Shown here one piece after another: positions 1 to 64,000 of a stretch of 64,000 nucleotides of DNA; the stretch's first letter is position 1, and each line of letters opens with the position of its first letter. Origin of the DNA: Cyanobium sp. Morenito 9A2 (GTDB lineage Bacteria; Cyanobacteriota; Cyanobacteriia; PCC-6307; Cyanobiaceae); assembly GCF_024345575.1 (NCBI RefSeq), contig NZ_JAGQBJ010000003.1, positions 124,001 to 188,000 on the forward strand, in the 5' to 3' direction. A program made the position numbers and the translations under genes. The notes under the pieces were generated by a model, which was not told the DNA's origin, ran no database searches, and saw only the letters and a list, made by a program, of their open reading frames with translations.

Positions 1-883
1 CCAGCCCTGGCGGGTAGCCCCAGCGCCGACGAAAAGCCTGCTCGAACGGCCCCCAGCCGGGCCCCTGGCTGGTGGTGCCAATGCCCAACTGTGGTCGCGC
101 CAGGTCGCGCCAGGTCGCGAAGGGCCACACCAGGGCCAGCGCTTCGGGCCACTGGGCCGCCGCCGCCGCCCGGGCCAGGGGGCTGCCGGGGCGGGTGATC
201 ACCATCAGGGCCTGGGGCCTATACCAGCTCACGTCATCGAGAAGCTGGGCCCAGTCCTTGGTCTGGGCGGGATCGACGCGGATCGGTTCCTCCGCGGCGC
301 CGATGGAGCTTCCCCCCGCCAGCTGCAGCGTGCCCACGAAGCGTTCGGCCCATTGCCCCGCTTCGGCGGAGCCATCACGGATCACCATGACCCGCTTCCA
401 ACCCCTCGATACCGCTGCGCGAGCCAGTTGGTCCGCGGCCTCGCTGCGCGCAGGCGTGAGCGGCCAGAGCCGCTCCGAGCCTCGCAGGGAGGCAAGCTGC
501 CGCAGGGAAAGTCCCCGTTGCAGAGGCAACAGCACCGTCGCCTCCAGGCGTTCCGCCAGCTGGCCGTAGGCGGCCAAGGGGGCCGCTGGCGGAGCGATCA
601 GCAGCGACAGGGGAGGGCCGGCCTCCAAGGCCCTGAGGGGGTTGGACGCCGGTGGCACCCAGCCCAGGCCCAGCTCCGGGGGCAGCCCTCCACAGACCTC
701 GCTCTGCTCCTGGGCCAGCCGGTAGCCGCGCCGAAGGCCATCCCCCACTCCCGCCAACCGCTGCTCGGAGGGCAACAGCATCACCACAGGCCGGGGCAGC
801 GGTGTGCTCCCGGCCAGGGTTTGCATCCCCAGGAGCGAGGCCAGCACCCCGAGGACCCCAAGAACCCTGCTGCCAGTGGTCAT
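1..883 (-). CDS. Periplasmic binding protein-like (type I fold), 3' end cut by window edge
   Basis: Read leftward from an ATG at 883, an open frame runs without a stop to base 1, so the C-terminus is missing. The start is followed by a hydrophobic signal-like segment (VLGVLGVLASLLGMQTLAG). After it come a PVVMLLPSEQRL strand and a stretch MVIRDGSAEAGQWAERFVG that looks like a branched-chain amino-acid (LivJ-like) or LpoA-like periplasmic binding fold. Known for that fold: secreted receptors for transporters or periplasmic regulators. No transporter genes sit next to it inside the window, so ligand and partner are unknown. It diverges from the Tic22-like gene with a 73-nt gap. The exported location is well supported; the exact function is a guess. 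Confidence 0.7.
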   Translation of the reverse strand, partial: MTTGSRVLGVLGVLASLLGMQTLAGSTPLPRPVVMLLPSEQRLAGVGDGLRRGYRLAQEQSEVCGGLPPELGLGWVPPASNPLRALEAGPPLSLLIAPPAAPLAAYGQLAERLEATVLLPLQRGLSLRQLASLRGSERLWPLTPARSEAADQLARAAVSRGWKRVMVIRDGSAEAGQWAERFVGTLQLAGGSSIGAAEEPIRVDPAQTKDWAQLLDDVSWYRPQALMVITRPGSPLARAAAAAQWPEALALVWPFATWRDLARPQLGIGTTSQGPGWGPFEQAFRRRWGYPPGL

Positions 884-956
884 GCCTTGCACCGTCCAGC
901 CAGAGAAAGCTAGGACCGATCCCTTGCTTAGGCTGCTTTGATCCAGCCTTGGACGC

Positions 957-1730
957 ATGCGGGCTCGCCTTTCTTCATCCAGCTTTGGCTTGGTCTCCCT
1001 TTGGGGACGCCTGGGTGTGGCTTTCGCCGTCGCTTCCCAGCTCAGCTTGGCGACGGGTGGCCTGTTGATGGTCCCTCACCCCGCCCAGGCGATCACCGAA
1101 GCGGTGGCGGCCAAGAAGTTGGCGGTGATCCCTGTGTTCGTGCTCACCGACGAGAAGGGCACACCCCTGCCCATTCCCCGGGACAAGGATCTGATCCTTC
1201 CCCTCTATCTGGATCGCACCAAGGCCGAGAGCGAACTGGCGGCTTTCAAGAAGGCCAATCCTGCTGTGAAGGCCAAACTGCTGCCGATTCCCCTCAACGT
1301 CGCCAACGACAAGATCCTCGAGCTCAACAAGCAACTCAAGGATAAGAAGCTTCTGGGCGCCGTGATCCCCCGTCCCCAGGACCGGGCCGAAGCGGTGAAG
1401 CTGCTCAAGCAGCAGGGGCTCACAGATAAAGCCATCGCTGAAGGCCTCAGCGTGCCGGTGTTCTTCACAAGGCCCTTCCTGACGCTCAACACCCCCCAGG
1501 GACCCCGGGGGGTGTTTTTCTTCTCCTTTGACGCCCTTGAAAATGCCTTGGCCAAGATTCCCGATCGCCAGAAGCTGATGCCCCAGGCGGCTGATCTTTC
1601 CGCCGTGCTGCGCGAGATCATCAAACAGAAGGATGACCTCTACGTGTTCTTCCCCACCCCCGAATACTTCAAACTGGTCCAACAGCAGGGTGGAGCGGCG
1701 AAGACCCCTTCGCCCGTGGCCCCGAAGTAG
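957..1730 (+). CDS. Tic22-like family protein
   Basis: 257 residues from an ATG at 957. An N-terminal signal-like region ends near residue 45 at HPAQA, giving a mature protein beginning ITEAV. Features matching the Tic22 family are VIPVFVLTDEKGTPL, a pair of alpha/beta repeats, GVFFFSFDALENAL and the C-terminal DDLYVFFPTPEYFKLV. In cyanobacteria Tic22 homologues are periplasmic or thylakoid-lumen proteins linked to outer-membrane biogenesis; in chloroplasts they are intermembrane-space chaperones. It is monocistronic and converges on the small membrane-protein gene at 1861, leaving about 130 nt with no recognisable gene. Confidence 0.88.
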   Translation: MRARLSSSSFGLVSLWGRLGVAFAVASQLSLATGGLLMVPHPAQAITEAVAAKKLAVIPVFVLTDEKGTPLPIPRDKDLILPLYLDRTKAESELAAFKKANPAVKAKLLPIPLNVANDKILELNKQLKDKKLLGAVIPRPQDRAEAVKLLKQQGLTDKAIAEGLSVPVFFTRPFLTLNTPQGPRGVFFFSFDALENALAKIPDRQKLMPQAADLSAVLREIIKQKDDLYVFFPTPEYFKLVQQQGGAAKTPSPVAPK

Positions 1731-1860
1731 GTCGCTGGGCAAGCAGTAGACGGTGACGGCTCTTAAACTTTCCATCCTCTTGGATGGGGAGCTCAAAAGC
1801 CGACCCATGCCAGAGCAGCTCTCGGGAGTGAGTACGGCAGCTGTTCAATCCTGCGGGCGT

Positions 1861-2061
1861 TCAATCCAGAGGTGTGGGCCGGGATTCGGGCAGCAACTGG
1901 ATCAACAGCCCGGCGCCCATCAGTACCCCACCGATCGCCAGGGCGACGGGCCGGTTCACGGCAGCCTCCCCTTGCAGCCAAAGACCGGCCGAGAGGAAGG
2001 CGCCCCCCAGCAGGAGGCTGGGCACCAGCACAATGCCCTTGGCTGTGCGGTTCAAGCTCAT
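1861..2061 (-). CDS. Small two-TM membrane protein, unknown function
   Basis: 66 residues with two hydrophobic segments, GIVLVPSLLLGGAFLSAGLW and PVALAIGGVLMGAGLLIQLL, and short polar ends. Its ATG at 2061 overlaps the stop of the nuclease-like gene by four bases (ATGA), so the two are probably co-translated. Good third-position G/C bias and the tight coupling argue that it is real. I do not recognise a family function. Confidence 0.7.
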   Translation of the reverse strand: MSLNRTAKGIVLVPSLLLGGAFLSAGLWLQGEAAVNRPVALAIGGVLMGAGLLIQLLPESRPTPLD

Positions 2062-2450
2062 CCTTCAGGGCTGAAGGATGGGTCCGCAGAGCTGAGAGCC
2101 CTTGCATTCAGGCAGGCACCCTGGCTGTCTCCCAGCTCCAGGGGCTCTGCGAGGCCCGCCGCCACCAGGACATGGCCGAGGTCTTCTCCTCCGCTGAGAA
2201 CCGTCACCCTGGCCAGTAGCTCACCGTCGCTCGTCCCCACGGGCCGGAGGTTGACACGGCTGTGGCGGGGCAGCTTTTGGCGGACCAGATTGATGGCTGC
2301 GGCCTCTTGGGGCGGACTCACCCGCACGCAGGGCAGACGCACGCCATAGACGCGGTTACGGTCGCCCACCTGGAGCCGCGTCGGGCCCCGTACGGAAAGC
2401 ACTTCCGCGGCCCAGGAAGCCGAGGGGGAGAGGAGAAGGGAGCTGATCAT
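2058..2450 (-). CDS. Secreted nuclease-like (SNase/thermonuclease-fold) protein
   Basis: 130 residues if the ATG at 2450 is used. The protein is exported: a hydrophobic stretch ends SPSASWA before AEVLSV. The core (VLSVRGPTRLQVGDRNRVYGVRL, VRVSPPQEAAAINLVRQKL, LLARVTVLSGGEDLGHVLVAAGLA) resembles the OB-fold of staphylococcal-nuclease-like proteins. The classical catalytic Arg/Glu set cannot be placed with certainty, so activity is doubtful. The signal peptide looks short from 2450. A CTG at 2495 would give a better signal ([20 protein letters not shown]) and would overlap the ilvB stop, so the true start may lie there. It is last but one in the leftward hemH-M23-ilvB run. Confidence 0.65.
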   Translation of the reverse strand: MISSLLLSPSASWAAEVLSVRGPTRLQVGDRNRVYGVRLPCVRVSPPQEAAAINLVRQKLPRHSRVNLRPVGTSDGELLARVTVLSGGEDLGHVLVAAGLAEPLELGDSQGACLNARALSSADPSFSPEG

Positions 2451-2491
2451 GATCGCACTCAGTAAGAGAGCGAGCAGGGGGCGGCCAGGGC

Positions 2492-4381
2492 TCAGAGTTT
2501 CGCCCCGCAGCTGGGGCAGAACAGGTGGGCGCTGGCGGTGCTGCTGCCGCAGCTGCCGCATTGCCGAATCGTGTCGATCGCCAGCTCTGGGTGGCTCGGG
2601 AGACCCACCATCTGGGCGTTGCTGGCGCCTGGAGGCACCATCGGATAGCAATTTTCGTTGCGGCGCACGACCACATCGATGAACACCGGACCGGGGTGGG
2701 CCAGGGCTTCGGCCAGGTCAGCGTGGAGATTCTCACGCTCGCTGATCGTCATGCCCCGGACCCCGAAGGCCTCCGCCAGGGCGGCGAAGTTGGGCATCCC
2801 GCCGCTCATTTCTGAGTTGGAATAGCGCTCGCCATAGAAGCTCTCCTGCCATTGGCGCACCATGCCCTGCCAGCCGTTGTTGATCACCACAACCTTCACA
2901 GGCAGCCCGTACTGGTTGAGGGTGCCCAGTTCCTGGATGTTCATCAGGATGCTGGCGTCACCGGCCACGCAGATCACCTGTGCCTTGGGGTAGGCCACCT
3001 GCACGCCCATGGCCGCCGGCAGGCCGAATCCCATGGTGCCCAGTCCACTGCTGCTGATCCAGTGGCGGGGTCCGTTATGGAGGAACTGGGCCGCCCACAT
3101 CTGGTGTTGGCCCACATCGGTCGTGATGAAGGCGTGGGGGGCCAGCTCCTGCAGAGCCACCACCACCTCCTGGGGGGCAATGGCGCCTTCAGGGGCGGGC
3201 ACCACGAGCGGGTAGTGGCGCTTCCAGCTGTCGATGCGCTCCAGCCAGGCCTCGGTGCGGTGACTGGCCGGTTCCCCTTCAGAGGCCGCGAGCAGGGCTT
3301 CAAGGGCGTCGCGCACATCGGCGACGATCGGCACCTCCGGCACGCGCACCTTGCCCACCTCGGCGGCGTCGATGTCGATGTGGATCACCTGGGCGCGGGG
3401 GGCGAAGCTGTCGACCCGGCCCGTGACTCGGTCATCGAAGCGGGCGCCGACGGCGATCAACAGATCGCACTCCGTCACGGCGAAGTTCGCGTAGGCGGTG
3501 CCGTGCATGCCGAGCATCCCGACCGCCAGCGCGGCCTGTTCGTCGAAGGCACCCTTGCCCATCAAGGTGGTGGTGACGGGAAGCCGGAAGCGTTCGGCGA
3601 GCGTCTTGACCGCAGCATGGGCCCCCGAGCTGATGGCACCGCCACCCACATAGAGCAGGGGCCTGCGGGCCTGGCGAATCAGCTCCAGGGCCTTGGTGAT
3701 GGCGGCGGCCTTGGGGGGAGCCGGCAGCTGGTAGCCGGCGGGTTTGGCGCTTCCGGGCGCCACGGGCACGTAGTCGAATTCTTCGAGGCCCACATCCTTG
3801 GGCACATCGATCAGCACCGGGCCAGGCCGGCCGCTGGAGGCGATCAGAAAGGCCTCGGCCACAATCCTGCCGATGTCCGCGGGGTCGCGCACCACCCAGG
3901 AGTGCTTCACGATCGGCAGGGTGATGCCGAAGATGTCCGTTTCCTGGAAGGCGTCGGTGCCGATCGCCGCACGGCTCACCTGGCCTGTGATCACGACCAG
4001 GGGCACCGAGTCCATCTGGGCGGTGGCGATGCCGGTCACCAGGTTGGTGGCACCGGGGCCGGAGGTGCCGAAGCAGACCCCCACCTGGCCGGTGGCGCGG
4101 GCGTAGGCGTCGGCGGCATGGGTGCCGCCCTGCTCGTGGCGCACGAGGATGTGGTTGAACCAGCCCCGGCTCTCGGCCTTGTGCAGTTCGTCGTAGATGG
4201 GAAGGATCGCCCCGCCGGGGTACCCGAAGATGTGCTTGACCCCATGGCGGTGCAGGGCATCCATCAGGGCGTAGGCCCCGCTGACGCGGCCAGGGACGGG
4301 CAGGACGGCGGCTTCCGCCGCAGGGGAAACGGACGTGAGGGTCACGGCTGCGGCAGAACCCAGTCGGTGAGATCGGCTCAC
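2492..4381 (-). CDS. ilvB: Acetolactate synthase large subunit, with C-terminal zinc ribbon
   Basis: 629 residues. It catalyses the ThDP-dependent condensation of pyruvate (or pyruvate plus 2-ketobutyrate), the first common step of branched-chain amino-acid synthesis. The ThDP-activating glutamate is E83 in [18 protein letters not shown]. The central FAD-binding domain follows, and the ThDP/Mg motif begins [19 protein letters not shown] near residue 475. Length and order match the family. An unusual tail, CGSCG-N9-FCPSCGAKL, places four cysteines (608, 611, 622, 625) as a CxxC...CxxC zinc ribbon after the usual end. The regulatory small subunit (ilvN) is not in this window. The start ATG at 4381 gives an extra Ala/Val-rich leader of about 30 residues. 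Confidence 0.96.
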
Positions 4382-4442
4382 CCTAAGGCGTGGTCAAGGC
4401 ACCGGGGTATGGCGGTCTTGTTTTTCGCTACCCGACCCCGGC

Positions 4443-4976
4443 TCAACGGCGTCGGCTGAGCACCATCGCCTTGAGGATCACCCCGGGGTTGAGCCATTCG
4501 CCCCGGTAACGGATGCCCCAGTGGAGGTGGGGGCCCGTGGTGCGCCCGCTCATGCCCACGTGGGCGATCACCTCGCCGGCACGCACCCTCTGACCCTGGT
4601 GGATCGCCAGGGGACCACTGCGGTACCAGCTCCCATTCACTGTGCCGGAGAGATGGCAGTAGATGTGCTCGTAATCCCCTGAACGGATGATCAGGCCGGT
4701 GCCGCAGGCCCCATCGCTGAACACATCGCTGACCACTCCGCTCCACCAGTTGCGGATCGGTGAGCCCATCGGAGCGGCGATGTCGAGGCCGTTGTGGGGT
4801 TGAGCTGACCCGCCCGGCCCAATCCTTGTGCCGTAGTGGCTGGTGTAACCAAGGAAGGCGGTGACCGGAAACACGCCCCGACTCCAGCCGCCGTTGGCAC
4901 CAGCCGGCGCCACGGCCAGCGGCAGCGGGGCCAGGGCCAGGGCCAGCATCAGAGCCAGGGGGCGTCGGCGCAGCAT
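4443..4976 (-). CDS. Secreted M23-family (LytM-type) peptidase
   Basis: 177 residues from the ATG at 4976, chosen because it precedes a clean signal peptide (MLRRRPLALMLALALAPLPL ending near APAGA). The zinc-peptidase motifs are present: H61-x3-D65 in HNGLDIAAP and the HxH of GPHLHWG, with HIYCHL between them. LytM enzymes cleave peptidoglycan cross-bridges or act as amidase activators. With both metal-site motifs intact, this one is probably catalytic. It lies five bases downstream of the hemH stop and upstream of ilvB on the same strand. Substrate preference cannot be read from the sequence. Confidence 0.88.
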   Translation of the reverse strand: MLRRRPLALMLALALAPLPLAVAPAGANGGWSRGVFPVTAFLGYTSHYGTRIGPGGSAQPHNGLDIAAPMGSPIRNWWSGVVSDVFSDGACGTGLIIRSGDYEHIYCHLSGTVNGSWYRSGPLAIHQGQRVRAGEVIAHVGMSGRTTGPHLHWGIRYRGEWLNPGVILKAMVLSRRR

Positions 4977-4981
4977 GGGCT

Positions 4982-6157
4982 TCAGAGCAGCCCCAGGGCG
5001 TGGAGGGGGCCTTTCCCACTGAGGAGTTCCAGCAGAAAGGCCGAGAAGCCCACCATGGCCAGCCGTCCGTTCCAGACCTCGGAGCTGTTGTTCCAGCCCC
5101 AGGACCACTTCTCCTGGGGGTAGAGCTTCACGCGCTTGGGCAATTGGGAGGCCTGGTCGAGGTTGACCTCCGGGCCTGCAATCGACTCCTGGACCAGATC
5201 CGCCAGGCCGCTGATAAAGCTGGGAGTGACATCGAGGGCCGGAACCCGTTGGAAGTTGGTGATCCCTGCTTCGGTGGCGATCTCCCGATACTCGATGTCG
5301 ATCTCCTCGAGCGTTTCGATGTGCTCGCTCACGAAGCTGATCGGCACTACCACCAGCTCCTTGACCCCTTCTTCCCCCAGGCGCACCAGGGCTTCATCGG
5401 TATAGGGCTTGAGCCATTCGACCGGTCCCACTCTGCTCTGGTAGGCGAGGGTGAAGGGGTTGCGGTGGCCCAGATCGGCTTCGAGCCTGGCCATGATCAG
5501 ATCGGCGCAGCTCTCGATCTCCGTTTGATAGGGATCGCCGGCCTCTTCCACGTAGCTCTTGGGCACTCCGTGGGCACTGAAGAAGATGTGGGCGTTGGCT
5601 GGATCGGCGCAGGATTGCAGTTGACGGGTGATCAGTTCAGCCATCGCCCCGATGTAGCCAGGGTGGTCATACCAGCTGCGGATGCAGCGGATCGGCAGGT
5701 GCGCGAAGGCCGGATCCGCCTGGCGCAGCCGTTGCAGCTCCCGGAAGCTGGAGCCGCTGGTGCTGATCGAGAAGTGGGGGTAGAGGGGCAGCACCACCAC
5801 TTCGTCCACATGATCGGCTTTGATGTCCGCCACGGCCGATTCGGTGAACGGGTGCCAGTAGCGCATCGCCACGTAGGTGGTGGCCTCCACAGAGCGGGAG
5901 CGCAGCTCGCTCTGGAGTTCCCGCGCCTGCTGGTCGGTGATGCGGCGCAGGGGGGAACCGCCGCCGATGGCCTTGTAGGCCTCCTGGGACTTGCTGCTGC
6001 GCAGGCTGCTGATCAACCAGGCGAGAGGCTTCTGCAGCAGCGGCGTGGGCAGCCGGATGATCTCCGGGTCGGAGAACAGGTTGTAGAGGAACGGCCCCAC
6101 GTCCTGGATGCGCTCAGGTCCGCCGAGGTTCAGCAGCAGCACGCCGACCTTGGCCAT
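4982..6157 (-). CDS. hemH: Ferrochelatase with C-terminal CAB/Hlip helix
   Basis: 391 residues. It inserts ferrous iron into protoporphyrin IX, the last step of haem synthesis. The ferrochelatase core begins [18 protein letters not shown] and includes the [17 protein letters not shown] region with the catalytic histidine. It extends past the usual ~320 residues by a proline/tryptophan linker and a chlorophyll a/b-binding-like helix, [20 protein letters not shown]. The E-x-x-N-x-R signature of that helix is complete. This fused form is characteristic of cyanobacteria and plastids, where the tail helps dimerisation and pigment binding. First gene of the leftward run, divergent from the recombinase gene. 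Confidence 0.97.
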
Positions 6158-6258
6158 GCCTGGGGGGGTGGGGAGTGGGCCGAGCGTAACGCTGCCTCAG
6201 CACCCCTGGCCGTCGCCGATTCGGCTCGATAGGGTCGGCGCGCCCTTTCGATGCGCCC

Positions 6259-7494
6259 GTGTCCGCCTCGATCGAGCCCCTGATCCGTGAGCAGAACGCC
6301 CTGTTGGCGGCGGGGGGGCTGTCCTTGCGCCTGGAGCTGCGGGGCCAGCGGCTGGGCCTGCGCGGCCCGCTGCCCTGCCGCAGGGGCAGCGGCCGCCACC
6401 CGGTGCAACGGATCAGCCTGGGCCTGCCTGCCGATGAGAGCGGCCTGCGCCAGGCCCAGCAGCAGCTGCGCAAGTTGGTGCAGCAGTTGCAGCAGCAACG
6501 GTTCCACTGGGCTGATTGGGGATCGGCGCGCCCTGCGGCGCCAGCTGCTTCAGGTGGGATCAGCCCAACAACCCTCCCGGAGCCTCCACCACTTCACTCA
6601 CGGGCGCGGCTTGACCATGGGGCCCCTTGGCTGGCCGCTTTCGAGCGCAGCTTCCATGGCGAGGCCCGCCGTCGCCACAACCGCGCCGGTACGCTCACCA
6701 CGTGGCGCAGCGCCTACTTGCCCTACCTGAGGCGGCTGGAGGCCCAGGCCCTGGCGGGTGGTGGGCCGCCTGACGGGGACCTGTTGCTCCAGGTGCTGGA
6801 GAGCTATGGCCCCGCCAGCCGCAGCCGCCAGCAGTGCGGCCTTGTGCTGGCGGCCCTGGCCCGTTTTCTCGAGCTGGAGCTGCCGCCCGACTGGGGCCAG
6901 CGGGCCGGGGGCTACGGCCTGCACCGGGCCCAGTTCCGCCAGTTGCCCAGTGATGCCGTGATCCTGGAGCTTCTGGAGCGCATCCCCAACCCCCAGTGGC
7001 GTCTGGCCTATGGGCTGATGGCCACCTACGGCTTGCGCAACCACGAAGTTTTTTTTTGTGATCTCTCCTCCCTGGCGCCCGGCGGCGATCGGGTCCTGCG
7101 GGTGCTTCCCACCAGCAAGACCGGTGAACACCAGGTGTGGCCGTTCCAGCCCGCCTGGGTGGAGCACTTCGACCTCCCCCGCCTCGGGGCGGAGGTCGCC
7201 GCCCTGCCCCCCGTCTGCACCGACCTCGGCCGCACCACCCTGCAGCAGGTGGGGCGGCGGGTGGCCGAGCAGTTCCGTCGCTACGGCCTGCCGATCACCC
7301 CCTACGACCTGCGCCATGCCTGGGCCGTGCGCACCATCCACATCGGCCTGCCGGACACCGTGGCGGCGCGGATGATGGGCCACTCGGTGACGATCCACAC
7401 GCGCACCTACCACCACTGGATCACCCGCCGGGATCAACAGCAGGCGGTGGACGCGGCCCTCTCCCGTCAGCGCCAGAGTGCGGCGACCGCCTGA
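6259..7494 (+). CDS. Tyrosine recombinase / phage-integrase family
   Basis: 411 residues from a GTG at 6259. All expected catalytic positions of the family are visible: R260 (YGLRNHE), K287 (PTSKTGE), H353 and R356 region (YDLRHAWAVR), H375 (MMGHSV) and Tyr384 (TRTYHHW). The first ~100 residues form an Arg/Gln-rich arm-like domain. The middle (TLTTWRSAYLPYLRRLEAQA) resembles the core-binding domain. It sits between hemH and cobO with nothing phage-like nearby and no flanking repeats I can find. A run of nine T at 7049-7057 encodes VFFC just after R260. It may be a domesticated or vertically inherited integrase rather than part of a recent element. Confidence 0.85.
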   Translation: MSASIEPLIREQNALLAAGGLSLRLELRGQRLGLRGPLPCRRGSGRHPVQRISLGLPADESGLRQAQQQLRKLVQQLQQQRFHWADWGSARPAAPAASGGISPTTLPEPPPLHSRARLDHGAPWLAAFERSFHGEARRRHNRAGTLTTWRSAYLPYLRRLEAQALAGGGPPDGDLLLQVLESYGPASRSRQQCGLVLAALARFLELELPPDWGQRAGGYGLHRAQFRQLPSDAVILELLERIPNPQWRLAYGLMATYGLRNHEVFFCDLSSLAPGGDRVLRVLPTSKTGEHQVWPFQPAWVEHFDLPRLGAEVAALPPVCTDLGRTTLQQVGRRVAEQFRRYGLPITPYDLRHAWAVRTIHIGLPDTVAARMMGHSVTIHTRTYHHWITRRDQQQAVDAALSRQRQSAATA

Positions 7495-7503
7495 CGCCAG
7501 CCG

Positions 7504-9001
<1,498 letters not shown>

Positions 9002-9028
9002 GCCTTCCTCTCTTTGGAGCCCCCTCCC

Positions 9029-9568
9029 ATGGACATCGAAGCCAGCATGCAGAAGTCGGTGGAATCCACCCTTCGCACGTTCAATTCGATCCGCACCGGC
9101 CGCGCCAATCCCTCCCTGCTCGACAAGATCAGCGTCGAGTACTACGGAGCCGACACACCGCTGAAAGCCCTGGCCACCCTCTCCACCCCCGACGCCCAGA
9201 CCCTGCAGATCCAGCCCTTCGATGCAGGCTCCATGGGGCTGATCGAAAAAGCGATCGCCACCAGTGACCTCGGACTCACCCCGAATAACGATGGCCGGGT
9301 GATCCGCATCAACATCCCGCCCCTCACCGAGGAGCGGCGCAAGGAGTTCTGCAAGCTGGCCGCGAAGTATGCCGAGGAGGGCAAGGTGGCCCTGCGCAAC
9401 ATCCGCCGCGACGCCATCGACAAGGTCAAGCGCAGCGAAAAAGACGCTGAGCTCTCGGAAGATCAGAGCCGCGATGAGCAGGACAAGGTGCAGAAGCTCA
9501 CCGACCGTTTCATCGCCCTGGTTGAGAAGCACCTGGCCGAGAAGGAAGCCGACATCCTCAAGGTTTGA
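9029..9568 (+). CDS. frr: Ribosome recycling factor
   Basis: 179 residues from ATG 9029. Together with EF-G it splits the post-termination ribosome. The N-terminal helix carries [20 protein letters not shown], the hinge is [18 protein letters not shown], and the C-terminal helices contain VRI-like [17 protein letters not shown] and [16 protein letters not shown] at 9014 would add five residues (MEPPP), but [13 protein letters not shown] matches the normal family start. The last four bases (TTGA) overlap the start of the next gene. Confidence 0.97.
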
Positions 9569-10692
9569 CGCACACCGATGTGATCGTGATCGGCGCCGGA
9601 GCCGCTGGAGCCTCCACGGCCTTTCATCTGGCCCAACGGGGCCGAAAGGTGTTGATGCTGGAGCGCGCACGGCTGCCTCGGCCCAAGCCCTGTGGCGGTG
9701 GCATGGCGGCTTCGGTGCAGCGCTGGTTCCCCTTCGATCTCGGCCCGGCGGTGGATCGGGTGATCGAGAAGGTGCGCTTCACTTGGTGCCTGGAGGATCC
9801 GGTCACTGCAGAGCTGCCGGGTCGTTCCCCGTTCTGGATCGTGCGCCGTTCGGTGCTCGATGCCTTTTTAAGTGCCCAGGCCGTCGCGGCGGGGGCCGAG
9901 TTGGAGCAAGGCTGCGCTGTGGAGGCGGTGGAGCGCGATGGGGAGGGATGGCGCGTGCGCACCGCCGCAGGTCGCGATCTGACCGCCCGCGCCCTGGTGG
10001 TGGCCGACGGCTCCTCCTCCCGTTTCGCAGCCCCCCTCGGGTTGGGGCCAGCCCGACCCCGCTTCGCCCAGGCGGTCGCCCTGGATGTGGAGGGGGAACA
10101 ATTGGAGCCGGACACCGCTCGCTTCGAATTTGGCCTGGTGCGCCATGGCTTCTGCTGGGCTTTCCCGCGCCTGGGGGGCACCAGCATCGGCGTGGGCTCC
10201 TTCATCGGTCGTGAGCCGCTGCAGGCGAAGCCAGCGCTGGAGCGGCTGTTGCCGACGTTGGGGTTGAACGCAGATGCCCACAACCTCCGCCCCGCGCCTT
10301 TGCGCATCTGGGATGGCCACCACGCGCTCCATGGCCCTGGGGCGTTGGCGGTGGGGGATGCGGCCTCGTTGGCGGATCCCTTCCTGGCCGAGGGGTTGCG
10401 CCCCGCGTTGCTCAGCGCGACCCGCGCCGCTGAGGCGCTTGACCACTGGCTGGGGGGCGAGGAGCGGGCTCTGGAGGGCTACAGCGCCACGATGCGCAGG
10501 GAATGGGGCGACTCCATGGCCTGGGGACGGCGGATCGCCCAGGTGTTCTACCGGTTCCCCAGCGTGGGCTATCAGCTCGGCATCAAGCGCCCCACGGCCC
10601 CCGAGCGCATCGCCCAGATCCTCTCGGGGGAGCTGGGCTACGGCGACATCGCCCAACGGGTGATCCGGCGGCTGTTGTTCAAGGGCGCCTGA
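9565..10692 (+). CDS. Geranylgeranyl-reductase-family FAD oxidoreductase
   Basis: 375 residues from a TTG at 9565 that overlaps the frr stop (TTGA), the only start giving a complete Rossmann fold. The FAD motif is [10 protein letters not shown] (residues 8-17). PKPCGGGM near residue 41 is the family hallmark P-x-x-K-x-C-G-G, and [14 protein letters not shown] near 268 is the second FAD contact. Relatives reduce isoprenoid double bonds (chlorophyll phytyl chain, archaeal lipids, menaquinone). This one looks like a paralogue of ChlP rather than ChlP itself, so the substrate is uncertain. End of the pyrH-frr run. Confidence 0.88.
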
Positions 10693-10739
10693 GCGATCAA
10701 CCCTTACCCGTCCTGGGCTCAGCCAACGCAGGTTCAGCC

Positions 10740-11111
10740 TCAGGTGGTGCCCTTGAGGCGGCGGAGGCGCTCGTCGATCGAACCGAGGAGTTCGATCGCG
10801 AACATTGGTGACTCTTGGACGGCGAAGAGGAACTTCTCGCGGTTCATCACCAGGATGCGGGAGGGGGTGAGGGCTCGGGCGTTGCCGTAGCGGCGGTGGT
10901 CGCCGATCACCAGGGCCCCGGCACCGAAGACATCGCCTTCGCTGATCTGCTCATGGCCTGCTTCGCCGTTCCAGGTCAATTCGACCGTGCCCTCCAATAG
11001 ACCGAACATGCAGTCCCCGGACTCGCCGGAACGGAAGATCAGTTCGCCCGCCTCGAAATCACGCACCTCACTCTGGTTGGCGAGGGCACGCATGGTGTCG
11101 AGAGCATTCAC
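10740..11111 (-). CDS. Stand-alone cyclic-nucleotide-binding-domain protein
   Basis: 123 residues made of a single cNMP-binding (Crp-like) beta-roll. Visible are FEAGELIFRSGESGDCMFGL and ISEGDVFGAGALVIGDHRRYGNARA, then a C-terminal helix. There is no DNA-binding helix-turn-helix after the roll and no transmembrane or enzyme domain. The phosphate-binding cassette is not the canonical RxxS form (FGAGALVIGDHRRYGNA), so cAMP binding is uncertain. It converges on the GGR-like gene with a 47-nt gap. It could be a soluble sensor or an adaptor acting in trans; nothing in the sequence decides. Confidence 0.85.
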   Translation of the reverse strand: MNALDTMRALANQSEVRDFEAGELIFRSGESGDCMFGLLEGTVELTWNGEAGHEQISEGDVFGAGALVIGDHRRYGNARALTPSRILVMNREKFLFAVQESPMFAIELLGSIDERLRRLKGTT

Positions 11112-11197
11112 AGGAACACGGTCAAAGAATCAGACCTACTTTCTCGCAGCCGGGTTAAGTCCAGGTGATGTGACGAGCAGATGGCAGGCCCAGCGGC

Positions 11198-12373
11198 TCA
11201 AGTGCTCTGGGCTAGAGCCAGGGCGGCCCCCAGGCCACCGCGCACGTCTTCGCACGCCAGGCGTCCGTCGTGGTCGGTGTCGAGGGCATCGAACACGGCA
11301 TCGCTGCCCAGCCATTCCTCACGGGTGATGCAGCCGTCGCCATCGAGGTCGTTGAGCAGGAAGATCTCGTGGGCCGCATGGGTGAAGGCGGAGGCGCCCT
11401 CCAGTTCGGCCAGCCGATGGGCGAGCTGCGCTTCAAGGGTTTCAATTGCTTTGCTGAAGCCTCGGATCCCCTCGTCGAGTTTCTCGTGGGCCATGGCATC
11501 GGCGCCCATGGCGGCCTCAAAGCCGGCCTGATCGAGGTGCACGAGCGCTTCGCTGGCCGCGGGTTCGAGGGCGTTGAGCTTGCGCTCCAGAACTCCCTCG
11601 CTGTTGCGCAGCTGATCGAGCAGCTTCGGCGAGATCGTGAGGAGGTCACAGCCGGCGAGCTCGAGGATTTCCTCGATGTTGCGGAAGCTGGCCCCCATCA
11701 CCTCGGTGTGGTAGCCGTGGGTTTTGAAGTAGTTGAAGATCCGGCTCACCGAGACCACGCCAGGATCTTCTGCCCCGGGATAGTGGTCCCGGCCGGTGGA
11801 GGCCTTGTACCAGTCGAGGATGCGCCCGACGAAAGGCGAGATCAAGGTGATGCCGGCCTCGGCGCAGGCCACCGCCTGGGCGAAGTTGAACAGCAGGGTG
11901 AGGTTGCAGTGGATGCCCTCCTGCTCCAATTGCTGGGCGGCCTTGATGCCCTCCCAGGTGGATGCCACCTTGATCAGCACGCGCTCGTTGCCGATGCCAG
12001 CCTCGTGGTACAGCCCGATCAACTTGCGGGCCTTGGTGATCGTCGCTTCGGTGTCGTAGCTGAGGCGGGCGTCCACTTCGGTGGAAACCCGGCCAGGGAC
12101 GATCTTGAGGATTTCGCGGCCGAAGATCACACAGATTTCATCGAGGGCTTCGAGCACCACCGCATCGGCGGGGGCCTCGGGGCCGATCACGGCCCGGGCC
12201 GAGCGCAAGGCGGTGTCGATCAGGGGCTGGTAGGCAGGAATCTGGGCCGCCGCCAGGATCAAAGAGGGGTTGGTGGTGGCATCCCGGGGCGTGAACTGCT
12301 TGATCGCATCGAGATCACCGGTGTCGGCGACCACCACCGTGATGGCAGCGAGCTGGTCCAGCAGGTTGGCCAT
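11198..12373 (-). CDS. tal: Transaldolase with C-terminal EF-hand pair
   Basis: 391 residues from ATG 12373 ([20 protein letters not shown]). Transfers a dihydroxyacetone unit between sugar phosphates in the pentose-phosphate network. The Schiff-base lysine is K135 in [16 protein letters not shown], and [10 protein letters not shown] and [18 protein letters not shown] are family motifs. After the usual ~330-residue barrel, a tail holds two EF-hand-like loops: D342-E353 ([12 protein letters not shown]) and D365-D376 ([12 protein letters not shown]). Position 12 of the second loop is Asp, not Glu. The tail suggests calcium sensing. The frame is open further upstream, but that part looks like non-coding leader. 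Confidence 0.96.
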
Positions 12374-12526
12374 GGGGAGAGGGAATGGCGCGGATTGGCC
12401 CACCGTAGCCAGCTCATCTGGGCCTTTTCGACAGGCCTGGGGAGAGGTGGGGCTGTTTGTGCGTTCCCGCACCTGATCAGCGGGTGCGAGCCGGTCCGCC
12501 AACGTGGGTTCCATCGGCCTGTGGGA

Positions 12527-14320
12527 TCAACCCGCGGTTCTGGCCTTGCCTGGTGCGGTTGTCTTGACGGCGCTCTGCGGGGGGCTGGGGGGAATTTTCT
12601 CGAGCACCAACAGGGCCTCGACAATCTGTTTGGCCACAGGCACGGCCACGGTGGAACCGTAGGCATTGCCGCCCTGGGGCTCATCCACCACCACCAGCAC
12701 CACGAAACGGGGATCGTCGATCGGCAGGTGGGCGACAAAGCTGCAGATGCGCGCTCCGGGGATGTAGACCCCGTTGAGAGCTTTCTGGGCGGTGCCTGTT
12801 TTGCCGCCGATGCGGTAGCCGGGGATGCGGATGCCCTTGCCGCTGCCTTTCTGCACCACGGTCTCCATCCAGTGGAGCACCGTTTGCGCGACCTTGGGCT
12901 GAATCAACTGCAGGCCGCTACTGGCCTGTGCGCCCGCCAACCCATCACCGGAGCGCAGGCCACGGGTGATGTGGGGGCTCACCAGGCGACCGCCGTTGGC
13001 GAGCATGGCGTGGAGCTGCAGGAGTTTTAAGGGCGTAAGCGAAAAACCCTGGCCGAAGGCGGCGGTGGCGGGTTCGATCGGTTGGCTGACGAACTCCTGC
13101 TCACTCTTGAGCTGACCGGCCACAGCCCCCGGCAGATCGGTGTCGGGGACGGTGTCGATGCCGAATTTGTGCAGCCAGCTCCAGAAATGCCGTGGTTTCA
13201 CGTGGCGCATGGCCTGCACCATGCCCACGTTGCTGGAGACCTGCAACACGGTGGGGAAGTCCATCACCCCGTTGGCACGCTTGTCGTGGTTGAAGATCGG
13301 CCACCCGCCGATGGTGAGCTCACCGTTGTCGACCACAGTGCCGCCCGGATCGATCGCTCCCTCCTGCAGGGCCAGGGCCAGGTTGATCGGCTTGAACGTC
13401 GAGCCGGGTTCATAGAGATCCTGGACCGACCACTCGCGAAACAGTGAAGGTGAGTAGGTCCAGAAACGGTTGGGGTTGTAACTGGGAACGGAAGCCAGGG
13501 CAAGGATCTCGCCGTTGCGGACGTCCATCACCAGGGCCGCCCCCTTCTTCGCACTCCACTTCTTGACCTGCTTGGCGAGGGCGGCTTGGGCCACCTGCTG
13601 CAGGCGGGCGTCCATGGTCAGCTGCAGCCGTAGATCGTCGCCGTAGAGCACCCCTGCCTGGAGCCCATCGGGCAAGGGGGTGCCATCGGCACCGCGGCGA
13701 AGGGACAGGGAGGCTTCATGGCGCTTGAGGTCGCTGTCGCGGCTCTGCTCCAGCCCCGCCTGGGGCACGCGCTCCTGGTTCAAGAATCCCACCACGTTGG
13801 CGAACAGGCCGCCCTGGGGGTAGATGCGCTGGGGGAAGGGCTCCAGGTCGAGGCCGCTGATGCCGAGGCTTCTCACCCGGTGGGCGGTCTCTGGATCCAG
13901 ATCCGTCGCCAACTTGACCCCCGAACGGCGTGCCCCGATGGTGTGAAGCAGCTCTTCCTGGGGCAGGGCCAGCACGGTGGCCAACTTGGCACTCACCTCG
14001 CCAGGGGAGCGCACACCATTGGGGTCGTCGCCAGGGAAGTTGAAATAGCGAGGATGGGCCCAGAGAATGAAGCGCTCCTCGTCAAGGGCCACCAGGCGAC
14101 CTTCACGATCGACGATCGTGCGGCGCTTGCCGATCGGAATGACCTTCTGGGTTTGGATGGAGCGGGCGCGCGCTTCCAGGCCTGGGCCTTGGACGATCTG
14201 TACCCAGGCCAAGCGCACGGCCAATCCGACGAGGCCCACTGCAAGCAGCACATAGACCGCCAACAGCCTGCCGGCAGGAACGCTGTGCAGGTTGACGACG
14301 CGTCGCTCGGCGTTGGTCAA
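12527..14320 (-). CDS. ftsI: Penicillin-binding protein, FtsI/PBP3 type transpeptidase
   Basis: 597 residues from a TTG at 14320. Septal peptidoglycan transpeptidase with one N-terminal membrane helix (LLAVYVLLAVGLVGLAVRLA). A pedestal domain begins around RRTIVDREGRLVALDEERF. The penicillin-binding triad is complete: SxxK in EPGSTFKPI, SxN in QVSSNVGMV and KTG in GGKTGTAQ. The start follows the stop of the upstream FtsL-like gene by three bases, so the pair is surely one transcript. The C-terminus ends in a Pro/Lys-rich tail (SPPQSAVKTTAPG). Another possible start is one of the GTGs a few codons in. Confidence 0.94.
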   Translation of the reverse strand: MTNAERRVVNLHSVPAGRLLAVYVLLAVGLVGLAVRLAWVQIVQGPGLEARARSIQTQKVIPIGKRRTIVDREGRLVALDEERFILWAHPRYFNFPGDDPNGVRSPGEVSAKLATVLALPQEELLHTIGARRSGVKLATDLDPETAHRVRSLGISGLDLEPFPQRIYPQGGLFANVVGFLNQERVPQAGLEQSRDSDLKRHEASLSLRRGADGTPLPDGLQAGVLYGDDLRLQLTMDARLQQVAQAALAKQVKKWSAKKGAALVMDVRNGEILALASVPSYNPNRFWTYSPSLFREWSVQDLYEPGSTFKPINLALALQEGAIDPGGTVVDNGELTIGGWPIFNHDKRANGVMDFPTVLQVSSNVGMVQAMRHVKPRHFWSWLHKFGIDTVPDTDLPGAVAGQLKSEQEFVSQPIEPATAAFGQGFSLTPLKLLQLHAMLANGGRLVSPHITRGLRSGDGLAGAQASSGLQLIQPKVAQTVLHWMETVVQKGSGKGIRIPGYRIGGKTGTAQKALNGVYIPGARICSFVAHLPIDDPRFVVLVVVDEPQGGNAYGSTVAVPVAKQIVEALLVLEKIPPSPPQSAVKTTAPGKARTAG

Positions 14321-14323
14321 GAC

Positions 14324-14821
14324 TCAGTAACCGGGCAGCACTTGGCGGGTGGTGATGCCTGCCAGCAACGAGGACATGGGTCGGGGAAGAGGCGGTTCCG
14401 GTGAGTTCAAATAAACGAGTTTTTCACTGCTGGTGGGCACGAGCAACCCGGGGCGGTGGGCCGCTCCAAGATGGTGTTGCTCGAGCACAGCGGCTGATTC
14501 CTGCAGCCGGTGTTCGAGCACTTGGGCGGATTCCAGTCGTTGAAACGATTGGGTCCACTGGGTCTGCCAGTGCAGGGACAGAGCCGCCAGACCCACCATG
14601 CTGAGTCCGAGACCGGCCAAGGCTCCATCGGCGACCCGGTGCAGGTTCGCCAGCCAGGGGGCCTGGCGGGCCACCTTGTTGGCGGAAAGGGAGCCTTGGA
14701 TCAGTTCCAGTGACCGGCGTCCCTTCGTGGGCGCCTGGCGGGGGAGCCGTTGGGAGGGGGCGGCGACCAAAGGACTTGGGGATGACTGGGCCAGTGAACC
14801 ACGCCACCACTGGTGCAGCAA
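14324..14821 (-). CDS. Single-TM protein with periplasmic coiled coil, FtsL candidate
   Basis: 165 residues. A basic, Pro/Ser-rich cytoplasmic N-terminus of about 65 residues leads into one membrane helix (ADGALAGLGLSMVGLAALSL). It is followed by a Leu-rich helical stretch with coiled-coil character (FQRLESAQVLEHRLQESAAV) and a short tail PTSSEKLVYLNSPEP. That topology, and its position three bases before ftsI, are those of FtsL, the poorly conserved divisome protein that binds FtsB and recruits FtsWI. I do not recognise it by sequence identity. The role is inferred from context and topology only. Confidence 0.75.
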   Translation of the reverse strand: MLHQWWRGSLAQSSPSPLVAAPSQRLPRQAPTKGRRSLELIQGSLSANKVARQAPWLANLHRVADGALAGLGLSMVGLAALSLHWQTQWTQSFQRLESAQVLEHRLQESAAVLEQHHLGAAHRPGLLVPTSSEKLVYLNSPEPPLPRPMSSLLAGITTRQVLPGY

Positions 14822-14892
14822 GGGTCAGGTTTGGATCCCAACGCCGCAGGAGTGGTGCCCGGGGGTGCATCTGAGCGAACCGGCCCACCGGC

Positions 14893-16308
14893 TCAGCTGC
14901 CCAGCACCACCAAGTTGGTGAAGGTGATGGCATTCCAGAGGCCGTGCATCAACACGCAGGCCCCGAGACGGCCACTGGACCAACGCAGCCAGCCCAGGCC
15001 CAGCCCAAGCACGAACAGGGGCGGCAGCTCCCCCAGGCTGAGGTGGGCAACGCCGAACACCAGGCTGCTGGCCATGATTCCCCAGCCCATACCGAATTCA
15101 CGGCCCAGCACCGGCAACAGGACCCCTCGGAAGATCGCTTCCTCGAACAGCGGGGCCAGCACCACCGCCGTCAGGGCGAAGCAGAGCAGGGTGGGCAGGT
15201 TGTCGCTCTGGAGCACGAGTTCCAGCAGAGGGTTGCTGCCCCCGGGGTCCCCAAGCAGCAGACTTTGGAGCCAGCCCACCAGGCTCACCAGCGGCAGCAC
15301 CATCAAAAAACCCTTGAAGGCTCGCCTGAGGTTCAGACCCAGGGGCTGCCAGCGAAACTGAAGCCACCCCCCCTCCGGGGGCACGCGCGAGCGAAGCATC
15401 AGGGCCAGGATCAACAGCGGGCAGCTCATCAGCCCCAGGTAGAAAATCACCACAGAGAGGCCTTCGGCCAGGGGCGAGCCGATCTGCAGGGCCCTGAGCA
15501 GGGCCTCGGCGGGCGGACGAATCACCAAGGGGGTGACCAGGTCCCCGAGCACAACGAAGCCGCCCGCCACGAGCAATGTGACATCCACCAGGGTGAGGGG
15601 GGGGGCCAGCAGGGCCGGTGCCGCCGGGGCCTTGCCCCGCCAGCGCTGCCACAGCTCCCGGACCAGCAAGGCCAGACCGAGCAGCAGGGCGAAGGCCGGC
15701 AGCACGTTCACCACCACCAACTGCACCGCCGCCGTGCGCTCGGCGGCCTCGTTGCGGCAGCTCGCTGCCGGTGCTCCAGGGCCCGGTTTGAGCAGCTGCT
15801 GGCAGGCCAGTTGGTGCAGGAGCTCCTGGTGGCTCACGGGCGCGCTGAGGAGCTCCGCCCGCTCGCTCGGGAGGCGATCCCCGCCCAGGAGCGCCTCCAC
15901 CAGGGGGCGTTGGTCAAGCGGTGGGCCCGCCTGCTGGAGCTGGCGGTAGAGGTCTCGGGCGGCGTCGCTGCGCCCGAAGTTGGCCTCCAGAAGGGCTCGC
16001 TGCAGCAGGTTGGCGCTGGATTCAGGGGTGCCCGCCGTGCTCGTTTCCTTGGCCTGGCGGTTCAGTTCATCAAGCAGTTGTCGCTCCGGAACGGCGCCCA
16101 CCAAGGCTTCTTTCAGTTGCACGGGCAGCTGAGGGGCGGCCAGGGCCGCCAGTTCAAGTTGCCGTTGGCTGAGGGCGTTCCCCACCGAGGGGCGCTGCAG
16201 GCTGTCGAGCAGCCCGCCGACCCAGAGCAGCAGGCTGAGGACCAGGCTAAGCAGAGCCAGGACAACCTTCCAGGACGGCGAACGGGGCCGGTTGCCGCTT
16301 GTTGTCAC
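14893..16308 (-). CDS. CPBP-family intramembrane metalloprotease
   Basis: 471 residues from a GTG at 16308. The first helix (VVLALLSLVLSLLLWVGGLL) is followed by a ~150-residue soluble region with helical repeats (LLQRALLEANFGRSDAARDL). A further seven or so membrane helices then carry the CPBP/Rce1-like motifs: EEAIFRG (catalytic Glu pair), SLVFGVAHLS and LMHGLWNA. The active-site E-E-x-x-x-R and two histidines are intact. CPBP proteases include prenyl-protein peptidases and bacteriocin-processing enzymes; substrate here is unknown. An upstream ATG at 16476 exists, but the intervening residues look non-coding and would overlap the divergent gene at 16415. Confidence 0.88.
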   Translation of the reverse strand: MTTSGNRPRSPSWKVVLALLSLVLSLLLWVGGLLDSLQRPSVGNALSQRQLELAALAAPQLPVQLKEALVGAVPERQLLDELNRQAKETSTAGTPESSANLLQRALLEANFGRSDAARDLYRQLQQAGPPLDQRPLVEALLGGDRLPSERAELLSAPVSHQELLHQLACQQLLKPGPGAPAASCRNEAAERTAAVQLVVVNVLPAFALLLGLALLVRELWQRWRGKAPAAPALLAPPLTLVDVTLLVAGGFVVLGDLVTPLVIRPPAEALLRALQIGSPLAEGLSVVIFYLGLMSCPLLILALMLRSRVPPEGGWLQFRWQPLGLNLRRAFKGFLMVLPLVSLVGWLQSLLLGDPGGSNPLLELVLQSDNLPTLLCFALTAVVLAPLFEEAIFRGVLLPVLGREFGMGWGIMASSLVFGVAHLSLGELPPLFVLGLGLGWLRWSSGRLGACVLMHGLWNAITFTNLVVLGS

Positions 16309-16414
16309 CCGTTTCGCTGTGCAATCTCCCGATTCTCCCTGCCGCTGGGTCCCGCCGGAGACCGTTGGGCCCGAGCCAGTCCCATACGATGGCGGCGCCA
16401 ACGGTTGAGCCCCT

Positions 16415-17752
16415 GTGCCCCTGAGGATTGTGCTGGTCCGCCACGGGCTGAGCAGCTTCAACCTGGAGCACCGCATTCAGGGCCGTGACGATCTTTCCCA
16501 GCTCAGCGAGCTGGGGGTGATCCAAGCCAAGGCCGCTGGGACCGCCCTCAAAGATCTTCCCCTGACAGCTGTCTATGCCTCTCCCCTGAGCCGGGCCGCT
16601 GACACGGCCCGCCACCTGTTGGCCGCCCGGGGCAGCGCCCAAGCGATCGTCTTCGATGACGATCTGCTGGAGGTGGATCTGTCCCCCTGGAGTGGGCTGC
16701 GCAGCTCAGAGGTTCGGGAGCGATTCCCCGAGAAGGCCCGGCAGTGGCTCCATGCCCCCGCAGAGCTGGAACTTGAGGGGGCCGATGGGCGTCTCTACCG
16801 ACCGATTCCTGAACTGCTGGAGCAGGCGCAACGGTTCATCGATCGCTTGCTGGAGCGCCATGGCGCCGATTCCTCGACCATGGGCACCGTGCTGCTGGTG
16901 GCCCACAACGCGATCCTGCGCTGCTTGATCCTCCAGCTGCTGGGGCGCTCTGCGAACGACCTCCGCCGCTTGCGGATCGACAACGGCTCCATCTCCGTGC
17001 TGAACCTGGAGCGCGGGTCCGAGGGGACGCTGCAGGTGCAGATCGAGTCGCTCAATGGCATCGCTCACCTGGGGGCCGGACTTCCCGCCAAGGGAGCCGG
17101 CCAGCGCCTGCTGCTGGTGCGCCACGGCGAAACCGATTGGAACCGTCAGGGTCGCTTCCAGGGGCAGATCGACATTCCCCTCAACGCCAACGGACGGGCC
17201 CAGGCCCAGGCCGCCGCCGCCTTCCTGGAGGTGGTCACCTTCCAGCGCGCCTATACCAGTTCAATGGCCCGGCCGCGTCAGACCGCCGAGATGATTCTGG
17301 CGGCCCATCCGGGGGTGCCGCTCACCAGCGTGCCGGCGTTGGTGGAAATCGGCCACGGCCTCTGGGAGGGGTGTCTGGAGGAGGAGATTGCCGAGGGATG
17401 GCCCCAGCTCCTGGCCGACTGGAAACGGGCCCCCCACACCGTGCAGATGCCTGAGGGCGAAAACCTCCAGGACGTGTGGGACCGTTCCTTGGAGGGTTGG
17501 AACCGCATCGTCGCCGCCCTTGATCCGAGCGAAACGGCCCTGGTGGTGGCCCACGACGCCGTCAACAAGACCATCCTCTGCGCCCTGCTGGGCCTGACAC
17601 CAGCCGACATCTGGACGGTGAAGCAGGGAAACGGTGGGGTGACCGTGATCGATTACCCCCACGGCCCCGAGGGGATGCCCCTGGTGGCCGCCCTCAACCT
17701 CACGACCCATCTTGGGGGGGTGATCGATCGCACCGCCGCCGGTGCGCTTTAG
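16415..17752 (+). CDS. Two-domain histidine phosphatase (phosphoglycerate-mutase-like tandem)
   Basis: 445 residues from GTG 16415. Two complete histidine-phosphatase domains are joined: the first with VRHGLSSFN near residue 8 and VAHNAILRC later, the second with VRHGETDWNRQGRFQG near 233 and VAHDAVNKT later. Both keep the catalytic RHG and second histidine. Family members remove phosphate from small sugar phosphates; cyanobacterial and plant relatives include 2-carboxyarabinitol-1-phosphate phosphatases that relieve Rubisco inhibition. The duplication may give two different specificities. Divergent from the CPBP gene and 21 nt upstream of the dihydroorotase-like gene, hence probably co-transcribed. 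Confidence 0.9.
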   Translation: MPLRIVLVRHGLSSFNLEHRIQGRDDLSQLSELGVIQAKAAGTALKDLPLTAVYASPLSRAADTARHLLAARGSAQAIVFDDDLLEVDLSPWSGLRSSEVRERFPEKARQWLHAPAELELEGADGRLYRPIPELLEQAQRFIDRLLERHGADSSTMGTVLLVAHNAILRCLILQLLGRSANDLRRLRIDNGSISVLNLERGSEGTLQVQIESLNGIAHLGAGLPAKGAGQRLLLVRHGETDWNRQGRFQGQIDIPLNANGRAQAQAAAAFLEVVTFQRAYTSSMARPRQTAEMILAAHPGVPLTSVPALVEIGHGLWEGCLEEEIAEGWPQLLADWKRAPHTVQMPEGENLQDVWDRSLEGWNRIVAALDPSETALVVAHDAVNKTILCALLGLTPADIWTVKQGNGGVTVIDYPHGPEGMPLVAALNLTTHLGGVIDRTAAGAL

Positions 17753-17773
17753 TTCCCCGCCGCCGGTGCCTCG

Positions 17774-19096
17774 ATGATCGATCGCTTCCTGCGCCAGGTC
17801 CAGTTGCTGGAGGGGGCCCAACGGCCCCTGCGCTCCGAGGACGTGCTGGTGCGGGACGGGGCCATAGCCGCCTACGGCGCCGAAGCTCGTGCCCTGGCGG
17901 CCGCAGGGGGCGTGCCTGGGCTGGAAGCCCAGGGCTGGCTGTTGGCCCCTGTGCTGGTGGATCCGCACAGCGTGCTCGAAGATCCGATCTGCGGCCGGGC
18001 CGAAACGCTCGCGAGCCTGGTGCGCTCGGCCAGTGCCGCGGGCTACGGCACCGTTGCCCTCCTGCCCCGGGCCCGTAGCTGGCGTGATCGTCCCGAGCGA
18101 CTGCAGCTCAACGCGCCGGCCCCTTTCGAGTTGTTGCTCTGGGGGAGCTTCAGCGCTGGCGGCCGCGGCGAGGAACTGGCCCCCCATGGCGATCAGTTGG
18201 AGGCCGGAGCGATCGGGTTGGCCGATGACGCCGACCTGCCGCCCCTGGCGCTGCTGGAGCGGGGCCTGCGCCTGGCCGAGGCTGGTGGGCGGCCGCTGCT
18301 GGTGGCGCCCCGGGATCCTTCGCTCACCCAACAGGGTTTCGTGCGCGAAGGCGTGGAGGCCCTGCGGGCCGGCTGGCCCCTTGATCCTGTGGTGAGCGAG
18401 ACGTTGGCCCTCCAGTGCCTGCTCACCCTCGCCGCCCAGGCGCCGGAACCGACCGGCCCCCTGCGTTTGATGAACCTTTCCACCGCCGCCGGAGTGCAGT
18501 TGCTGCGGCGGGCCGCTGCCGTTTCCACCCGCGTGCCCTTGGCCAGCGTGGGCTGGTGGCACCTGCTGGCCGACAGCGGCAGCCTTGATCCGGTGGCCGA
18601 GGGCTGGCATGTGGTGCCCTCCCTCGGGACGCCCACCGACCGGGAGGCGCTGATCGCCGCCCTGGCCGACGGGGTGCTGAGCGCGGTCGCTGTCAACCAC
18701 CAGCCCCTCGATGGCGAGGAGCAACTGCTGCCGCTCGACCAGCGCCAGAGCGGTGTGGCGGGACACCGCTTCGTTCTGCCGGCCCTCTGGCGGGAGCTGG
18801 TGGTGGCGCGTGGCTGGAGCCCAGAGGCCCTCTGGCAGGCCTTGAGTTGGGGCCCCTCCCGGTTGCTGGGACGTCCTGAGGAGCGGCTGGCGCTGGGGAG
18901 TCGCCGCTGGCTGCTGTTCGATCCCGAGCAGGAATGGCTTCCAAAGGAGGATCCCGAGGCCCCCCTCGCGGCGAATGAACCCCTGCTGACCGAGCGTCAA
19001 CGGGGTCAGGTGCTGGCCACGGGCCTCAGGGCTTCCCTGTGGCGGGGGGGCCAGCCTGGAGAGGATCAGCTGCTCCCAGATTCCCCAGGGAATTGA
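17774..19096 (+). CDS. Dihydroorotase-like protein lacking metal ligands
   Basis: 440 residues aligning by eye along the whole type-I dihydroorotase fold. The key residues are gone: the HxHxR start is PHSVLED, the GxVGFSDD region is GAIGLADDAD, the HVSTA strand is MNLSTAAGV, the PHH site is GWWH and the DHAPH site is NHQPLD. With no metal site, catalytic activity is unlikely. Inactive homologues elsewhere (PyrC' of Pseudomonas) hold aspartate transcarbamoylase together, so a structural role in pyrimidine synthesis is a fair inference. Its last 71 nt overlap the tail of lepB. Annotation pipelines will probably call it dihydroorotase. Confidence 0.82.
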   Translation: MIDRFLRQVQLLEGAQRPLRSEDVLVRDGAIAAYGAEARALAAAGGVPGLEAQGWLLAPVLVDPHSVLEDPICGRAETLASLVRSASAAGYGTVALLPRARSWRDRPERLQLNAPAPFELLLWGSFSAGGRGEELAPHGDQLEAGAIGLADDADLPPLALLERGLRLAEAGGRPLLVAPRDPSLTQQGFVREGVEALRAGWPLDPVVSETLALQCLLTLAAQAPEPTGPLRLMNLSTAAGVQLLRRAAAVSTRVPLASVGWWHLLADSGSLDPVAEGWHVVPSLGTPTDREALIAALADGVLSAVAVNHQPLDGEEQLLPLDQRQSGVAGHRFVLPALWRELVVARGWSPEALWQALSWGPSRLLGRPEERLALGSRRWLLFDPEQEWLPKEDPEAPLAANEPLLTERQRGQVLATGLRASLWRGGQPGEDQLLPDSPGN

Positions 19097-19790
19097 AGGG
19101 GAAGAAACGGTAGAAGGCTCGCCCGATGATTTCGCTTTGGGGGACGAACGGACCCCCGGGCCAGAAGCGTCCGTCCCAGCTGTTGGCACGGTTGTCCCCC
19201 AGCATCAGCACATGGCCTTTGGGCACGACCACGTTGAGGGAACGGCAGGGTCCCATGCCCTGGCCGTCCACCGGGCAGTAGGTCTTGACGTACGGCTCCT
19301 GGAGCCGGCGGCCATCGATGCTCACCTCGCCGCGGGGGTTGACGACCACGCGGTCACCGGGCACCGCGATCACCCGTTTGATGTATGCATCGCAGGCGGG
19401 TGCCTGGATCCCGGGCAGGGAGCCCACCAGAGGCAGGTTCACCAGCAGGCAGCGCAGGGGGCTGACCTTGTTGTCGGCGATCAGGGCTGGATCGAAGTGA
19501 TACGGAGAGTGGAAGACCACGATTTCGCCTCGCCGTGGTTCCCGGCTGCGATAGCTGAGCTTTTCCACCAGCAGACGGTCCTGTATCTGCAGGCCCGGCA
19601 GCATCGAACCCGAGGGGATGAAGCGGGCCTCGAGCAGGAAATGGCGAATCCCGAGGGCGATCGCCAGGGTGATCACCACGCTGCGCCAGAACCCCCACGC
19701 GCTCTCCAATGGAGGCGTGGCAGGGGTTCCTTTGGGGGCGGGAACGGGGGAGGCTGGTGGAAGCGGGGCTTGGGGGTCCTGGGCGGTCAA
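19026..19790 (-). CDS. lepB: Signal peptidase I
   Basis: 254 residues from a TTG at 19790, preceded by GGAG at about ten bases. Membrane serine protease that removes signal peptides. A Pro-rich cytoplasmic N-terminus precedes one TM helix (VVITLAIALGIRHFLLEARF). The catalytic serine is S62 (FIPSGSMLPGL) and the lysine is K138 (YIKRVIAVPGDRV). The GDNRANSWDGRFWPGG box and the final VGRAF-like IGRAFYRFFP are all present. An open frame continues upstream, but it would run into the divergent gene and codes for low-quality sequence. Its 3' end overlaps the dihydroorotase-like gene tail to tail by 71 nt. Confidence 0.95.
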   Translation of the reverse strand: MTAQDPQAPLPPASPVPAPKGTPATPPLESAWGFWRSVVITLAIALGIRHFLLEARFIPSGSMLPGLQIQDRLLVEKLSYRSREPRRGEIVVFHSPYHFDPALIADNKVSPLRCLLVNLPLVGSLPGIQAPACDAYIKRVIAVPGDRVVVNPRGEVSIDGRRLQEPYVKTYCPVDGQGMGPCRSLNVVVPKGHVLMLGDNRANSWDGRFWPGGPFVPQSEIIGRAFYRFFPFNSLGNLGAADPLQAGPPATGKP

Positions 19791-19871
19791 GGGTTGGCGC
19801 TCCGGGGCGCGGTGTCGTCTGGAGATTAGGCAGAGGGACCTCCTTAGCCTGGAACCCGCTTCGCTGATGCC

Positions 19872-21395
19872 ATGGTTCGGCCCCGCTGGCACGATCCTGT
19901 TCCACCGGAAGCGGCACCCTGGTGGCGCGGCTGGGACCGCTTCGTGGCGCTCTGGGCCACCCTCAATCTCCTCTGGGTTGGATTCGATCTCAGCTACGTG
20001 CCCCTGCGCACCTTCTGGTTGCAGCGCAATCTTTACCCCTTGCCGTCGGTGCCGCTGAAGCTGCCGCTCACGGCCCTGCCGGACGTCACGCCCCTCTACG
20101 ACCGGGTGAAGGGGATCGAACCCCATCGGGAGACCCGCACCTACCTGCTGCGCTTCGAGGCCCTCGATCGCGCCCTGCAGCAGCCAGGCGCCGATGCCAG
20201 GCAGCAGGCGGACCTGCGTGCCCAGCAGCTGGAGCTCACCAGCGTCCTGATCGACACCAACCCGTTTGCCGCCTCGGGCGCCTCCGGCACCCTCGAGAAG
20301 ATCAAGAACCGCCTGCGCGAGCGCGCCGACCTCGATTCCGCGAAGGCCTCGGCGGAGCGTCTGCTCAGTGACACTTGGCTCAGGCAGCACCCCTGGAGCC
20401 GCGAGCGGCTGTTCTGGCGCAAGGAGGTGCTGCCCCTTGTGGCGACCAACTACTGGCGTTCGATCGATGAGAACGGTCGCCCCACCGACCACTTCTGGCG
20501 CATCGACCTGCTGGTGTTCCAGTGGGTCTTCCTGCTGGACATCCTGTTGCGGCTGGTGCGGCTGCGCCGGCGACTACCGGGGCTGAGCTGGAGGCAGGCC
20601 TGCCTGCGCCGCTGGACCGACCTGCCGCTGCTGTTGCCCTTCTGGCGTCCCCTGCGCTTGGTGTCGGTGATTGAGCGTCTGCAGTCCAGTGGGTTGGTGA
20701 ACTTCGAGCCGCTGCGGGCGGTGCTCAGCCGAGGAGTGGTGGCGCTGCTGGCTGTGGAACTGTTCGAAGTGCTGGCTCTGCAGCTCGTCGATGGGCTGCA
20801 GCAACTGATCCGCTCACCCCAGTGGCCCACGCGCATCCGCGCCCTGCGCAGCCATCAGAGCGTGCCGAGCCAGGGGGAATGGGAGGTGGTGGAGCTGTTG
20901 CGGATCTGGGGTCCCATGGTGCTGGCCCAGGTGGCGCCGCGGCTGGCGCCGGAGTTGCGCTCGATCGTTGGCCATGCCCTGCAGCAGAGCTTCCGCAGCG
21001 CGGTGCTTCCGCCCTCCTTGCGCAGCCTGCAGCCCGTGCTTCAGGTGGAGCAGGAGCTGAGTCGCCAGCTGGCCTCGGGGGTGGTCGACAATCTGCTGGG
21101 TCTCTCCCGCAGCACCGGCCAGCGCTTGGAGCTGGCCGATGACCAGCAGGTGCGCCAGGTCCAGGACCTGGTCGATCGATTCTGGGAAGAACTGGCGGGG
21201 GCTTTGGAGTCGGGCCAGGGTTTGGTGCGCAGCCAGCAACTGATCTGCGCGCTGCTGGAGAACCTCAAGCTCACCTACCTGGCCCAGATCAACAGGGCTG
21301 GGATCGAGCAGCTGATGCAGGAGCTCGATGCCCTCATGCTCACGGTGCCGACTGGCGAAGTGCCTCCGACCAGCGCTGGGGATCAAAGCCTGTGA
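19872..21395 (+). CDS. Large cyanobacterial membrane protein of unknown function
   Basis: 507 residues from ATG 19872. One TM segment lies near the N-terminus (FVALWATLNLLWVGFDLSYV) and a pair sits around residue 215 (LLVFQWVFLLDILLRLVRL) and further on (VVALLAVELFEVLALQLV). These are embedded in an Arg/Leu/Gln-rich, mostly helical protein with long amphipathic stretches such as ELRSIVGHALQQSFRSAVL. There are no catalytic motifs I recognise. The layout (TM pair, R-rich loops, helical C-terminal half) recalls a membrane-anchored scaffold or ion-channel-like module. It diverges from lepB with an 81-nt gap and overlaps the Spx-like gene by 56 nt at its 3' end. Confidence 0.8.
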   Translation: MVRPRWHDPVPPEAAPWWRGWDRFVALWATLNLLWVGFDLSYVPLRTFWLQRNLYPLPSVPLKLPLTALPDVTPLYDRVKGIEPHRETRTYLLRFEALDRALQQPGADARQQADLRAQQLELTSVLIDTNPFAASGASGTLEKIKNRLRERADLDSAKASAERLLSDTWLRQHPWSRERLFWRKEVLPLVATNYWRSIDENGRPTDHFWRIDLLVFQWVFLLDILLRLVRLRRRLPGLSWRQACLRRWTDLPLLLPFWRPLRLVSVIERLQSSGLVNFEPLRAVLSRGVVALLAVELFEVLALQLVDGLQQLIRSPQWPTRIRALRSHQSVPSQGEWEVVELLRIWGPMVLAQVAPRLAPELRSIVGHALQQSFRSAVLPPSLRSLQPVLQVEQELSRQLASGVVDNLLGLSRSTGQRLELADDQQVRQVQDLVDRFWEELAGALESGQGLVRSQQLICALLENLKLTYLAQINRAGIEQLMQELDALMLTVPTGEVPPTSAGDQSL

Positions 21396-21729
21396 GCGCC
21401 TCGCCACCTGGGGTGATCAAGAAGGGACGCTTGATCAGCTTGCCGTCGGCGGCAAGGGCCTCCAGGGCCTCCGCGTCGGTCAGGGCCTTCACCTGGGCTG
21501 AGCCGAGGGTGCGGTAACTGAGGCCGCTGGTGTTGAACAAGCGCTGGCGGTCGCCAAGGGAGGCGAGCGCCTGGCTCAATTCCTCCAGGGAGGGGGGCGC
21601 ACTGGTGATGTCGACCACCTCGTAGGCAATGGCCTGATCCTGGAGCCATCGGAGGGCTTTGCGGCAGGTGCTGCACCCCGCGTAACAGTAGATCCGCTGG
21701 GCTCCTCCCGGCACTGGCAAGACCGCCAT
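21340..21729 (-). CDS. Spx/ArsC-family thioredoxin-fold protein
   Basis: 129 residues. CYAGCSTCRKALRWLQ contains the C19-x-x-C22 pair of the Spx/MgsR subgroup. Later FNTSGLSYRTLG and KRPFLITPGGEALTGFD match the ArsC/Spx fold. Family members are arsenate reductases (single Cys plus three arginines) or redox-responsive RNA-polymerase-binding regulators. The CxxC pair favours the second type, though the RNA-polymerase-binding residue of Spx cannot be checked here. Its last 56 nt overlap the convergent membrane-protein gene, so the two stops interlock. Confidence 0.85.
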   Translation of the reverse strand: MAVLPVPGGAQRIYCYAGCSTCRKALRWLQDQAIAYEVVDITSAPPSLEELSQALASLGDRQRLFNTSGLSYRTLGSAQVKALTDAEALEALAADGKLIKRPFLITPGGEALTGFDPQRWSEALRQSAP

Positions 21730-21763
21730 GGTCGCGTCGAGCGGGAGTTGGCTAAGCGGTTTC

Positions 21764-22123
21764 TTACTTGCCGACGAGGGCCTTCAGCGCACCGACCAGG
21801 CTGTTGGAGCCCTTACCCACGCCGGCTTGGGGACGGGTGCGAACGGTCACATCGCCGTTGACCGTTGTGCGGCAGCTGAGGCGGTAATTGGCGGGACGAT
21901 CGGCCAGATACACCTGCTCCACGTCGCTGCGGGGGGAGAGGTTGCGCTCACCCTCAAGCACTTCCACCACGCAGGTGCCGCACTGGCCGAGACCACCGCA
22001 GTTGTTGAAGTTGTTCAGGCCCTTGTAGGGGTTGATGCCTGCGTCGAGGGCGGCCTTGCGCAGGTTGGCCCCCTCGATGCAGCCGACTTGCTGGCCTTCC
22101 TGTTCGAAACGGATGGTGGGCAC
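21764..22123 (-). CDS. Plant-type 2Fe-2S ferredoxin
   Basis: 119 residues from a GTG at 22123 (VPTIRFEQEGQQVGC). The cluster ligands are C42, C48, C51 and C84 in NCGGLGQCGTC and RLSC, spaced C-x5-C-x2-C...C. That differs by one residue from the C-x4-C-x2-C of photosynthetic PetF. The C-terminus (RTRPQAGVGKGSNSLVGALK) is longer than in PetF. It is therefore probably a specialised ferredoxin rather than the main photosystem I acceptor. The coding frame is open upstream but would start inside the promoter region shared with the divergent methyltransferase. Confidence 0.88.
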   Translation of the reverse strand: MPTIRFEQEGQQVGCIEGANLRKAALDAGINPYKGLNNFNNCGGLGQCGTCVVEVLEGERNLSPRSDVEQVYLADRPANYRLSCRTTVNGDVTVRTRPQAGVGKGSNSLVGALKALVGK

Positions 22124-22238
22124 TGTCGGTAGGGAACACGATGCCGTCCAACTTACCTGTCCACTGGCGGCCTCTTTTCGCCCTGAAACGGATGTTGTCG
22201 GAGGGGCTTCGTAGCATTGGTTCAACCGCCCGAGCTCC

Positions 22239-22925
22239 TTGGTCGAACAACCCCTTGATCCCCTGGCGCCGGCCGGTTATGACCTGGTCCTGCAGCAGTT
22301 AGTACCCGGATACGCCAGTCTGGCGCGTCTCGCAGTGGCCCTGCTGGCCGTCGGACCTCTGGCGGGAGAAACGGGAGCGGACGTGCTGGTGGCCGGATGC
22401 GGCACCGGCGCCGAACTGCTGGAAGCGGTGGCGCAACGCCCCGATTGGCGGCTCACCGCCATTGACCCCTCGGCGGCCATGCTCCAGGTGGCCCAGGGGC
22501 GGCTCCGCCATGCCCCGGCGATCGAATGGCGCTGCTCCACGGCCGAATCCCTCCAGGAGAGCGGGCGGTTCGCCGGAGCCCTCTCCGTGCTGGTCCTGCA
22601 GTCACTTCCCGACGACGGCAGCAAGTTGGCGTTTCTCACGGCGCTGGCCCAGAGCCTCAGGCCCGGTGGACAACTGGTGCTGGTGGACCTGATGCGCTCC
22701 TCCCTCAGCGGCTTGGGTGAGCAGGTGGAGAGGGCCTGGCTCGGGTTCCAGCGGGCCAGCGGACTCACGGCCACCGCAGAGCAACTGGCACCGCTCACCC
22801 AGGCGCTCCATCCGATCGGAGCGGCCCGTCTCACAGCCCTGGTGAATGCGGCCGGCTTCAGTGATCCGGCGCGGATCTTCCAGGCCCTTGATGTGGAGGG
22901 TTTCCTGCTGCAGCGTCGTCGTTGA
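22239..22925 (+). CDS. Class I SAM-dependent methyltransferase
   Basis: 228 residues from the TTG at 22239; an in-frame TAG 27 bases upstream makes it the only credible start. The SAM-binding glycine loop is [15 protein letters not shown]. It is followed by [14 protein letters not shown] and the post-loop strand [16 protein letters not shown], with [12 protein letters not shown] further on. This is a typical UbiE/BioC-like small-molecule methyltransferase core without a recognisable substrate domain. The 3' end overlaps the pyrophosphatase gene by 68 nt, tail to tail. Confidence 0.85.
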
Positions 22926-23469
22926 GCGAAGGAGCTTCGATGGCGCCGCAGGCGAGCCGTTGGTCGGCCGCCTCGATGCACCGTTCCAGCAACGCCCCGA
23001 CACGGTCCGCATCCTGCCAACCAAGGATCGTGGTGGTTCGACCCTCCAGATTTTTGTAAATCCTGAAGAACTCCGCTACCTCCTCCAGCTGGTTCGGGGC
23101 GATCTGACGAATGCTGCGGATCGAGTCCTGGCGTGGATCAGCCGCCGGCACGCAGAGCAGCTTGCCGTCGGGCAGGCCGCTGTCGATCATGTCGAGCACA
23201 CCGATGGGCCGGGCGGCGATCAGACAGCCAGCGAAGGTGGGCTCCTCCATGATCACCATCGCGTCGAGGGGGGCCCCATCTTCGGCAAGGGTGTTCGGAA
23301 CGAACCCGTAATCGAAGGGATAGCGCACCGACGAGTGCAGCACCCGGTCCAGGGCCATCACCCCGGCTGCGGGGATGTACTCGTATTTGTTACGGCTGCC
23401 GGCGGGAATCTCCACCACCAGGTTCACCAGTCCGGGGGCTGGGGAGGCGGCCAGGCGTTCGAGATCCAT
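22858..23469 (-). CDS. ppa: Inorganic pyrophosphatase (family I), canonical copy
   Basis: 203 residues. Hydrolyses pyrophosphate released by biosynthesis. The active-site landmarks are in order: [51 protein letters not shown] and [18 protein letters not shown]. The last 25 or so residues ([20 protein letters not shown]) are unusual. They are encoded by the stretch shared with the convergent methyltransferase and look like read-through beyond the ancestral stop. A second, more divergent family-I enzyme lies at 46486. Upstream on the same strand a small membrane-protein gene overlaps its start. Confidence 0.94.
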
Positions 23470-23734
23470 TGCTCAGGGAGGCCGGCAAAGTCAGCGCTGC
23501 ACCACTGTCGCTTCCGCCACCTGCGGATTGCCCTCGATCGCTGCCGTGTCGGTCTCCCAGCACGCTGATCAGAGGCAATGCCAGGGCCATCAGGGCGATC
23601 AGGGGTCCCGCCAGGGCCGATCCAGTGGCCAGGAAGGGGTCGTAACTGAAGGGTTCCTCTCCGGAGTCCGCTGCCGAGGGTTCGTCGGTGAAGGGTTGAC
23701 TGGCGGCGGTTCGGGGGGGGGGCTCGGAGTCCAT
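23390..23734 (-). CDS. Small single-TM protein, unknown function
   Basis: 114 residues. An acidic, Ser/Pro-rich N-terminus ([20 protein letters not shown]) leads into one membrane helix ([20 protein letters not shown]). A Gly/Ser/Arg-rich tail follows that overlaps the start of ppa by 80 nt in another frame. The N-terminal half looks like genuine coding sequence. The tail ([18 protein letters not shown]) has the composition of an out-of-frame reading of ppa, so a stop mutation may have extended an originally shorter protein. No family recognised. Confidence 0.6.
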
Positions 23735-24011
23735 GGACGAGGGTGAGGGGACAACCCCGCTTTCTGATGCTCGGATCGAAAAGCGAAGCGACCTGCCCGT
23801 GGGGCGGGGAGGGATCGCACCTCACACCGACGTAACGCTCAGGTTGATTAATTGTGACACTGAAAGCACCAGCCATCCAGCCGGAGTCTGAAGCCCAGTG
23901 ATCTGAGTGCCGATGGGCTGATGGCCCCAGGGGTCTGGACCTTGGTTCGTTGGTTGATCCCAGCCCCCAAGGAAGGCTGCCCTCAGGACGCGGCCTTGAG
24001 GAAAGCAGCGC

Positions 24012-24491
24012 TCAGGCGGCGGGGCGGGCCTGCTCGCTCCGCTCCCGCATGGCGTTGAACTCGAGGGGCGGGCTTTCGCTGCCACCCAGGTGCTGGCGAA
24101 TCGCACGCAATTCCTCGAGGATCGTGCTCAGCAGTTGCTGGGTGGCGGTGGAGGGTGAATTGAGCACCTCCACGGTGACTTCCTTGATCCTCAGCACATC
24201 CCGGGCGAATCGTGCCACCTCGTTGGGGTGGAAATGCAGGGGATCCTTTTGGTCGCTGCGGTATTCCGGGTTGAGTTTGCGCGGATTGAAGGGAGGGTTG
24301 AGGTTGCGGGGATCGGTGTTGGTGTAGCGGTACACCGAGGCGCGCGAGCGATTCAGCGCTTTTTGGACCTCGTCGATGCCGATCAAGGCCTCACCCTCGC
24401 CAGGATTTCCGTGCGTGCCCGCAGGTGACCCGCCCTGGGGTGGCACCGAAAACGGGCCTACCCCACCGGGAGGAATCGAAGGGGCGACCAT
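24012..24491 (-). CDS. Helix-turn-helix-like cyanobacterial protein, unknown target
   Basis: 159 residues from ATG 24491. After a Pro/Gly-rich N-terminus of about 35 residues comes a block, ALIGIDEVQKALNRSRASVY, that has the shape of an excisionase/MerR-type helix-turn-helix. It is followed by RYTNTDPRNLNPPFNPRKLN and DPLHFHPNEVARFARDVL, then a helical C-terminus (TQQLLSTILEELRAIRQHL) suited to dimerisation. I read it as a DNA-binding regulator, but no known regulator matches. It diverges from proS with a 140-nt gap. To its left lie 277 nt without any gene. Confidence 0.7.
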   Translation of the reverse strand: MVAPSIPPGGVGPFSVPPQGGSPAGTHGNPGEGEALIGIDEVQKALNRSRASVYRYTNTDPRNLNPPFNPRKLNPEYRSDQKDPLHFHPNEVARFARDVLRIKEVTVEVLNSPSTATQQLLSTILEELRAIRQHLGGSESPPLEFNAMRERSEQARPAA

Positions 24492-24570
24492 GAGACGACT
24501 TTGCGACGGATGGGAGTTGAGCGGGGACCCTAGCAGAACTTTTCCGCCCTGCCGGTGACCAGGGCAGCCA

Positions 24571-24600
24571 TTGGCGAAGCACGTGGGGACCAAGTGATAG
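24571..24600 (+). promoter_or_regulatory. Candidate sigma-70-type promoter of proS
   Basis: TTGGCG at 24571-24576 and TGATAG at 24595-24600, separated by 18 bases, would place the transcription start near 24607, about 25 bases before the proS ATG. The match to TTGACA/TATAAT is partial (4 of 6 and 3 of 6), so this is a suggestion only. Confidence 0.3.
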
Positions 24601-24631
24601 CGTCCAGCCCCACCGCTTCAAGGTCCTTTCC

Positions 24632-26470
24632 ATGCGCGTCTCCCGCCTGCTGCTGGTGACGCTGCGGGACGACCCCGCCGAAGCCGAAATCATCTCCCAC
24701 AAGCTGCTGCTCCGGGCCGGCTTCATCCGCAGGGTGGGATCCGGCATCTACGCCTACTTGCCCCTGCTCTGGCGTGTGCTGCAGAAGATCTCGGCGATCG
24801 TGCGCGAGGAGGTGAACGCCGTTGGGGGCCTTGAAACACTGTTGCCCCAGCTGCAGCCCGCCGAACTCTGGGAGCGCAGCGGCCGCTGGGCGGGATACAC
24901 CGCTGGTGAGGGGATCATGTTCCACCTGCTGGACCGCCAGGAGCGCGCCTTTGGCCTGGGCCCCACCCACGAAGAGGTGATCACGACCATCGCCGCTGAC
25001 TTGTTGCGGTCTTACCGTCAGCTACCCGTCTGCCTTTATCAGATTCAGACCAAGTTCCGCGATGAGATCCGGCCCCGGTTCGGGCTGATGCGCGGACGCG
25101 AATTCATCATGAAGGACGCCTACTCCTTCCACGCCGATGAGGAGGATCTGCGCCGGACCTACCAGGATTTCGACGGTGCCTACCGGCGGATCTTCAGCCG
25201 CTGCGGCCTGCGGGCCGTGGCCGTGGAAGCCGACAGTGGGGCCATTGGCGGCTCCGCCAGCCAGGAGTTCATGGTCACGGCCGAGGCCGGCGAAGACCTC
25301 ATTCTGGCTAGCCCCGATGGCCGCTATGCCGCCAACCAGGAGCGTGCTACTTCACGGGCGGGAGCGGCGGTGCCCTTGCCTGCCGGCCCCTTCCGGGTGC
25401 TGGCCACCCCGGGGCAGAGCACGATCCAGGGGTTGTGTTCTGCCCACGGTTTCGATCCCAGTCAGATCGTCAAAGTGCTGCTGCTGGTGGCGCGCTTTGC
25501 CGATGGCCCCGATCAGCCGCTGCTGATCAGCCTGCGCGGGGACCAGCAACTCAATGACGTGAAGCTGGCCAATGTCCTGACGGCCAGGCTTGGAGGTGAA
25601 CGGGGAACCCTGCTGGAGGTCGAACCGATCAACCCTGAGCAGGTGCAGCGCCAGGGGCTCGCCCCCCTGCCCTTCGGCTACCTCGGCCCCCAGCTCGAGG
25701 ATGCCGTTCTGGCCGGCGCCAGGGATTGGTCAACGCACTTTCTGCGGCTGGCCGATGCCACTGCCGCCGAACTCGAGCGATTCGTCTGCGGTGCCAACGG
25801 GGGCGAGGCCCATCGGGTGGGGGTCAGCTGGAGCGATCTGGGGCTCAAGCCGGAGGCCCTTGACCTGCGCGCCGCCCAACCGGGCGACCGCTGCCTCCAT
25901 GACGTCAGCCAGGTGCTGGTGGCCAGCCGTGGCATCGAGGTGGGCCACATCTTTCAGCTCGGGCGCAAGTATTCCGAAGCGCTCGGGGCTCGCTTCACCA
26001 ATGAGGCCGGCCAGGAGGAGGCCCTGTGGATGGGCTGTTACGGGATCGGGGTCTCCCGGCTGGCCCAGGCCGCCGTTGAGCAGCACCACGACGCCAACGG
26101 CCTGATCTGGCCCGTGGCGATCGCCCCCTTCGAGCTGATCATCGTGATCGCCAACGGGCAAGAGGCGGCCCAGGTGGCCCTGGCTGAGCAGCTTTATGGG
26201 GACCTCCAGGCGGCGGGCGTCGATGTGCTGCTGGATGACCGCTCCGAGCGGGCTGGCGTGAAGTTCAAGGACGCGGATTTGATCGGCATCCCCTGGCGGC
26301 TGGTGGTGGGCCGTGGCGCGGCCGGCGGCACGGTGGAGCTGGTGGAGCGCGCTGGGGGCGCCAAGCAGGAGCTTCCTGCCGCCGAGCTGGCGGCCACCCT
26401 GGTGCCCCTTTTGCTCGCCCAACGCCGGGGTTTGGCCTTGGATCTGCCCGCGCAGGGGGAGGGGGCCTGA
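24632..26470 (+). CDS. proS: Prolyl-tRNA synthetase (bacterial type)
   Basis: 612 residues. Class II synthetase charging tRNA-Pro. Motif 1 region GSGIYAYLPLLWRVLQKI, motif 2 FRDEIRPRFGLMRGREFIMK and motif 3 GCYGIGVSRLAQA are intact. An INS-type editing insertion sits between motifs 2 and 3 (about residues 220-390). The anticodon-binding domain ends with DLIGIPWRLVVGR. The Ala-rich C-terminus (RRGLALDLPAQGEGA) is slightly extended. A short 153-nt gap with a small 7-bp hairpin (26497-26518) follows before psb27. Confidence 0.97.
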   Translation: MRVSRLLLVTLRDDPAEAEIISHKLLLRAGFIRRVGSGIYAYLPLLWRVLQKISAIVREEVNAVGGLETLLPQLQPAELWERSGRWAGYTAGEGIMFHLLDRQERAFGLGPTHEEVITTIAADLLRSYRQLPVCLYQIQTKFRDEIRPRFGLMRGREFIMKDAYSFHADEEDLRRTYQDFDGAYRRIFSRCGLRAVAVEADSGAIGGSASQEFMVTAEAGEDLILASPDGRYAANQERATSRAGAAVPLPAGPFRVLATPGQSTIQGLCSAHGFDPSQIVKVLLLVARFADGPDQPLLISLRGDQQLNDVKLANVLTARLGGERGTLLEVEPINPEQVQRQGLAPLPFGYLGPQLEDAVLAGARDWSTHFLRLADATAAELERFVCGANGGEAHRVGVSWSDLGLKPEALDLRAAQPGDRCLHDVSQVLVASRGIEVGHIFQLGRKYSEALGARFTNEAGQEEALWMGCYGIGVSRLAQAAVEQHHDANGLIWPVAIAPFELIIVIANGQEAAQVALAEQLYGDLQAAGVDVLLDDRSERAGVKFKDADLIGIPWRLVVGRGAAGGTVELVERAGGAKQELPAAELAATLVPLLLAQRRGLALDLPAQGEGA

Positions 26471-26623
26471 ACGGCTGGTGGGCACGGCCTGCCGCCGCTG
26501 TCTGTTCAAGGAGACAGCTCAAGGCAGCGGCTCAAGGCAGTAGCCCTCCCATCAGGCCCCACTGCAGGCCTTCATGGGGAGCTCTTCTAGAATCTCACTC
26601 TTGTCTTCCTGGTTGCGTTCCCC

Positions 26624-27034
26624 ATGGCTGCTGTGCTCCTTCGTGCCAAGGCAGTCCTGATGGCGCTTTGCCTCTCGCTGGCGTTGGTGCTCTCCGCCTG
26701 CTCGTCGTCGGCCGGCCCGATCACGGGCAATTACGTCGATGACACCGTGGCGGTGGCCCAGTCTCTGATGATCACCATTGCCTTGCCCCAGGACGACCCC
26801 AGCCGTCGGGAGGCGGAGGTGGAGGCCCGCAGCTTGATCAACAGCTACACCGCCCGCTACCGGCCCCAGAGCCGCCTCAATGGCCTGAGCTCCTTCACCA
26901 CCATGCAGACGGCGATGAATTCCTTGGCGGCCCACTACGCCGCCTATGCCAATCGCCCCCTGCCTGATGCCCTCAAGGCACGCCTTGACAAGGAACTGAA
27001 GAAGGCTGAAGCCAGTGCCTTGCGCGGTGCCTAA
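26624..27034 (+). CDS. psb27: Photosystem II assembly lipoprotein Psb27
   Basis: 136 residues. Lumenal lipoprotein that binds CP43 and keeps the manganese cluster from assembling too early on immature or damaged photosystem II. The signal peptide ends in a lipobox LSAC, with C26 as the lipidated cysteine. The mature four-helix bundle starts GPITGNYVDDTVAVAQSLM and carries SLINSYTARYRPQSRLNGLS and SFTTMQTAMNSLAAHY. Isolated between proS and purA; a TAGAAT at 26588 could be its -10 box but no good -35 is visible. Confidence 0.96.
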   Translation: MAAVLLRAKAVLMALCLSLALVLSACSSSAGPITGNYVDDTVAVAQSLMITIALPQDDPSRREAEVEARSLINSYTARYRPQSRLNGLSSFTTMQTAMNSLAAHYAAYANRPLPDALKARLDKELKKAEASALRGA

Positions 27035-27139
27035 GGCCCGCGGCGCCGCCGCCCTGAAGCCCCTGTCTTTTGACGAAGGGCAGGGCGATCTGAGAGGCTC
27101 ACAGATTGCGCTTTGAAGCGGCTTCGGGCCGCTGTCTCC

Positions 27140-28453
27140 TTGGCCAACGTTGTCGTCATCGGTGCACAGTGGGGCGACGAGGGGAAGGGCAAGATCACCG
27201 ATCTGCTGAGCCGCTCCGCTGACGTCGTCGTCCGTTATCAGGGTGGTGTCAACGCCGGTCACACGATCGTCGTGGACGACAAGGTGCTCAAGCTGCACCT
27301 GATCCCCTCGGGCATCCTGTACCCCGAAACCATCTGCTTGATTGGTTCCGGCACAGTGGTGGACCCCAAGGTCATGCTCGGCGAGCTCGACATGCTCGCC
27401 GAGAACGGCATCGACATCGGCGGGTTGCGTCTGGCTTCCACGGCCCACGTGACCATGCCGTACCACCGCATGCTCGATCTGGCGATGGAGCAGCGCCGGG
27501 GGGACCGCCGCATCGGCACCACCGGCCGGGGCATCGGCCCCACCTACGCCGATAAGTCGGAGCGCAATGGCATCCGCGTGATTGATCTGCTCGATCAAGA
27601 TCGCCTGCGCGATCGGTTGCTGGGGCCGCTCGGTGAGAAGAACCTGTTGCTTGAGCGGATCTATGGCCTCGAGCCCCTGGACCCTGAGATGGTGATCGAG
27701 GAGTACGCCGCCTACGGCCGACGCCTGGCCCCCCACGTGGTGGATTGCACCCGCACCATCCATCAGGCGGCTCGAGAACGGAAGAACATCCTGTTCGAGG
27801 GCGCCCAGGGCACCCTGCTCGATCTCGACCACGGCACCTACCCCTATGTCACCTCCTCCAATCCGGTGAGTGGCGGGGCCTGCATCGGTGCGGGCGTGGG
27901 CCCTACTTTGATCGACCGGGTGATCGGAGTGGCCAAGGCTTACACCACCCGGGTGGGGGAAGGGCCCTTCCCCACCGAACTGGAAGGCAGCCTCAACGAC
28001 CATCTCTGCGATCGCGGCCATGAGTTCGGCACCACCACCGGCCGCCGGCGCCGCTGTGGCTGGTTCGATGGTGTGATCGGTCGCTATGCCGTGCAGGTGA
28101 ATGGGCTTGATTGCCTGGCGATCACCAAGCTCGACGTACTCGATGAACTCGATGCGATCGAGGTCTGCGTCGCCTATGAGCTTGATGGCGAGCGGATTGA
28201 TTACTTCCCCAGCAGCGCCGAGGATTTTGCCCGCTGCCGGCCGATCTTCGAGAGTCTGCCCGGTTGGCAGTGTTCCACCGCCGACTGCCGCCGTTTGGAG
28301 GATCTGCCCCCAACGGCGATGGCCTACCTGCGCTTTCTGGCCGAACTGATGGAGGTGCCGATCGCGATCGTTTCCCTGGGCGCCAACCGTGACCAGACGA
28401 TCGTGGTGGAAGATCCCATCCACGGGCCCAAGCGCGCTCTGCTGAGCGTTTAA
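27140..28453 (+). CDS. purA: Adenylosuccinate synthetase
   Basis: 437 residues from the TTG at 27140, giving the normal family start ([17 protein letters not shown]). An earlier TTG at 27113 adds nine basic residues and is less likely. Converts IMP and aspartate to adenylosuccinate using GTP. Visible are the GDEGKGK P-loop, [21 protein letters not shown], the conserved [18 protein letters not shown] and [13 protein letters not shown]. The next gene, a PfkB kinase, begins 13 nt later, suggesting a purine-related operon. Confidence 0.96.
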
Positions 28454-28466
28454 ACCAACCGAAACG

Positions 28467-29456
28467 ATGGGCGAAACCTTTGATGTGGTCGGCATCGGCA
28501 ATGCGATCGTCGATGTGCTTGTTCAGGCCGATGATGCCTTCCTGGCCGATCACGACCTGAGCAAGGGAGCGATGGCCCTGGTGAATCAAGGGCAAGCCGA
28601 GCGGCTCTACGCCGCCTGTGGGGTGGGTCTGGAAACCTCGGGTGGATCGGCCGCCAACACCCTCGCCGGCATCGCCCAGCTCGGGGGCAGCGCGGGCTTC
28701 ATCGGTCGGGTGCGCGACGACCAGCTCGGGGAGATCTTCGCCCACGACATCCGCGCCGCCGGTGCCCATTTCACGACACCCGCCGCCAGCCAAGGACCGT
28801 CCACGGCCCGCTGCCTGATCCTGGTCACCCCCGATGCCCAGCGCACCATGTGCACTTACCTCGGGGCCTCGGTGAATCTGGAGCCGGCGGACCTGGATCT
28901 GGAGCTGGTGCGGCGGGCCAAGGTGCTCTACCTCGAGGGCTATCTCTGGGACAGCGAGGCGGCCAAGCGCGCCTTCATCGCTGCCGCTGGCGTGATCCGC
29001 GCCGCGGGGGGCGAGGTGGCCCTGAGCCTGTCCGATGGCTTCTGCGTGGAGCGTCACCGCGAGAGTTTTCTGGACCTGGTGGATGGCCACGTGGATCTGC
29101 TCTTTGCCAATGAGAGCGAGATCACCGCGCTCTACGGCACCGACAGCTTCGAGACGGCCCTCGTGCAGGTGCGGGGCCGCTGCAAGGTGGCTGCCCTCAC
29201 CCGCAGCGAGCGGGGGTCAGTGGTGCTGGCAGGTGAGGCCACGCATCTGATTGAACCGTTCCGCTTGGGTGAGCTCCTGGACACCACCGGTGCCGGGGAT
29301 CTCTACGCGGCCGGCTTCCTCTACGGCTACACCCAGGGGCAACCGCTGGAACGCTGCGGCCAGCTCGGCTCGCTTTGCGCCGGTCAGGTGGTGACCCAAC
29401 TGGGCCCCCGTCCCCAGGGCTCGCTCAAGGAGCTGGTGGCGCAACACCTGGGCTGA
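28467..29456 (+). CDS. PfkB-family sugar/nucleoside kinase
   Basis: 329 residues. Ribokinase-fold kinase: GIGNAIVDVLVQADD at the N-terminus, the GGSAANTLAGIAQLGGSAGF substrate motif and the C-terminal DTTGAGDLYAAGFLYG with catalytic Asp. Closest in style to adenosine kinase-like members of the PfkB family. Its position 13 nt after purA would fit adenosine salvage, though ribokinase or fructokinase activity cannot be excluded. The 3' end overlaps cutA by 32 nt, tail to tail. Confidence 0.9.
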   Translation: MGETFDVVGIGNAIVDVLVQADDAFLADHDLSKGAMALVNQGQAERLYAACGVGLETSGGSAANTLAGIAQLGGSAGFIGRVRDDQLGEIFAHDIRAAGAHFTTPAASQGPSTARCLILVTPDAQRTMCTYLGASVNLEPADLDLELVRRAKVLYLEGYLWDSEAAKRAFIAAAGVIRAAGGEVALSLSDGFCVERHRESFLDLVDGHVDLLFANESEITALYGTDSFETALVQVRGRCKVAALTRSERGSVVLAGEATHLIEPFRLGELLDTTGAGDLYAAGFLYGYTQGQPLERCGQLGSLCAGQVVTQLGPRPQGSLKELVAQHLG

Positions 29457-29775
29457 GGTCACAGCTCTCGGCCACCCAGGATCCGTAGGCGCCCCCGCTG
29501 CGGGCGCTCCAATGGATCCATTCGGGGGTCTCGTAGCTGTGCCGTTGGTGCAGGTGCGCTTTGAGCTCATCCAGCCGGGTGGGGTGGGTCTTGATCAGAA
29601 GCTGCACCTCCTCGCTGCATTCGAGCTGACCCTGCCAGCGGTAAAGGGAGGTGAGGGGCTGGAGGCTCACGCAGGCCACCAGACGCCGCTCCAACAAGTC
29701 TCGTGCCAGCGCTTCAGCCAGGGACTGGTTGGCTTCGCTGGTCAGAACCAGCTCCAGCGGCGGTTCATCGCTCAT
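29425..29775 (-). CDS. cutA: CutA-family protein
   Basis: 116 residues from ATG 29775. Small trimeric protein of the PII-like ferredoxin fold; the name comes from divalent-cation tolerance in E. coli, and the true role in cyanobacteria is unsettled. Typical signatures are LARDLLERRLVACVSLQPL, SLYRWQGQLECSEEVQLLIK and ETPEWIHW. ATGA overlap with the cobK stop makes the two a translational pair. A longer reading frame runs upstream into cobK and is not used. Confidence 0.92.
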   Translation of the reverse strand: MSDEPPLELVLTSEANQSLAEALARDLLERRLVACVSLQPLTSLYRWQGQLECSEEVQLLIKTHPTRLDELKAHLHQRHSYETPEWIHWSARSGGAYGSWVAESCDLSPGVAPPAP

Positions 29776-30629
29776 GGCGGCGTGGTGGGGAACCCCAGCT
29801 TCTCCAGCAGCGCCTCGAGGGGCAACCCAAGCACCGCGGCTGGCTCGGGGGGGCGCCGGATCAAGAGCAGCTTGAGGCCCTCTTCCCCGGCCAGCTGCCG
29901 CCAGGTTGCTTCGGTGGTCCCCCCTGACTGACGGGCGAGGACGGCGGTGATCCCCCACTGGCGGCACAGGGCGCGCTCCAAGGCCAGCGGCGGGAGCCCA
30001 CCCCCGGGGGTGGGCCGGTGGCAGGCGATCTGAGCGTCGCTCAGCCCCACGGCCCGGGCTAGCCGGAGGGCGGCGGGGCTGGGTAACAGGCGGGCGCCGT
30101 GGCCGGCGGCATTGGAGGCCGCCAAGGCCTGCGCCAACCGGCGGGCGCCGATCGCCAGCAGCAGCCGATCGGCGCGCAGATCCACGGACCCGAGATCCGC
30201 CAGATCCGCCAGCAGCCTCAGGCCCGGTCCAGGCGGTCCAAGGGCCTCACCGCTGGTGTCATCGCCCTCGAGTGTTTCCCGGCGCAAGCGCAGCAGCGGC
30301 TGACCCAGCCGCTGGCAAACCCGGGCCAGCTCGGCGCTGATCACCTGGGCAAAGGGGTGGCTGGCATCCACCACCCAGTCGAAGGGGGCGTTTCGGCCGA
30401 CCGCCGCCGCCAGCCGCGCTTCAATCGCCGCCTCACCGCCCAGGGCGCCGCTCTCCAGCTCCAGGCGTGGGTGAGGGGCATAGGCGCGGAGGGCGCTGGA
30501 GCTCACAAGGTTCACCCGCACCTGCCAGCCCCGATCCAGCAGCGTCGCCGCCAGCGGCGGGCCTTCGCCCGTGCCTGCCACCAGCCAGAGATGTTGCTGG
30601 GGCATCTGCTTGAGAGCGGGCGCGTGCAT
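29772..30629 (-). CDS. cobK: Precorrin-6A reductase
   Basis: 285 residues from ATG 30629. NADPH-dependent reductase of corrin-ring synthesis (CobK/CbiJ family). The family shows LWLVAGTGEGPPLAATLLDRG, then DWVVDASHPFAQVISAELAR, RLLLAIGARRLAQALAA and ITAVLARQSGGTTE; all are visible. Ends in ATGA overlap with cutA. Divergent from ssb with a 32-nt gap. Together with cobO at 7504 it shows that this organism makes a corrinoid, in cyanobacteria usually pseudocobalamin. Confidence 0.92.
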   Translation of the reverse strand: MHAPALKQMPQQHLWLVAGTGEGPPLAATLLDRGWQVRVNLVSSSALRAYAPHPRLELESGALGGEAAIEARLAAAVGRNAPFDWVVDASHPFAQVISAELARVCQRLGQPLLRLRRETLEGDDTSGEALGPPGPGLRLLADLADLGSVDLRADRLLLAIGARRLAQALAASNAAGHGARLLPSPAALRLARAVGLSDAQIACHRPTPGGGLPPLALERALCRQWGITAVLARQSGGTTEATWRQLAGEEGLKLLLIRRPPEPAAVLGLPLEALLEKLGFPTTPP

Positions 30630-30661
30630 CAAGATGGGCCACCGCCGCCACGCCCAGGACC

Positions 30662-31249
30662 TTGAATCACGCCGTGCTGGAGGTGGAGGTGCTGGAGGCG
30701 CCCCAGCTCCGTTACACCCAGGACAATCAGACGCCGATCGCGGAGGTGGCGGTGCAGATCGATGGGCTCCGGCCCGAAGATCCCCCCGGCCAGCTGAAGC
30801 TGGTGGGCTGGGGAAACCTCGCCCAGGACCTGCAGAACCGCGTGCAGCCCGGCCAGCGGCTCGTGGTGGAGGGGCGCCTGCGCATGAATTCCTTCACCCG
30901 CCAGGATGGGATCAAAGAAAAGCGCGCTGAGTTCACCCTCTCGCGTCTGCATCCCATCGCCGCAGCGGCCTCCGGGGCGGCCAACCCGGGGTGGGCTCCA
31001 TCGGGTTCCCAGCCAGCCGAAAGCGGGTACCCCCCGGCGGGAGGTGCGCCGTCGCGCCAGAGGCAGGGCGCCGCTCCCGCCCCGGTCCGACTGGGTGGTG
31101 TCAGCCCTGATGGGCCCACCGGCACCCCCAACCCCGCTCAACAACCTGCGCTGGTCCCACCGGTGCCCATGCCGGCCGCCGCCCCGGTTTGGAACACATC
31201 GCCCCTGGTGCCCGACTTTCCCGAGGACGAAGACGACATTCCCTTCTGA
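30662..31249 (+). CDS. ssb: Single-stranded DNA-binding protein
   Basis: 195 residues from a TTG at 30662. The N-terminal OB-fold (residues 1-100) carries QLKLVGWGNLAQDLQNRVQP and GQRLVVEGRLRMNSFTRQDG. It is followed by a long Pro/Gly/Ala linker and an acidic tip EDEDDIPF, the site where helicases, polymerases and repair proteins dock. The tip and linker mean it is a full-function Ssb rather than a PriB-like short form. Convergent with the small coiled-coil gene at 31278. Confidence 0.92.
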   Translation: MNHAVLEVEVLEAPQLRYTQDNQTPIAEVAVQIDGLRPEDPPGQLKLVGWGNLAQDLQNRVQPGQRLVVEGRLRMNSFTRQDGIKEKRAEFTLSRLHPIAAAASGAANPGWAPSGSQPAESGYPPAGGAPSRQRQGAAPAPVRLGGVSPDGPTGTPNPAQQPALVPPVPMPAAAPVWNTSPLVPDFPEDEDDIPF

Positions 31250-31277
31250 TCGCGGGGTCACCGGGCCACTCCGCCCA

Positions 31278-31496
31278 TCAGGCCTTCAGCCGCTGGGCGG
31301 CCTGATCCAGCAACTGACCAAGCTCCCGCTCCAGGGCCGCCAGGTCCAGCCGCAGGTCCGGCCAGGCGCCGGCATCGATCTGCTGCAGCAACCAGAGGCG
31401 GTCGGCGGAGAGTTGTTTGATCAGCTCTGAGCTGGAGGATTCGGCCGCCGCTCCGCTGGACTCTCCAGGTGGGGGGCTGGGTGGATCAGGGGCCAT
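31278..31496 (-). CDS. Small helical protein, unknown function
   Basis: 72 residues from ATG 31496. A Pro/Ser-rich start (MAPDPPSPPPGESSGAAA) is followed by an amphipathic helical region, SELIKQLSADRLWLLQQI and DLAALERELGQLLDQAAQRL, that could dimerise. Longer reading frames upstream run into the divergent DUF2854 gene. No function known to me; support is composition and codon bias. Confidence 0.6.
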   Translation of the reverse strand: MAPDPPSPPPGESSGAAAESSSSELIKQLSADRLWLLQQIDAGAWPDLRLDLAALERELGQLLDQAAQRLKA

Positions 31497-31551
31497 GGCC
31501 AGGACAGGGGCAACGTCGCCATCCTGCCCGGCCTTACCCGAAGATGGCGGC

Positions 31552-32112
31552 ATGAACGACTTCACCTCCCCTGGAAGCCTGGTGACCATCGCCGGAGCCG
31601 CCCTTACCGTGATCGGTTCGATCGCCTACGTGACCGACAGTCCGAACCTCAGCCTGGCGGGGGTGTTTTACGGCGTGCCGGTGCTGCTGGGCGGCCTGGC
31701 GCTCAAGTCTTCCGAACTTCCCCCGGCGGAGAAGCTCGAGGCCGAACCGGGTGCCCGGGAGCTGGGTTCCCTTCCCGCCGCGGAGAGCTTGCGCAGGCTC
31801 TTCAAGGATGTGACCCGCTGGCGCTACGGGCAGAAGGCGCACCTGGAAACCTCCCTGGAGGCCCTGCGCCTCTGGGATGACGAGGCACCCCCCGAACTCG
31901 TCGCCGTGCGTGAGCTCGCCCGGGGTGGTCGCTACGGCCTCAGCCTGCGGTTTCGCATGGGGGGTGTGCCCCTTGGGCGCTGGCAGGATCGCAGCGATCG
32001 ACTCGGACGTTTCTTTGCCCCTGGTCTGATGGCCGAGATCCACCCCAAGGGGGCCGATGGGCTCGACCTTGATTTGCTGCCCCTTCCCGATTCCCCACCT
32101 TCTGAGCCTTGA
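31552..32112 (+). CDS. DUF2854 family membrane protein
   Basis: 186 residues from ATG 31552. Two TM segments ([18 protein letters not shown] and [18 protein letters not shown]) precede a soluble domain with [20 protein letters not shown] and [20 protein letters not shown], as in DUF2854 proteins of cyanobacteria and plastids. Function unknown. TTGA overlap with argB, so the two are co-translated. The frame stays open upstream, but the added residues are Gly/Ser-rich and overlap the 31278 gene. Confidence 0.85.
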
Positions 32113-33002
32113 GCCACGATCCCATCATCAGCGCCGAGGACACCCTGCGGGTGTCCGTTCTCAGCGAGGCGCTCCCCTACATCCAGCGCTTTGCGGGCCG
32201 CCGGGTGGTGGTCAAGTACGGCGGCGCGGCCATGGTGCGCGAGGAGTTGCGCGAGGCGGTGTTTCGCGATCTGGCGCTCTTGGCCTGCGTGGGGGTCCAG
32301 CCCGTGGTCGTCCATGGAGGTGGACCTGAGATCAACCAGTGGCTGGGCCGCCTGGCGATCGAGCCCCGTTTCGAGGGGGGCCTGCGCGTCACCGACGCCG
32401 AGACCATGGATGTGGTGGAGATGGTGCTGGTGGGCCGGGTCAACAAACAGATCGTCAACGGCCTCAACCAGGTGGGAGGCAAGGCAGTGGGCCTCTCTGG
32501 CAGCGATGGAGGCCTGGTGGAGGCGCGGACCTGGGGGGATGGTTCCCACGGCCTGGTGGGGGACGTGGCGGCCGTCAACCCGGCGGTCCTCAAACCGCTT
32601 TTGGAGAGTGGCTACATCCCCGTGATCTCCAGCGTGGCGGCCGATCTAGAGGGCAGGGCCCACAACATCAATGCCGACACCGTGGCCGGTGAGGTGGCCG
32701 CAGCCCTGCAGGCCGAGAAGCTGATCCTGCTCACCGACACACCCGGGATCCTGACGGATCGCCACGATCCCGGTTCACTGGTGCGGGAGCTCTCGCTGGC
32801 GCAGGCCCGGGACCTGATCGCCACCGGCGTGGTGGAGGGGGGCATGACCCCAAAGACCGACTGCTGCATTCGCGCCCTGGCCCAGGGGGTGGCGGCGGCG
32901 CACATCATCGACGGTCGCATTCCCCATGCCCTGCTGCTGGAGGTGTTCAGCGATGCGGGCATCGGCACGATGGTGACGGGCCGCCATCGCCCCCATGGCT
33001 GA
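32109..33002 (+). CDS. argB: Acetylglutamate kinase
   Basis: 297 residues from the TTG at 32109 (overlapping the DUF2854 stop). Phosphorylates N-acetylglutamate, the controlled step of arginine synthesis; in cyanobacteria it is activated by the PII protein and inhibited by arginine. The KYGGAAMV loop, [22 protein letters not shown] and the C-terminal [15 protein letters not shown] are present. An N-terminal helix ([17 protein letters not shown]) marks the hexameric arginine-sensitive class. The DUF3153 fusion starts 8 nt before its stop. Confidence 0.97.
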
Positions 33003-34107
33003 GGAACCGCTCGATCGGGCCCAAGGGGCCCTCGATCGGGGTGATTACGGCACTGCTTTGCGGTTGCTGGAACCCCTCGCCGGCCTCCACGGCCCGCGGA
33101 CGGCGATCGGCGGTCGCCTGCGGCTGTTGATGGCCACGGCTTTGATGGGCCATGGGGATGGGGACCAGGCCCTGAAGTTGTGCCGCTCCCTGCGCCTCTG
33201 CGCGGATCCCGACCTTCGCCTGGAGGGCAAAGCCCTGGAGATGGTGCTGGAAGCTCCCGTGCTGGAGCGTCCCCGGAACTGGTCGTTGACCTTGCCGTCC
33301 ATCGGGGAGGTGGAGGCACTCCAGGGACGTGTGAAGGGGCGCTCCTCTGGGCGCCAACGCGCCCGCGCAGAGCTTCCACCATCACCACCGGTGGGTCCCA
33401 CCAAGGCGCCCTGGGGTTTTGCCGTCGTCTTGGGCGTGCTGCTCCTGCTGGCGGCGTTGCTGGGGGGGTGTATGCAGGTGAGCACCACCGTGCGCTTCCC
33501 CGCACCTGGCCGGCTTCAGTTGGAGCAAACCTTCTCCAGCACCACCGGCCAGAGGCTGCCTTGGCAGGACCAGTTCGCGCAGGCGATCCGTGGCCTGGCC
33601 CAGCGGCAGGTTCGCCGCGGCGGTGATCTGGCGGTGCTCAGCCCCGTGCTCTGTGCTGAGGAAGCCGCCGCTTGGCTTCAGGAGAGCGTGATGGTGGCGG
33701 CCCGGTTGGGGGGGGTGGCGCTGCCGCCGCCGGTGCTTTCCCTCCAGGAGCGCAATTGGTTGATTGGCGTCCGCCAGCAGTTGCTGCTCGAGCTCGATCT
33801 CAGCACGCTGCGCGTCTGGCCGGGGGTGGAGCTGCAGGTGCGCTTCGAGCCCTTGGCCCTCGCCTCGGTGCGGCGAGCCCAGCCCTTGCGGCCTCTGGCC
33901 GAAAGGGATTCCGGCCCGGGCACCAAGCGGGGGGCGGTGATCTGGTCCCTGAGCAGCGGCTCGCTCAATCGCCTGGAGCTGAGCGCCTGGCGCTGGAGCC
34001 GCCTGGGCCTGGGCTTCGTGGGGATTGTGCTTCTGCTGGTGCTTGCCTTGGTCCTCCAGCGGCTGCGCTGGCAGGCGGGCTTTCGCTTGCCAGAGCTGCC
34101 GGCCTAG
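32995..34107 (+). CDS. DUF3153 protein fused to an N-terminal TPR-like domain
   Basis: 370 residues. Residues 1-90 form a helical repeat ([20 protein letters not shown]). A Pro/Arg linker leads to one TM helix ([19 protein letters not shown]), then a DUF3153-like beta-rich domain ([20 protein letters not shown]) and a second TM near the C-terminus ([20 protein letters not shown]). The residues LLGGC look like a lipobox but are internal, about residue 160, so lipidation would need a second start or is vestigial. Begins 8 nt before the argB stop. Its stop shares the bases CTAG (34104-34107) with the priA stop. Confidence 0.82.
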
Positions 34108-36470
34108 AGCTCCAGGGGATCGGGATCGATCGCCAGGCCCACTCCCTGGGGCAGGCCCTGACGTAGCACCGTCTCAGGAGGTAGCGGCAGGGGGCTGCCG
34201 GCGGGGCCGTGGAGCAGCAGTTGCCAGCGGCTGCGGCCCGCCACCCGGGTGACGGGTGCCGGTGCCGGACCGATCAGCTGCCAGCCGGCGGCGGTGACCT
34301 GGGGGGCGATGCGCTCGGCCAGGGTGGTGGCCGCCGTTGCCGTGGCCGTGGCGGAGACCCCCACCAGCCGCAGCAGGGCAGCACGGCTGAAGGGCACCAG
34401 GGCCGCCTGGCGACGCAGCGCCAATTCCTCCTCCAGGAAGCGCTCGTAGCGTCCATCGACCAGATGGCGGATCACGGGATGGTCGGGGCAATAGGTCTGA
34501 ACGATGACCTCCCCCGGCCGTTCGCCTCGGCCGGCCCGGCCCGCCAACTGCAACAGCAGCTGCAGGCTCTGTTCGCTGGAGCGCAGATCAGGCCGATGCA
34601 GCAGACCATCGGCCGCCAGCACTGCCGCCAGGGTGACCCCGGGCAGGTCCATGCCCTTGGCCAGCATCTGGGTCCCCACCAGCACGTCGGCTTCACCGGC
34701 GGCGAACTGCTCCAGCAGGCGCCGATGTCCCCCTTGGCTTCGGGTGGTGTCGCGGTCAAAACGCAGCACCCGCAAGCCTTCGAGCTCGATCCCCAGTTGC
34801 TCCATCACCCTTTGGGTACCAGCGCCGAAGGGCTTGAAGGCGCTGGAGCCACAGGCGCCACAGCGCTCCTCAATGGCCTGGCGGTGATCACACCAGTGGC
34901 AGCGCAGCCAGTCGCCGGAGCGGGCTGAGCGGTGCACCGTCAGGGCGACATCGCAGTGGGGGCATTGCACCACTTCACCGCAACTGCGGCAGCTCAAGAA
35001 GCTGCTGTACCCGCGTCGAGGCACCAGCACAACGGCCTGTTCGCCCAGGTCGCGCACGCGCTCCAGGCGCTCCATCAGCGGCCGGCTCAGGAGGCGTCGG
35101 TGCCCTTCCACCAGTTCCGCTCGCATGTCCACCACCCGCACCGGCGGCAGGGGGCGCTGGCCGATGCGCTCGCTCAGGCGCACCAGGCTGGTGGCCCCAG
35201 CGCCCTTCTGCTGGCAGGACAGCCAGGTTTCCAGTGACGGCGTGGCGCTCCCCAGCAAGAGGCGGGCGCCGCTGCGGTGGGCGCGCCTGCGGGCCACATC
35301 GCGGGCGTGGTAGCAGGGCATCGGTGCGTCCTGCTTGTAGGAACTGTCATGCTCCTCATCGAGAGCGATCAACCCCAGGCCACTCAGGGGCAGGAACACC
35401 GCCGAACGCGTACCCACGACCACCACGGGCTGGAGGGGGTCCGCCCCCAGGCAGCGGCGCCAGCTGGCGATGCGCTGGGCTTCGCTCAGACCACTGTGGT
35501 ACTCGACGATCGCTCCAGCGAAGCGAGCCTTGAAGCGATCGAGCAGTTGCGGCACCAGCCCGATCTCTGGGGTGAGCACCAGCACGCTTTGACCTGCCGC
35601 CAGGATCCGGGCGCAGGCCTGCAGATACACCTCTGTTTTGCCGGAGCCAGTCACCCCCCAGAGCAGCAGGGCTCCCCCCGGCGGGGTGGCCGCCAGCCGG
35701 TCCAACGCCTGGCGCTGGGCTTCGTTGGGCGCCCGTGCGGGCTCGCTTGGCCTTGGGCTGCCTTGTGATCCTGCGGGCGCGGCGCCCCCCAATGCGAGCC
35801 ATTCAGCACTGCCCTCAGCCACGGCCCTGCGACGCAGACGCCCCTGACGCTCGAGCCCTTCCACCACCGAGCGGCTGAACCGCCCCGCGCCGGTCAGTGT
35901 GCTGAGCCAGGCCCGCCCGCCCCGTTGTTCCAGTAGCTCGAGCAACTCCCCCTGGCGGGGGGTGATGCCAGGGGGCCTTTCGCCGGCTGGCTCAGGGTCG
36001 TTCTCCGGCTGGGGAGCTGGCCCGGCGGCGACCTTGGGCGGAGGTGGCAGCAGCTCCACCAGCCAGCGGTTACGGGACGGTCCAGACCGGCGCTCGCTCC
36101 GCTGGCCCAACCAGCCAGGGGGCAGCGCTGTTTTGAGAGTCTTGAACAGGCTGGTGTGGCAGTCCTCCGCCACCTCCGCCAGCAAGGCGCGCCAATGGGG
36201 GTCCACCGCGGCGCTTTGGTGCAGCGCCTCGACCGGTTGGAGGCGATGGGGCTCCAGCTCCGGCGGCAGTTGCTCAAGCCCCTCCACCACAAGGCCTATG
36301 TGGGGTCGACCCCTCAGTCGCACGCGTACCAGATCGCCACAGGCCAGGGGCAGACCCTGGGGATTGGCGTAGGTGAAGAGACGGCCTTCACGCCCCGCCT
36401 CCAGCCAAACGTGTAGCCAGGCGGGGCCAGGGGTCACCACCTCGGATCGCTCCAACCTTGCAAAGCCCAC
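34104..36470 (-). CDS. priA: Primosomal protein N' (replication-restart helicase)
   Basis: 788 residues from GTG 36470. 3'-5' helicase that reloads the replisome at stalled forks. Helicase motifs are complete: GVTGSGKTEVYL (Walker A), DEEHDSSYKQDAPMPCYHAR (DEEH and following) and GSATPSLETW. Zinc-binding cysteines are in CRSCGEVVQCPHCDVAL and CHWCDHRQAIEERCGACG. LVGTQMLAKGMDLPG is motif V. The N-terminal DNA-binding domain starts LHVWLEAGREGRLFTY. A 100-residue Pro/Gly insertion around residues 140-180 and again near 240 makes it longer than E. coli PriA. Confidence 0.95.
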   Translation of the reverse strand: MGFARLERSEVVTPGPAWLHVWLEAGREGRLFTYANPQGLPLACGDLVRVRLRGRPHIGLVVEGLEQLPPELEPHRLQPVEALHQSAAVDPHWRALLAEVAEDCHTSLFKTLKTALPPGWLGQRSERRSGPSRNRWLVELLPPPPKVAAGPAPQPENDPEPAGERPPGITPRQGELLELLEQRGGRAWLSTLTGAGRFSRSVVEGLERQGRLRRRAVAEGSAEWLALGGAAPAGSQGSPRPSEPARAPNEAQRQALDRLAATPPGGALLLWGVTGSGKTEVYLQACARILAAGQSVLVLTPEIGLVPQLLDRFKARFAGAIVEYHSGLSEAQRIASWRRCLGADPLQPVVVVGTRSAVFLPLSGLGLIALDEEHDSSYKQDAPMPCYHARDVARRRAHRSGARLLLGSATPSLETWLSCQQKGAGATSLVRLSERIGQRPLPPVRVVDMRAELVEGHRRLLSRPLMERLERVRDLGEQAVVLVPRRGYSSFLSCRSCGEVVQCPHCDVALTVHRSARSGDWLRCHWCDHRQAIEERCGACGSSAFKPFGAGTQRVMEQLGIELEGLRVLRFDRDTTRSQGGHRRLLEQFAAGEADVLVGTQMLAKGMDLPGVTLAAVLAADGLLHRPDLRSSEQSLQLLLQLAGRAGRGERPGEVIVQTYCPDHPVIRHLVDGRYERFLEEELALRRQAALVPFSRAALLRLVGVSATATATAATTLAERIAPQVTAAGWQLIGPAPAPVTRVAGRSRWQLLLHGPAGSPLPLPPETVLRQGLPQGVGLAIDPDPLEL

Positions 36471-36563
36471 ACCAGTTTCTTAGGATGGCGCTGTTGGGCA
36501 GCTCTCAAGGCTGCCGTCGGAAACCCGCAGAGTTCCGTCCAGAGGGAAGACCTGAAGCGAGCG

Positions 36564-36728
36564 CCTGGCGGAGTTTCACTCCCCATCGGCCTCCCGGTCT
36601 GCGAACACCCTGACAACACTGCTGGGCTTTGGCCCCTGACCACTGTGTTCGTTTTTCTCAGGTTGGCTTCGCTTTTTTTGTACGTTTAACGCCGCCGAGA
36701 TCCTTTTGTTCCTGGTGGAGTTTCATTC
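36564..36728 (+). repeat. Direct repeat pair in the rpoD leader
   Basis: CCTGGCGGAGTTTCACTC at 36564-36581 and CCTGGTGGAGTTTCATTC at 36711-36728: 16 of 18 bases match, and both differences are C to T. The centres are 147 nt apart. They lie upstream of the rpoD start and could be operator sites or duplicated ribosome-binding-like sequence (GGAG in both). I see no third copy in the window. Confidence 0.55.
36615..36656 (+). terminator. Terminator-like hairpin in the rpoD leader
   Basis: AACAC (36615-36619) pairs with GTGTT (36645-36649) and GGGC pairs with GCCC inside it around a TTTG loop; CG then TTTTT follows at 36652-36656. The outer stem is interrupted by a bulge. If active it would end a short leader transcript or attenuate rpoD. 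A small RNA ending here is possible but unproven. Confidence 0.35.
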
Positions 36729-36788
36729 GCCAGGTTTGTTTCGTGAGTCCTGCGTCCAGTGGCGCTCCTGACTTGATTTGACGACTTC

Positions 36789-36812
36789 GCCCCGTTGGGG
36801 CTCCTTTGTTTG
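36789..36812 (+). promoter_or_regulatory. GC hairpin with T-rich tail, possible attenuator close to rpoD start
   Basis: Perfect 5-bp stem GCCCC/GGGGC with a GTT loop (36789-36801), followed by TCCTTTGTTTG. It ends about 40 bases before the rpoD ATG. The stem is short for a strong terminator, so a 5' UTR structure affecting translation or partial termination is more likely. Confidence 0.3.
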
Positions 36813-36852
36813 GCGTGTTCACGCGCTCTCACCCCCCCTGCCTTCGCTCACC

Positions 36853-38325
<1,473 letters not shown>

Positions 38326-38352
38326 CCTCACATCGCCCAAGGCACCTTCCCT

Positions 38353-39480
38353 TTGCTTGAATCGGTCGTCGCGTCTGCCGGGCCCTCTCAGGCAGCGAGG
38401 GTCACCATTGTTCTGCCCACATTCAACGAGCGGCTGAACGTTCAGCCGATTCTGCAGCAGTTGCTTGCTCTTCGTGATCGGTTCCAGTTGGAACTGATCG
38501 TCGTTGACGACGACTCGGCGGATGGAACAGCCGACCTCGTGAAGCAGTTGGCGAACCAGCAGCCCTGTCTACGCTTGATCCGGCGGGTGGGGCGCTCCGG
38601 TTTGTCCAGTGCGATTAAAGAGGGTCTTCTCGATGCCACCGGGGATCTTGCTGTCGTCATGGACTGTGACGGCCAGCATGAGCCTGCCGCCGTTGCTGAA
38701 GCTCTCGACAGCCTGATGGCCAGAAATGTTGACCTTGTGATCGGTAGTCGCTTCCACCCCGAGGCCTCCATCAAGGGGTTGAGTACCAAGCGTGAGGGGG
38801 GTTCCGTGTTGGCCAATCAGTTGGCCCGCTTCACCCTGCCTCGCTACAGGCATCTCACTGACTACATGAGTGGCTTCTTTGCCCTGCGGCTCGACCGCTG
38901 CATGCCGATGATTCGACAGGTTGATGCGCAGGGTTTCAAGTTTCTTTATGAACTTCTTTCAATCAGTCGTGGGCACCTTGTTGCCATTGAAACTCCTCTG
39001 AGCTTTCAGTCCCGTAGTTTTGGCAGCTCCAAGCTGGATGCTTCCATTCTTTGGGACTTTGGTGTGTCGATCATCCATACGCTGCTGCTGCGCATGGTTC
39101 CCCGGCGTGCGGTCAGTTTCGCCTTGGTAGGTGTTTCAGGAATCGGAGTGCAATTGTTGGTTTCCAAGCTTTTGATGTTGCTTGGGTTGTCCTTCGTGGC
39201 CTCCCTTCCTCCTGCGGTGATTGCTTCTGCATGTAGCAATTATCTAGTGAACAACACTTTGACTTTCCGCCATTTACGCCTTGTTGGCTTCCCACTGTTG
39301 GCGGGCTTGATCAAGTTCTTGATCGTTGCTTCGCTGCCTATGCTCGCGAACATCGGCTTGGCAAGTATTTTCTATTCCAGCGTGGCTAAAGACACTCTCT
39401 TTGCTCAGATTGCTGGAATTGCTGTCGTGTTTGTATGGAATTATGCCGCTTCCTCCCGTTTTGTCTGGAACACCCCCTGA
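38353..39480 (+). CDS. GT2 glycosyltransferase with C-terminal GtrA domain
   Basis: 375 residues from the TTG at 38353, 27 nt after rpoD. The N-terminal ~235 residues are a dolichol-phosphate-mannose-synthase-like GT2 domain: TIVLPTFNERLNV, IVVDDDSADGTADLVKQL, VVMDCDGQHEPAAVAEAL and ITDYM-like LTDYMSGFFALR. The C-terminal part is a four-TM GtrA-like domain (FALVGVSGIGVQLLVSKLLM to FVWNYAASSRFVW). Such fusions make polyprenyl-phosphate-linked sugars and help flip them across the membrane. The second half (39100-39480) is clearly AT-richer than surrounding genes. Confidence 0.9.
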   Translation: MLESVVASAGPSQAARVTIVLPTFNERLNVQPILQQLLALRDRFQLELIVVDDDSADGTADLVKQLANQQPCLRLIRRVGRSGLSSAIKEGLLDATGDLAVVMDCDGQHEPAAVAEALDSLMARNVDLVIGSRFHPEASIKGLSTKREGGSVLANQLARFTLPRYRHLTDYMSGFFALRLDRCMPMIRQVDAQGFKFLYELLSISRGHLVAIETPLSFQSRSFGSSKLDASILWDFGVSIIHTLLLRMVPRRAVSFALVGVSGIGVQLLVSKLLMLLGLSFVASLPPAVIASACSNYLVNNTLTFRHLRLVGFPLLAGLIKFLIVASLPMLANIGLASIFYSSVAKDTLFAQIAGIAVVFVWNYAASSRFVWNTP

Positions 39481-39500
39481 GCTGGATGATTCCTTCGACT

Positions 39501-39540
39501 GTTCATTGATGAACTTAAGTTTCTCTTTTTCAATTTCCTT
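39501..39540 (+). terminator. Possible terminator: inverted repeat plus T-rich tract between the two glycosyltransferase genes
   Basis: GTTCAT (39501-39506) and ATGAAC (39509-39514) can pair across a two-base loop, followed by a T-rich stretch TTAAGTTTCTCTTTTTC. The stem is AT-rich and the loop is tight, so it may be weak. The 78-nt gap is AT-rich like the end of the preceding gene. Confidence 0.3.
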
Positions 39541-39558
39541 CCCCGTGCATTGATTCGC

Positions 39559-41337
39559 ATGGCCATGACCCCCATTCCGCAGGCACCCTCGGCCCGCCTG
39601 GCCTTGCTCTCTGCCGTCGGTCTGTTGTTGCTTTGCTGGGCGGCTTTCTTCAACCAGCTGGGCACGCTCAGCCTGATGGACAAGACCGAGGCCCTCTTTG
39701 TGGAGGTGGGCAGGGAGATGGTTCAGCGCAACGACTGGATAACGCCCCATTGGAACGGCGAACCGTTCTTTGACTATCCCGTTTGGGGCTATTGGATGGT
39801 GGCCCTGAGCTTTCGTGTCTTCGGTGTCAGCGCCTGGGCGGCGCGGCTGCCCGTGGCCCTGATGGCCAGCGCAGTGGTGGTGGCGGGGTTTGCTTTGCTT
39901 TGGCTGCTCTCTGAGGGAGAAGGGACGACGAACCGTTGGAGGCGCAGCTGGTTGGGAGCGGCTCTCCTGGCGCTCAACCCAGGCTGGGTGGGCTGGGGGA
40001 GAACTTCAGTCACCGACATGTTTCTCTCCAGCGCCATCACCTTGTCGCTGTTCGGATTCTTTTTGGCCTACAGCCAGGAGGGGCGGCCTGGCCTGCGCCG
40101 TTGGGGCTACGTCGCCATGCCTCTGTTCTGCGGCATCGCTGTACTGGCCAAGGGGCCCGTGGGCCTGGTGCTGCCTGGGGCTGTGATCGTCGTATTCCTC
40201 CTCTGCCAGGGCCAGCTGGCTTCGGTGCTGCGCCAGATGCCGATGCTGCCGATGGCGCTCGGTTTCCTGGCGGTCGCCAGCCCCTGGTACCTCCTGGCGG
40301 CTCGGGTGAACGGTGCCGATTTCCTTGGGGCCTTTTTCGGGTTCAGCAACCTGCAGCGGTACACCTCGGTGCTCTACGGCCATGCCGGCCCCTGGTACTT
40401 CTATCTGCCGTGGTGCCTGATCCTGCTCTTGCCATGGTCGTTGTTCCTGCCCCTGGCCGCCGTGGGTCTGCGCTACTGGCGGCTCGACCACTGGCGTCAG
40501 CAATCCCGTTCCGCGCAGTTCGCTCCCTTTGCTCTGATCTGGTTCGTGGTTGTGCTGCTGTTCTTCTCAGCGGCGAGTACCAAGTTGGCGGGTTACATTC
40601 TCCCGCTCGTTCCGGCCGGCGCCCTGCTGGTGGCCCTGTTCTGGCAGCCGCTGCAAGCTGCACAACCTCATGCTGCGCTGACGCTGCCCATGGTCGATCG
40701 CTGGGAGCGGTTCTGTGGCTGGTTGAACGTGTTGCTGTTGGCGGCCATGGCGGTCGCGGCGGCGATCGCACCGCGCTGGGCGGCTTCCGATCCGGCCTAT
40801 CCAGGCTTTGCCATGGCTCTCTCCGGTTCCGGGCTGCCGCTGATTCTTTCAGCTGTGCTGGCGGCCGCCGCTCTGGCCCTGGTCCTGCTGCTGGTCCGCC
40901 CTGGCCCAGCGCAACGCCTCTGGCTTCCAGATCTGGCGGGCTTCGTCGGGGTGTTGTTGCTGGTGGTTCCTGGACTGACCCAGCTGATGGAGCGTGAACG
41001 GCAACAGCCCGTGCGTGAGGTAGCCGCCCTGGCCGGCCAGCTCATCCGTCCCGGCGAACAGCTCCTGGTGGTGGGCTACAAGCGCTACAGCGTGGTGTTC
41101 TACAGCGGCCATCCGGTGCGGTTCTTCGACAGCGCTGAAGGTGCCGAAGAGCAGCTGCGAGAGGAGATCAACCAGGGGGAACCCACGCCGAGATCGGTGC
41201 TCGTGGTTGGCGAGGATCGCAAGCTCCGGGAATTCTCCCTGCCGCCACAGCGGATCGAACGGCTGGCCAGCCGCGGCAGCCACGGTCTCTGGCGTTTCCG
41301 ATTCGACCCCCAGCAGGCCGGAGGTTCATGGCCATGA
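39559..41337 (+). CDS. GT39-type (ArnT-like) membrane glycosyltransferase
   Basis: 592 residues from ATG 39559; ATG 39565 and TTG 39550 are alternatives. About eleven TM helices. The first periplasmic loop has DKTEALFVEVGREM (acidic pair of the GT39/GT83 active site) and NDWITPHWNGEPFFDYPVWG, as in ArnT and the PMT family. A soluble C-terminal domain (LVVGYKRYSVVFYSGHPVRF) completes it. ArnT-type enzymes move a sugar from a polyprenyl-phosphate carrier to a lipid or protein on the outer face. The gene is followed by an overlapping PAP2 gene. Confidence 0.9.
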   Translation: MAMTPIPQAPSARLALLSAVGLLLLCWAAFFNQLGTLSLMDKTEALFVEVGREMVQRNDWITPHWNGEPFFDYPVWGYWMVALSFRVFGVSAWAARLPVALMASAVVVAGFALLWLLSEGEGTTNRWRRSWLGAALLALNPGWVGWGRTSVTDMFLSSAITLSLFGFFLAYSQEGRPGLRRWGYVAMPLFCGIAVLAKGPVGLVLPGAVIVVFLLCQGQLASVLRQMPMLPMALGFLAVASPWYLLAARVNGADFLGAFFGFSNLQRYTSVLYGHAGPWYFYLPWCLILLLPWSLFLPLAAVGLRYWRLDHWRQQSRSAQFAPFALIWFVVVLLFFSAASTKLAGYILPLVPAGALLVALFWQPLQAAQPHAALTLPMVDRWERFCGWLNVLLLAAMAVAAAIAPRWAASDPAYPGFAMALSGSGLPLILSAVLAAAALALVLLLVRPGPAQRLWLPDLAGFVGVLLLVVPGLTQLMERERQQPVREVAALAGQLIRPGEQLLVVGYKRYSVVFYSGHPVRFFDSAEGAEEQLREEINQGEPTPRSVLVVGEDRKLREFSLPPQRIERLASRGSHGLWRFRFDPQQAGGSWP

Positions 41338-42029
41338 AGCTTCCGACATTCCCCCAGCTGGTCGGTGAGTTCAGGGACTGGATGCGCATGTTCGGTCTCT
41401 GGCGTCTTCTGGCCTGTTTGGTGGCCCTGGCGCTGCTGCTGGTGATTGAGCTGACGGTGGTGCCGCTGGAGCATCCTCCCCTCGACAGTGCTCTGCTCAG
41501 CTGGCTTGGTCTGGTGATCCCCGATGGCATGGGCCGGGTGCTGATTCGGGTCTACAAGGTGAGTGGCATTCAGTTCACCGGGGTGCTGGTGATGGCCTCC
41601 CTGATCTATCTGGCCTGGAAGCGTTGGTGGAATGAACTGCGCTGGCTGGCCGTGGGCACGGCGGGCATCCTGTTGATTGTTGATCGCTGGCTCAAGCCCC
41701 ACTTTGACCGCCAACGCCCTGACGAGAAGTTGGTTGAGGTGTTCGGCCGCAGTTTCCCCAGCGGACATGCCGCAGGGGCTGTGGTGTTCTATTTCCTCAT
41801 GTGTTCAATCCTTGTGGCCCGCTATCCCCAGTTGCGGCGCCCGCTCTACCTGGGCTCGGCCCTCTGGGTCGCCCTGATCTGGCTGAGCACGCTCTATTGC
41901 CGGGTGCACTGGCCCAGCGACATCGTCGGTGGAGCTTGCGTCGGCTTCATCTGGTTGAGCATCTGTGCGATCAGTCTTCGCTTCTGCGCGACCCGGCAAA
42001 CTGGCCCATCCCCGGAGGGATCCCCTTGA
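41328..42029 (+). CDS. PAP2-family membrane phosphatase
   Basis: 233 residues from ATG 41328, overlapping the GT39 gene by 10 nt. The three PAP2 motifs are complete: KPHFDRQRP, SFPSGHAAG and YCRVHWPSDIVGG. Five or so membrane helices. Family members dephosphorylate polyprenyl pyrophosphate or phosphatidate on the periplasmic side. Coupling to the two glycosyltransferases suggests recycling of the lipid carrier. The last four bases overlap the DUF1824 start. Confidence 0.92.
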   Translation: MAMKLPTFPQLVGEFRDWMRMFGLWRLLACLVALALLLVIELTVVPLEHPPLDSALLSWLGLVIPDGMGRVLIRVYKVSGIQFTGVLVMASLIYLAWKRWWNELRWLAVGTAGILLIVDRWLKPHFDRQRPDEKLVEVFGRSFPSGHAAGAVVFYFLMCSILVARYPQLRRPLYLGSALWVALIWLSTLYCRVHWPSDIVGGACVGFIWLSICAISLRFCATRQTGPSPEGSP

Positions 42030-42433
42030 GCACCCCCGCCTCGCTGCCTTCGCTCCAGATGCTTTGCGGCCTGCGCAGCGCCCCCACCCTGGACGCAGAG
42101 GCGCGTGAGCTCCTTCGCACAGAACTTGATCCACGGCTGGCCGCCTGCGAGTGGTTCACCATCGGCGTGATGGCCGCCGATTCCGCCGCCGCCCTGGCTG
42201 CCCTCCGCCAACTGGAGTCGGCCCTTGGTTGGCAGCCTCTGCAGGTTGATCCAAGCGAAGCGGGCGAGCCCCGCTCCGGTGGTGTGTTCCTCAAGGGGAA
42301 CCAGACCTCCGGCCGCGTGCGCCTGCGCCAGGAGTCGGGGCTGGGCGTTGGTCTGTTGATCACAGGCCACAGCAGCGTGAATCCCGATGCCGAGGACACC
42401 TGGGGCCCTTTCCCGCTGGATTTCTTTGCCTGA
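42026..42433 (+). CDS. DUF1824 family protein
   Basis: 135 residues from a TTG at 42026 overlapping the PAP2 stop. A cyanobacterial family of unknown function: ACEWFTIGVMAADSAAALAA, LRQLESALGWQPL, GVFLKGNQTSGRVRLRQESG, LGVGLLITGHSSVNPDAEDT and GPFPLDFFA. The reading frame stays open further upstream through the PAP2 gene but that part is not coding. Confidence 0.82.
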   Translation: MSTPASLPSLQMLCGLRSAPTLDAEARELLRTELDPRLAACEWFTIGVMAADSAAALAALRQLESALGWQPLQVDPSEAGEPRSGGVFLKGNQTSGRVRLRQESGLGVGLLITGHSSVNPDAEDTWGPFPLDFFA

Positions 42434-42504
42434 AAGCTGGTCCCGCCAGTGCCTAGGCTGGGCGGCTGTGTCGGGCAGTTTCTGCCGGGTTGAGGGTTGA
42501 TTTG

Positions 42505-43458
42505 ATGGCTGGCTCCCTGTTGCGCATCGCCTCCCGCCGCAGTCAGTTGGCGATGGTCCAGACCCATTGGGTGCGCGATGAGCTGGCCAGGTCCCATGGG
42601 GGCCTGGAAATCAGCATCGAGGCGATGGCCACCCAGGGGGACAAGATCCTTGATGTGGCCCTGGCCAAGATCGGCGACAAGGGGCTCTTCACCAAGGAAC
42701 TGGAGGCGCAGATGCTGCTGGATCGCGCCGATATCGCCGTCCATAGCCTCAAGGATCTGCCCACGAATCTGCCCGAGGGACTCATCCTCGGCTGCATCAC
42801 GGAGCGGGAGGATCCCGCTGACGCCCTGGTGGTGCACGTGAAGCACACCGATCAAACCCTGGCCACCCTCCCCGCCGGAGCGGTCGTGGGCACCAGTTCC
42901 CTACGCCGCCTGGCGCAGCTGCGTCACCACTATCCCCAGCTCAGCTTCAAGGATGTGCGCGGCAATGTGATCACCCGCTTGGAGAAGCTCGATGCGGGCG
43001 AGTACGACTGCCTGATCCTGGCGGCGGCGGGCCTGGGGCGGCTCGGCCTTGGCGACCGGATCCATGAGCTGATCGATCCTTCCGTGTCATTGCATGCGGT
43101 GGGTCAGGGGGCCCTGGGCATCGAGTGCCGTGCAGGCGATGCCACGGTGCTTGCGTGCATCAAGGTGCTCGAGCATCGGCCCACGGCCCTGCGCTGCCTG
43201 GCGGAACGCGCCTTCCTGCGCGAACTGGAGGGGGGCTGTCAGGTGCCGATCGGAGTGAACACCCGCTTCGATGGGGAGGAACTGGTGCTCACAGGCATGG
43301 TGGCCAGTCTCGATGGCCTGCGCCTGATCCGTGATGAGGCGCGCGGTCACCAGGATGATCCTGAGGCCATCGGCATCGCCCTGGCCCGCACCCTCAAGAG
43401 CCAGGGAGCGGGAGAGATTCTGGAGGAGATCTTTGCCACCGTCCGACCCGTGGCCTGA
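42505..43458 (+). CDS. hemC: Hydroxymethylbilane synthase (porphobilinogen deaminase)
   Basis: 317 residues from ATG 42505. Joins four porphobilinogens into the linear tetrapyrrole for chlorophyll, bilin and haem synthesis. Family motifs: [67 protein letters not shown] and the dipyrromethane-cofactor cysteine in [15 protein letters not shown] at 42490 would add five residues. Together with hemE and hemH it completes a good part of the tetrapyrrole pathway present in this window. Confidence 0.96.
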
Positions 43459-43519
43459 GGCCGCCTTCCCTCTGCCTAAGGCGGTCCCCGAGGCGGGTCC
43501 AGAGCCCTCAGCGGCTTTC

Positions 43520-45541
43520 GTGCCCGAAGCCGAGGTCATCGCGGAGATCGAAGCAGCTGACGACAATTCTGCTGCTTCGCTGCAGGAGGGCGAGGCGTTT
43601 CAGCTGCCGTTCCAGTGGAGCCTGCTGGCCTGGGCTGCCCTGGTGGGGGTGCTCACAGGAGCCGCCGTGGTGGGCTTCCACGAGTTGCTGGGCTTCATCA
43701 ATAACTTCCTCTTCGGCCCTGTGGTGGACCTGCTGCTGGGCTTCGCGGGCCACCCCGAGCCTCCGCCCTCACCCCTGGTGGAGATCCAGGTGCCCCTGGA
43801 CAACGGCACCCCCCTGAAGGCCCTGCTGCAGCTGGGCCTGGGTGGTCTTGGTTTTCTTCCTCCACCTCCCCCCCCTCCGGAGCCACTGCCCCTGCCGCCG
43901 CTTGGGCCGCTCGATTGGCTCGCGACCTGGCCGGTGGTCGTCGTTCCCATGATCGGCGGGTTGGCGGTGGGGCTGCTGCGCCAGGTGAGCGGCAACCTGG
44001 GACCGAGCCTGCCGAGCCTGATGGCGATGGCCGATGGGGCGGTGAAGGCGGCGCCGCGGCTGCCGCTGCTGCGGCTCGTGGCCGCGTCCTTGAGCCTGGG
44101 GAGCGGAGCTTCCCTGGGGCCGGAGGGTCCGAGCGTGGAGAGCGGCGGCAATCTGGGGCTATGGGTGGGCCTGAAGGGAGCCCTCTCACCCCAATCCCAG
44201 AAGGCCCTGGTGGCGGCGGGTGTGGCAGCGGGTCTGGCGGCGGGCTTCAAGGCACCGATCGCTGGCGTGTTTTTCGCCTTTGAAGGCTCCTACAGCTCCA
44301 TCCCAGGGCGTCCCAGTCTCCGGGCTGTGCTGGTGGCGGCGATCGCCAGCACCTTGGTCACCCAATTGGCCCTGGGCGATGATCCGATCTTCCGGCTGCC
44401 TGCCTACGAGGTGCGCTCGCTGCTGGAGCTTCCCCTCTACCTGGGTCTGGGGGTGGTGGCCAGTTTGGTCTCCTGGGCCCTGATGGGCCTGCTGGCAGCT
44501 GGCCGCAGTGAGAAGGTCCAGCGCCTGCTCAGCCGCCTGCCCAGTTGGTTGCTCACCACCCTCGGGGGCCTGGGGGTCGGGCTGATGGCCCTTGGCTTTC
44601 CCCAGGTGCTAGGGGTGGGCTACGACACGATTGAGGCACTGCTCGGCAACCAGGGAGGCATTGCCCTCACCACGCTTTTGGCCTTGCTGGCGGTGAAGCT
44701 GTTGGCCACTGGCTTGAGCAACGCCACGGGGTTCGTGGGAGGTGGTTTCGCCCCGTCGTTGTTTCTAGGGGCGGTGCTGGGGAACTGTTACGGCCAGATC
44801 CTCGGCGACAGTGGCCTGCATTGGCCCGTGGCCGAACCGCCGGCCTACGCCATGGTCGGCATGGCGGCGGTGCTGGCGGGCAGTGCCCGGGCTCCACTCA
44901 CCGCTTTGCTGCTGCTGTTCGAGCTCACGCGAGACATCCGGATTGTGTTGCCGCTGATGGCGGCCGCTGGCCTGAGCGCGCTGCTGGTGGAGCGTTGGCA
45001 GGGTCTGGCGGATCCAGGCTTGCTCGGCCCCGATCCGATGGAGGAGGCACGACGCCAGCGGCTCAGAGCCGTGCCGGTGGAGGAGGCCTTTGATCCGGAG
45101 GCTCCCCTGGTGCTCGCCTTTGACACAACGGTCCAGGAGGCCCTCGCTCAACTGGTGGCGGCCCACGGCCATTGCCTGATCGTGGAACGGGAGGGCCTGG
45201 TGATCGGGCTCGTGACGCTGAGCGATCTGCAGCGGGGGCTCAGCACCGGTGACCCGAGCCTCAAGTTGGAGGCGTGCCGGCGCTCCGATCTGGTCTGGCT
45301 GCCCCAGACAGCCAACCTGGCCGAGCTTGAGGATCAGCTGCTACCGGAAGATCTTCGCCAGGTTCCTGTCTTTGGCCTTGAGAACGGCCACAAGGGAACC
45401 CAGTTGCCCCACGGCTTACCCAATCTTGGTCTGCCCCTGACAGCCCTGAAGGGATTGGCAAACCGCGATGGCATGGCCCAGGCATTGGCACGGCAGGAGA
45501 TCAGCCGGGCTGGCCTTCAGGTACGCCCCCTGCCGAATTGA
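43520..45541 (+). CDS. ClC-type chloride channel/antiporter with CBS domains
   Basis: 673 residues from the GTG at 43520 (VPEAEVIAEIEAADD); the first TM (LAWAALVGVLTGAAVVGF) follows 34 residues later. The ClC signatures are GSGASLGPEGPSVESG (with the gating glutamate, though Arg of the canonical GREGP is Pro), AAGFKAPIAGVFFAFEGS and NATGFVGGGFAPSLFLGA. A C-terminal CBS region (FDTTVQEALAQLVAAHGHCL, LVIGLVTLSDLQRGLS) senses adenine nucleotides in relatives. A loop after the first helices holds seven prolines in a row. The stop is close to the small convergent gene at 45517. Confidence 0.92.
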   Translation: MPEAEVIAEIEAADDNSAASLQEGEAFQLPFQWSLLAWAALVGVLTGAAVVGFHELLGFINNFLFGPVVDLLLGFAGHPEPPPSPLVEIQVPLDNGTPLKALLQLGLGGLGFLPPPPPPPEPLPLPPLGPLDWLATWPVVVVPMIGGLAVGLLRQVSGNLGPSLPSLMAMADGAVKAAPRLPLLRLVAASLSLGSGASLGPEGPSVESGGNLGLWVGLKGALSPQSQKALVAAGVAAGLAAGFKAPIAGVFFAFEGSYSSIPGRPSLRAVLVAAIASTLVTQLALGDDPIFRLPAYEVRSLLELPLYLGLGVVASLVSWALMGLLAAGRSEKVQRLLSRLPSWLLTTLGGLGVGLMALGFPQVLGVGYDTIEALLGNQGGIALTTLLALLAVKLLATGLSNATGFVGGGFAPSLFLGAVLGNCYGQILGDSGLHWPVAEPPAYAMVGMAAVLAGSARAPLTALLLLFELTRDIRIVLPLMAAAGLSALLVERWQGLADPGLLGPDPMEEARRQRLRAVPVEEAFDPEAPLVLAFDTTVQEALAQLVAAHGHCLIVEREGLVIGLVTLSDLQRGLSTGDPSLKLEACRRSDLVWLPQTANLAELEDQLLPEDLRQVPVFGLENGHKGTQLPHGLPNLGLPLTALKGLANRDGMAQALARQEISRAGLQVRPLPN

Positions 45542-45699
45542 TCAAGCAACAGATTGGCCACGGGATCGACGGCGCTGAGCAATTCCAGCAGCCTGTCGCG
45601 ATCCACGCTTGAAAGCTCCCCATCCTGTCCCCATTTGAGGCTCGTGCTCACGACCATGTCGGAGGGCGTGTGACGGCTGTCTTGATTCATGGGCACCAT
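45517..45699 (-). CDS. Small acidic protein, unknown function
   Basis: 60 residues from ATG 45699 (MVPMNQDSRHTPSDMVVSTS); ATG 45690 is an alternative. The frame is open back to 45756, but a strong terminator hairpin at 45727-45749 sits inside that extension, so the shorter form is preferred. The body SLKWGQDGELSSVDRDRLLE and LLSAVDPVANLLLDQFG looks like a genuine small protein. It overlaps the ClC stop by 25 nt tail to tail. No function recognised. Confidence 0.65.
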   Translation of the reverse strand: MVPMNQDSRHTPSDMVVSTSLKWGQDGELSSVDRDRLLELLSAVDPVANLLLDQFGRGRT

Positions 45700-45726
45700 C
45701 CAGCCTGAAACGTGTGTTGGACCATC

Positions 45727-45749
45727 AAAAAAAGGGTCGATGAAGACCC
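45727..45749 (-). terminator. Rho-independent terminator of the L,D-transpeptidase transcript
   Basis: On the minus strand, GGGTC-TTCATC-GACCC (45749 down to 45734) forms a 5-bp GC-rich stem with a 6-base loop. It is followed at once by seven T (45733 to 45727). It lies 93 nt downstream of the L,D-transpeptidase stop on the same strand. Classic intrinsic terminator shape. Confidence 0.75.
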
Positions 45750-45841
45750 CTTGCATGTGGTTCAGACTATCGAGCGGGAAGGGGCTTGATCCGTGTTTCG
45801 AGACATTCCTGGGCCCAAATCCAACGAATTGCAGATTTGCT

Positions 45842-46489
45842 TCAGGGTTTGATCACCACCGGCGTGCCGATCTCCACCTGATCGAACAGCACTCGCACGT
45901 GCTCATTCTTCATCCGCACGCATCCATGGCTGACCGCGGCTCTGGCATCAACCCACCAGGGCCAGGGGGTGCCGTGAATGCCGTAATCGTTTTTTCCCAG
46001 GGAATGGAAACCGATCCAGCGGTCGCCGAGGGGTCCGGAGGCACCCGTGGTGTGGTTGATCTTGCCGCTCACCGTGCTCTGGTACTTGGGGTTGATCACC
46101 TTGGTCTGAACCTTGTAGTGGCCCTTGGGGGTTGGGGTTGCCGGGGCGCCGATCACCACCGGCCAACTGCGGACGACCTTGCCGTTGTCCTGGAGGCTGA
46201 TCTCCCGGCGCCCCAGAGAAAGCACGATCACCTTGGTGCTCGTGACGGCTGCTACAGGCGGCGAGGCCACCGGCGCAGGGGCCCGGGGGGCGCTTCCCGC
46301 GGCCGGGAGGGCTGGTGGTGGTTGGACGGAGCTTGCGGTAGGCGAGGTGGCGGGCTCGGCCGCCTGTAGGGAGGGAGCCATGAAGGTCCCCAGGGCGGCG
46401 GCCAGGCCGGCGGAGGCACCGAGTCCAAGAACCCGTGATTGCGTCCAACGCCATGGGCGGTGGGGGGTAGGGGGGGGGAGAGGAGTCAT
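45842..46489 (-). CDS. L,D-transpeptidase (YkuD family)
   Basis: 215 residues from ATG 46489, whose ATGA overlaps the ppa-like stop. A signal/anchor segment (RVLGLGASAGLAAALGTFMA) is followed by a long Pro/Ala-rich linker and a YkuD catalytic domain (about residues 85-215): STKVIVLSLGRREISL, VVIGAPATPTPKGHYKVQTK, GIHGTPWPWWVD and the SHGCVRM cysteine box. These enzymes form 3-3 cross-links in peptidoglycan or attach proteins to it. Both active-site His and Cys are present. Terminator at 45727-45749 ends its transcript. Confidence 0.93.
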   Translation of the reverse strand: MTPLPPPTPHRPWRWTQSRVLGLGASAGLAAALGTFMAPSLQAAEPATSPTASSVQPPPALPAAGSAPRAPAPVASPPVAAVTSTKVIVLSLGRREISLQDNGKVVRSWPVVIGAPATPTPKGHYKVQTKVINPKYQSTVSGKINHTTGASGPLGDRWIGFHSLGKNDYGIHGTPWPWWVDARAAVSHGCVRMKNEHVRVLFDQVEIGTPVVIKP

Positions 46490-47076
46490 CCGTTCACCAG
46501 CTGGGGTTCGATCTGCTCGAGGTAGCGCGTTTCGCATTCTTTGATGATTTTGACAGCTTCCTCAGGCCCAAAGAAGCCGTTCACGCGGCAGGTGCCGGGC
46601 TTTTTGAGATCTTTGTAGTGCTCCCAGTAGTAGGTGGTTTCCTTGAGCCAGTGCTCGCCGAGTTGTTCGTAGCTCGTGATGTGATCGACGCGCTTGTCAT
46701 CGGCCAGCACCGCGATCACCTTGTCGTCCACTTCACCGCCATCATCGAATTTCATGATGCCGATGATCCGCGCCTCCACGAGGCTCCCCGGCACCAGCGG
46801 CTCGGTGACGTTGACGATTTCGATGTCCAGGGGATCGCCGTCCTCGTCCCAGGTGCGGGGGAGGCAGCCATAGGCGAAGGGGTAGGCCAGGGAGGAGAAA
46901 CCCACCCGATCGAGCTTGAGCTGGCCGGTTTCCGTGATCAGTTCGTACTTGTTGATCGTGTTGGAGTTGAGCTCCACGATCGCGTTCAAGCGCCCTGAGG
47001 CTTCATCGGCAAAGGCCGGCAGCACATGCAGGAGATTGAGCTGAAAGCGGCTGGGGGGATGGTCGATATTGGCCAT
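46486..47076 (-). CDS. Second inorganic pyrophosphatase, divergent family I
   Basis: 196 residues. Family-I fold with TINKYELITETGQLKLDRVG, YPFAYGCLPRTWDEDGDPLD and DDKVIAVLADDKRVDHITSY, and with key acidic ligands kept. It lacks the [12 protein letters not shown] form of the first enzyme (here VELNSNTINKYE) and ends with LKKPGTCRVNGFFGPEEA. It resembles eukaryotic or alternative-clade enzymes more than E. coli Ppa. The first copy is at 22858. Being translationally coupled to the L,D-transpeptidase (ATGA) may link the two in expression only. Confidence 0.9.
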   Translation of the reverse strand: MANIDHPPSRFQLNLLHVLPAFADEASGRLNAIVELNSNTINKYELITETGQLKLDRVGFSSLAYPFAYGCLPRTWDEDGDPLDIEIVNVTEPLVPGSLVEARIIGIMKFDDGGEVDDKVIAVLADDKRVDHITSYEQLGEHWLKETTYYWEHYKDLKKPGTCRVNGFFGPEEAVKIIKECETRYLEQIEPQLVNG

Positions 47077-47127
47077 GGAAAAACGCGTTGGGCGCCGGCC
47101 GGCATCCTACGGAGCGCGATGGCACAC

Positions 47128-48690
47128 TCAGGTGGCTTCCAACCGATTCAGCTTGTCTTCCAGATAACTCAGGAAAGGCACGGCGCTCAGCGGTGCTCCG
47201 CTCACGCGTTCCACCAGTTCGGCCCCATCCACGCTGCGGCCCAGGGGATGCACGTGCTCCCGCAGCCAGACCAGCAACGCCTGATCATCGCCAGCGGCCA
47301 GCCGCCTCTCGATCGGCCCCCCATCGCGCTCCATCGCCTGGCTGAGCTGGGCAGAGATCAGATGCCCCAGCAGATAGGAGGGGAAATAGCCGAACAGCCC
47401 TTCGCTCCAATGCACATCTTGAAGGCAACCTTCGGCATCGTTGGCGGGAGTGAGCCCCAGCAGCTCACCCATCAGCCGGTTCCACTCGCCGGGCAGCGCC
47501 TCCACCGGCAGATCTCCCTCCAGCAGGGCCAATTCCAGCTCGTAGCGCAGAAGAATGTGCAGGCCGTAGCTGAGCTCGTCGGCCTCGACGCGGTTGAGGC
47601 CAGGGTTCAGCGGGTTCAAGGCGCGCCACAGGCCCGCGGCTGAACCCCAGGGGTCGGAGCCGAGGGCCGCCTTGAACCGCGGATGCCAGCGCCGGGCAAA
47701 GGCTTCGCTACGTGCGATCCGGCATTCCCAGAACAGCGACTGGCTTTCATGCACGCCCATGGAGGTGGCATCCCCCAGGGGCCAGGCGAACCATTGGTCG
47801 CTGCGGCGGGGCAAACCCTGCTCGTAGAGCGAGTGGCCCCATTCGTGGGCCGTCGCCAGAAAGGCGGAGTAGGGGGAACCGGGCACGATCCGGGTGGTGA
47901 GCCGGAAATCAGAAGGTCCCAGGGTGCAGGAGAAGGGATGGGGGGAGCGGGCCAGCACGGCGATGCGGCCATCGAAGCCCCAATCGTCCAGGAGGGTTTG
48001 GCAGAGCTCAAGTTGCAACGCCTCCGGCAGCTCCAGGGCGTCGGGTGCCTCGGCGCCCTCGCTGCGGCGCGCTTCCACCCGGGCCAGCAGCTCCGGCAGG
48101 CGTTGACGCAGGGGGGTGAACAGGGTTCCCAGCGTTTGCTGGCTGATCTCCGGCTCAAAGGGTTGGGCCAGCGTCTCCCAGCAGCTGCGGGGCTGGCCAT
48201 CAGCTCCTGTTTCACCGACCGCCAATTGGCTGGCTTGCTCGCGGCGCAGGGCGATGAGCTCGTTGAGCGCCGGCGCGAACATGGCGAAATCGGAGCGGGT
48301 GCGCGCCTCCTGCCAGAGGCTGTACCCCCGCGACTGGGCCTGCACCAGATGGCCCACCAAGGCTGGGTCCTGGTTCCGTTGACGTCGCAGGTCCTGGCGC
48401 AACAGCTCCAGGTTGCGCGGCCAGCCTGGGTGGGGCTCGCCATCGCCCCCTGGACCGGCCGGGTGGGCGAGCGCCAGCTCCTGCGCGGCGGCTTCGATCA
48501 GATCGGCGTAGGCCTCGTTGCTCTGGCGGCCATGGAGCTGGCGGGCCAGCAGGGCCAGCTGCGCCCCCCGCCAGGCGGAGCCCTCCGCCGGCATCAGGGT
48601 GTTCTGGTCAAAGTAAAGCGTGCTGGCGATGCTCCCCAGCAACCGGGTGCCATGAAGATGGGAGCGGAGTTGATCGATGGCTTGGCCCAT
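47128..48690 (-). CDS. Carboxypeptidase Taq (M32) metallopeptidase
   Basis: 520 residues from the ATG at 48690; a TTG at 48699 would add three residues. M32 zinc carboxypeptidases trim C-terminal residues of peptides. The zinc motif is HEWGH in FLATAHEWGHSLYEQGLP, and the third ligand region is GVHESQSLFWECRIARS. YFDQNTLMPAEGSAWRGAQL, near the N-terminus, is typical. Its start overlaps the divergent lipoprotein gene by 14 nt, so the two starts are head to head. Confidence 0.94.
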   Translation of the reverse strand: MGQAIDQLRSHLHGTRLLGSIASTLYFDQNTLMPAEGSAWRGAQLALLARQLHGRQSNEAYADLIEAAAQELALAHPAGPGGDGEPHPGWPRNLELLRQDLRRQRNQDPALVGHLVQAQSRGYSLWQEARTRSDFAMFAPALNELIALRREQASQLAVGETGADGQPRSCWETLAQPFEPEISQQTLGTLFTPLRQRLPELLARVEARRSEGAEAPDALELPEALQLELCQTLLDDWGFDGRIAVLARSPHPFSCTLGPSDFRLTTRIVPGSPYSAFLATAHEWGHSLYEQGLPRRSDQWFAWPLGDATSMGVHESQSLFWECRIARSEAFARRWHPRFKAALGSDPWGSAAGLWRALNPLNPGLNRVEADELSYGLHILLRYELELALLEGDLPVEALPGEWNRLMGELLGLTPANDAEGCLQDVHWSEGLFGYFPSYLLGHLISAQLSQAMERDGGPIERRLAAGDDQALLVWLREHVHPLGRSVDGAELVERVSGAPLSAVPFLSYLEDKLNRLEAT

Positions 48691-49090
48691 GGCGCTCAAC
48701 CTGCCACAGACGATCCTTCGGCGGGGCTTCCTGCGAACACCAACCCTGGCCAGTGCGGCGATCCTTGCGGCCCTGGCTCTGGCGGCCTGTCCGGGGGGCG
48801 CCTCACCTCTGCAGCCGACGGCCCAGGAGCTTGGCGCTTTCGCGATGGCGCGGGCGCTGACCCTTTGCTATTCCACGCGGTTGGGCATGGGCTTGAACCG
48901 CTCCCGTAGCCTGGCCCGGGAGATCCTGAACAAGACAGGCTTTGATCCCGACGGGGCCTGGGTGGCGGTGGCAGCGTCAACCGAGAGCCTGGCCGATGAC
49001 CTCTACAAGGGCCTGAGCCCCTCCTGTGAGATCAGTGAGGCCTACGTGCAGGGGGCCTCAAAGCGGGCAGCGGAGACCTTCAAGCCCTGA
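48677..49090 (+). CDS. Putative lipoprotein, unknown function
   Basis: 137 residues from ATG 48677, chosen because GGAG (48666-48669) sits seven bases upstream; ATG 48689 is an alternative. The export signal LASAAILAALALAACPGG ends in a lipobox LAAC. The mature part, LQPTAQELGAFAMARALTLC, SRSLAREILNKTGFDPDGAW and SPSCEISEAYVQGASKRA, is mostly helical with two further cysteines. No family recognised. Shares 14 nt with the carboxypeptidase start in opposite orientation, and overlaps the OsmC gene by 11 nt at its 3' end. Confidence 0.78.
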   Translation: MAWPMALNLPQTILRRGFLRTPTLASAAILAALALAACPGGASPLQPTAQELGAFAMARALTLCYSTRLGMGLNRSRSLAREILNKTGFDPDGAWVAVAASTESLADDLYKGLSPSCEISEAYVQGASKRAAETFKP

Positions 49091-49490
49091 AATCCCAGTG
49101 CAACTCCATGGCGATGGCGCCCTCCAGGCTGCGCTTGACGGGGCAGCCTTCACCGGCCGCCCGCAGCCGCCGCTGGGCGTCGTGCTCCCATGCCCCCGGC
49201 ACAGTGATCCACACCTTGAGGGTCTCGATCCGGCGCACTCCCGTGCTGGTCATGAGTTTCTCCACCCGGGCGCTGCTGCCGTCGAGGCTCCAGCCATGGC
49301 GATCGGCCGTGATGCCCATGATCGTGAGGATGCAGCTGGCCAGAGCCGTGGCCACCAGATCGGTGGGTGAGAAGCGCTCCCCCTGGCCCTGGTTGTCGCT
49401 GGGGGCGTCGGTTTCGAGGGCTGAACCCGAGGGTTCGTGCAGAGCATGGCAGCGCAGGTGGCCGTCGTAGCGGCAGTGGATCGTGGTCAT
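49080..49490 (-). CDS. OsmC/Ohr-family peroxide reductase
   Basis: 136 residues from ATG 49490 (MTTIHCRYDGHLRC). Thiol-dependent reduction of organic hydroperoxides. The redox cysteines are in FSPTDLVATALASCILTIMG and GEGCPVKRSLEGA. KVWITVPGAWEHDAQRRLRA matches the conserved beta-alpha core. Convergent with the lipoprotein gene (11-nt overlap). A 50-nt gap to the DUF2721 gene on its other side. Confidence 0.92.
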   Translation of the reverse strand: MTTIHCRYDGHLRCHALHEPSGSALETDAPSDNQGQGERFSPTDLVATALASCILTIMGITADRHGWSLDGSSARVEKLMTSTGVRRIETLKVWITVPGAWEHDAQRRLRAAGEGCPVKRSLEGAIAMELHWDFRA

Positions 49491-49540
49491 GGGTGGCCTC
49501 GGCTTGCCCATAGGCTGACAGTTGGAGTTGAGCGAGCCCT

Positions 49541-49990
49541 GTGGTGGTCTTGACCGCACCGGATGCCCCCGTGATCGGCCTGGCCAAGGCGATCCACCTC
49601 TCGGTGGCGCCGGTGTTCCTGCTCACGGGCATTTCCGGCTTGCTCGGCGTGCTCAGCAACCGCCTGGCCCGGATCATCGACCGCGCCAACGTGCTTCAAG
49701 AAGCCGAGGAACTCAGCGATATCTCGGGTAGCCGCCGCCTGAGGCTGGAGTTGGGAGTGCAGAAACAACGCATTGGTCTGATCAACCGCGCGATCACCTG
49801 CTGCACGCTGACGGCGCTGCTGGTCTCGCTGGTGGTGGCGGTGGTGTTCATCAGTGCGGTGGCCTGGATCGATCTGGCGCCGATCGTGGTGCCCCTGTTC
49901 GTGGTGGCGATGCTGTCGTTGATGGGGGCGCTGTTGCTGTTGCTGCGGGAGGTGCAGCTGGCCACCAACCAGGTGCGCCGCCGCTTCTAG
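49541..49990 (+). CDS. DUF2721 family membrane protein
   Basis: 149 residues from GTG 49541. Starts AIHLSVAPVFLLTGISGLLG with NRLARIIDRANVLQ. Two closely spaced helices follow near the C-terminus (LVSLVVAVVFISAVAWI and PLFVVAMLSLMGALLLLLRE). The pattern TM-charged loop-TM-TM matches DUF2721. Function unknown. Convergent with the glutamine amidotransferase gene (13-nt gap). Confidence 0.88.
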   Translation: MVVLTAPDAPVIGLAKAIHLSVAPVFLLTGISGLLGVLSNRLARIIDRANVLQEAEELSDISGSRRLRLELGVQKQRIGLINRAITCCTLTALLVSLVVAVVFISAVAWIDLAPIVVPLFVVAMLSLMGALLLLLREVQLATNQVRRRF

Positions 49991-50003
49991 GGCACCGGTC
50001 GCC

Positions 50004-50750
50004 TCAGGCCAGGTCCGCCTCGATCCGATCGAAGATGTTGTGGATCAGGCGACGCCCGCTGCGGGCCACCGCTCCCCCCCAGCGCCGTTGCCCGTCTCGC
50101 ACGCGGTCAGCACCACCTGAGCCCAGGGCTGCAAGCACGTAGTCGTGGTCTTCAACGAGCCAGCGCTCGAGCGCCTCGCCGCCCACCTCCACGTGGAACT
50201 GCAGGCCCCAGCCGTGCTGCCCCAGGCGAAAGAACTGCTCCGGGCAATGGAGGCTGGAGCCCAGGAGGGTGGCCCCCGGCGGCAACTGGATGCGGTCGCC
50301 GTGCCAATGAAGCACCAGCTCACTGGGGGCCAACCCCTCGAGGACGGGCTCTGCCTGGGCGTCCGCCATCCAGTGGATTGCCCCCCAGCCCAGTTCCCGC
50401 AGGGGTGAGGGCGGATCGCCGGCGCTGAGCGGCACCACACCACCGCCGGCCGCATGGGCGAGGAGCTGGGCCCCGAGGCAGATGCCGAGCACCGGCTGGC
50501 GGGCGGCCAGCCGGGTGGCGATCAGGTTCGATTCCCGTGCCAGCCAGGTGAAATCGGGGTCATCCAGGTCGCCCACCCCCATCGGTCCCCCTAGGACAAC
50601 CAGCAGAGCGGGATCAGCGTGGGTCGTGCTTGGCAACGGTTCGCCCTGGTCGTGGCGAATCACGCTGGTGTCCCAGCCGCGGTCGGCGGCGCAGGCGGCG
50701 ATCAGGCCGGGCCCTTCCCGATCAAGGTGTTGCAGGATCTCAAGCTTCAT
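50004..50750 (-). CDS. Class I glutamine amidotransferase-like protein
   Basis: 248 residues from ATG 50750. A GATase1 domain of the GMP-synthase-like type: ALLVVLGGPMGVGDLDD, the nucleophile in VLGICLGAQLLAHAAGGG, HWHGDRIQLPPGATLLGSS and the catalytic His in WGLQFHVEVGGEALERW. No synthetase domain is attached. Related stand-alone proteins act on gamma-glutamyl compounds or serve in unidentified amide transfer; target unknown. Confidence 0.88.
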   Translation of the reverse strand: MKLEILQHLDREGPGLIAACAADRGWDTSVIRHDQGEPLPSTTHADPALLVVLGGPMGVGDLDDPDFTWLARESNLIATRLAARQPVLGICLGAQLLAHAAGGGVVPLSAGDPPSPLRELGWGAIHWMADAQAEPVLEGLAPSELVLHWHGDRIQLPPGATLLGSSLHCPEQFFRLGQHGWGLQFHVEVGGEALERWLVEDHDYVLAALGSGGADRVRDGQRRWGGAVARSGRRLIHNIFDRIEADLA

Positions 50751-50766
50751 GGCCGCGGGCACTCGA

Positions 50767-51006
50767 TCACTTGCGGCGGCAGTAGCCACCGCCCACGTTC
50801 ATCCAACCAGCCAGGCAGGCCTTGCCATTGGTGGGCGCCACGGTGTAGCTGGCCAGGCCCAGGGTGGAGCACGTGCCGTTCAGGGTGTCCACGTAGCCCA
50901 GGGGGCAGATGTTGCCCAGCTTGGGAACCACCTTCTGGGCCATCGCCGGGGTGGAGCTCAGGGGGAGAGCCAGGGCGGCCAACAGGAGCAGGGTGGGGCG
51001 TGCCAT
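50767..51006 (-). CDS. Small cysteine-rich secreted protein
   Basis: 79 residues from ATG 51006. Signal peptide MARPTLLLLAALALPLSSTP ends near AMA. The mature part of about 57 residues has four cysteines (GNICPLGYVDTLNGTCSTLG, GKACLAGWMNVGGGYCRRK), suggesting two disulfides, and a positively charged C-terminus. No match to a function I know. It lies 16 nt upstream of the amidotransferase start on the same strand. Confidence 0.75.
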   Translation of the reverse strand: MARPTLLLLAALALPLSSTPAMAQKVVPKLGNICPLGYVDTLNGTCSTLGLASYTVAPTNGKACLAGWMNVGGGYCRRK

Positions 51007-51235
51007 GGCTGGGGAGAGGACGACAGCAAGATTAATCAAGCTCTGGGTCCTTGCCGTCAAGGTGGTCCGCAGCCTGGGGGCTGCGACTCCCCGTGAGCTG
51101 TGCCAGCGCCCTTCGCCTGCGGCCCCAGCCGTTTCGAGCGAGGGAGGATGCGCCATCGCTCCTTCCTGATGGTCGGCAGGGCCGGGGCGCTGATCAGCCG
51201 GCCGCCGGCTGAGGCCGGGTTCTGGCGCCGTGGCG

Positions 51236-51541
51236 ATGACCGCCGCTGGGGGTGGCTGGCTGCATGGGTGGCTGCGGATCGGGGACTGGTTGGCCACGCC
51301 GTGGCCCCCAAGTCAGCGGTCGGGTCAGGTGAGCGGCCAGGACCCGGCCCCGTCGCCCCTGACCTGGGACGCGGTTCAGCGGCAGGGGGATCGGATGGTG
51401 GAGCGGATGGCGCGGGCGGCAAGGATTGGTGGGCTGTCAGGACAGGGACCATGGGCGAGGGCTTGGAACAGGAACTGGTGGCCCTGCGGGTTGAGATCAT
51501 GGAGCTGCGCCAGGTGCTCGCAGCGCTCCTCAAGGTTTTGA
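51236..51541 (+). CDS. Coding-like segment in a second frame, possibly the 5' part of the next gene
   Basis: From GTG 51230 or ATG 51236 the reading gives MTAAGGGWLHGWLRIGDWLA then PLTWDAVQRQGDRMVERMAR with strong G/C third positions, as in real genes here. After about 51430 the reading degrades into W/R/C/S-rich sequence, typical of an out-of-frame translation, while frame +1 becomes coding-like at 51451. The likely explanation is one gene with a frame change near 51430-51460, or two overlapping genes. Confidence 0.45.
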   Translation: MTAAGGGWLHGWLRIGDWLATPWPPSQRSGQVSGQDPAPSPLTWDAVQRQGDRMVERMARAARIGGLSGQGPWARAWNRNWWPCGLRSWSCARCSQRSSRF

Positions 51542-51756
51542 CAGCCGAGGGGGGTTCGCTTGCAACGGCTTCCCTCGCGGGTCAGCTCGGCCAGGCGTTG
51601 CCCACTGATGCCACCGCCACACTGCTGGCCCACCGCCGTGGCCAACGCCTCAATGAAGAAGTTCTGCGGCGCACCGTCGCCGGGATCGATCCGGAGGGGG
51701 ACACGACCGTCGATCTGCTGATCGATCGTCTCCATGATCTGGTGGATCCCCTTTGA
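51451..51756 (+). CDS. Coiled-coil protein, unknown function (possibly 3' part of a longer gene)
   Basis: 101 residues from ATG 51451: a long helix EQELVALRVEIMELRQVLAA and a C-terminal LAHRRGQRLNEEVLRRTVAG then TTVDLLIDRLHDLVDPL. Composition suggests a helical, dimerising protein. Upstream in this frame the sequence is Gly/Ala-rich and non-coding in look, whereas frame two (51236-51450) is coding-like. See the frame-switch finding. Ends 12 nt before the pterin dehydratase gene. Confidence 0.6.
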   Translation: MGEGLEQELVALRVEIMELRQVLAALLKVLTAEGGSLATASLAGQLGQALPTDATATLLAHRRGQRLNEEVLRRTVAGIDPEGDTTVDLLIDRLHDLVDPL

Positions 51757-51768
51757 ACCCAGCCGGCC

Positions 51769-52071
51769 ATGGCCGCCCAACCCCTGAGCGCTGAAGCGAT
51801 CGCCAACCTGCCCCAGACCCTGCCGCTCTGGAGCGTGGTGGAGGGCAAGCTGCACCGGGAATGGCGCTTCGCCTCGTTTGTTGAGGCGTTCGGCTTCATC
51901 AGCCGCGTGGCCCTGCTGGCGGAGTCGCTCCACCACCACCCGGAACTGTTCAACGTCTATGGGCGCGTGGTGATCGAGCTCACCACCCATGACACGGGCG
52001 GTCTCTCCAACCTCGATGTGGCCCTGGCCGAGCGGATCAATGCGCTCGAAGCGACGCCGGCCCAAAGCTGA
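51769..52071 (+). CDS. Pterin-4a-carbinolamine dehydratase
   Basis: 100 residues. Dehydrates 4a-hydroxytetrahydrobiopterin; in cyanobacteria it may serve pterin recycling or molybdopterin-type chemistry. FASFVEAFGFISRVALLAES leads to the active-site box LHHHPELFNVYGRVVIELTT and HDTGGLSNLDVALAERI. The conserved HHP and THD histidines are present. Its 3' end overlaps the kinase fusion gene by 35 nt, tail to tail. Confidence 0.93.
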   Translation: MAAQPLSAEAIANLPQTLPLWSVVEGKLHREWRFASFVEAFGFISRVALLAESLHHHPELFNVYGRVVIELTTHDTGGLSNLDVALAERINALEATPAQS

Positions 52072-53551
52072 GCGCCCCCCAGATCGCCAGCAGCAGCTGG
52101 GAGCTCTCCTCACCGGGGTGGTGCTCAAGGGCATGGGCCCGTTCTTCGCCCTCCAGCGGTTCGGCCCATGCCAGCTGCTGGCGGGCGATCGCCAGGTCCG
52201 CGTCACTGGGGTCGTCATTGCTGCGCTGGCGCCGCTCCAGCCGCGCCGCCATCTGCGCCTCGGGAATCTGCAGATCGAGGATCAGCCAGGGTGAGCCGCG
52301 CTCTTCGGCGGTCTGAACGGCCCGCTGCCGGCTGGCCTGGCGTAGGTGGGTGGCATCCAGCAGCACGGTGCGGCCTTGCTCCAGGCTGCGTCGGGCCGCC
52401 GCCAGCAACGCTGCCTCGGTGCGAATGTTCGCTTCGCTCGAATAGAGCTGATTGCGCACGGCTGCGCTGGGCCTTTGCAGCGGCGCAAAGCCGTGCTCCT
52501 GTTTGCGGATCACATCGCTGCGGTGGTGGTCCGCCAGCAGCCAGGGGGCCAGTTCCCTGCCCAGGTGACTCTTGCCTGAACCCGAGCGGCCCCGCAGCAG
52601 GATCAGGGCCGGCGGCCCCGGGTGGGCGTACGCCAGGGCCAGGCTGAGGTGCGCTCGAGCCGAGACCGCCGCCTGCTGCCGCTGCTGGGCCGGCAGCTCC
52701 GGTTCGCCGCTGGTCACCGCCGCCACCTTGGCGCGCACGTGGGCCCGGTAGGCAGCAAACAACGCCAGCACATCTGGATCGATCGGCCGGCCATACCCCT
52801 CCAGCAACGCGGGCACCAGATCACCATGGCCACGGGCCTGGAGCTCCATCACCAGGAAGGCCAGATCGGAGAGTCCATCCACCTGCCGCAGAGCCGGGTT
52901 GAACTCCACCCCATCGACGATCGACAGCCGTGATCGTTCTCCGTTCCCTGGGCTGTCCTCAAGCACCACATGCTCCAGGCGCAGATCGCCGTGGCCGTCC
53001 ACCCCCCAGCCGGCGGCGATCCGCCGCACCAGCTCCCGCCGCTGCCCCCTCAAGCGCCGCGCCAGGGTCCGCTCCAGCAGCCTGTGCACCGAGGTGGGAA
53101 ACAGCCCCGGGCAGAAGTTGGCCGTGGCGCGCAGATTGCCGTGCAGCACCCGGGCGAAGGCACGGGCCATGGGGCGGGGGGCCGCGTCGACCAGGGGATG
53201 CTCCCGATGGAAGCGCTCGATCCGCTCCCCCAGCCGTCGCAGGTCCACGGCTCCAGCCCGGCCGCTGGCGAGCCGGGCTTCAAGGGTGTCAGTGGCGGCG
53301 AAGCGGCGCATCACCACCACCGGCTCCCGGCAGGGGCCGAGCCGTGCCACCCGCAGGTAGAGGTCGCTGGCCAGACGGCGGTTGAGCCGCAACTCCTCCT
53401 GGCACCAGTGCAGGCGCCGCTCGGGCGTGGAGTAATCGAGCAGGCCCCAGAGCGCCAGGGGCTTCTTGCGCTTGAAGGCGTGCTGCGGGGTGAGGGTGAC
53501 GACGCTGATGTGGGTCTGGATCACCTCCCGGGGCCTGGGCTGCGCCGTCAC
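52037..53551 (-). CDS. Fused APH-like and P-loop kinase protein
   Basis: 504 residues from GTG 53551, four bases after the clpB stop. The N-terminal half is aminoglycoside-phosphotransferase-like (GHGDLRLEHVVLED and DGVEFNPALRQVDGLSDLAF, equivalent to the HGD and DxxD boxes). The C-terminal half is a gluconate-kinase/zeta-toxin-like P-loop domain with GRSGSGKSHLGRELA and VLLDATHLRQASRQRAV. Such bifunctional proteins are widespread and annotated as bifunctional aminoglycoside phosphotransferase/ATP-binding proteins; the substrate is unknown. Follows clpB on the same strand, so probably co-transcribed. Confidence 0.85.
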   Translation of the reverse strand: MTAQPRPREVIQTHISVVTLTPQHAFKRKKPLALWGLLDYSTPERRLHWCQEELRLNRRLASDLYLRVARLGPCREPVVVMRRFAATDTLEARLASGRAGAVDLRRLGERIERFHREHPLVDAAPRPMARAFARVLHGNLRATANFCPGLFPTSVHRLLERTLARRLRGQRRELVRRIAAGWGVDGHGDLRLEHVVLEDSPGNGERSRLSIVDGVEFNPALRQVDGLSDLAFLVMELQARGHGDLVPALLEGYGRPIDPDVLALFAAYRAHVRAKVAAVTSGEPELPAQQRQQAAVSARAHLSLALAYAHPGPPALILLRGRSGSGKSHLGRELAPWLLADHHRSDVIRKQEHGFAPLQRPSAAVRNQLYSSEANIRTEAALLAAARRSLEQGRTVLLDATHLRQASRQRAVQTAEERGSPWLILDLQIPEAQMAARLERRQRSNDDPSDADLAIARQQLAWAEPLEGEERAHALEHHPGEESSQLLLAIWGALSFGPASLRAH

Positions 53552-53555
53552 CGGC

Positions 53556-56174
53556 TCAGACCAGGGCAGGCAGCCGGGCCGGTTCGGCCGCATCGAAGCG
53601 CAAGCGCTCGTTCTCCACCTTGACCTGAATCACGCTGCCCTCGGGGAAGGTGCCGGCCAAAATGGCCTTGGCGATCGGCGTTTCCAGTTCGCGCTGGATC
53701 GCGCGCTTTAGGGGCCGGGCTCCATACACCGGGTCGTAGCCGACGTTGGCGAGCCAATCGAGGGCGGTCTCCTCCAGTTGGAGCCCCAGCTTGCGGCTTT
53801 CCATCCGCCCCAGCAGGCGCTTCACCTGCAGCTCCACGATCTGGCGCAGTTCATCGCTGCGCAGGCTGTGGAAGATGATCGATTCATCCAGGCGGTTGAG
53901 GAACTCGGGCCGGAAGTGGCTGCGCAGGGCTTCATTCACGCGTTTCTCCATCTCGCCGTGGCGGGCCGGATCGCCGGCCAGATCGAGGATCGAGGCACTG
54001 CCGATGTTGCTGGTGAGGATCAGCACGGTGTTGGTGAAATCCACCGTGCGCCCCTGGCCATCGGTGACGCGGCCGTCATCAAGCACCTGCAGCAGCACAT
54101 TGAACACATCCGGGTGGGCCTTCTCCACCTCGTCGAAGAGGATGACGGCGTAGGGGCGCCGCCGCACCGCCTCGGTGAGCTGGCCGCCTTCCTCGTAGCC
54201 CACATAGCCCGGAGGGGCGCCGATCAGCCGGGATACGGCGTGCTTCTCCATGTATTCGGACATGTCGATGCGCACCATCGCTTCCTCGGAATCGAACAGC
54301 TGGGCGGCCAGGGCCTTGGAGAGTTCCGTCTTGCCCACGCCGGTGGGGCCGAGGAACAGGAAGCTGGCGATCGGTCGGTTGGGATCGCTCAGGCCGGCCC
54401 GGGAGCGCTGGATCGCATCGGCCACCGCCGTCACCGCCTGACCCTGGCCGATAACCCGCTGGTGCAGGTCAGCTTCCAGGTGCAGCAGTTTCTCCATCTC
54501 CGACTGCACCAGCCGGGCCACGGGGATGCCGGTCCACTTGGCGATCACCTCGGCGATGTCTTCCTCGGTGACCTCCTCACGCAGCAGGGATTTCTCGCCG
54601 TCGCCCGCATTCAGTTCGACCTCCTTGGCGCTCAGCTTCTTGTTGAGCTCGGCCAGGGTGCCGTATTCCAGCTCGGCGGCCTTGTTGAGGTCGTAGCTGC
54701 GCTTGGCCTGCTCGATCTGCAGCTGCACCTGCTCGATCTCTTCTTTGATCGCCGAGAGCTCATCAATCGAGCCCTTCTCCTTCTGCCACTGGGCATTGAG
54801 GCTGCTCTGCTGCTCCCCCAACTCCGCCAGTTCCCGCTCGATCCGCTCCAGCCGGTCCTTGCTGGCCGTGTCGGATTCACGGCCAAGCGAGAGCTTCTCC
54901 ATCTCCAGCTGCAGGATGCGGCGATCGAGTTCATCGATCTCCTCGGGCTTGGAGGTGATCACCATCTTCAGCCGCGCGGCCGATTCATCCATCAGATCGA
55001 TTGCCTTGTCGGGCAGGAAGCGATCGGCGATGTAACGGCTGGAGAGCACGGCGGCGGCCACCAAGGCGTTGTCGGCGATGCGCACGCCGTGGTGCACCTC
55101 GTAGCGCTCCTTGAGGCCGCGCAGGATCGAGATCGTGTCCTCCACCGTGGGCTGATCCACGAACACCTGCTGGAAGCGGCGTTCCAGGGCCGGATCCTTT
55201 TCGATGTGCTGGCGGTGCTCATCGAGGGTGGTGGCGCCGATGCAGCGCAGTTCGCCCCGCGCCAGCATCGGCTTGAGCAGATTGCTGGCATCCATGGAGC
55301 CGCCGGTGGCGCCGGCCCCCACCACGGTGTGGATCTCATCGATGAACAGCACGATCTGGCCCTCGCTGGAGGTGACCTCCTTGAGCACCGCCTTGAGCCG
55401 CTCTTCGAACTCGCCGCGGTACTTGGCGCCGGCGATCAGGGCCCCCATGTCCAGGGAGATCAGCTGACGGTTCTGCAGGGCCTGGGGCACATCGCCGTTG
55501 ACGATGCGCTGGGCCAGGCCCTCCACGATCGCCGTCTTGCCCACGCCCGGTTCACCGATCAAGACCGGGTTGTTCTTGGTGCGGCGCGAGAGAATCTGGA
55601 TCGTGCGCCGGATTTCCTCGTCGCGGCCAATCACGGGGTCGAGCTTCCCGTCGCGGGCGGCCTTGGTGAGATCGCGGCCGTATTTCTCGAGTGATTCGTA
55701 GGTGCCCTCGGGGTTCTGGTCGGTCACCTTCTGGCTGCCCCGCACGGTTTCGATCGCTGCGCGCAGTTTGGTTGCATCGCTGCCGGCCTGGGAGAGCAGC
55801 TGGCGTCCGCAGCGCTGATCGCTGGCCAGGGCCAGCAGCAGGTGCTCGATCGAGATGAAGCTGTCACCGAAACTGGTCTTGAGGCCATCGGCGCTATCGA
55901 GGGTGGCGTTGAGCGCCTTGCCCATGTACACGCTCTCGGCCGGCGTGCTCAGGCTGGGTTGGCCATTGATGAAGGCCTCCACCCGGCCCGAGAGGTCCTG
56001 GGGATCAACCCCTGCTTTCTCCAGAACCCTGCCGGCTAAGCCGTCCTGACTGAGCAGGGCGGCCAGCAGATGTTCGGTTTCCATCTGCTGCTGGCGCTTC
56101 TGCTGCGCCAGCTGCTGGGCCGCCACGATCGAACCCCAGGCCTTTTCGGTGAACAGTTCAGCGGTGGGATGCAT
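53556..56174 (-). CDS. clpB: ATP-dependent disaggregase ClpB
   Basis: 872 residues from ATG 56174 ([18 protein letters not shown]). Hexameric AAA+ chaperone that, with DnaK, pulls proteins from aggregates. The N-domain is followed by NBD1 with [18 protein letters not shown], a long coiled-coil middle domain (about residues 400-520) and NBD2 with [38 protein letters not shown] and the C-terminal [16 protein letters not shown] are intact. Divergent from the secreted gene at 56320; no CIRCE-type operator seen in the gap. Confidence 0.97.
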
Positions 56175-56319
56175 GGCGGCCACTCCTGCAAAGGGCAATG
56201 GTTGAACGCTATGGGGAAACGCCCCTTCTGCCGGTTGGGCAGACCGCAAAGAAATGGAGAGGGAACCGGCCCTTCGCGTTCATGGGCCGTAGCTTTGCGG
56301 TCATCGTTTGTTCGCCGCC

Positions 56320-56838
56320 ATGCGCTCGAACCCCTTGCCGCCGCAAACCCTGATCTCTTTGGTGCGTTTGTGGCCGGTGGCGCTTGGTGCCCTGGCGCTC
56401 AGCTTGTCGCCCCTGGGGATGGGTGCAGCCGGAGCGCTGGCGGCGGACTGTCAGGCGTTGAAGGCTGTGGGTGGTGGCACGAGTGTCAGCAAGACGATTC
56501 AGTTGGATGGTCCGCTGGTTTTTCCCTTTGGACGCACCAACTTCAACACAGATTTCAGCGTCAATCGTACCAATTCCAGTTATAAGATTCATTTCCGCTC
56601 CACCTCCAAAAAGCCAGGCCCCTATCCGATCGTGGCTTTCTTGAAGTTCAGCGACGGCAGCAATCTGCAGGTCTTGAACCAGACCCTCAACGCCGCCCCC
56701 GGCCAGGCCAAGCTTTTTGGCCCCTTTTATCCGCCTCCCGGCAAGCTTGTCACCCAGGTGAACCTCAAGGTGGGCTCCGGCCTCAATGCCAACGCCACGG
56801 GCTTCAGCTATGTGATCGCCGTGGATGGCTGCCGTTAG
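56320..56838 (+). CDS. Exported beta-rich protein, unknown function
   Basis: 172 residues from ATG 56320. Signal peptide (LVRLWPVALGALALSLSPLG then AAGALA) ahead of ADCQALKAVG. The mature part has beta-strand-like, Asn/Thr/Ser-rich sequence (FNTDFSVNRTNSSYKIHFRS) and a Pro-rich region YPPPGKLVTQV, with two cysteines near its ends (ADCQ, DGCR). Coding-like codon bias. I recognise no family. It is followed by a G5-CTT-C5 hairpin at 56849-56861 that may help end the transcript. Confidence 0.72.
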   Translation: MRSNPLPPQTLISLVRLWPVALGALALSLSPLGMGAAGALAADCQALKAVGGGTSVSKTIQLDGPLVFPFGRTNFNTDFSVNRTNSSYKIHFRSTSKKPGPYPIVAFLKFSDGSNLQVLNQTLNAAPGQAKLFGPFYPPPGKLVTQVNLKVGSGLNANATGFSYVIAVDGCR

Positions 56839-56913
56839 GCCTGGCCCAGGGGGCTTCCCCCAGCACAGCCTTCGGGCCTTGGAGTGGGCCGATTCCCAGC
56901 GGTCGCCTCTCGG

Positions 56914-57186
56914 TCACAGGCTCAGGCCCTTGGGGTTTGGGCAGAGCTTGGTGGGGCAGCCATCGCGTCCGTAGACCGCATCGGCGGGGGAAAGGCAGCC
57001 GGCTGCATTTTTGAGTGCCACCTCATCCGGTTTCAGGCGTTTGGGTTGCAGGTAGGGGGCATCGACCGGCACCAGCAGGGGGCAGCTCTTGGCATAGCGA
57101 TCGGGGAGCAAGGTCTGGGCCTGGGCCGCCGCCGCCGTGACCAGCAAGGCGCTGACCAGCACGGCCTGACGCAGGTGGGGAGTCAT
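56914..57186 (-). CDS. Small exported protein with disulfide pattern
   Basis: 90 residues from ATG 57186. Signal peptide (RQAVLVSALLVTAAAAQAQ) then a mature part with four cysteines (YAKSCPLLV, NAAGCLSP, RDGCPTKLC) and a lysine-rich segment PKRLKPDEVALKNAAG. Resembles the small cysteine-bearing exported proteins of picocyanobacteria; function unknown. Converges on the gene at 56320 across a 75-nt gap. Confidence 0.7.
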   Translation of the reverse strand: MTPHLRQAVLVSALLVTAAAAQAQTLLPDRYAKSCPLLVPVDAPYLQPKRLKPDEVALKNAAGCLSPADAVYGRDGCPTKLCPNPKGLSL

Positions 57187-57248
57187 GGTCACGCAATCGG
57201 CGGGGCAGCCCTTAGTGTGCCGTCTCCAGCAGCGTTGGGCCGCAGACG

Positions 57249-57455
57249 ATGGGCACGCTTTATCCGCTTGAATTGCTGGAACGACTGGGGGGTGAGGCCC
57301 GCCAGCTCGAGGCCAGCAGCCGCGATCTAGAGCGGAATGCATGGATGGTCGCCCACCGCCATGTGCATGGGGTGCTCCCCAGTGAGTACGACATCCGTGA
57401 GGTTCCCGAGGATCTGTTTCTGGCGGTGCTGGAGTGGAGCCGATGTCGCGAATGA
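57249..57455 (+). CDS. Small helical protein, unknown function
   Basis: 68 residues from ATG 57249: LELLERLGGEARQLEASSRD, ERNAWMVAHRHVHGVLPSEY, EDLFLAVLEWSRCRE. Amphipathic helices at both ends and two histidines (HRHVH) in the middle. Sits alone between two leftward genes. Codon bias is consistent with the neighbours. No family recognised. Confidence 0.62.
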   Translation: MGTLYPLELLERLGGEARQLEASSRDLERNAWMVAHRHVHGVLPSEYDIREVPEDLFLAVLEWSRCRE

Positions 57456-57474
57456 GCTTCAGCTGGAACACAGC

Positions 57475-57503
57475 AAAAAGCCCCCTGCCAGGGCAGGAGG
57501 CTT
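57475..57503 (-). terminator. Rho-independent terminator of petJ
   Basis: On the minus strand the 12-bp stem AAGCCTCCTGCC/GGCAGGGGGCTT (57503 down to 57478, one mismatch, two-base loop) is followed by TTTTT from 57479 to 57475. Lies 46 nt downstream of the petJ stop. Strong intrinsic-terminator shape. Confidence 0.75.
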
Positions 57504-57548
57504 GATGGAGCCACCTCGAGAAGAAGGCTGCCGCTGAGCCCGTTGGAC

Positions 57549-57890
57549 TCAGGCCCAGCCTTTGCCGGCCTGGGCTTCGACATAGGCGGCGACGTCGGCG
57601 ATGTCACCGGCGCTCAGCTTCCCTCCGAAGGCGGGCATGGCGTTTTTGCCGTTGGTGATCTGGGATTGGATGGCCTCTTCATGGCCGCTGGAGTAGTTGG
57701 CCAGGTACGACTCCAAAGCCGCTTGCTTGAGGGTGCGTTCGGCGTTCACCACGTTGCCGCCACCGATGTGGCAGGCCGCGCAGTTGGCGGAGAAAATTTG
57801 GGCGCCATGGGCGGCGTCAGCGGCGAAACTCGGAGCGGCACCGAGAACCAGCGCGAGACAGAGGGCGAAAAGGGAGAGAAGACGGCGCAT
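57549..57890 (-). CDS. petJ: Cytochrome c6
   Basis: 113 residues. Soluble lumenal electron carrier from cytochrome b6f to photosystem I and to oxidase. Signal peptide [20 protein letters not shown] ends at FA before [10 protein letters not shown]. The haem motif is CAACH (residues 38-42) and the axial methionine is in NAMPAFGG. The C-terminus [11 protein letters not shown] matches the family. A TATTTT-like -10 (57918-57913) is possible upstream. Terminator at 57475-57503. Confidence 0.95.
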
Positions 57891-58006
57891 CGATGCTCGT
57901 TCAACCCGCCAAAAATAGGACTTCTGCCGCCCCGAGCGTTGGCAGGCGGTGAGGGATCGAAACAGTTGTTGGGATTCGCGTTCGAGGGGCCTGGGCCCTG
58001 GGAGAC

Positions 58007-59032
58007 TTAGCGACCCCGCTGGGGCAACCCCGCGGTTTCGAAGAGCGCTTCAAGGCTCGGAGCGTGGCTCACCAGGCCGAAGCGTTCCGGCGGGCTGATC
58101 GTGTCGTGCACGAAATGGCGGTAGCGGATCGAGAAGCGGTCCCAGGGGGTCATCTCGATGCGCAGAAGCCGAATCAGGGCATCCATGAGCCAGGGGCTCA
58201 GGTCGATGCCGAAGCCTGCTTGCCAGCTCCGGCGCCAGCGGCAGAGGCTGGAAACGGTCTGGTTCACTGTGACGGCGTTCTGGGCCAGCACCAGGCGGCG
58301 CACGGACCCCTGGCCAGGCTCCGGGTTGATCCCGTGGGGGGTGGTGGCCAGGTGCACGCAGACCCGGGCAATGTCCTCGGCGTGGATGAAGTGGTAACTG
58401 GCTTCGGTGCGCAGCCACTTGGCCAGCCACAGCCAGCGCAGCGCTTCCTTGAATCCGGCGGTGGCATAGCTGGTTGGGTGGGGATCGCCCGCTTGGATCG
58501 AGCCGCCGAACACCACCGTGGGGAACACGGCCACGATCCGGTCCGCCAGCCCATGGCGCTCCAGTTGCTGCAGGCACTGGGCCTTGGTCTGGATGTACTC
58601 GGTGCCGTGCACCAAGGCCTCCGGCAGCAGCTTCAGTTGGCGATCGAGCAGGCTGGCGGTGGAGAAATAAATCAGCTGCTGCAGCCGCTGGGGGTCCACC
58701 CGCCCCAGCAGTTCCTTGACGGCCACCACGTTCACCGCATGGGCGCGCTGGGGGTCGCCCCAGGCGGTGGCGGTGTGGATGATCCGGTCGGCTGAAGCGA
58801 TGGCAGAGGCGTGGGGCTCCTGATCGCGCAGATCACCCACGAGCAGGGTGATGCGGGGGTCGTTGGCGGGCACGGTGGCCAGCTTGGCGGGGTTCCTCAG
58901 CCACAGCAGAAGCTCGGCGTCGCTGTGGCGGTAGAGCTGCTCGGCAATCGTCTGGCCGACACAGCCTGCGGCCCCCGTGATCAGGATCCGTTGCGGCCCC
59001 TGCGAGGCCCCCATCGGAGCCGCGGCGCTCAA
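58007..59032 (-). CDS. NAD-dependent epimerase/dehydratase
   Basis: 341 residues from a TTG at 59032 that overlaps the hemE stop (TTGA). Rossmann start [20 protein letters not shown], then [20 protein letters not shown] and [20 protein letters not shown]. The usual catalytic Tyr-x-x-x-Lys is YIQTK near residue 146, preceded by the TS pair in FSTAS. An extended SDR of unknown substrate; relatives act on nucleotide sugars, steroid-like molecules or carotenoid precursors. Co-transcription with hemE is probable. Confidence 0.88.
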
Positions 59033-60087
59033 ACAGCCGCTCCGATCAGTTCATTCACCGATTTGCCCGCCTCGAAGAACACCCGGGCGTTCTCCTCGGG
59101 CGTGCCGGGCAGGATGCCGTGGCCGAGGTTGAGGATGTGACGGCGCCCACGGGCCTTGACCACGGTGTCGATGATCCGGGCGCGGATCGCCTCAGGCGTG
59201 CCGAACAGCAGACCAGGATCCACATTTCCCTGCACCCCCAGGTGCTGGGGCAGGCGGGCACAGCCATCGGCCATGTCGACGGTCCAGTCGAGGGAGATGA
59301 AATCCACACCGGTGGTGGCCATGCGTTCGAGCACGCCTGCGCTGCCGGAGATGTACAGGATCAGAGGGGTGTCGGGGTTAACGGCTTTCACCTGGTCGAT
59401 CACCCGCTTTTGATAGGGAGCGGCAAAAATGTCGTAGTCGATCGGGCTCAGCTGGCCGGCCCAGGAATCGAAGAGCTGCACCACCTGGGCGCCGCTCTCA
59501 ATCTGGTAATTCATGTAGGTGGCGATGGAATCAGCCAGGTGGCCCAGCAACTGGTGGAGCAGCGCCGGCTGCTGGAACGCCATTGCCTTGATCACGGCGT
59601 AGTTCTTGCTGCTCTTGCCCTCCACCGCGTAGGCGGCCAGGGTCCAGGGGGCACCGACGAATCCGAGCACCGCCGCCTGAGGGCCGACGCTCTGGCGCAG
59701 CCGTCCCAGCACTTCGCCCACGAAAGGCACCGATTCCGCAGGGTTCAGGGGGCGAAGGGCCTCCACCTGGGCCTGGCTGCGGATCGCAGGCTCAATGATC
59801 GGGCCCTTGCTCTCGATGATGTCGAAATCAATTCCGATTCCTGGCAGCGGCGTGAGGATGTCGGAGAAGAGGATCACTCCATCGGGCTCGAAGGCCCGGA
59901 AGGGTTGCATCGAGATCTCGTAGGAGAGATCGGGGTTCTCCGAGCGCTCCCGGAAGCCGGGATGGCGGTCACGCAGGTCCCGGTAGACCTTCATGTAGCG
60001 GCCCGCCTGGCGCATCATCCACACCGGTGGACGCTCCACCTGCTCGCCTCGGGCGGCGCGCAGCAGCAGGGGGAGGGTGTCGGCCAT
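59029..60087 (-). CDS. hemE: Uroporphyrinogen decarboxylase
   Basis: 352 residues from ATG 60087. Decarboxylates uroporphyrinogen III to coproporphyrinogen [22 protein letters not shown] is the conserved N-terminal substrate loop. [58 protein letters not shown] and [14 protein letters not shown] complete the fold. The earlier GTG/ATG at 60099 would add four residues. Feeds the haem and chlorophyll branch; hemC at 42505 and hemH at 4982 are its pathway partners. Confidence 0.97.
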
Positions 60088-60124
60088 GGGGGAGTGCAAT
60101 GCCAGCGGGCAACCTACCTGACGG

Positions 60125-62425
60125 CTAGGCCGGTTCGGCTCCGACTCCCGCGAGGCTCTGGCTGCGTCGTTCGTCGCGGCGTAACACCAGAACGCTCAGG
60201 GGTGGGAGGCACAGATCGAGGCTGTGGGGATAGCCGTGGAGCGCCCATTCCTGGCTGTATTTGCCCCCCAGGTTGCCCAGGTTGCTGCCGCCGTAGCGGC
60301 TGCTGTCGGTGTTGAAGGCTTCCTCATAGAAGCCTTCCAGAGGCACCCCCACACGGTAGTGGGAGTGGCTCTGGGGCGTGAAGTTACAGATCACGACCAC
60401 CCAATGGCCCGTGGTGCTCTCCCGCCGCATGAAACTGATGACCGAATGGCGGTTGTCATTGCAGTCGATCCATTGGAAGCCGTACTGATCGAAGTCGTCG
60501 CGCCAGAGGGCTGGCTCGGCGCGGTAAAAACGGTTGAGGTCGTCCACCAGCAACTGCAGACCCTTGTGCGGGGCATGCTGCAGGAGGTCCCATTCGAGGT
60601 CGCCCCAGACGTTCCATTCGGAGCGCTGCCCGAACTCCATGCCCATGAAGATCGTCTTTTTGCCCGGGTGGGTCCACATGTAAGCCAGCAGGGCGCGCAC
60701 GTTGGCGAACTTTTGCCAGTCGTCTCCCGGCATCTTGTGCAGGAGATGGCTCTTGCCATGCACCACTTCATCGTGGCTGAGGGCCAGCATGAAGTTCTCG
60801 GTGTAGGTGTACCAGATCGAAAAGGTAACGTTGTTTTGGTGGAACTGGCGGAACCAGGGATCGAGCTCGAAGTAATCGAGCATGTCGTGCATCCAGCCCA
60901 TGTTCCACTTGAGGTTGAACCCCAGGCCGCCGATGGAGGTGGGCTGGGTGACCATCGGCCAGGTGGTGGATTCCTCGGCGATTGAAAGGGCTCCTGGGAA
61001 GTGCTCGAACAGCACATGGTTCGCCTGCTGCAGGAAGCGCACCGCCTCGGTGTTCTCGCGGCCGCCATGGTCATTGGCGACCCATTCGCCATCGGGCCGC
61101 AGGTAGTCGCGGTAGAGCATCGAGGCCACCGCATCGACGCGGATGCCATCGATGTGGAACTGCTCAAACCAATAGACAAGATTGGCCACGAGGAAGTTGC
61201 GCACCTCGTTGCGGCTGTAATTGAAGATCAGCGTGCCCCATTCCTTGTGCTCGCCGATGCGCGGATCGGCGTGCTCGTAGAGGTGCACCCCATCGAAGAA
61301 GGCCAGGCCATGGCTGTCCTTGGGGAAGTGGCCCGGCACCCAGTCGAGGATCACACCGATGCCCTCGGCATGGGCGCGGTCGACGAAGGCGCGGAATTCG
61401 TCCGGGGTACCGAAGCGGCTGGTGGGGGCGTACCAGCCGGTCACCTGATAGCCCCAGGAGCCATCGAAAGGGTGCTCGCTGATCGGCATCAGCTCGATGT
61501 GGGTGAAGCCCCGGGCCTTCACATAGGAAATGAGTTTGTCGGCCAGCTCGGGATAGGTGAGCAGGCGGGCGCCGGGCTTGAGGTCGGCGGCGGGCACCAC
61601 CGGCCGGGCGCGACCATCGACCTCGATGAAGGGCGCATCGGCGGCGGCATGCATCCAGCTTCCCAGGTGCAGTTCGTAGACCGAAATCGGTTGATCGAGC
61701 GGATCGCGCTGGTCACGCTCCTCCATCCAGCCCAGGTCGTTCCAGTTGTATCCCTCCAGGGAGGCGACCACCGAACCTGTGCTGGGACGCACCTCGTGCT
61801 GGAAGCCGTAGGGATCGGCCTTCTGGTAACAGTGCCCCTCTGGGCTGCGGATTTCGTACTTGTAGACATCGCCAGGCTTGAGCCCCGGCACGAACAGTTC
61901 CCAGCAGCCCCCCAGTCGCTTCTGAAAGGGGTGATGGCGGCCGTCCCAGCCGTTGAGGTCACCGAGCAGCGCGACGCTGCGGGCATGGGGTGCCCAAAGG
62001 CAGAACTGCACCCCGCTGACGCCATCGCGCTCGAGCGTGTGGGCACCCATGCGCCGCCAGATGTGGTGATGGTTGCCCTCGCTGAACAGGTGGTGATCCA
62101 CCTCGCCCATCCATTCCTGCCTGAAGGCCCAGGGGTCGTGCTGCTCGTGCTCGATGCCACCACGCCGCACCCAGAGCCGGTAGGTGCTGCCGGGATCGGC
62201 CTCCAGAGCGGTTTCGAAGAGCCAGGGGTGGCTCGGATTGGCGAGGGGCAGCCGCTGGCCGGCCAGCAGGAGCTCCACCCGTTCGGCCTCGGGCATCCAG
62301 ACGCGCACCACCCAGGAACCATCCCCCAAGGGGTGGGGGCCCAGGAGGGCGAACGGGTCATCGTGGCGGCACTCCGCCAGCCGCTGTGCCTCCTCCGCGA
62401 TCGAATCGAGCCGGCTGAGGACCAT
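60125..62425 (-). CDS. glgB: 1,4-alpha-glucan branching enzyme
   Basis: 766 residues. Makes alpha-1,6 branches in glycogen. N-terminal CBM48 modules (residues 1-200: [20 protein letters not shown]) precede the GH13 barrel. The barrel shows [20 protein letters not shown], nucleophile D in [20 protein letters not shown], catalytic E in [11 protein letters not shown] and the [15 protein letters not shown] region. The C-terminal domain ends [12 protein letters not shown]. No other glycogen gene is in the window. It is transcribed in the direction of hemE with a 37-nt gap. Confidence 0.97.
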
Positions 62426-62471
62426 GGAGGGGAGATTGTCGATGGTTGAGGTTAGGTGCAGGTGGTGGGCC

Positions 62472-63209
62472 TCACGGCGTGTCGATGGGGAAATCGATGC
62501 CCACGATTCGGTTTTGCCCGTCGAAGATCACGAACAGGTTGTCGGTGAGCTTGGCGAAGCGGGTGGTGACCAGCACCAGCTGCTGATCACCACCCGCATG
62601 GGCCACCACCGTTCCCTTGATCTGCTGGAACGGGCCCACCCGCCGCTCCAATCCCCGCCAGCGGGCCTGGATCACGGCCGGGGTCAGTTCCTCCTGCAGG
62701 CGGATCGAGAGGCGGCTGCGGGCGGTCACCACTTGTCCCTCGGCCAGTTCGGCGACAAAGCTTCGGGCCAGTTGTTCGATCGGCAACTGGGTGCTGTCGA
62801 AGCGCCAGGCCACCAGTTGGCCCTCAGCGTCGATCACCAGGGTGAGCGGCCGGCGTTGGTCACCGGCCAACAGTTCGGCCCTGATGGTGCTGTCATCGGC
62901 GCCGCTGAACACTTCAAGGATTCGAACGCTCCGAATGGGCGGCACCTGGTTCAGCCGCGCCTGGATCGCCGGCAGGGAGGTGAATCGGCGCACATCAGGC
63001 GCCAGACTGGCAAACACCGCCTCGCCGTTGCGCTGGCGCAGGGCCTCCAGCAAGATTTCAGCGCGCGTTCGCGAGGCCGCTTCTCCGAGGGCCGTTGGCC
63101 CGCCTTGGGCACCGGAAGGTGGCGCCATCGCGAGCAGCGCTCCACCGCCCAGGCTCAACCCCAGCGCCAGGGTCAGAACGGGACGAACCAGGGCAGCGGG
63201 GCGGATCAC
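62472..63209 (-). CDS. Exported DUF3887-like protein
   Basis: 245 residues from GTG 63209, overlapping the stop of the upstream hydrolase (GTGA). Signal-like segment ([20 protein letters not shown]) and two alpha+beta repeats: [20 protein letters not shown] to [17 protein letters not shown], and [20 protein letters not shown] to [20 protein letters not shown]. The second half matches the DUF3887 style. No catalytic residues recognised; maybe a periplasmic partner of the preceding hydrolase. Confidence 0.72.
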
Positions 63210-64000
63210 AGCGGGGCGGCATTGCTTGGGGCCAGTGTGCCGGAACCCATGGCTTCGATCATCAGCTGCGCCGAATCCAGCCTCAGCACGAGGGTGATCA
63301 CACGGTGCGTCGGACCGCCCCACCCCCTGGGAAGCTCTGCTGTGCCGGGGTTGACAGCGATCTGGGGCCAGGCGGCGGCGGCCAGTGACAGCCGCAACCG
63401 ATCGCCGGCGGCCAGGGTGAGCAGCAGGGGCTGAAGCTCCAAGCGCCGCCGCTCGCGCCGTAGGCACGCGGGCCCCAGGAAGCGGCCCACTCCCGTGGAC
63501 AGTTGCTCCACCGCTGCACCGCCGCCGCGCAGCACCGAGAGGGCAGCGCAGAGATCGAAGCCGGGCTGATCGGCCTCCAGTTCCAGCTCCAGCACCGGTC
63601 GGCCCAGCAGCTCCAACGGCTCTTCAAGCGGTGCGCTCGTGAAGCAGGCCCCATCGCTGCGCTGGTCCAGTTCGCGGCGGTCCACGGCCCCGGCGTCCAG
63701 GCCGAGGTGGCCGCCCCGGCCGGGGCGCGGGCGCCAGGGGTCGTGGACAAAGCACACCTCCCCGCCACCGCTGGTCTGGCTGATCAAACAGCCCTCCTCT
63801 GGATCGATCGCCGCCCGACCGTTGGAGCTCAGGCCCCAGGGACCGCCACGGGCCTGGGCCGGTTCGCGCTCCCGCCAGAGCCCAACGCCCAGATCGAACA
63901 GGCGTTCGCGGGGTTCCTTCGGCGGCGGCCGATCGCGCAGGTGCCGATCGAAAAAGGCCAGCTGCAGGGCATCGATGCCGCCACCCCAGTCCAGGTGGGT
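63206..64000 (-). CDS. CocE/NonD-type (X-Pro dipeptidyl-peptidase S15) hydrolase, 5' end cut by window edge
   Basis: The open frame continues to base 64000 without a start, so the N-terminus with the nucleophile serine is outside. Visible are HLDWGGGIDALQLAFFDRHL, which matches the catalytic-histidine region and following helix of the S15/CocE fold, then LFDLGVGLWRER. The C-terminal jelly-roll domain follows: SDGACFTSAPLEEPLELLGR, RPVLELELEADQPGFDLCAA and RLRLSLAAAAWPQIAVNPGT. Known relatives hydrolyse acyl or peptide bonds. The GTGA overlap with the downstream gene indicates coupling. Confidence 0.85.
   Translation of the reverse strand, partial: THLDWGGGIDALQLAFFDRHLRDRPPPKEPRERLFDLGVGLWREREPAQARGGPWGLSSNGRAAIDPEEGCLISQTSGGGEVCFVHDPWRPRPGRGGHLGLDAGAVDRRELDQRSDGACFTSAPLEEPLELLGRPVLELELEADQPGFDLCAALSVLRGGGAAVEQLSTGVGRFLGPACLRRERRRLELQPLLLTLAAGDRLRLSLAAAAWPQIAVNPGTAELPRGWGGPTHRVITLVLRLDSAQLMIEAMGSGTLAPSNAAPL

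Follow-up and report, generated by a model that had tools for sequence, protein, structure and literature searches.

Structured RNAs restricted to a lineage have been described in the leaders of several cyanobacterial genes, and excerpts of PMC2864571 name the glnA, Downstream-peptide, psaA, psbNH and PhotoRC elements among them. A precedent on a finer scale is the J3-2 segment of the TPP riboswitch, which according to excerpts of PMC3764141 forms a T-loop (U39-A43) in which A41 makes a conserved A-minor contact. The words 'rpoD' and 'sigma' are absent from the available portion of the text of PMC2864571. The locus studied here is likewise absent from the portion of PMC2518516 that holds its ncRNA Table 1, and it is not named in the available portion of PMC1242208, where an unlabelled cluster 229 (MIT 9313 and WH 8102, 161 nt) might be the same locus. 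A literature search of main-text passages turned up no description of a conserved structured RNA before a cyanobacterial rpoD, although an earlier mention is possible.

The principal sigma factor serves most promoters in the cell, and picocyanobacteria, the dominant oceanic phototrophs, have streamlined genomes and few regulatory proteins. The predicted rpoD leader of Cyanobium sp. Morenito 9A2 (the host genome) begins with an RNA element that is conserved, structured, present in a single copy, fixed in place and preceded by a promoter match. It represents a structured RNA family without an Rfam 15 counterpart and possibly an undescribed case of RNA control over a master gene of transcription.

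Locus, promoter and distribution

The element lies in the window (the whole stretch of 64,000 nucleotides that was analysed), within the intergenic gap 36471-36852 between the divergent genes priA and rpoD (Table 1). An earlier interpretation of this DNA made without database searches, the sequence-only reading, had placed the gap ahead of the principal sigma-factor gene, and the assignment is backed by a match above cut-off to the RpoD equivalog NF005643. In Prochlorococcus, PMM0496 is the major, group 1 sigma factor, as stated in excerpts of PMC2921402. The N-terminal extension of the host RpoD (36853-37380) is long and rich in Ala, Lys, Ser and Thr, and the stretch ahead of the conserved region varies widely in length between relatives.

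Table 1. Features of the rpoD leader and its flanking genes, in window coordinates
Feature	Position	Strand	Details	Basis
priA, divergent neighbour	34104-36470	-		TIGR00595, 553 bits, cut-off 230
Conserved putative promoter	36458-36486	+	TTGCAA (36458-36463), 17-nt spacer, TAGGAT (36481-36486)	pattern match
Predicted transcription start	36493	+	G of conserved GTTGG, 7 nt after -10 box	inferred
Conserved structured RNA element	36493-36625	+	5' end of rpoD leader, ~133 nt	covariance model R1
P1 hairpin	36497-36515	+	36497-36503 with 36509-36515	5/7 pairs with two-sided changes; 95.0% of cells paired
P2 hairpin	36518-36537	+	36518-36522 with 36533-36537 in host genome	94.5% of cells paired
Pseudoknot 5' strand	36527-36530	+	GCAG, in P2 loop	pairs with 36619-36622
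P3 arm	36540-36612	+	outer helix 36540-36546/36608-36612, inner helix 36549-36552/36596-36599, variable apex	pairing counts, compensatory swaps
Repeat copy 1	36564-36585	+	in variable P3 apex	19/22 with copy 2
T-loop-like UGCGA	36600-36604	+	leads into 7-nt one-sided bulge (36601-36607)	motif counts
Terminator-like hairpin	36615-36656	+	AACAC 36615-36619/GUGUU 36645-36649, inner GGGC/GCCC, U5 tract 36652-36656	
Pseudoknot 3' strand	36619-36622	+	CUGC, element 3' end	columns 138-141 of alignment A1
Repeat copy 2 and hairpin	36711-36741	+	repeat 36711-36732; 9-bp hairpin 36711-36734, then TTTGTTT	z -4.7
Short GC hairpin	36789-36812	+	stem-loop 36789-36801, plain 5-bp stem, T-rich tail	z -2.4
rpoD, principal sigma factor	36853-38325	+	ATG 36853	NF005643 equivalog RpoD, 720 bits, cut-off 500

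The sequence-only reading singled out the right stretch, although it missed both the promoter and the element that starts 7 nt behind it. The pattern TTG-N19-21-TANNNT is found directly 5' of the element in every one of the 93 loci that extend far enough to be read, against a mean of 3.0 (range 0-7) in shuffles, and a looser promoter pattern sits at an identical distance from the element in 86 of these 93. We take 36458-36486 as a putative sigma-70-like promoter of a predicted rpoD leader transcript, whose start is placed at about 36493 because the distance from the promoter and the sudden rise in conservation at GTTGG both point there. From the predicted start to the rpoD ATG, the leaders span 272-771 nt with a median of 357 nt (88 of 94 loci in which a start was found), including a spacer between element and rpoD that has a median of 223 nt and is little conserved from clade to clade. 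The -35 box falls inside the first priA codons as called (GTG 36470; overlap 36458-36470); probably either the true priA start lies further in or the priA and rpoD promoters overlap.

In a DNA search at E up to 1, 241 of 300 genomes of the family matched, many of them weakly, and the strong matches mostly covered query positions 6-152, corresponding to 36476-36622. In an alignment of 80 rpoD loci from relatives, the promoter is followed immediately by the conserved element. The covariance model R1 scores the host element at 116 bits (E 2.4e-33), a value to be read with the host sequence itself being among the building set of the model. At E 1e-4, R1 matches 264 of the 300 family genomes, and 187 of the 197 that are at least 90% complete, with one match each; the 36 family genomes without a match include incomplete ones. 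Of 388 genomes drawn across the class, 286 had no match; every one of the 64 family members listed matches (worst E 2.8e-6), and the 324 genomes from outside the family yielded no credible match (best E 9.9e-4, with 18 reaching E 0.1). Carriers include Prochlorococcus, marine Synechococcus and Cyanobium. The WH7803 copy is locus L067, at about 613.69-613.82 kb of CT971583.1, and in genome G151, which we take to be Prochlorococcus MED4, the element lies at 470428-470563 on the minus strand. Weak extra model matches in the host genome (contigs C1 and C26) overlap long reading frames and were taken as chance. A pattern match in one viral contig had no model match at that place, and a second pattern found no match in viral contigs, plasmids or phages.

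To the surroundings of the element we applied a model scan of 99 loci, a set without L153, in which 94 loci hold one element each. The five loci without a match (L040, L060, L065, L076 and L088) were taken as truncated because their rpoD match starts only 7-545 nt from the locus start. All 94 loci with the element have rpoD downstream on the same strand, and all 92 with enough sequence have divergent priA upstream. Since most of the 94 were retrieved by way of rpoD, the unbiased check of this arrangement is provided by whole-genome model matches, which show the rpoD and priA placement in 17 of 17 cases; among 29 more, rpoD was found in 27 and priA in 29.

Seven of the 36 misses were inspected at the level of the locus. 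In genus g9, neither the model nor a core-motif scan found an element in five genomes that are 95-99% complete and have rpoD; priA still flanks it on the opposite strand in L168-L170, and L166 and L167 hold no priA. The g9 rpoD open frames are long (571-667 aa). Genome G050 (L165) has only a 9.9-bit trace, in the correct gap, and in G068 the contig starts inside rpoD.

Architecture and covariation of the element

The element consists of two small hairpins, P1 and P2, and a longer arm, P3, which is spanned by a pseudoknot between the P2 loop and the element 3' end. P2 is nearly invariant, with no pair changed on both sides; it is near-constant pairing alone that points to this hairpin. In P3, the outer helix has 99.7% and the inner helix 91.9% of cells paired, and compensatory swaps give three pairs with E < 0.001 (over 30 pairs). 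In the host P3, the usual CCCC is one C short. By energy, the single sequence folded no better than shuffles (z -0.43), and the minimum-energy fold of the host sequence shows the GCAG/CUGC pairing together with P1 and the greater part of P3, but lacks P2.

Pairing was counted in alignment A1, which holds 52 of 60 de-duplicated elements and 30 proposed pairs (P1, P2, the outer and inner helices of P3, and the pseudoknot). Two damaged-looking elements (L046 and L100) had been removed before the 60 were picked, and eight others with long inserts or odd ends (L027, L041, L073, L093, L087, L062, L112 and L101) were left out of A1. Standard pairs occupy 92.5% of 1550 cells in the 52 sequences, compared with 87.7% in shuffled and 29.9-43.6% in slid alignments, and 93 cells are changed on both sides, compared with 30.4 after shuffling. 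One of the five measures, the number of pair types, fails to beat shuffles (34 versus 31.6, with 58 of 500 shuffles reaching 34).

Because related sequences can mislead pair counts, we also used a phylogeny-aware null in which columns were simulated along a tree. The set of 74 sequences for this analysis comprised the 94 elements minus L046, L100, 13 sequences of clade g5, 5 high-light sequences and identical rows. The pseudoknot column pair 43-138 is the top covarying of 8646 pairs, with an E of 0.01 over all pairs and 3e-5 over the 30 proposed; eight of these 30 reach E < 0.003 over the 30. Seven of the best 11 covarying pairs fall inside the structure; the four outside it are 96-137, which ranks second, 111-125, 120-124 and 53-131. 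In the 52 sequences, five of the top six covarying pairs belong to the proposed structure, including two pseudoknot pairs, and the first, 111-125, is outside.

Individual replacements can be followed in named loci. The pseudoknot strands GCAG/CUGC are swapped for ACAG/CUGU in L078, L099, L071, L092 and L112, and in P3 CAG/CUG is swapped for CAC/GUG in L059, L096 and L103. The set of four core pseudoknot pairs is complete in 64 of 76 loci of the main type; three of the pairs form in 10 loci, two in one and none in one. The pseudoknot pairing of 80.6% in A1 is somewhat flattering because the weaker-pairing L041, L073, L093 and L101, which form three of the four core pairs, were left out; L027 ends in CUCC against GCAG. 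In addition, the pseudoknot had been proposed, before the counting, on the basis of complementary strands in a few of these very sequences, so these counts are not independent of the proposal, and the separate slid control of the pseudoknot is less clean, a slide of +1 giving an equal number of two-sided cells (27) and a score of 0.196 versus 0.223.

On its 3' side, P3 has a bulge whose length is exactly 7 nt in 93 of 94 sequences. Together, the preceding U and the first nucleotides of the bulge read UNNGA in 90 of 94 (UGAGA in 50, UGCGA in 34), with G as fourth base in 93 and A as fifth base in 92 of the 94, and A, C or U as third base. The bulge would fit a T-loop of the kind that PMC3764141 describes in TPP and FMN riboswitches. 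The structure that we counted pairs the U of UNNGA with A36548 at the base of the inner helix; a T-loop would be an alternative reading of this pair, in which the U would lie outside it. A kink-turn reading of the bulge was weighed on paper and dropped.

Two clades depart from the main type. In the marine clade g5 (13 loci: L144-L150, L081, L084, L085, L089, L095 and L111) and in high-light Prochlorococcus (5 loci: L151, L152 and L154-L156), a long-range helix that closes P3 (CUGnGC/GCnCAG; AAGUA/UACUU) takes the place of P2 and the pseudoknot, and P3 is kept together with its bulge. The main-type pseudoknot, as aligned in these 18 loci, has no pairs in 16 and two pairs in 2. Judging from these small alignments, pairing between the 5' part and the 3' end seems to be kept by different means across clades.

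Several features of the leaders were seen in single clades or loci. In the five high-light Prochlorococcus loci, P3 is directly followed by ACUUUUUACUUU (ACUAUUUACUUU in L151), and a clear AAGGAG Shine-Dalgarno sequence precedes the ATG, which was not seen in the other clade alignments inspected. In the freshwater loci L009, L018, L023 and L028, the spacer is enlarged by tandem hairpin units of the GGCTTCGGCC or GGCTCCAGCC type. L101, from Prochlorococcus, has a strong U-tailed hairpin, CATTGTCTT...AAAGACAATG TTTTTG, about 63 nt past the element.

Candidate functions of the leader

The best explanation, to which we assign a probability of roughly 0.6, is that the element forms a structured leader of the rpoD mRNA that acts in cis and is built like a riboswitch. 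A sigma-70-like promoter would start the transcript at about 36493, and its first ~133 nt would fold compactly into P1, the pseudoknot of P2 loop and 3' end spanning P3, and P3 with its T-loop-like 7-nt bulge. We infer action in cis: the fold would work on the ~230 nt of leader that follow and set the completion, retention or translation of the rpoD mRNA. The input would probably be the sensing of a metabolite, an ion or a protein, as in riboswitches and autogenous leaders.

The main rival to a cis-acting leader is a separate trans-acting sRNA of about 135-165 nt that has its own promoter, ends at or just after P3 and lies beside rpoD incidentally. Its beginning would be accounted for by the conserved promoter before the element. 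Its end could be the U-tailed hairpin directly behind the element in the host genus, and in high-light Prochlorococcus ACUUUUUACUUU or a near variant after P3 could itself be a terminator; over the family, however, T-tailed hairpins behind the element are not enriched (11 of 94 leaders; shuffles: mean 6.9, range 1-14). The poorly conserved spacer ahead of rpoD would also suit an independent RNA, yet a second sigma-70-like promoter behind the element, proximal to rpoD, occurs no more often than expected by chance (4 of 88 loci; shuffles: 8.5, range 2-16), whereas the same pattern picks up the promoter ahead of the element in 93 of 93. A single transcript running through the element into rpoD is favoured because there is neither an excess of terminators nor a second promoter beyond chance. 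The place and strand before rpoD are unbroken wherever the element is found, and the G151 locus is not among the ncRNAs in the available portion of Table 1 of PMC2518516. We consider a trans-acting sRNA rather unlikely.

The element could instead be a passive 5' stabiliser, its start hairpin and compact knot keeping RNase E off the rpoD mRNA without any sensing. Three observations would sit well with such a shield: P1 lies only about 4 nt behind the predicted start, a conserved expression platform was not found, and genus g9 manages without a recognisable element. A plain stem would suffice for this protection, however, whereas the element has a fixed 7-nt bulge (93/94) with a near-constant G (93/94) and A (92/94) and a covarying pseudoknot, which argue for a specific pocket or contact and make a mere stabiliser unlikely in our judgement. 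The fixed bulge and knot suggest that the element may sense a signal.

The sequence-only reading had rested its proposal of leader attenuation, a small RNA or autoregulation on a repeat and two T-tailed hairpins. The 18-nt repeat exists (16 of 18 positions identical, 147 nt apart) and extends to 19 of 22; no third copy of its core, GGAGTTTCAYTC, is present in the host genome. Repeats of 16/18 also turn up in 1 of 400 dinucleotide shuffles and in 3 of 167 equal-sized pieces of the 64-kb window, which makes this one only mildly unusual. Conservation of the repeat in relatives, which that reading had proposed to check, failed in the sister genome L004, the sole other genome of the host genus found. 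Both hairpins exist as well, but the first, at 36615-36656, has an imperfect stem and a folding energy like that of shuffles (z -0.42), and a terminator scan of the leader found two sites versus 0.9 +/- 1.0 in shuffles. The strongest T-tailed hairpin of the leader is the one at repeat copy 2 (36711-36734), which was absent from that list; L004 has at the same site an 8-bp hairpin of other sequence with no T tract, as read from the alignment. In L004, a single swap of A-U for G-C keeps the outer stem of the first hairpin paired (again an alignment reading), so conservation of this hairpin holds within the genus but, given the counts above, not across the family. The setting that had been proposed thus gains a conserved structured RNA in the leader, although the cited repeat and hairpins are not what supports it.

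A classic attenuator, with the hairpins at 36615-36656 and 36789-36812 controlling rpoD and the repeat as a regulatory motif, is improbable, the compensatory change that keeps the first hairpin in L004 and the overlap of this hairpin with the pseudoknot being set against the failure to find terminator hairpins across the family and a repeat that is unconserved in L004 and only mildly unusual.

For a cis-acting leader, a more limited antiterminator/terminator switch is possible in the host genus because the pseudoknot 3' strand doubles as the 5' arm of the first hairpin, which is kept in L004. In such a genus-specific switch, the folded element would block termination at the U-tailed hairpin and the unfolded element would allow it. 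The 3' element strand shows no excess complementarity to downstream sequence, with p < 0.05 in 0 of 93 leaders and a mean z of +0.32 (p of 0.45 in the host and 0.085 in L004), so a terminator switch cannot be the general mechanism of the family; a general terminator/antiterminator switch, without support over 93-94 leaders, was rejected.

A bolder version of the cis-acting leader, which we put forward tentatively and with the odds against it, is a new riboswitch class of Prochlorococcus, marine Synechococcus and Cyanobium, in which a T-loop pocket would sense a central metabolite or ion and set the amount of housekeeping sigma factor.

In all 88 measured leaders, the predicted start and rpoD are separated by 272 nt or more, with a fold that is held by compensatory changes at the head. 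If the element is regulatory, organisms with few protein regulators would be controlling their global transcription through RNA, and if the riboswitch reading is true, the whole transcription capacity of the cell would be tied to one signal. Even as a mere stabiliser or sRNA, it would be an RNA family missed by Rfam-based annotation.

Comparison with known RNAs

At gathering scores, Rfam 15 has no match in the window and none in the loci of five relatives. When E values up to 10 were admitted for the host region and WH7803, matches appeared on the minus strand only and far below gathering (3 + 1 matches); these minus-strand matches, to a hairpin ribozyme, a Leptospira sRNA, a CRISPR repeat and a snoRNA, were taken as chance. 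The sole match to 6S RNA (RF00013) in the host genome is on contig C24, away from the rpoD leader. Membership in the TPP riboswitch family (RF00059) was rejected, there being no match at E up to 10 in the host region and WH7803; the true TPP riboswitch of the host genome was found on contig C21.

The likeness to the TPP riboswitch lies in a stem, UGAGA, 3 nt and a C-rich strand pairing with a G-rich one, as in the pyrimidine-sensing arm. The host TPP copy reads CUGAGA-UCA-CACCC, against CUGNGA-NNN-CCC in the rpoD element. The rpoD element differs in that the pyrophosphate-sensing P4/P5 arm is missing and in that the third loop base varies (A, C, U), in contrast to A41 of TPP. The likeness is one of a single motif only.

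The Yfr family and 6S RNA resemble the rpoD element as short structured RNAs of the same organisms. The cyanobacterial leaders of PMC2864571 differ from it in being named for other genes and in being represented in Rfam, by models without a match at the rpoD leader; as far as the excerpts of that source describe them, they are, like the rpoD element, lineage-restricted structured RNAs in the leader of a gene.
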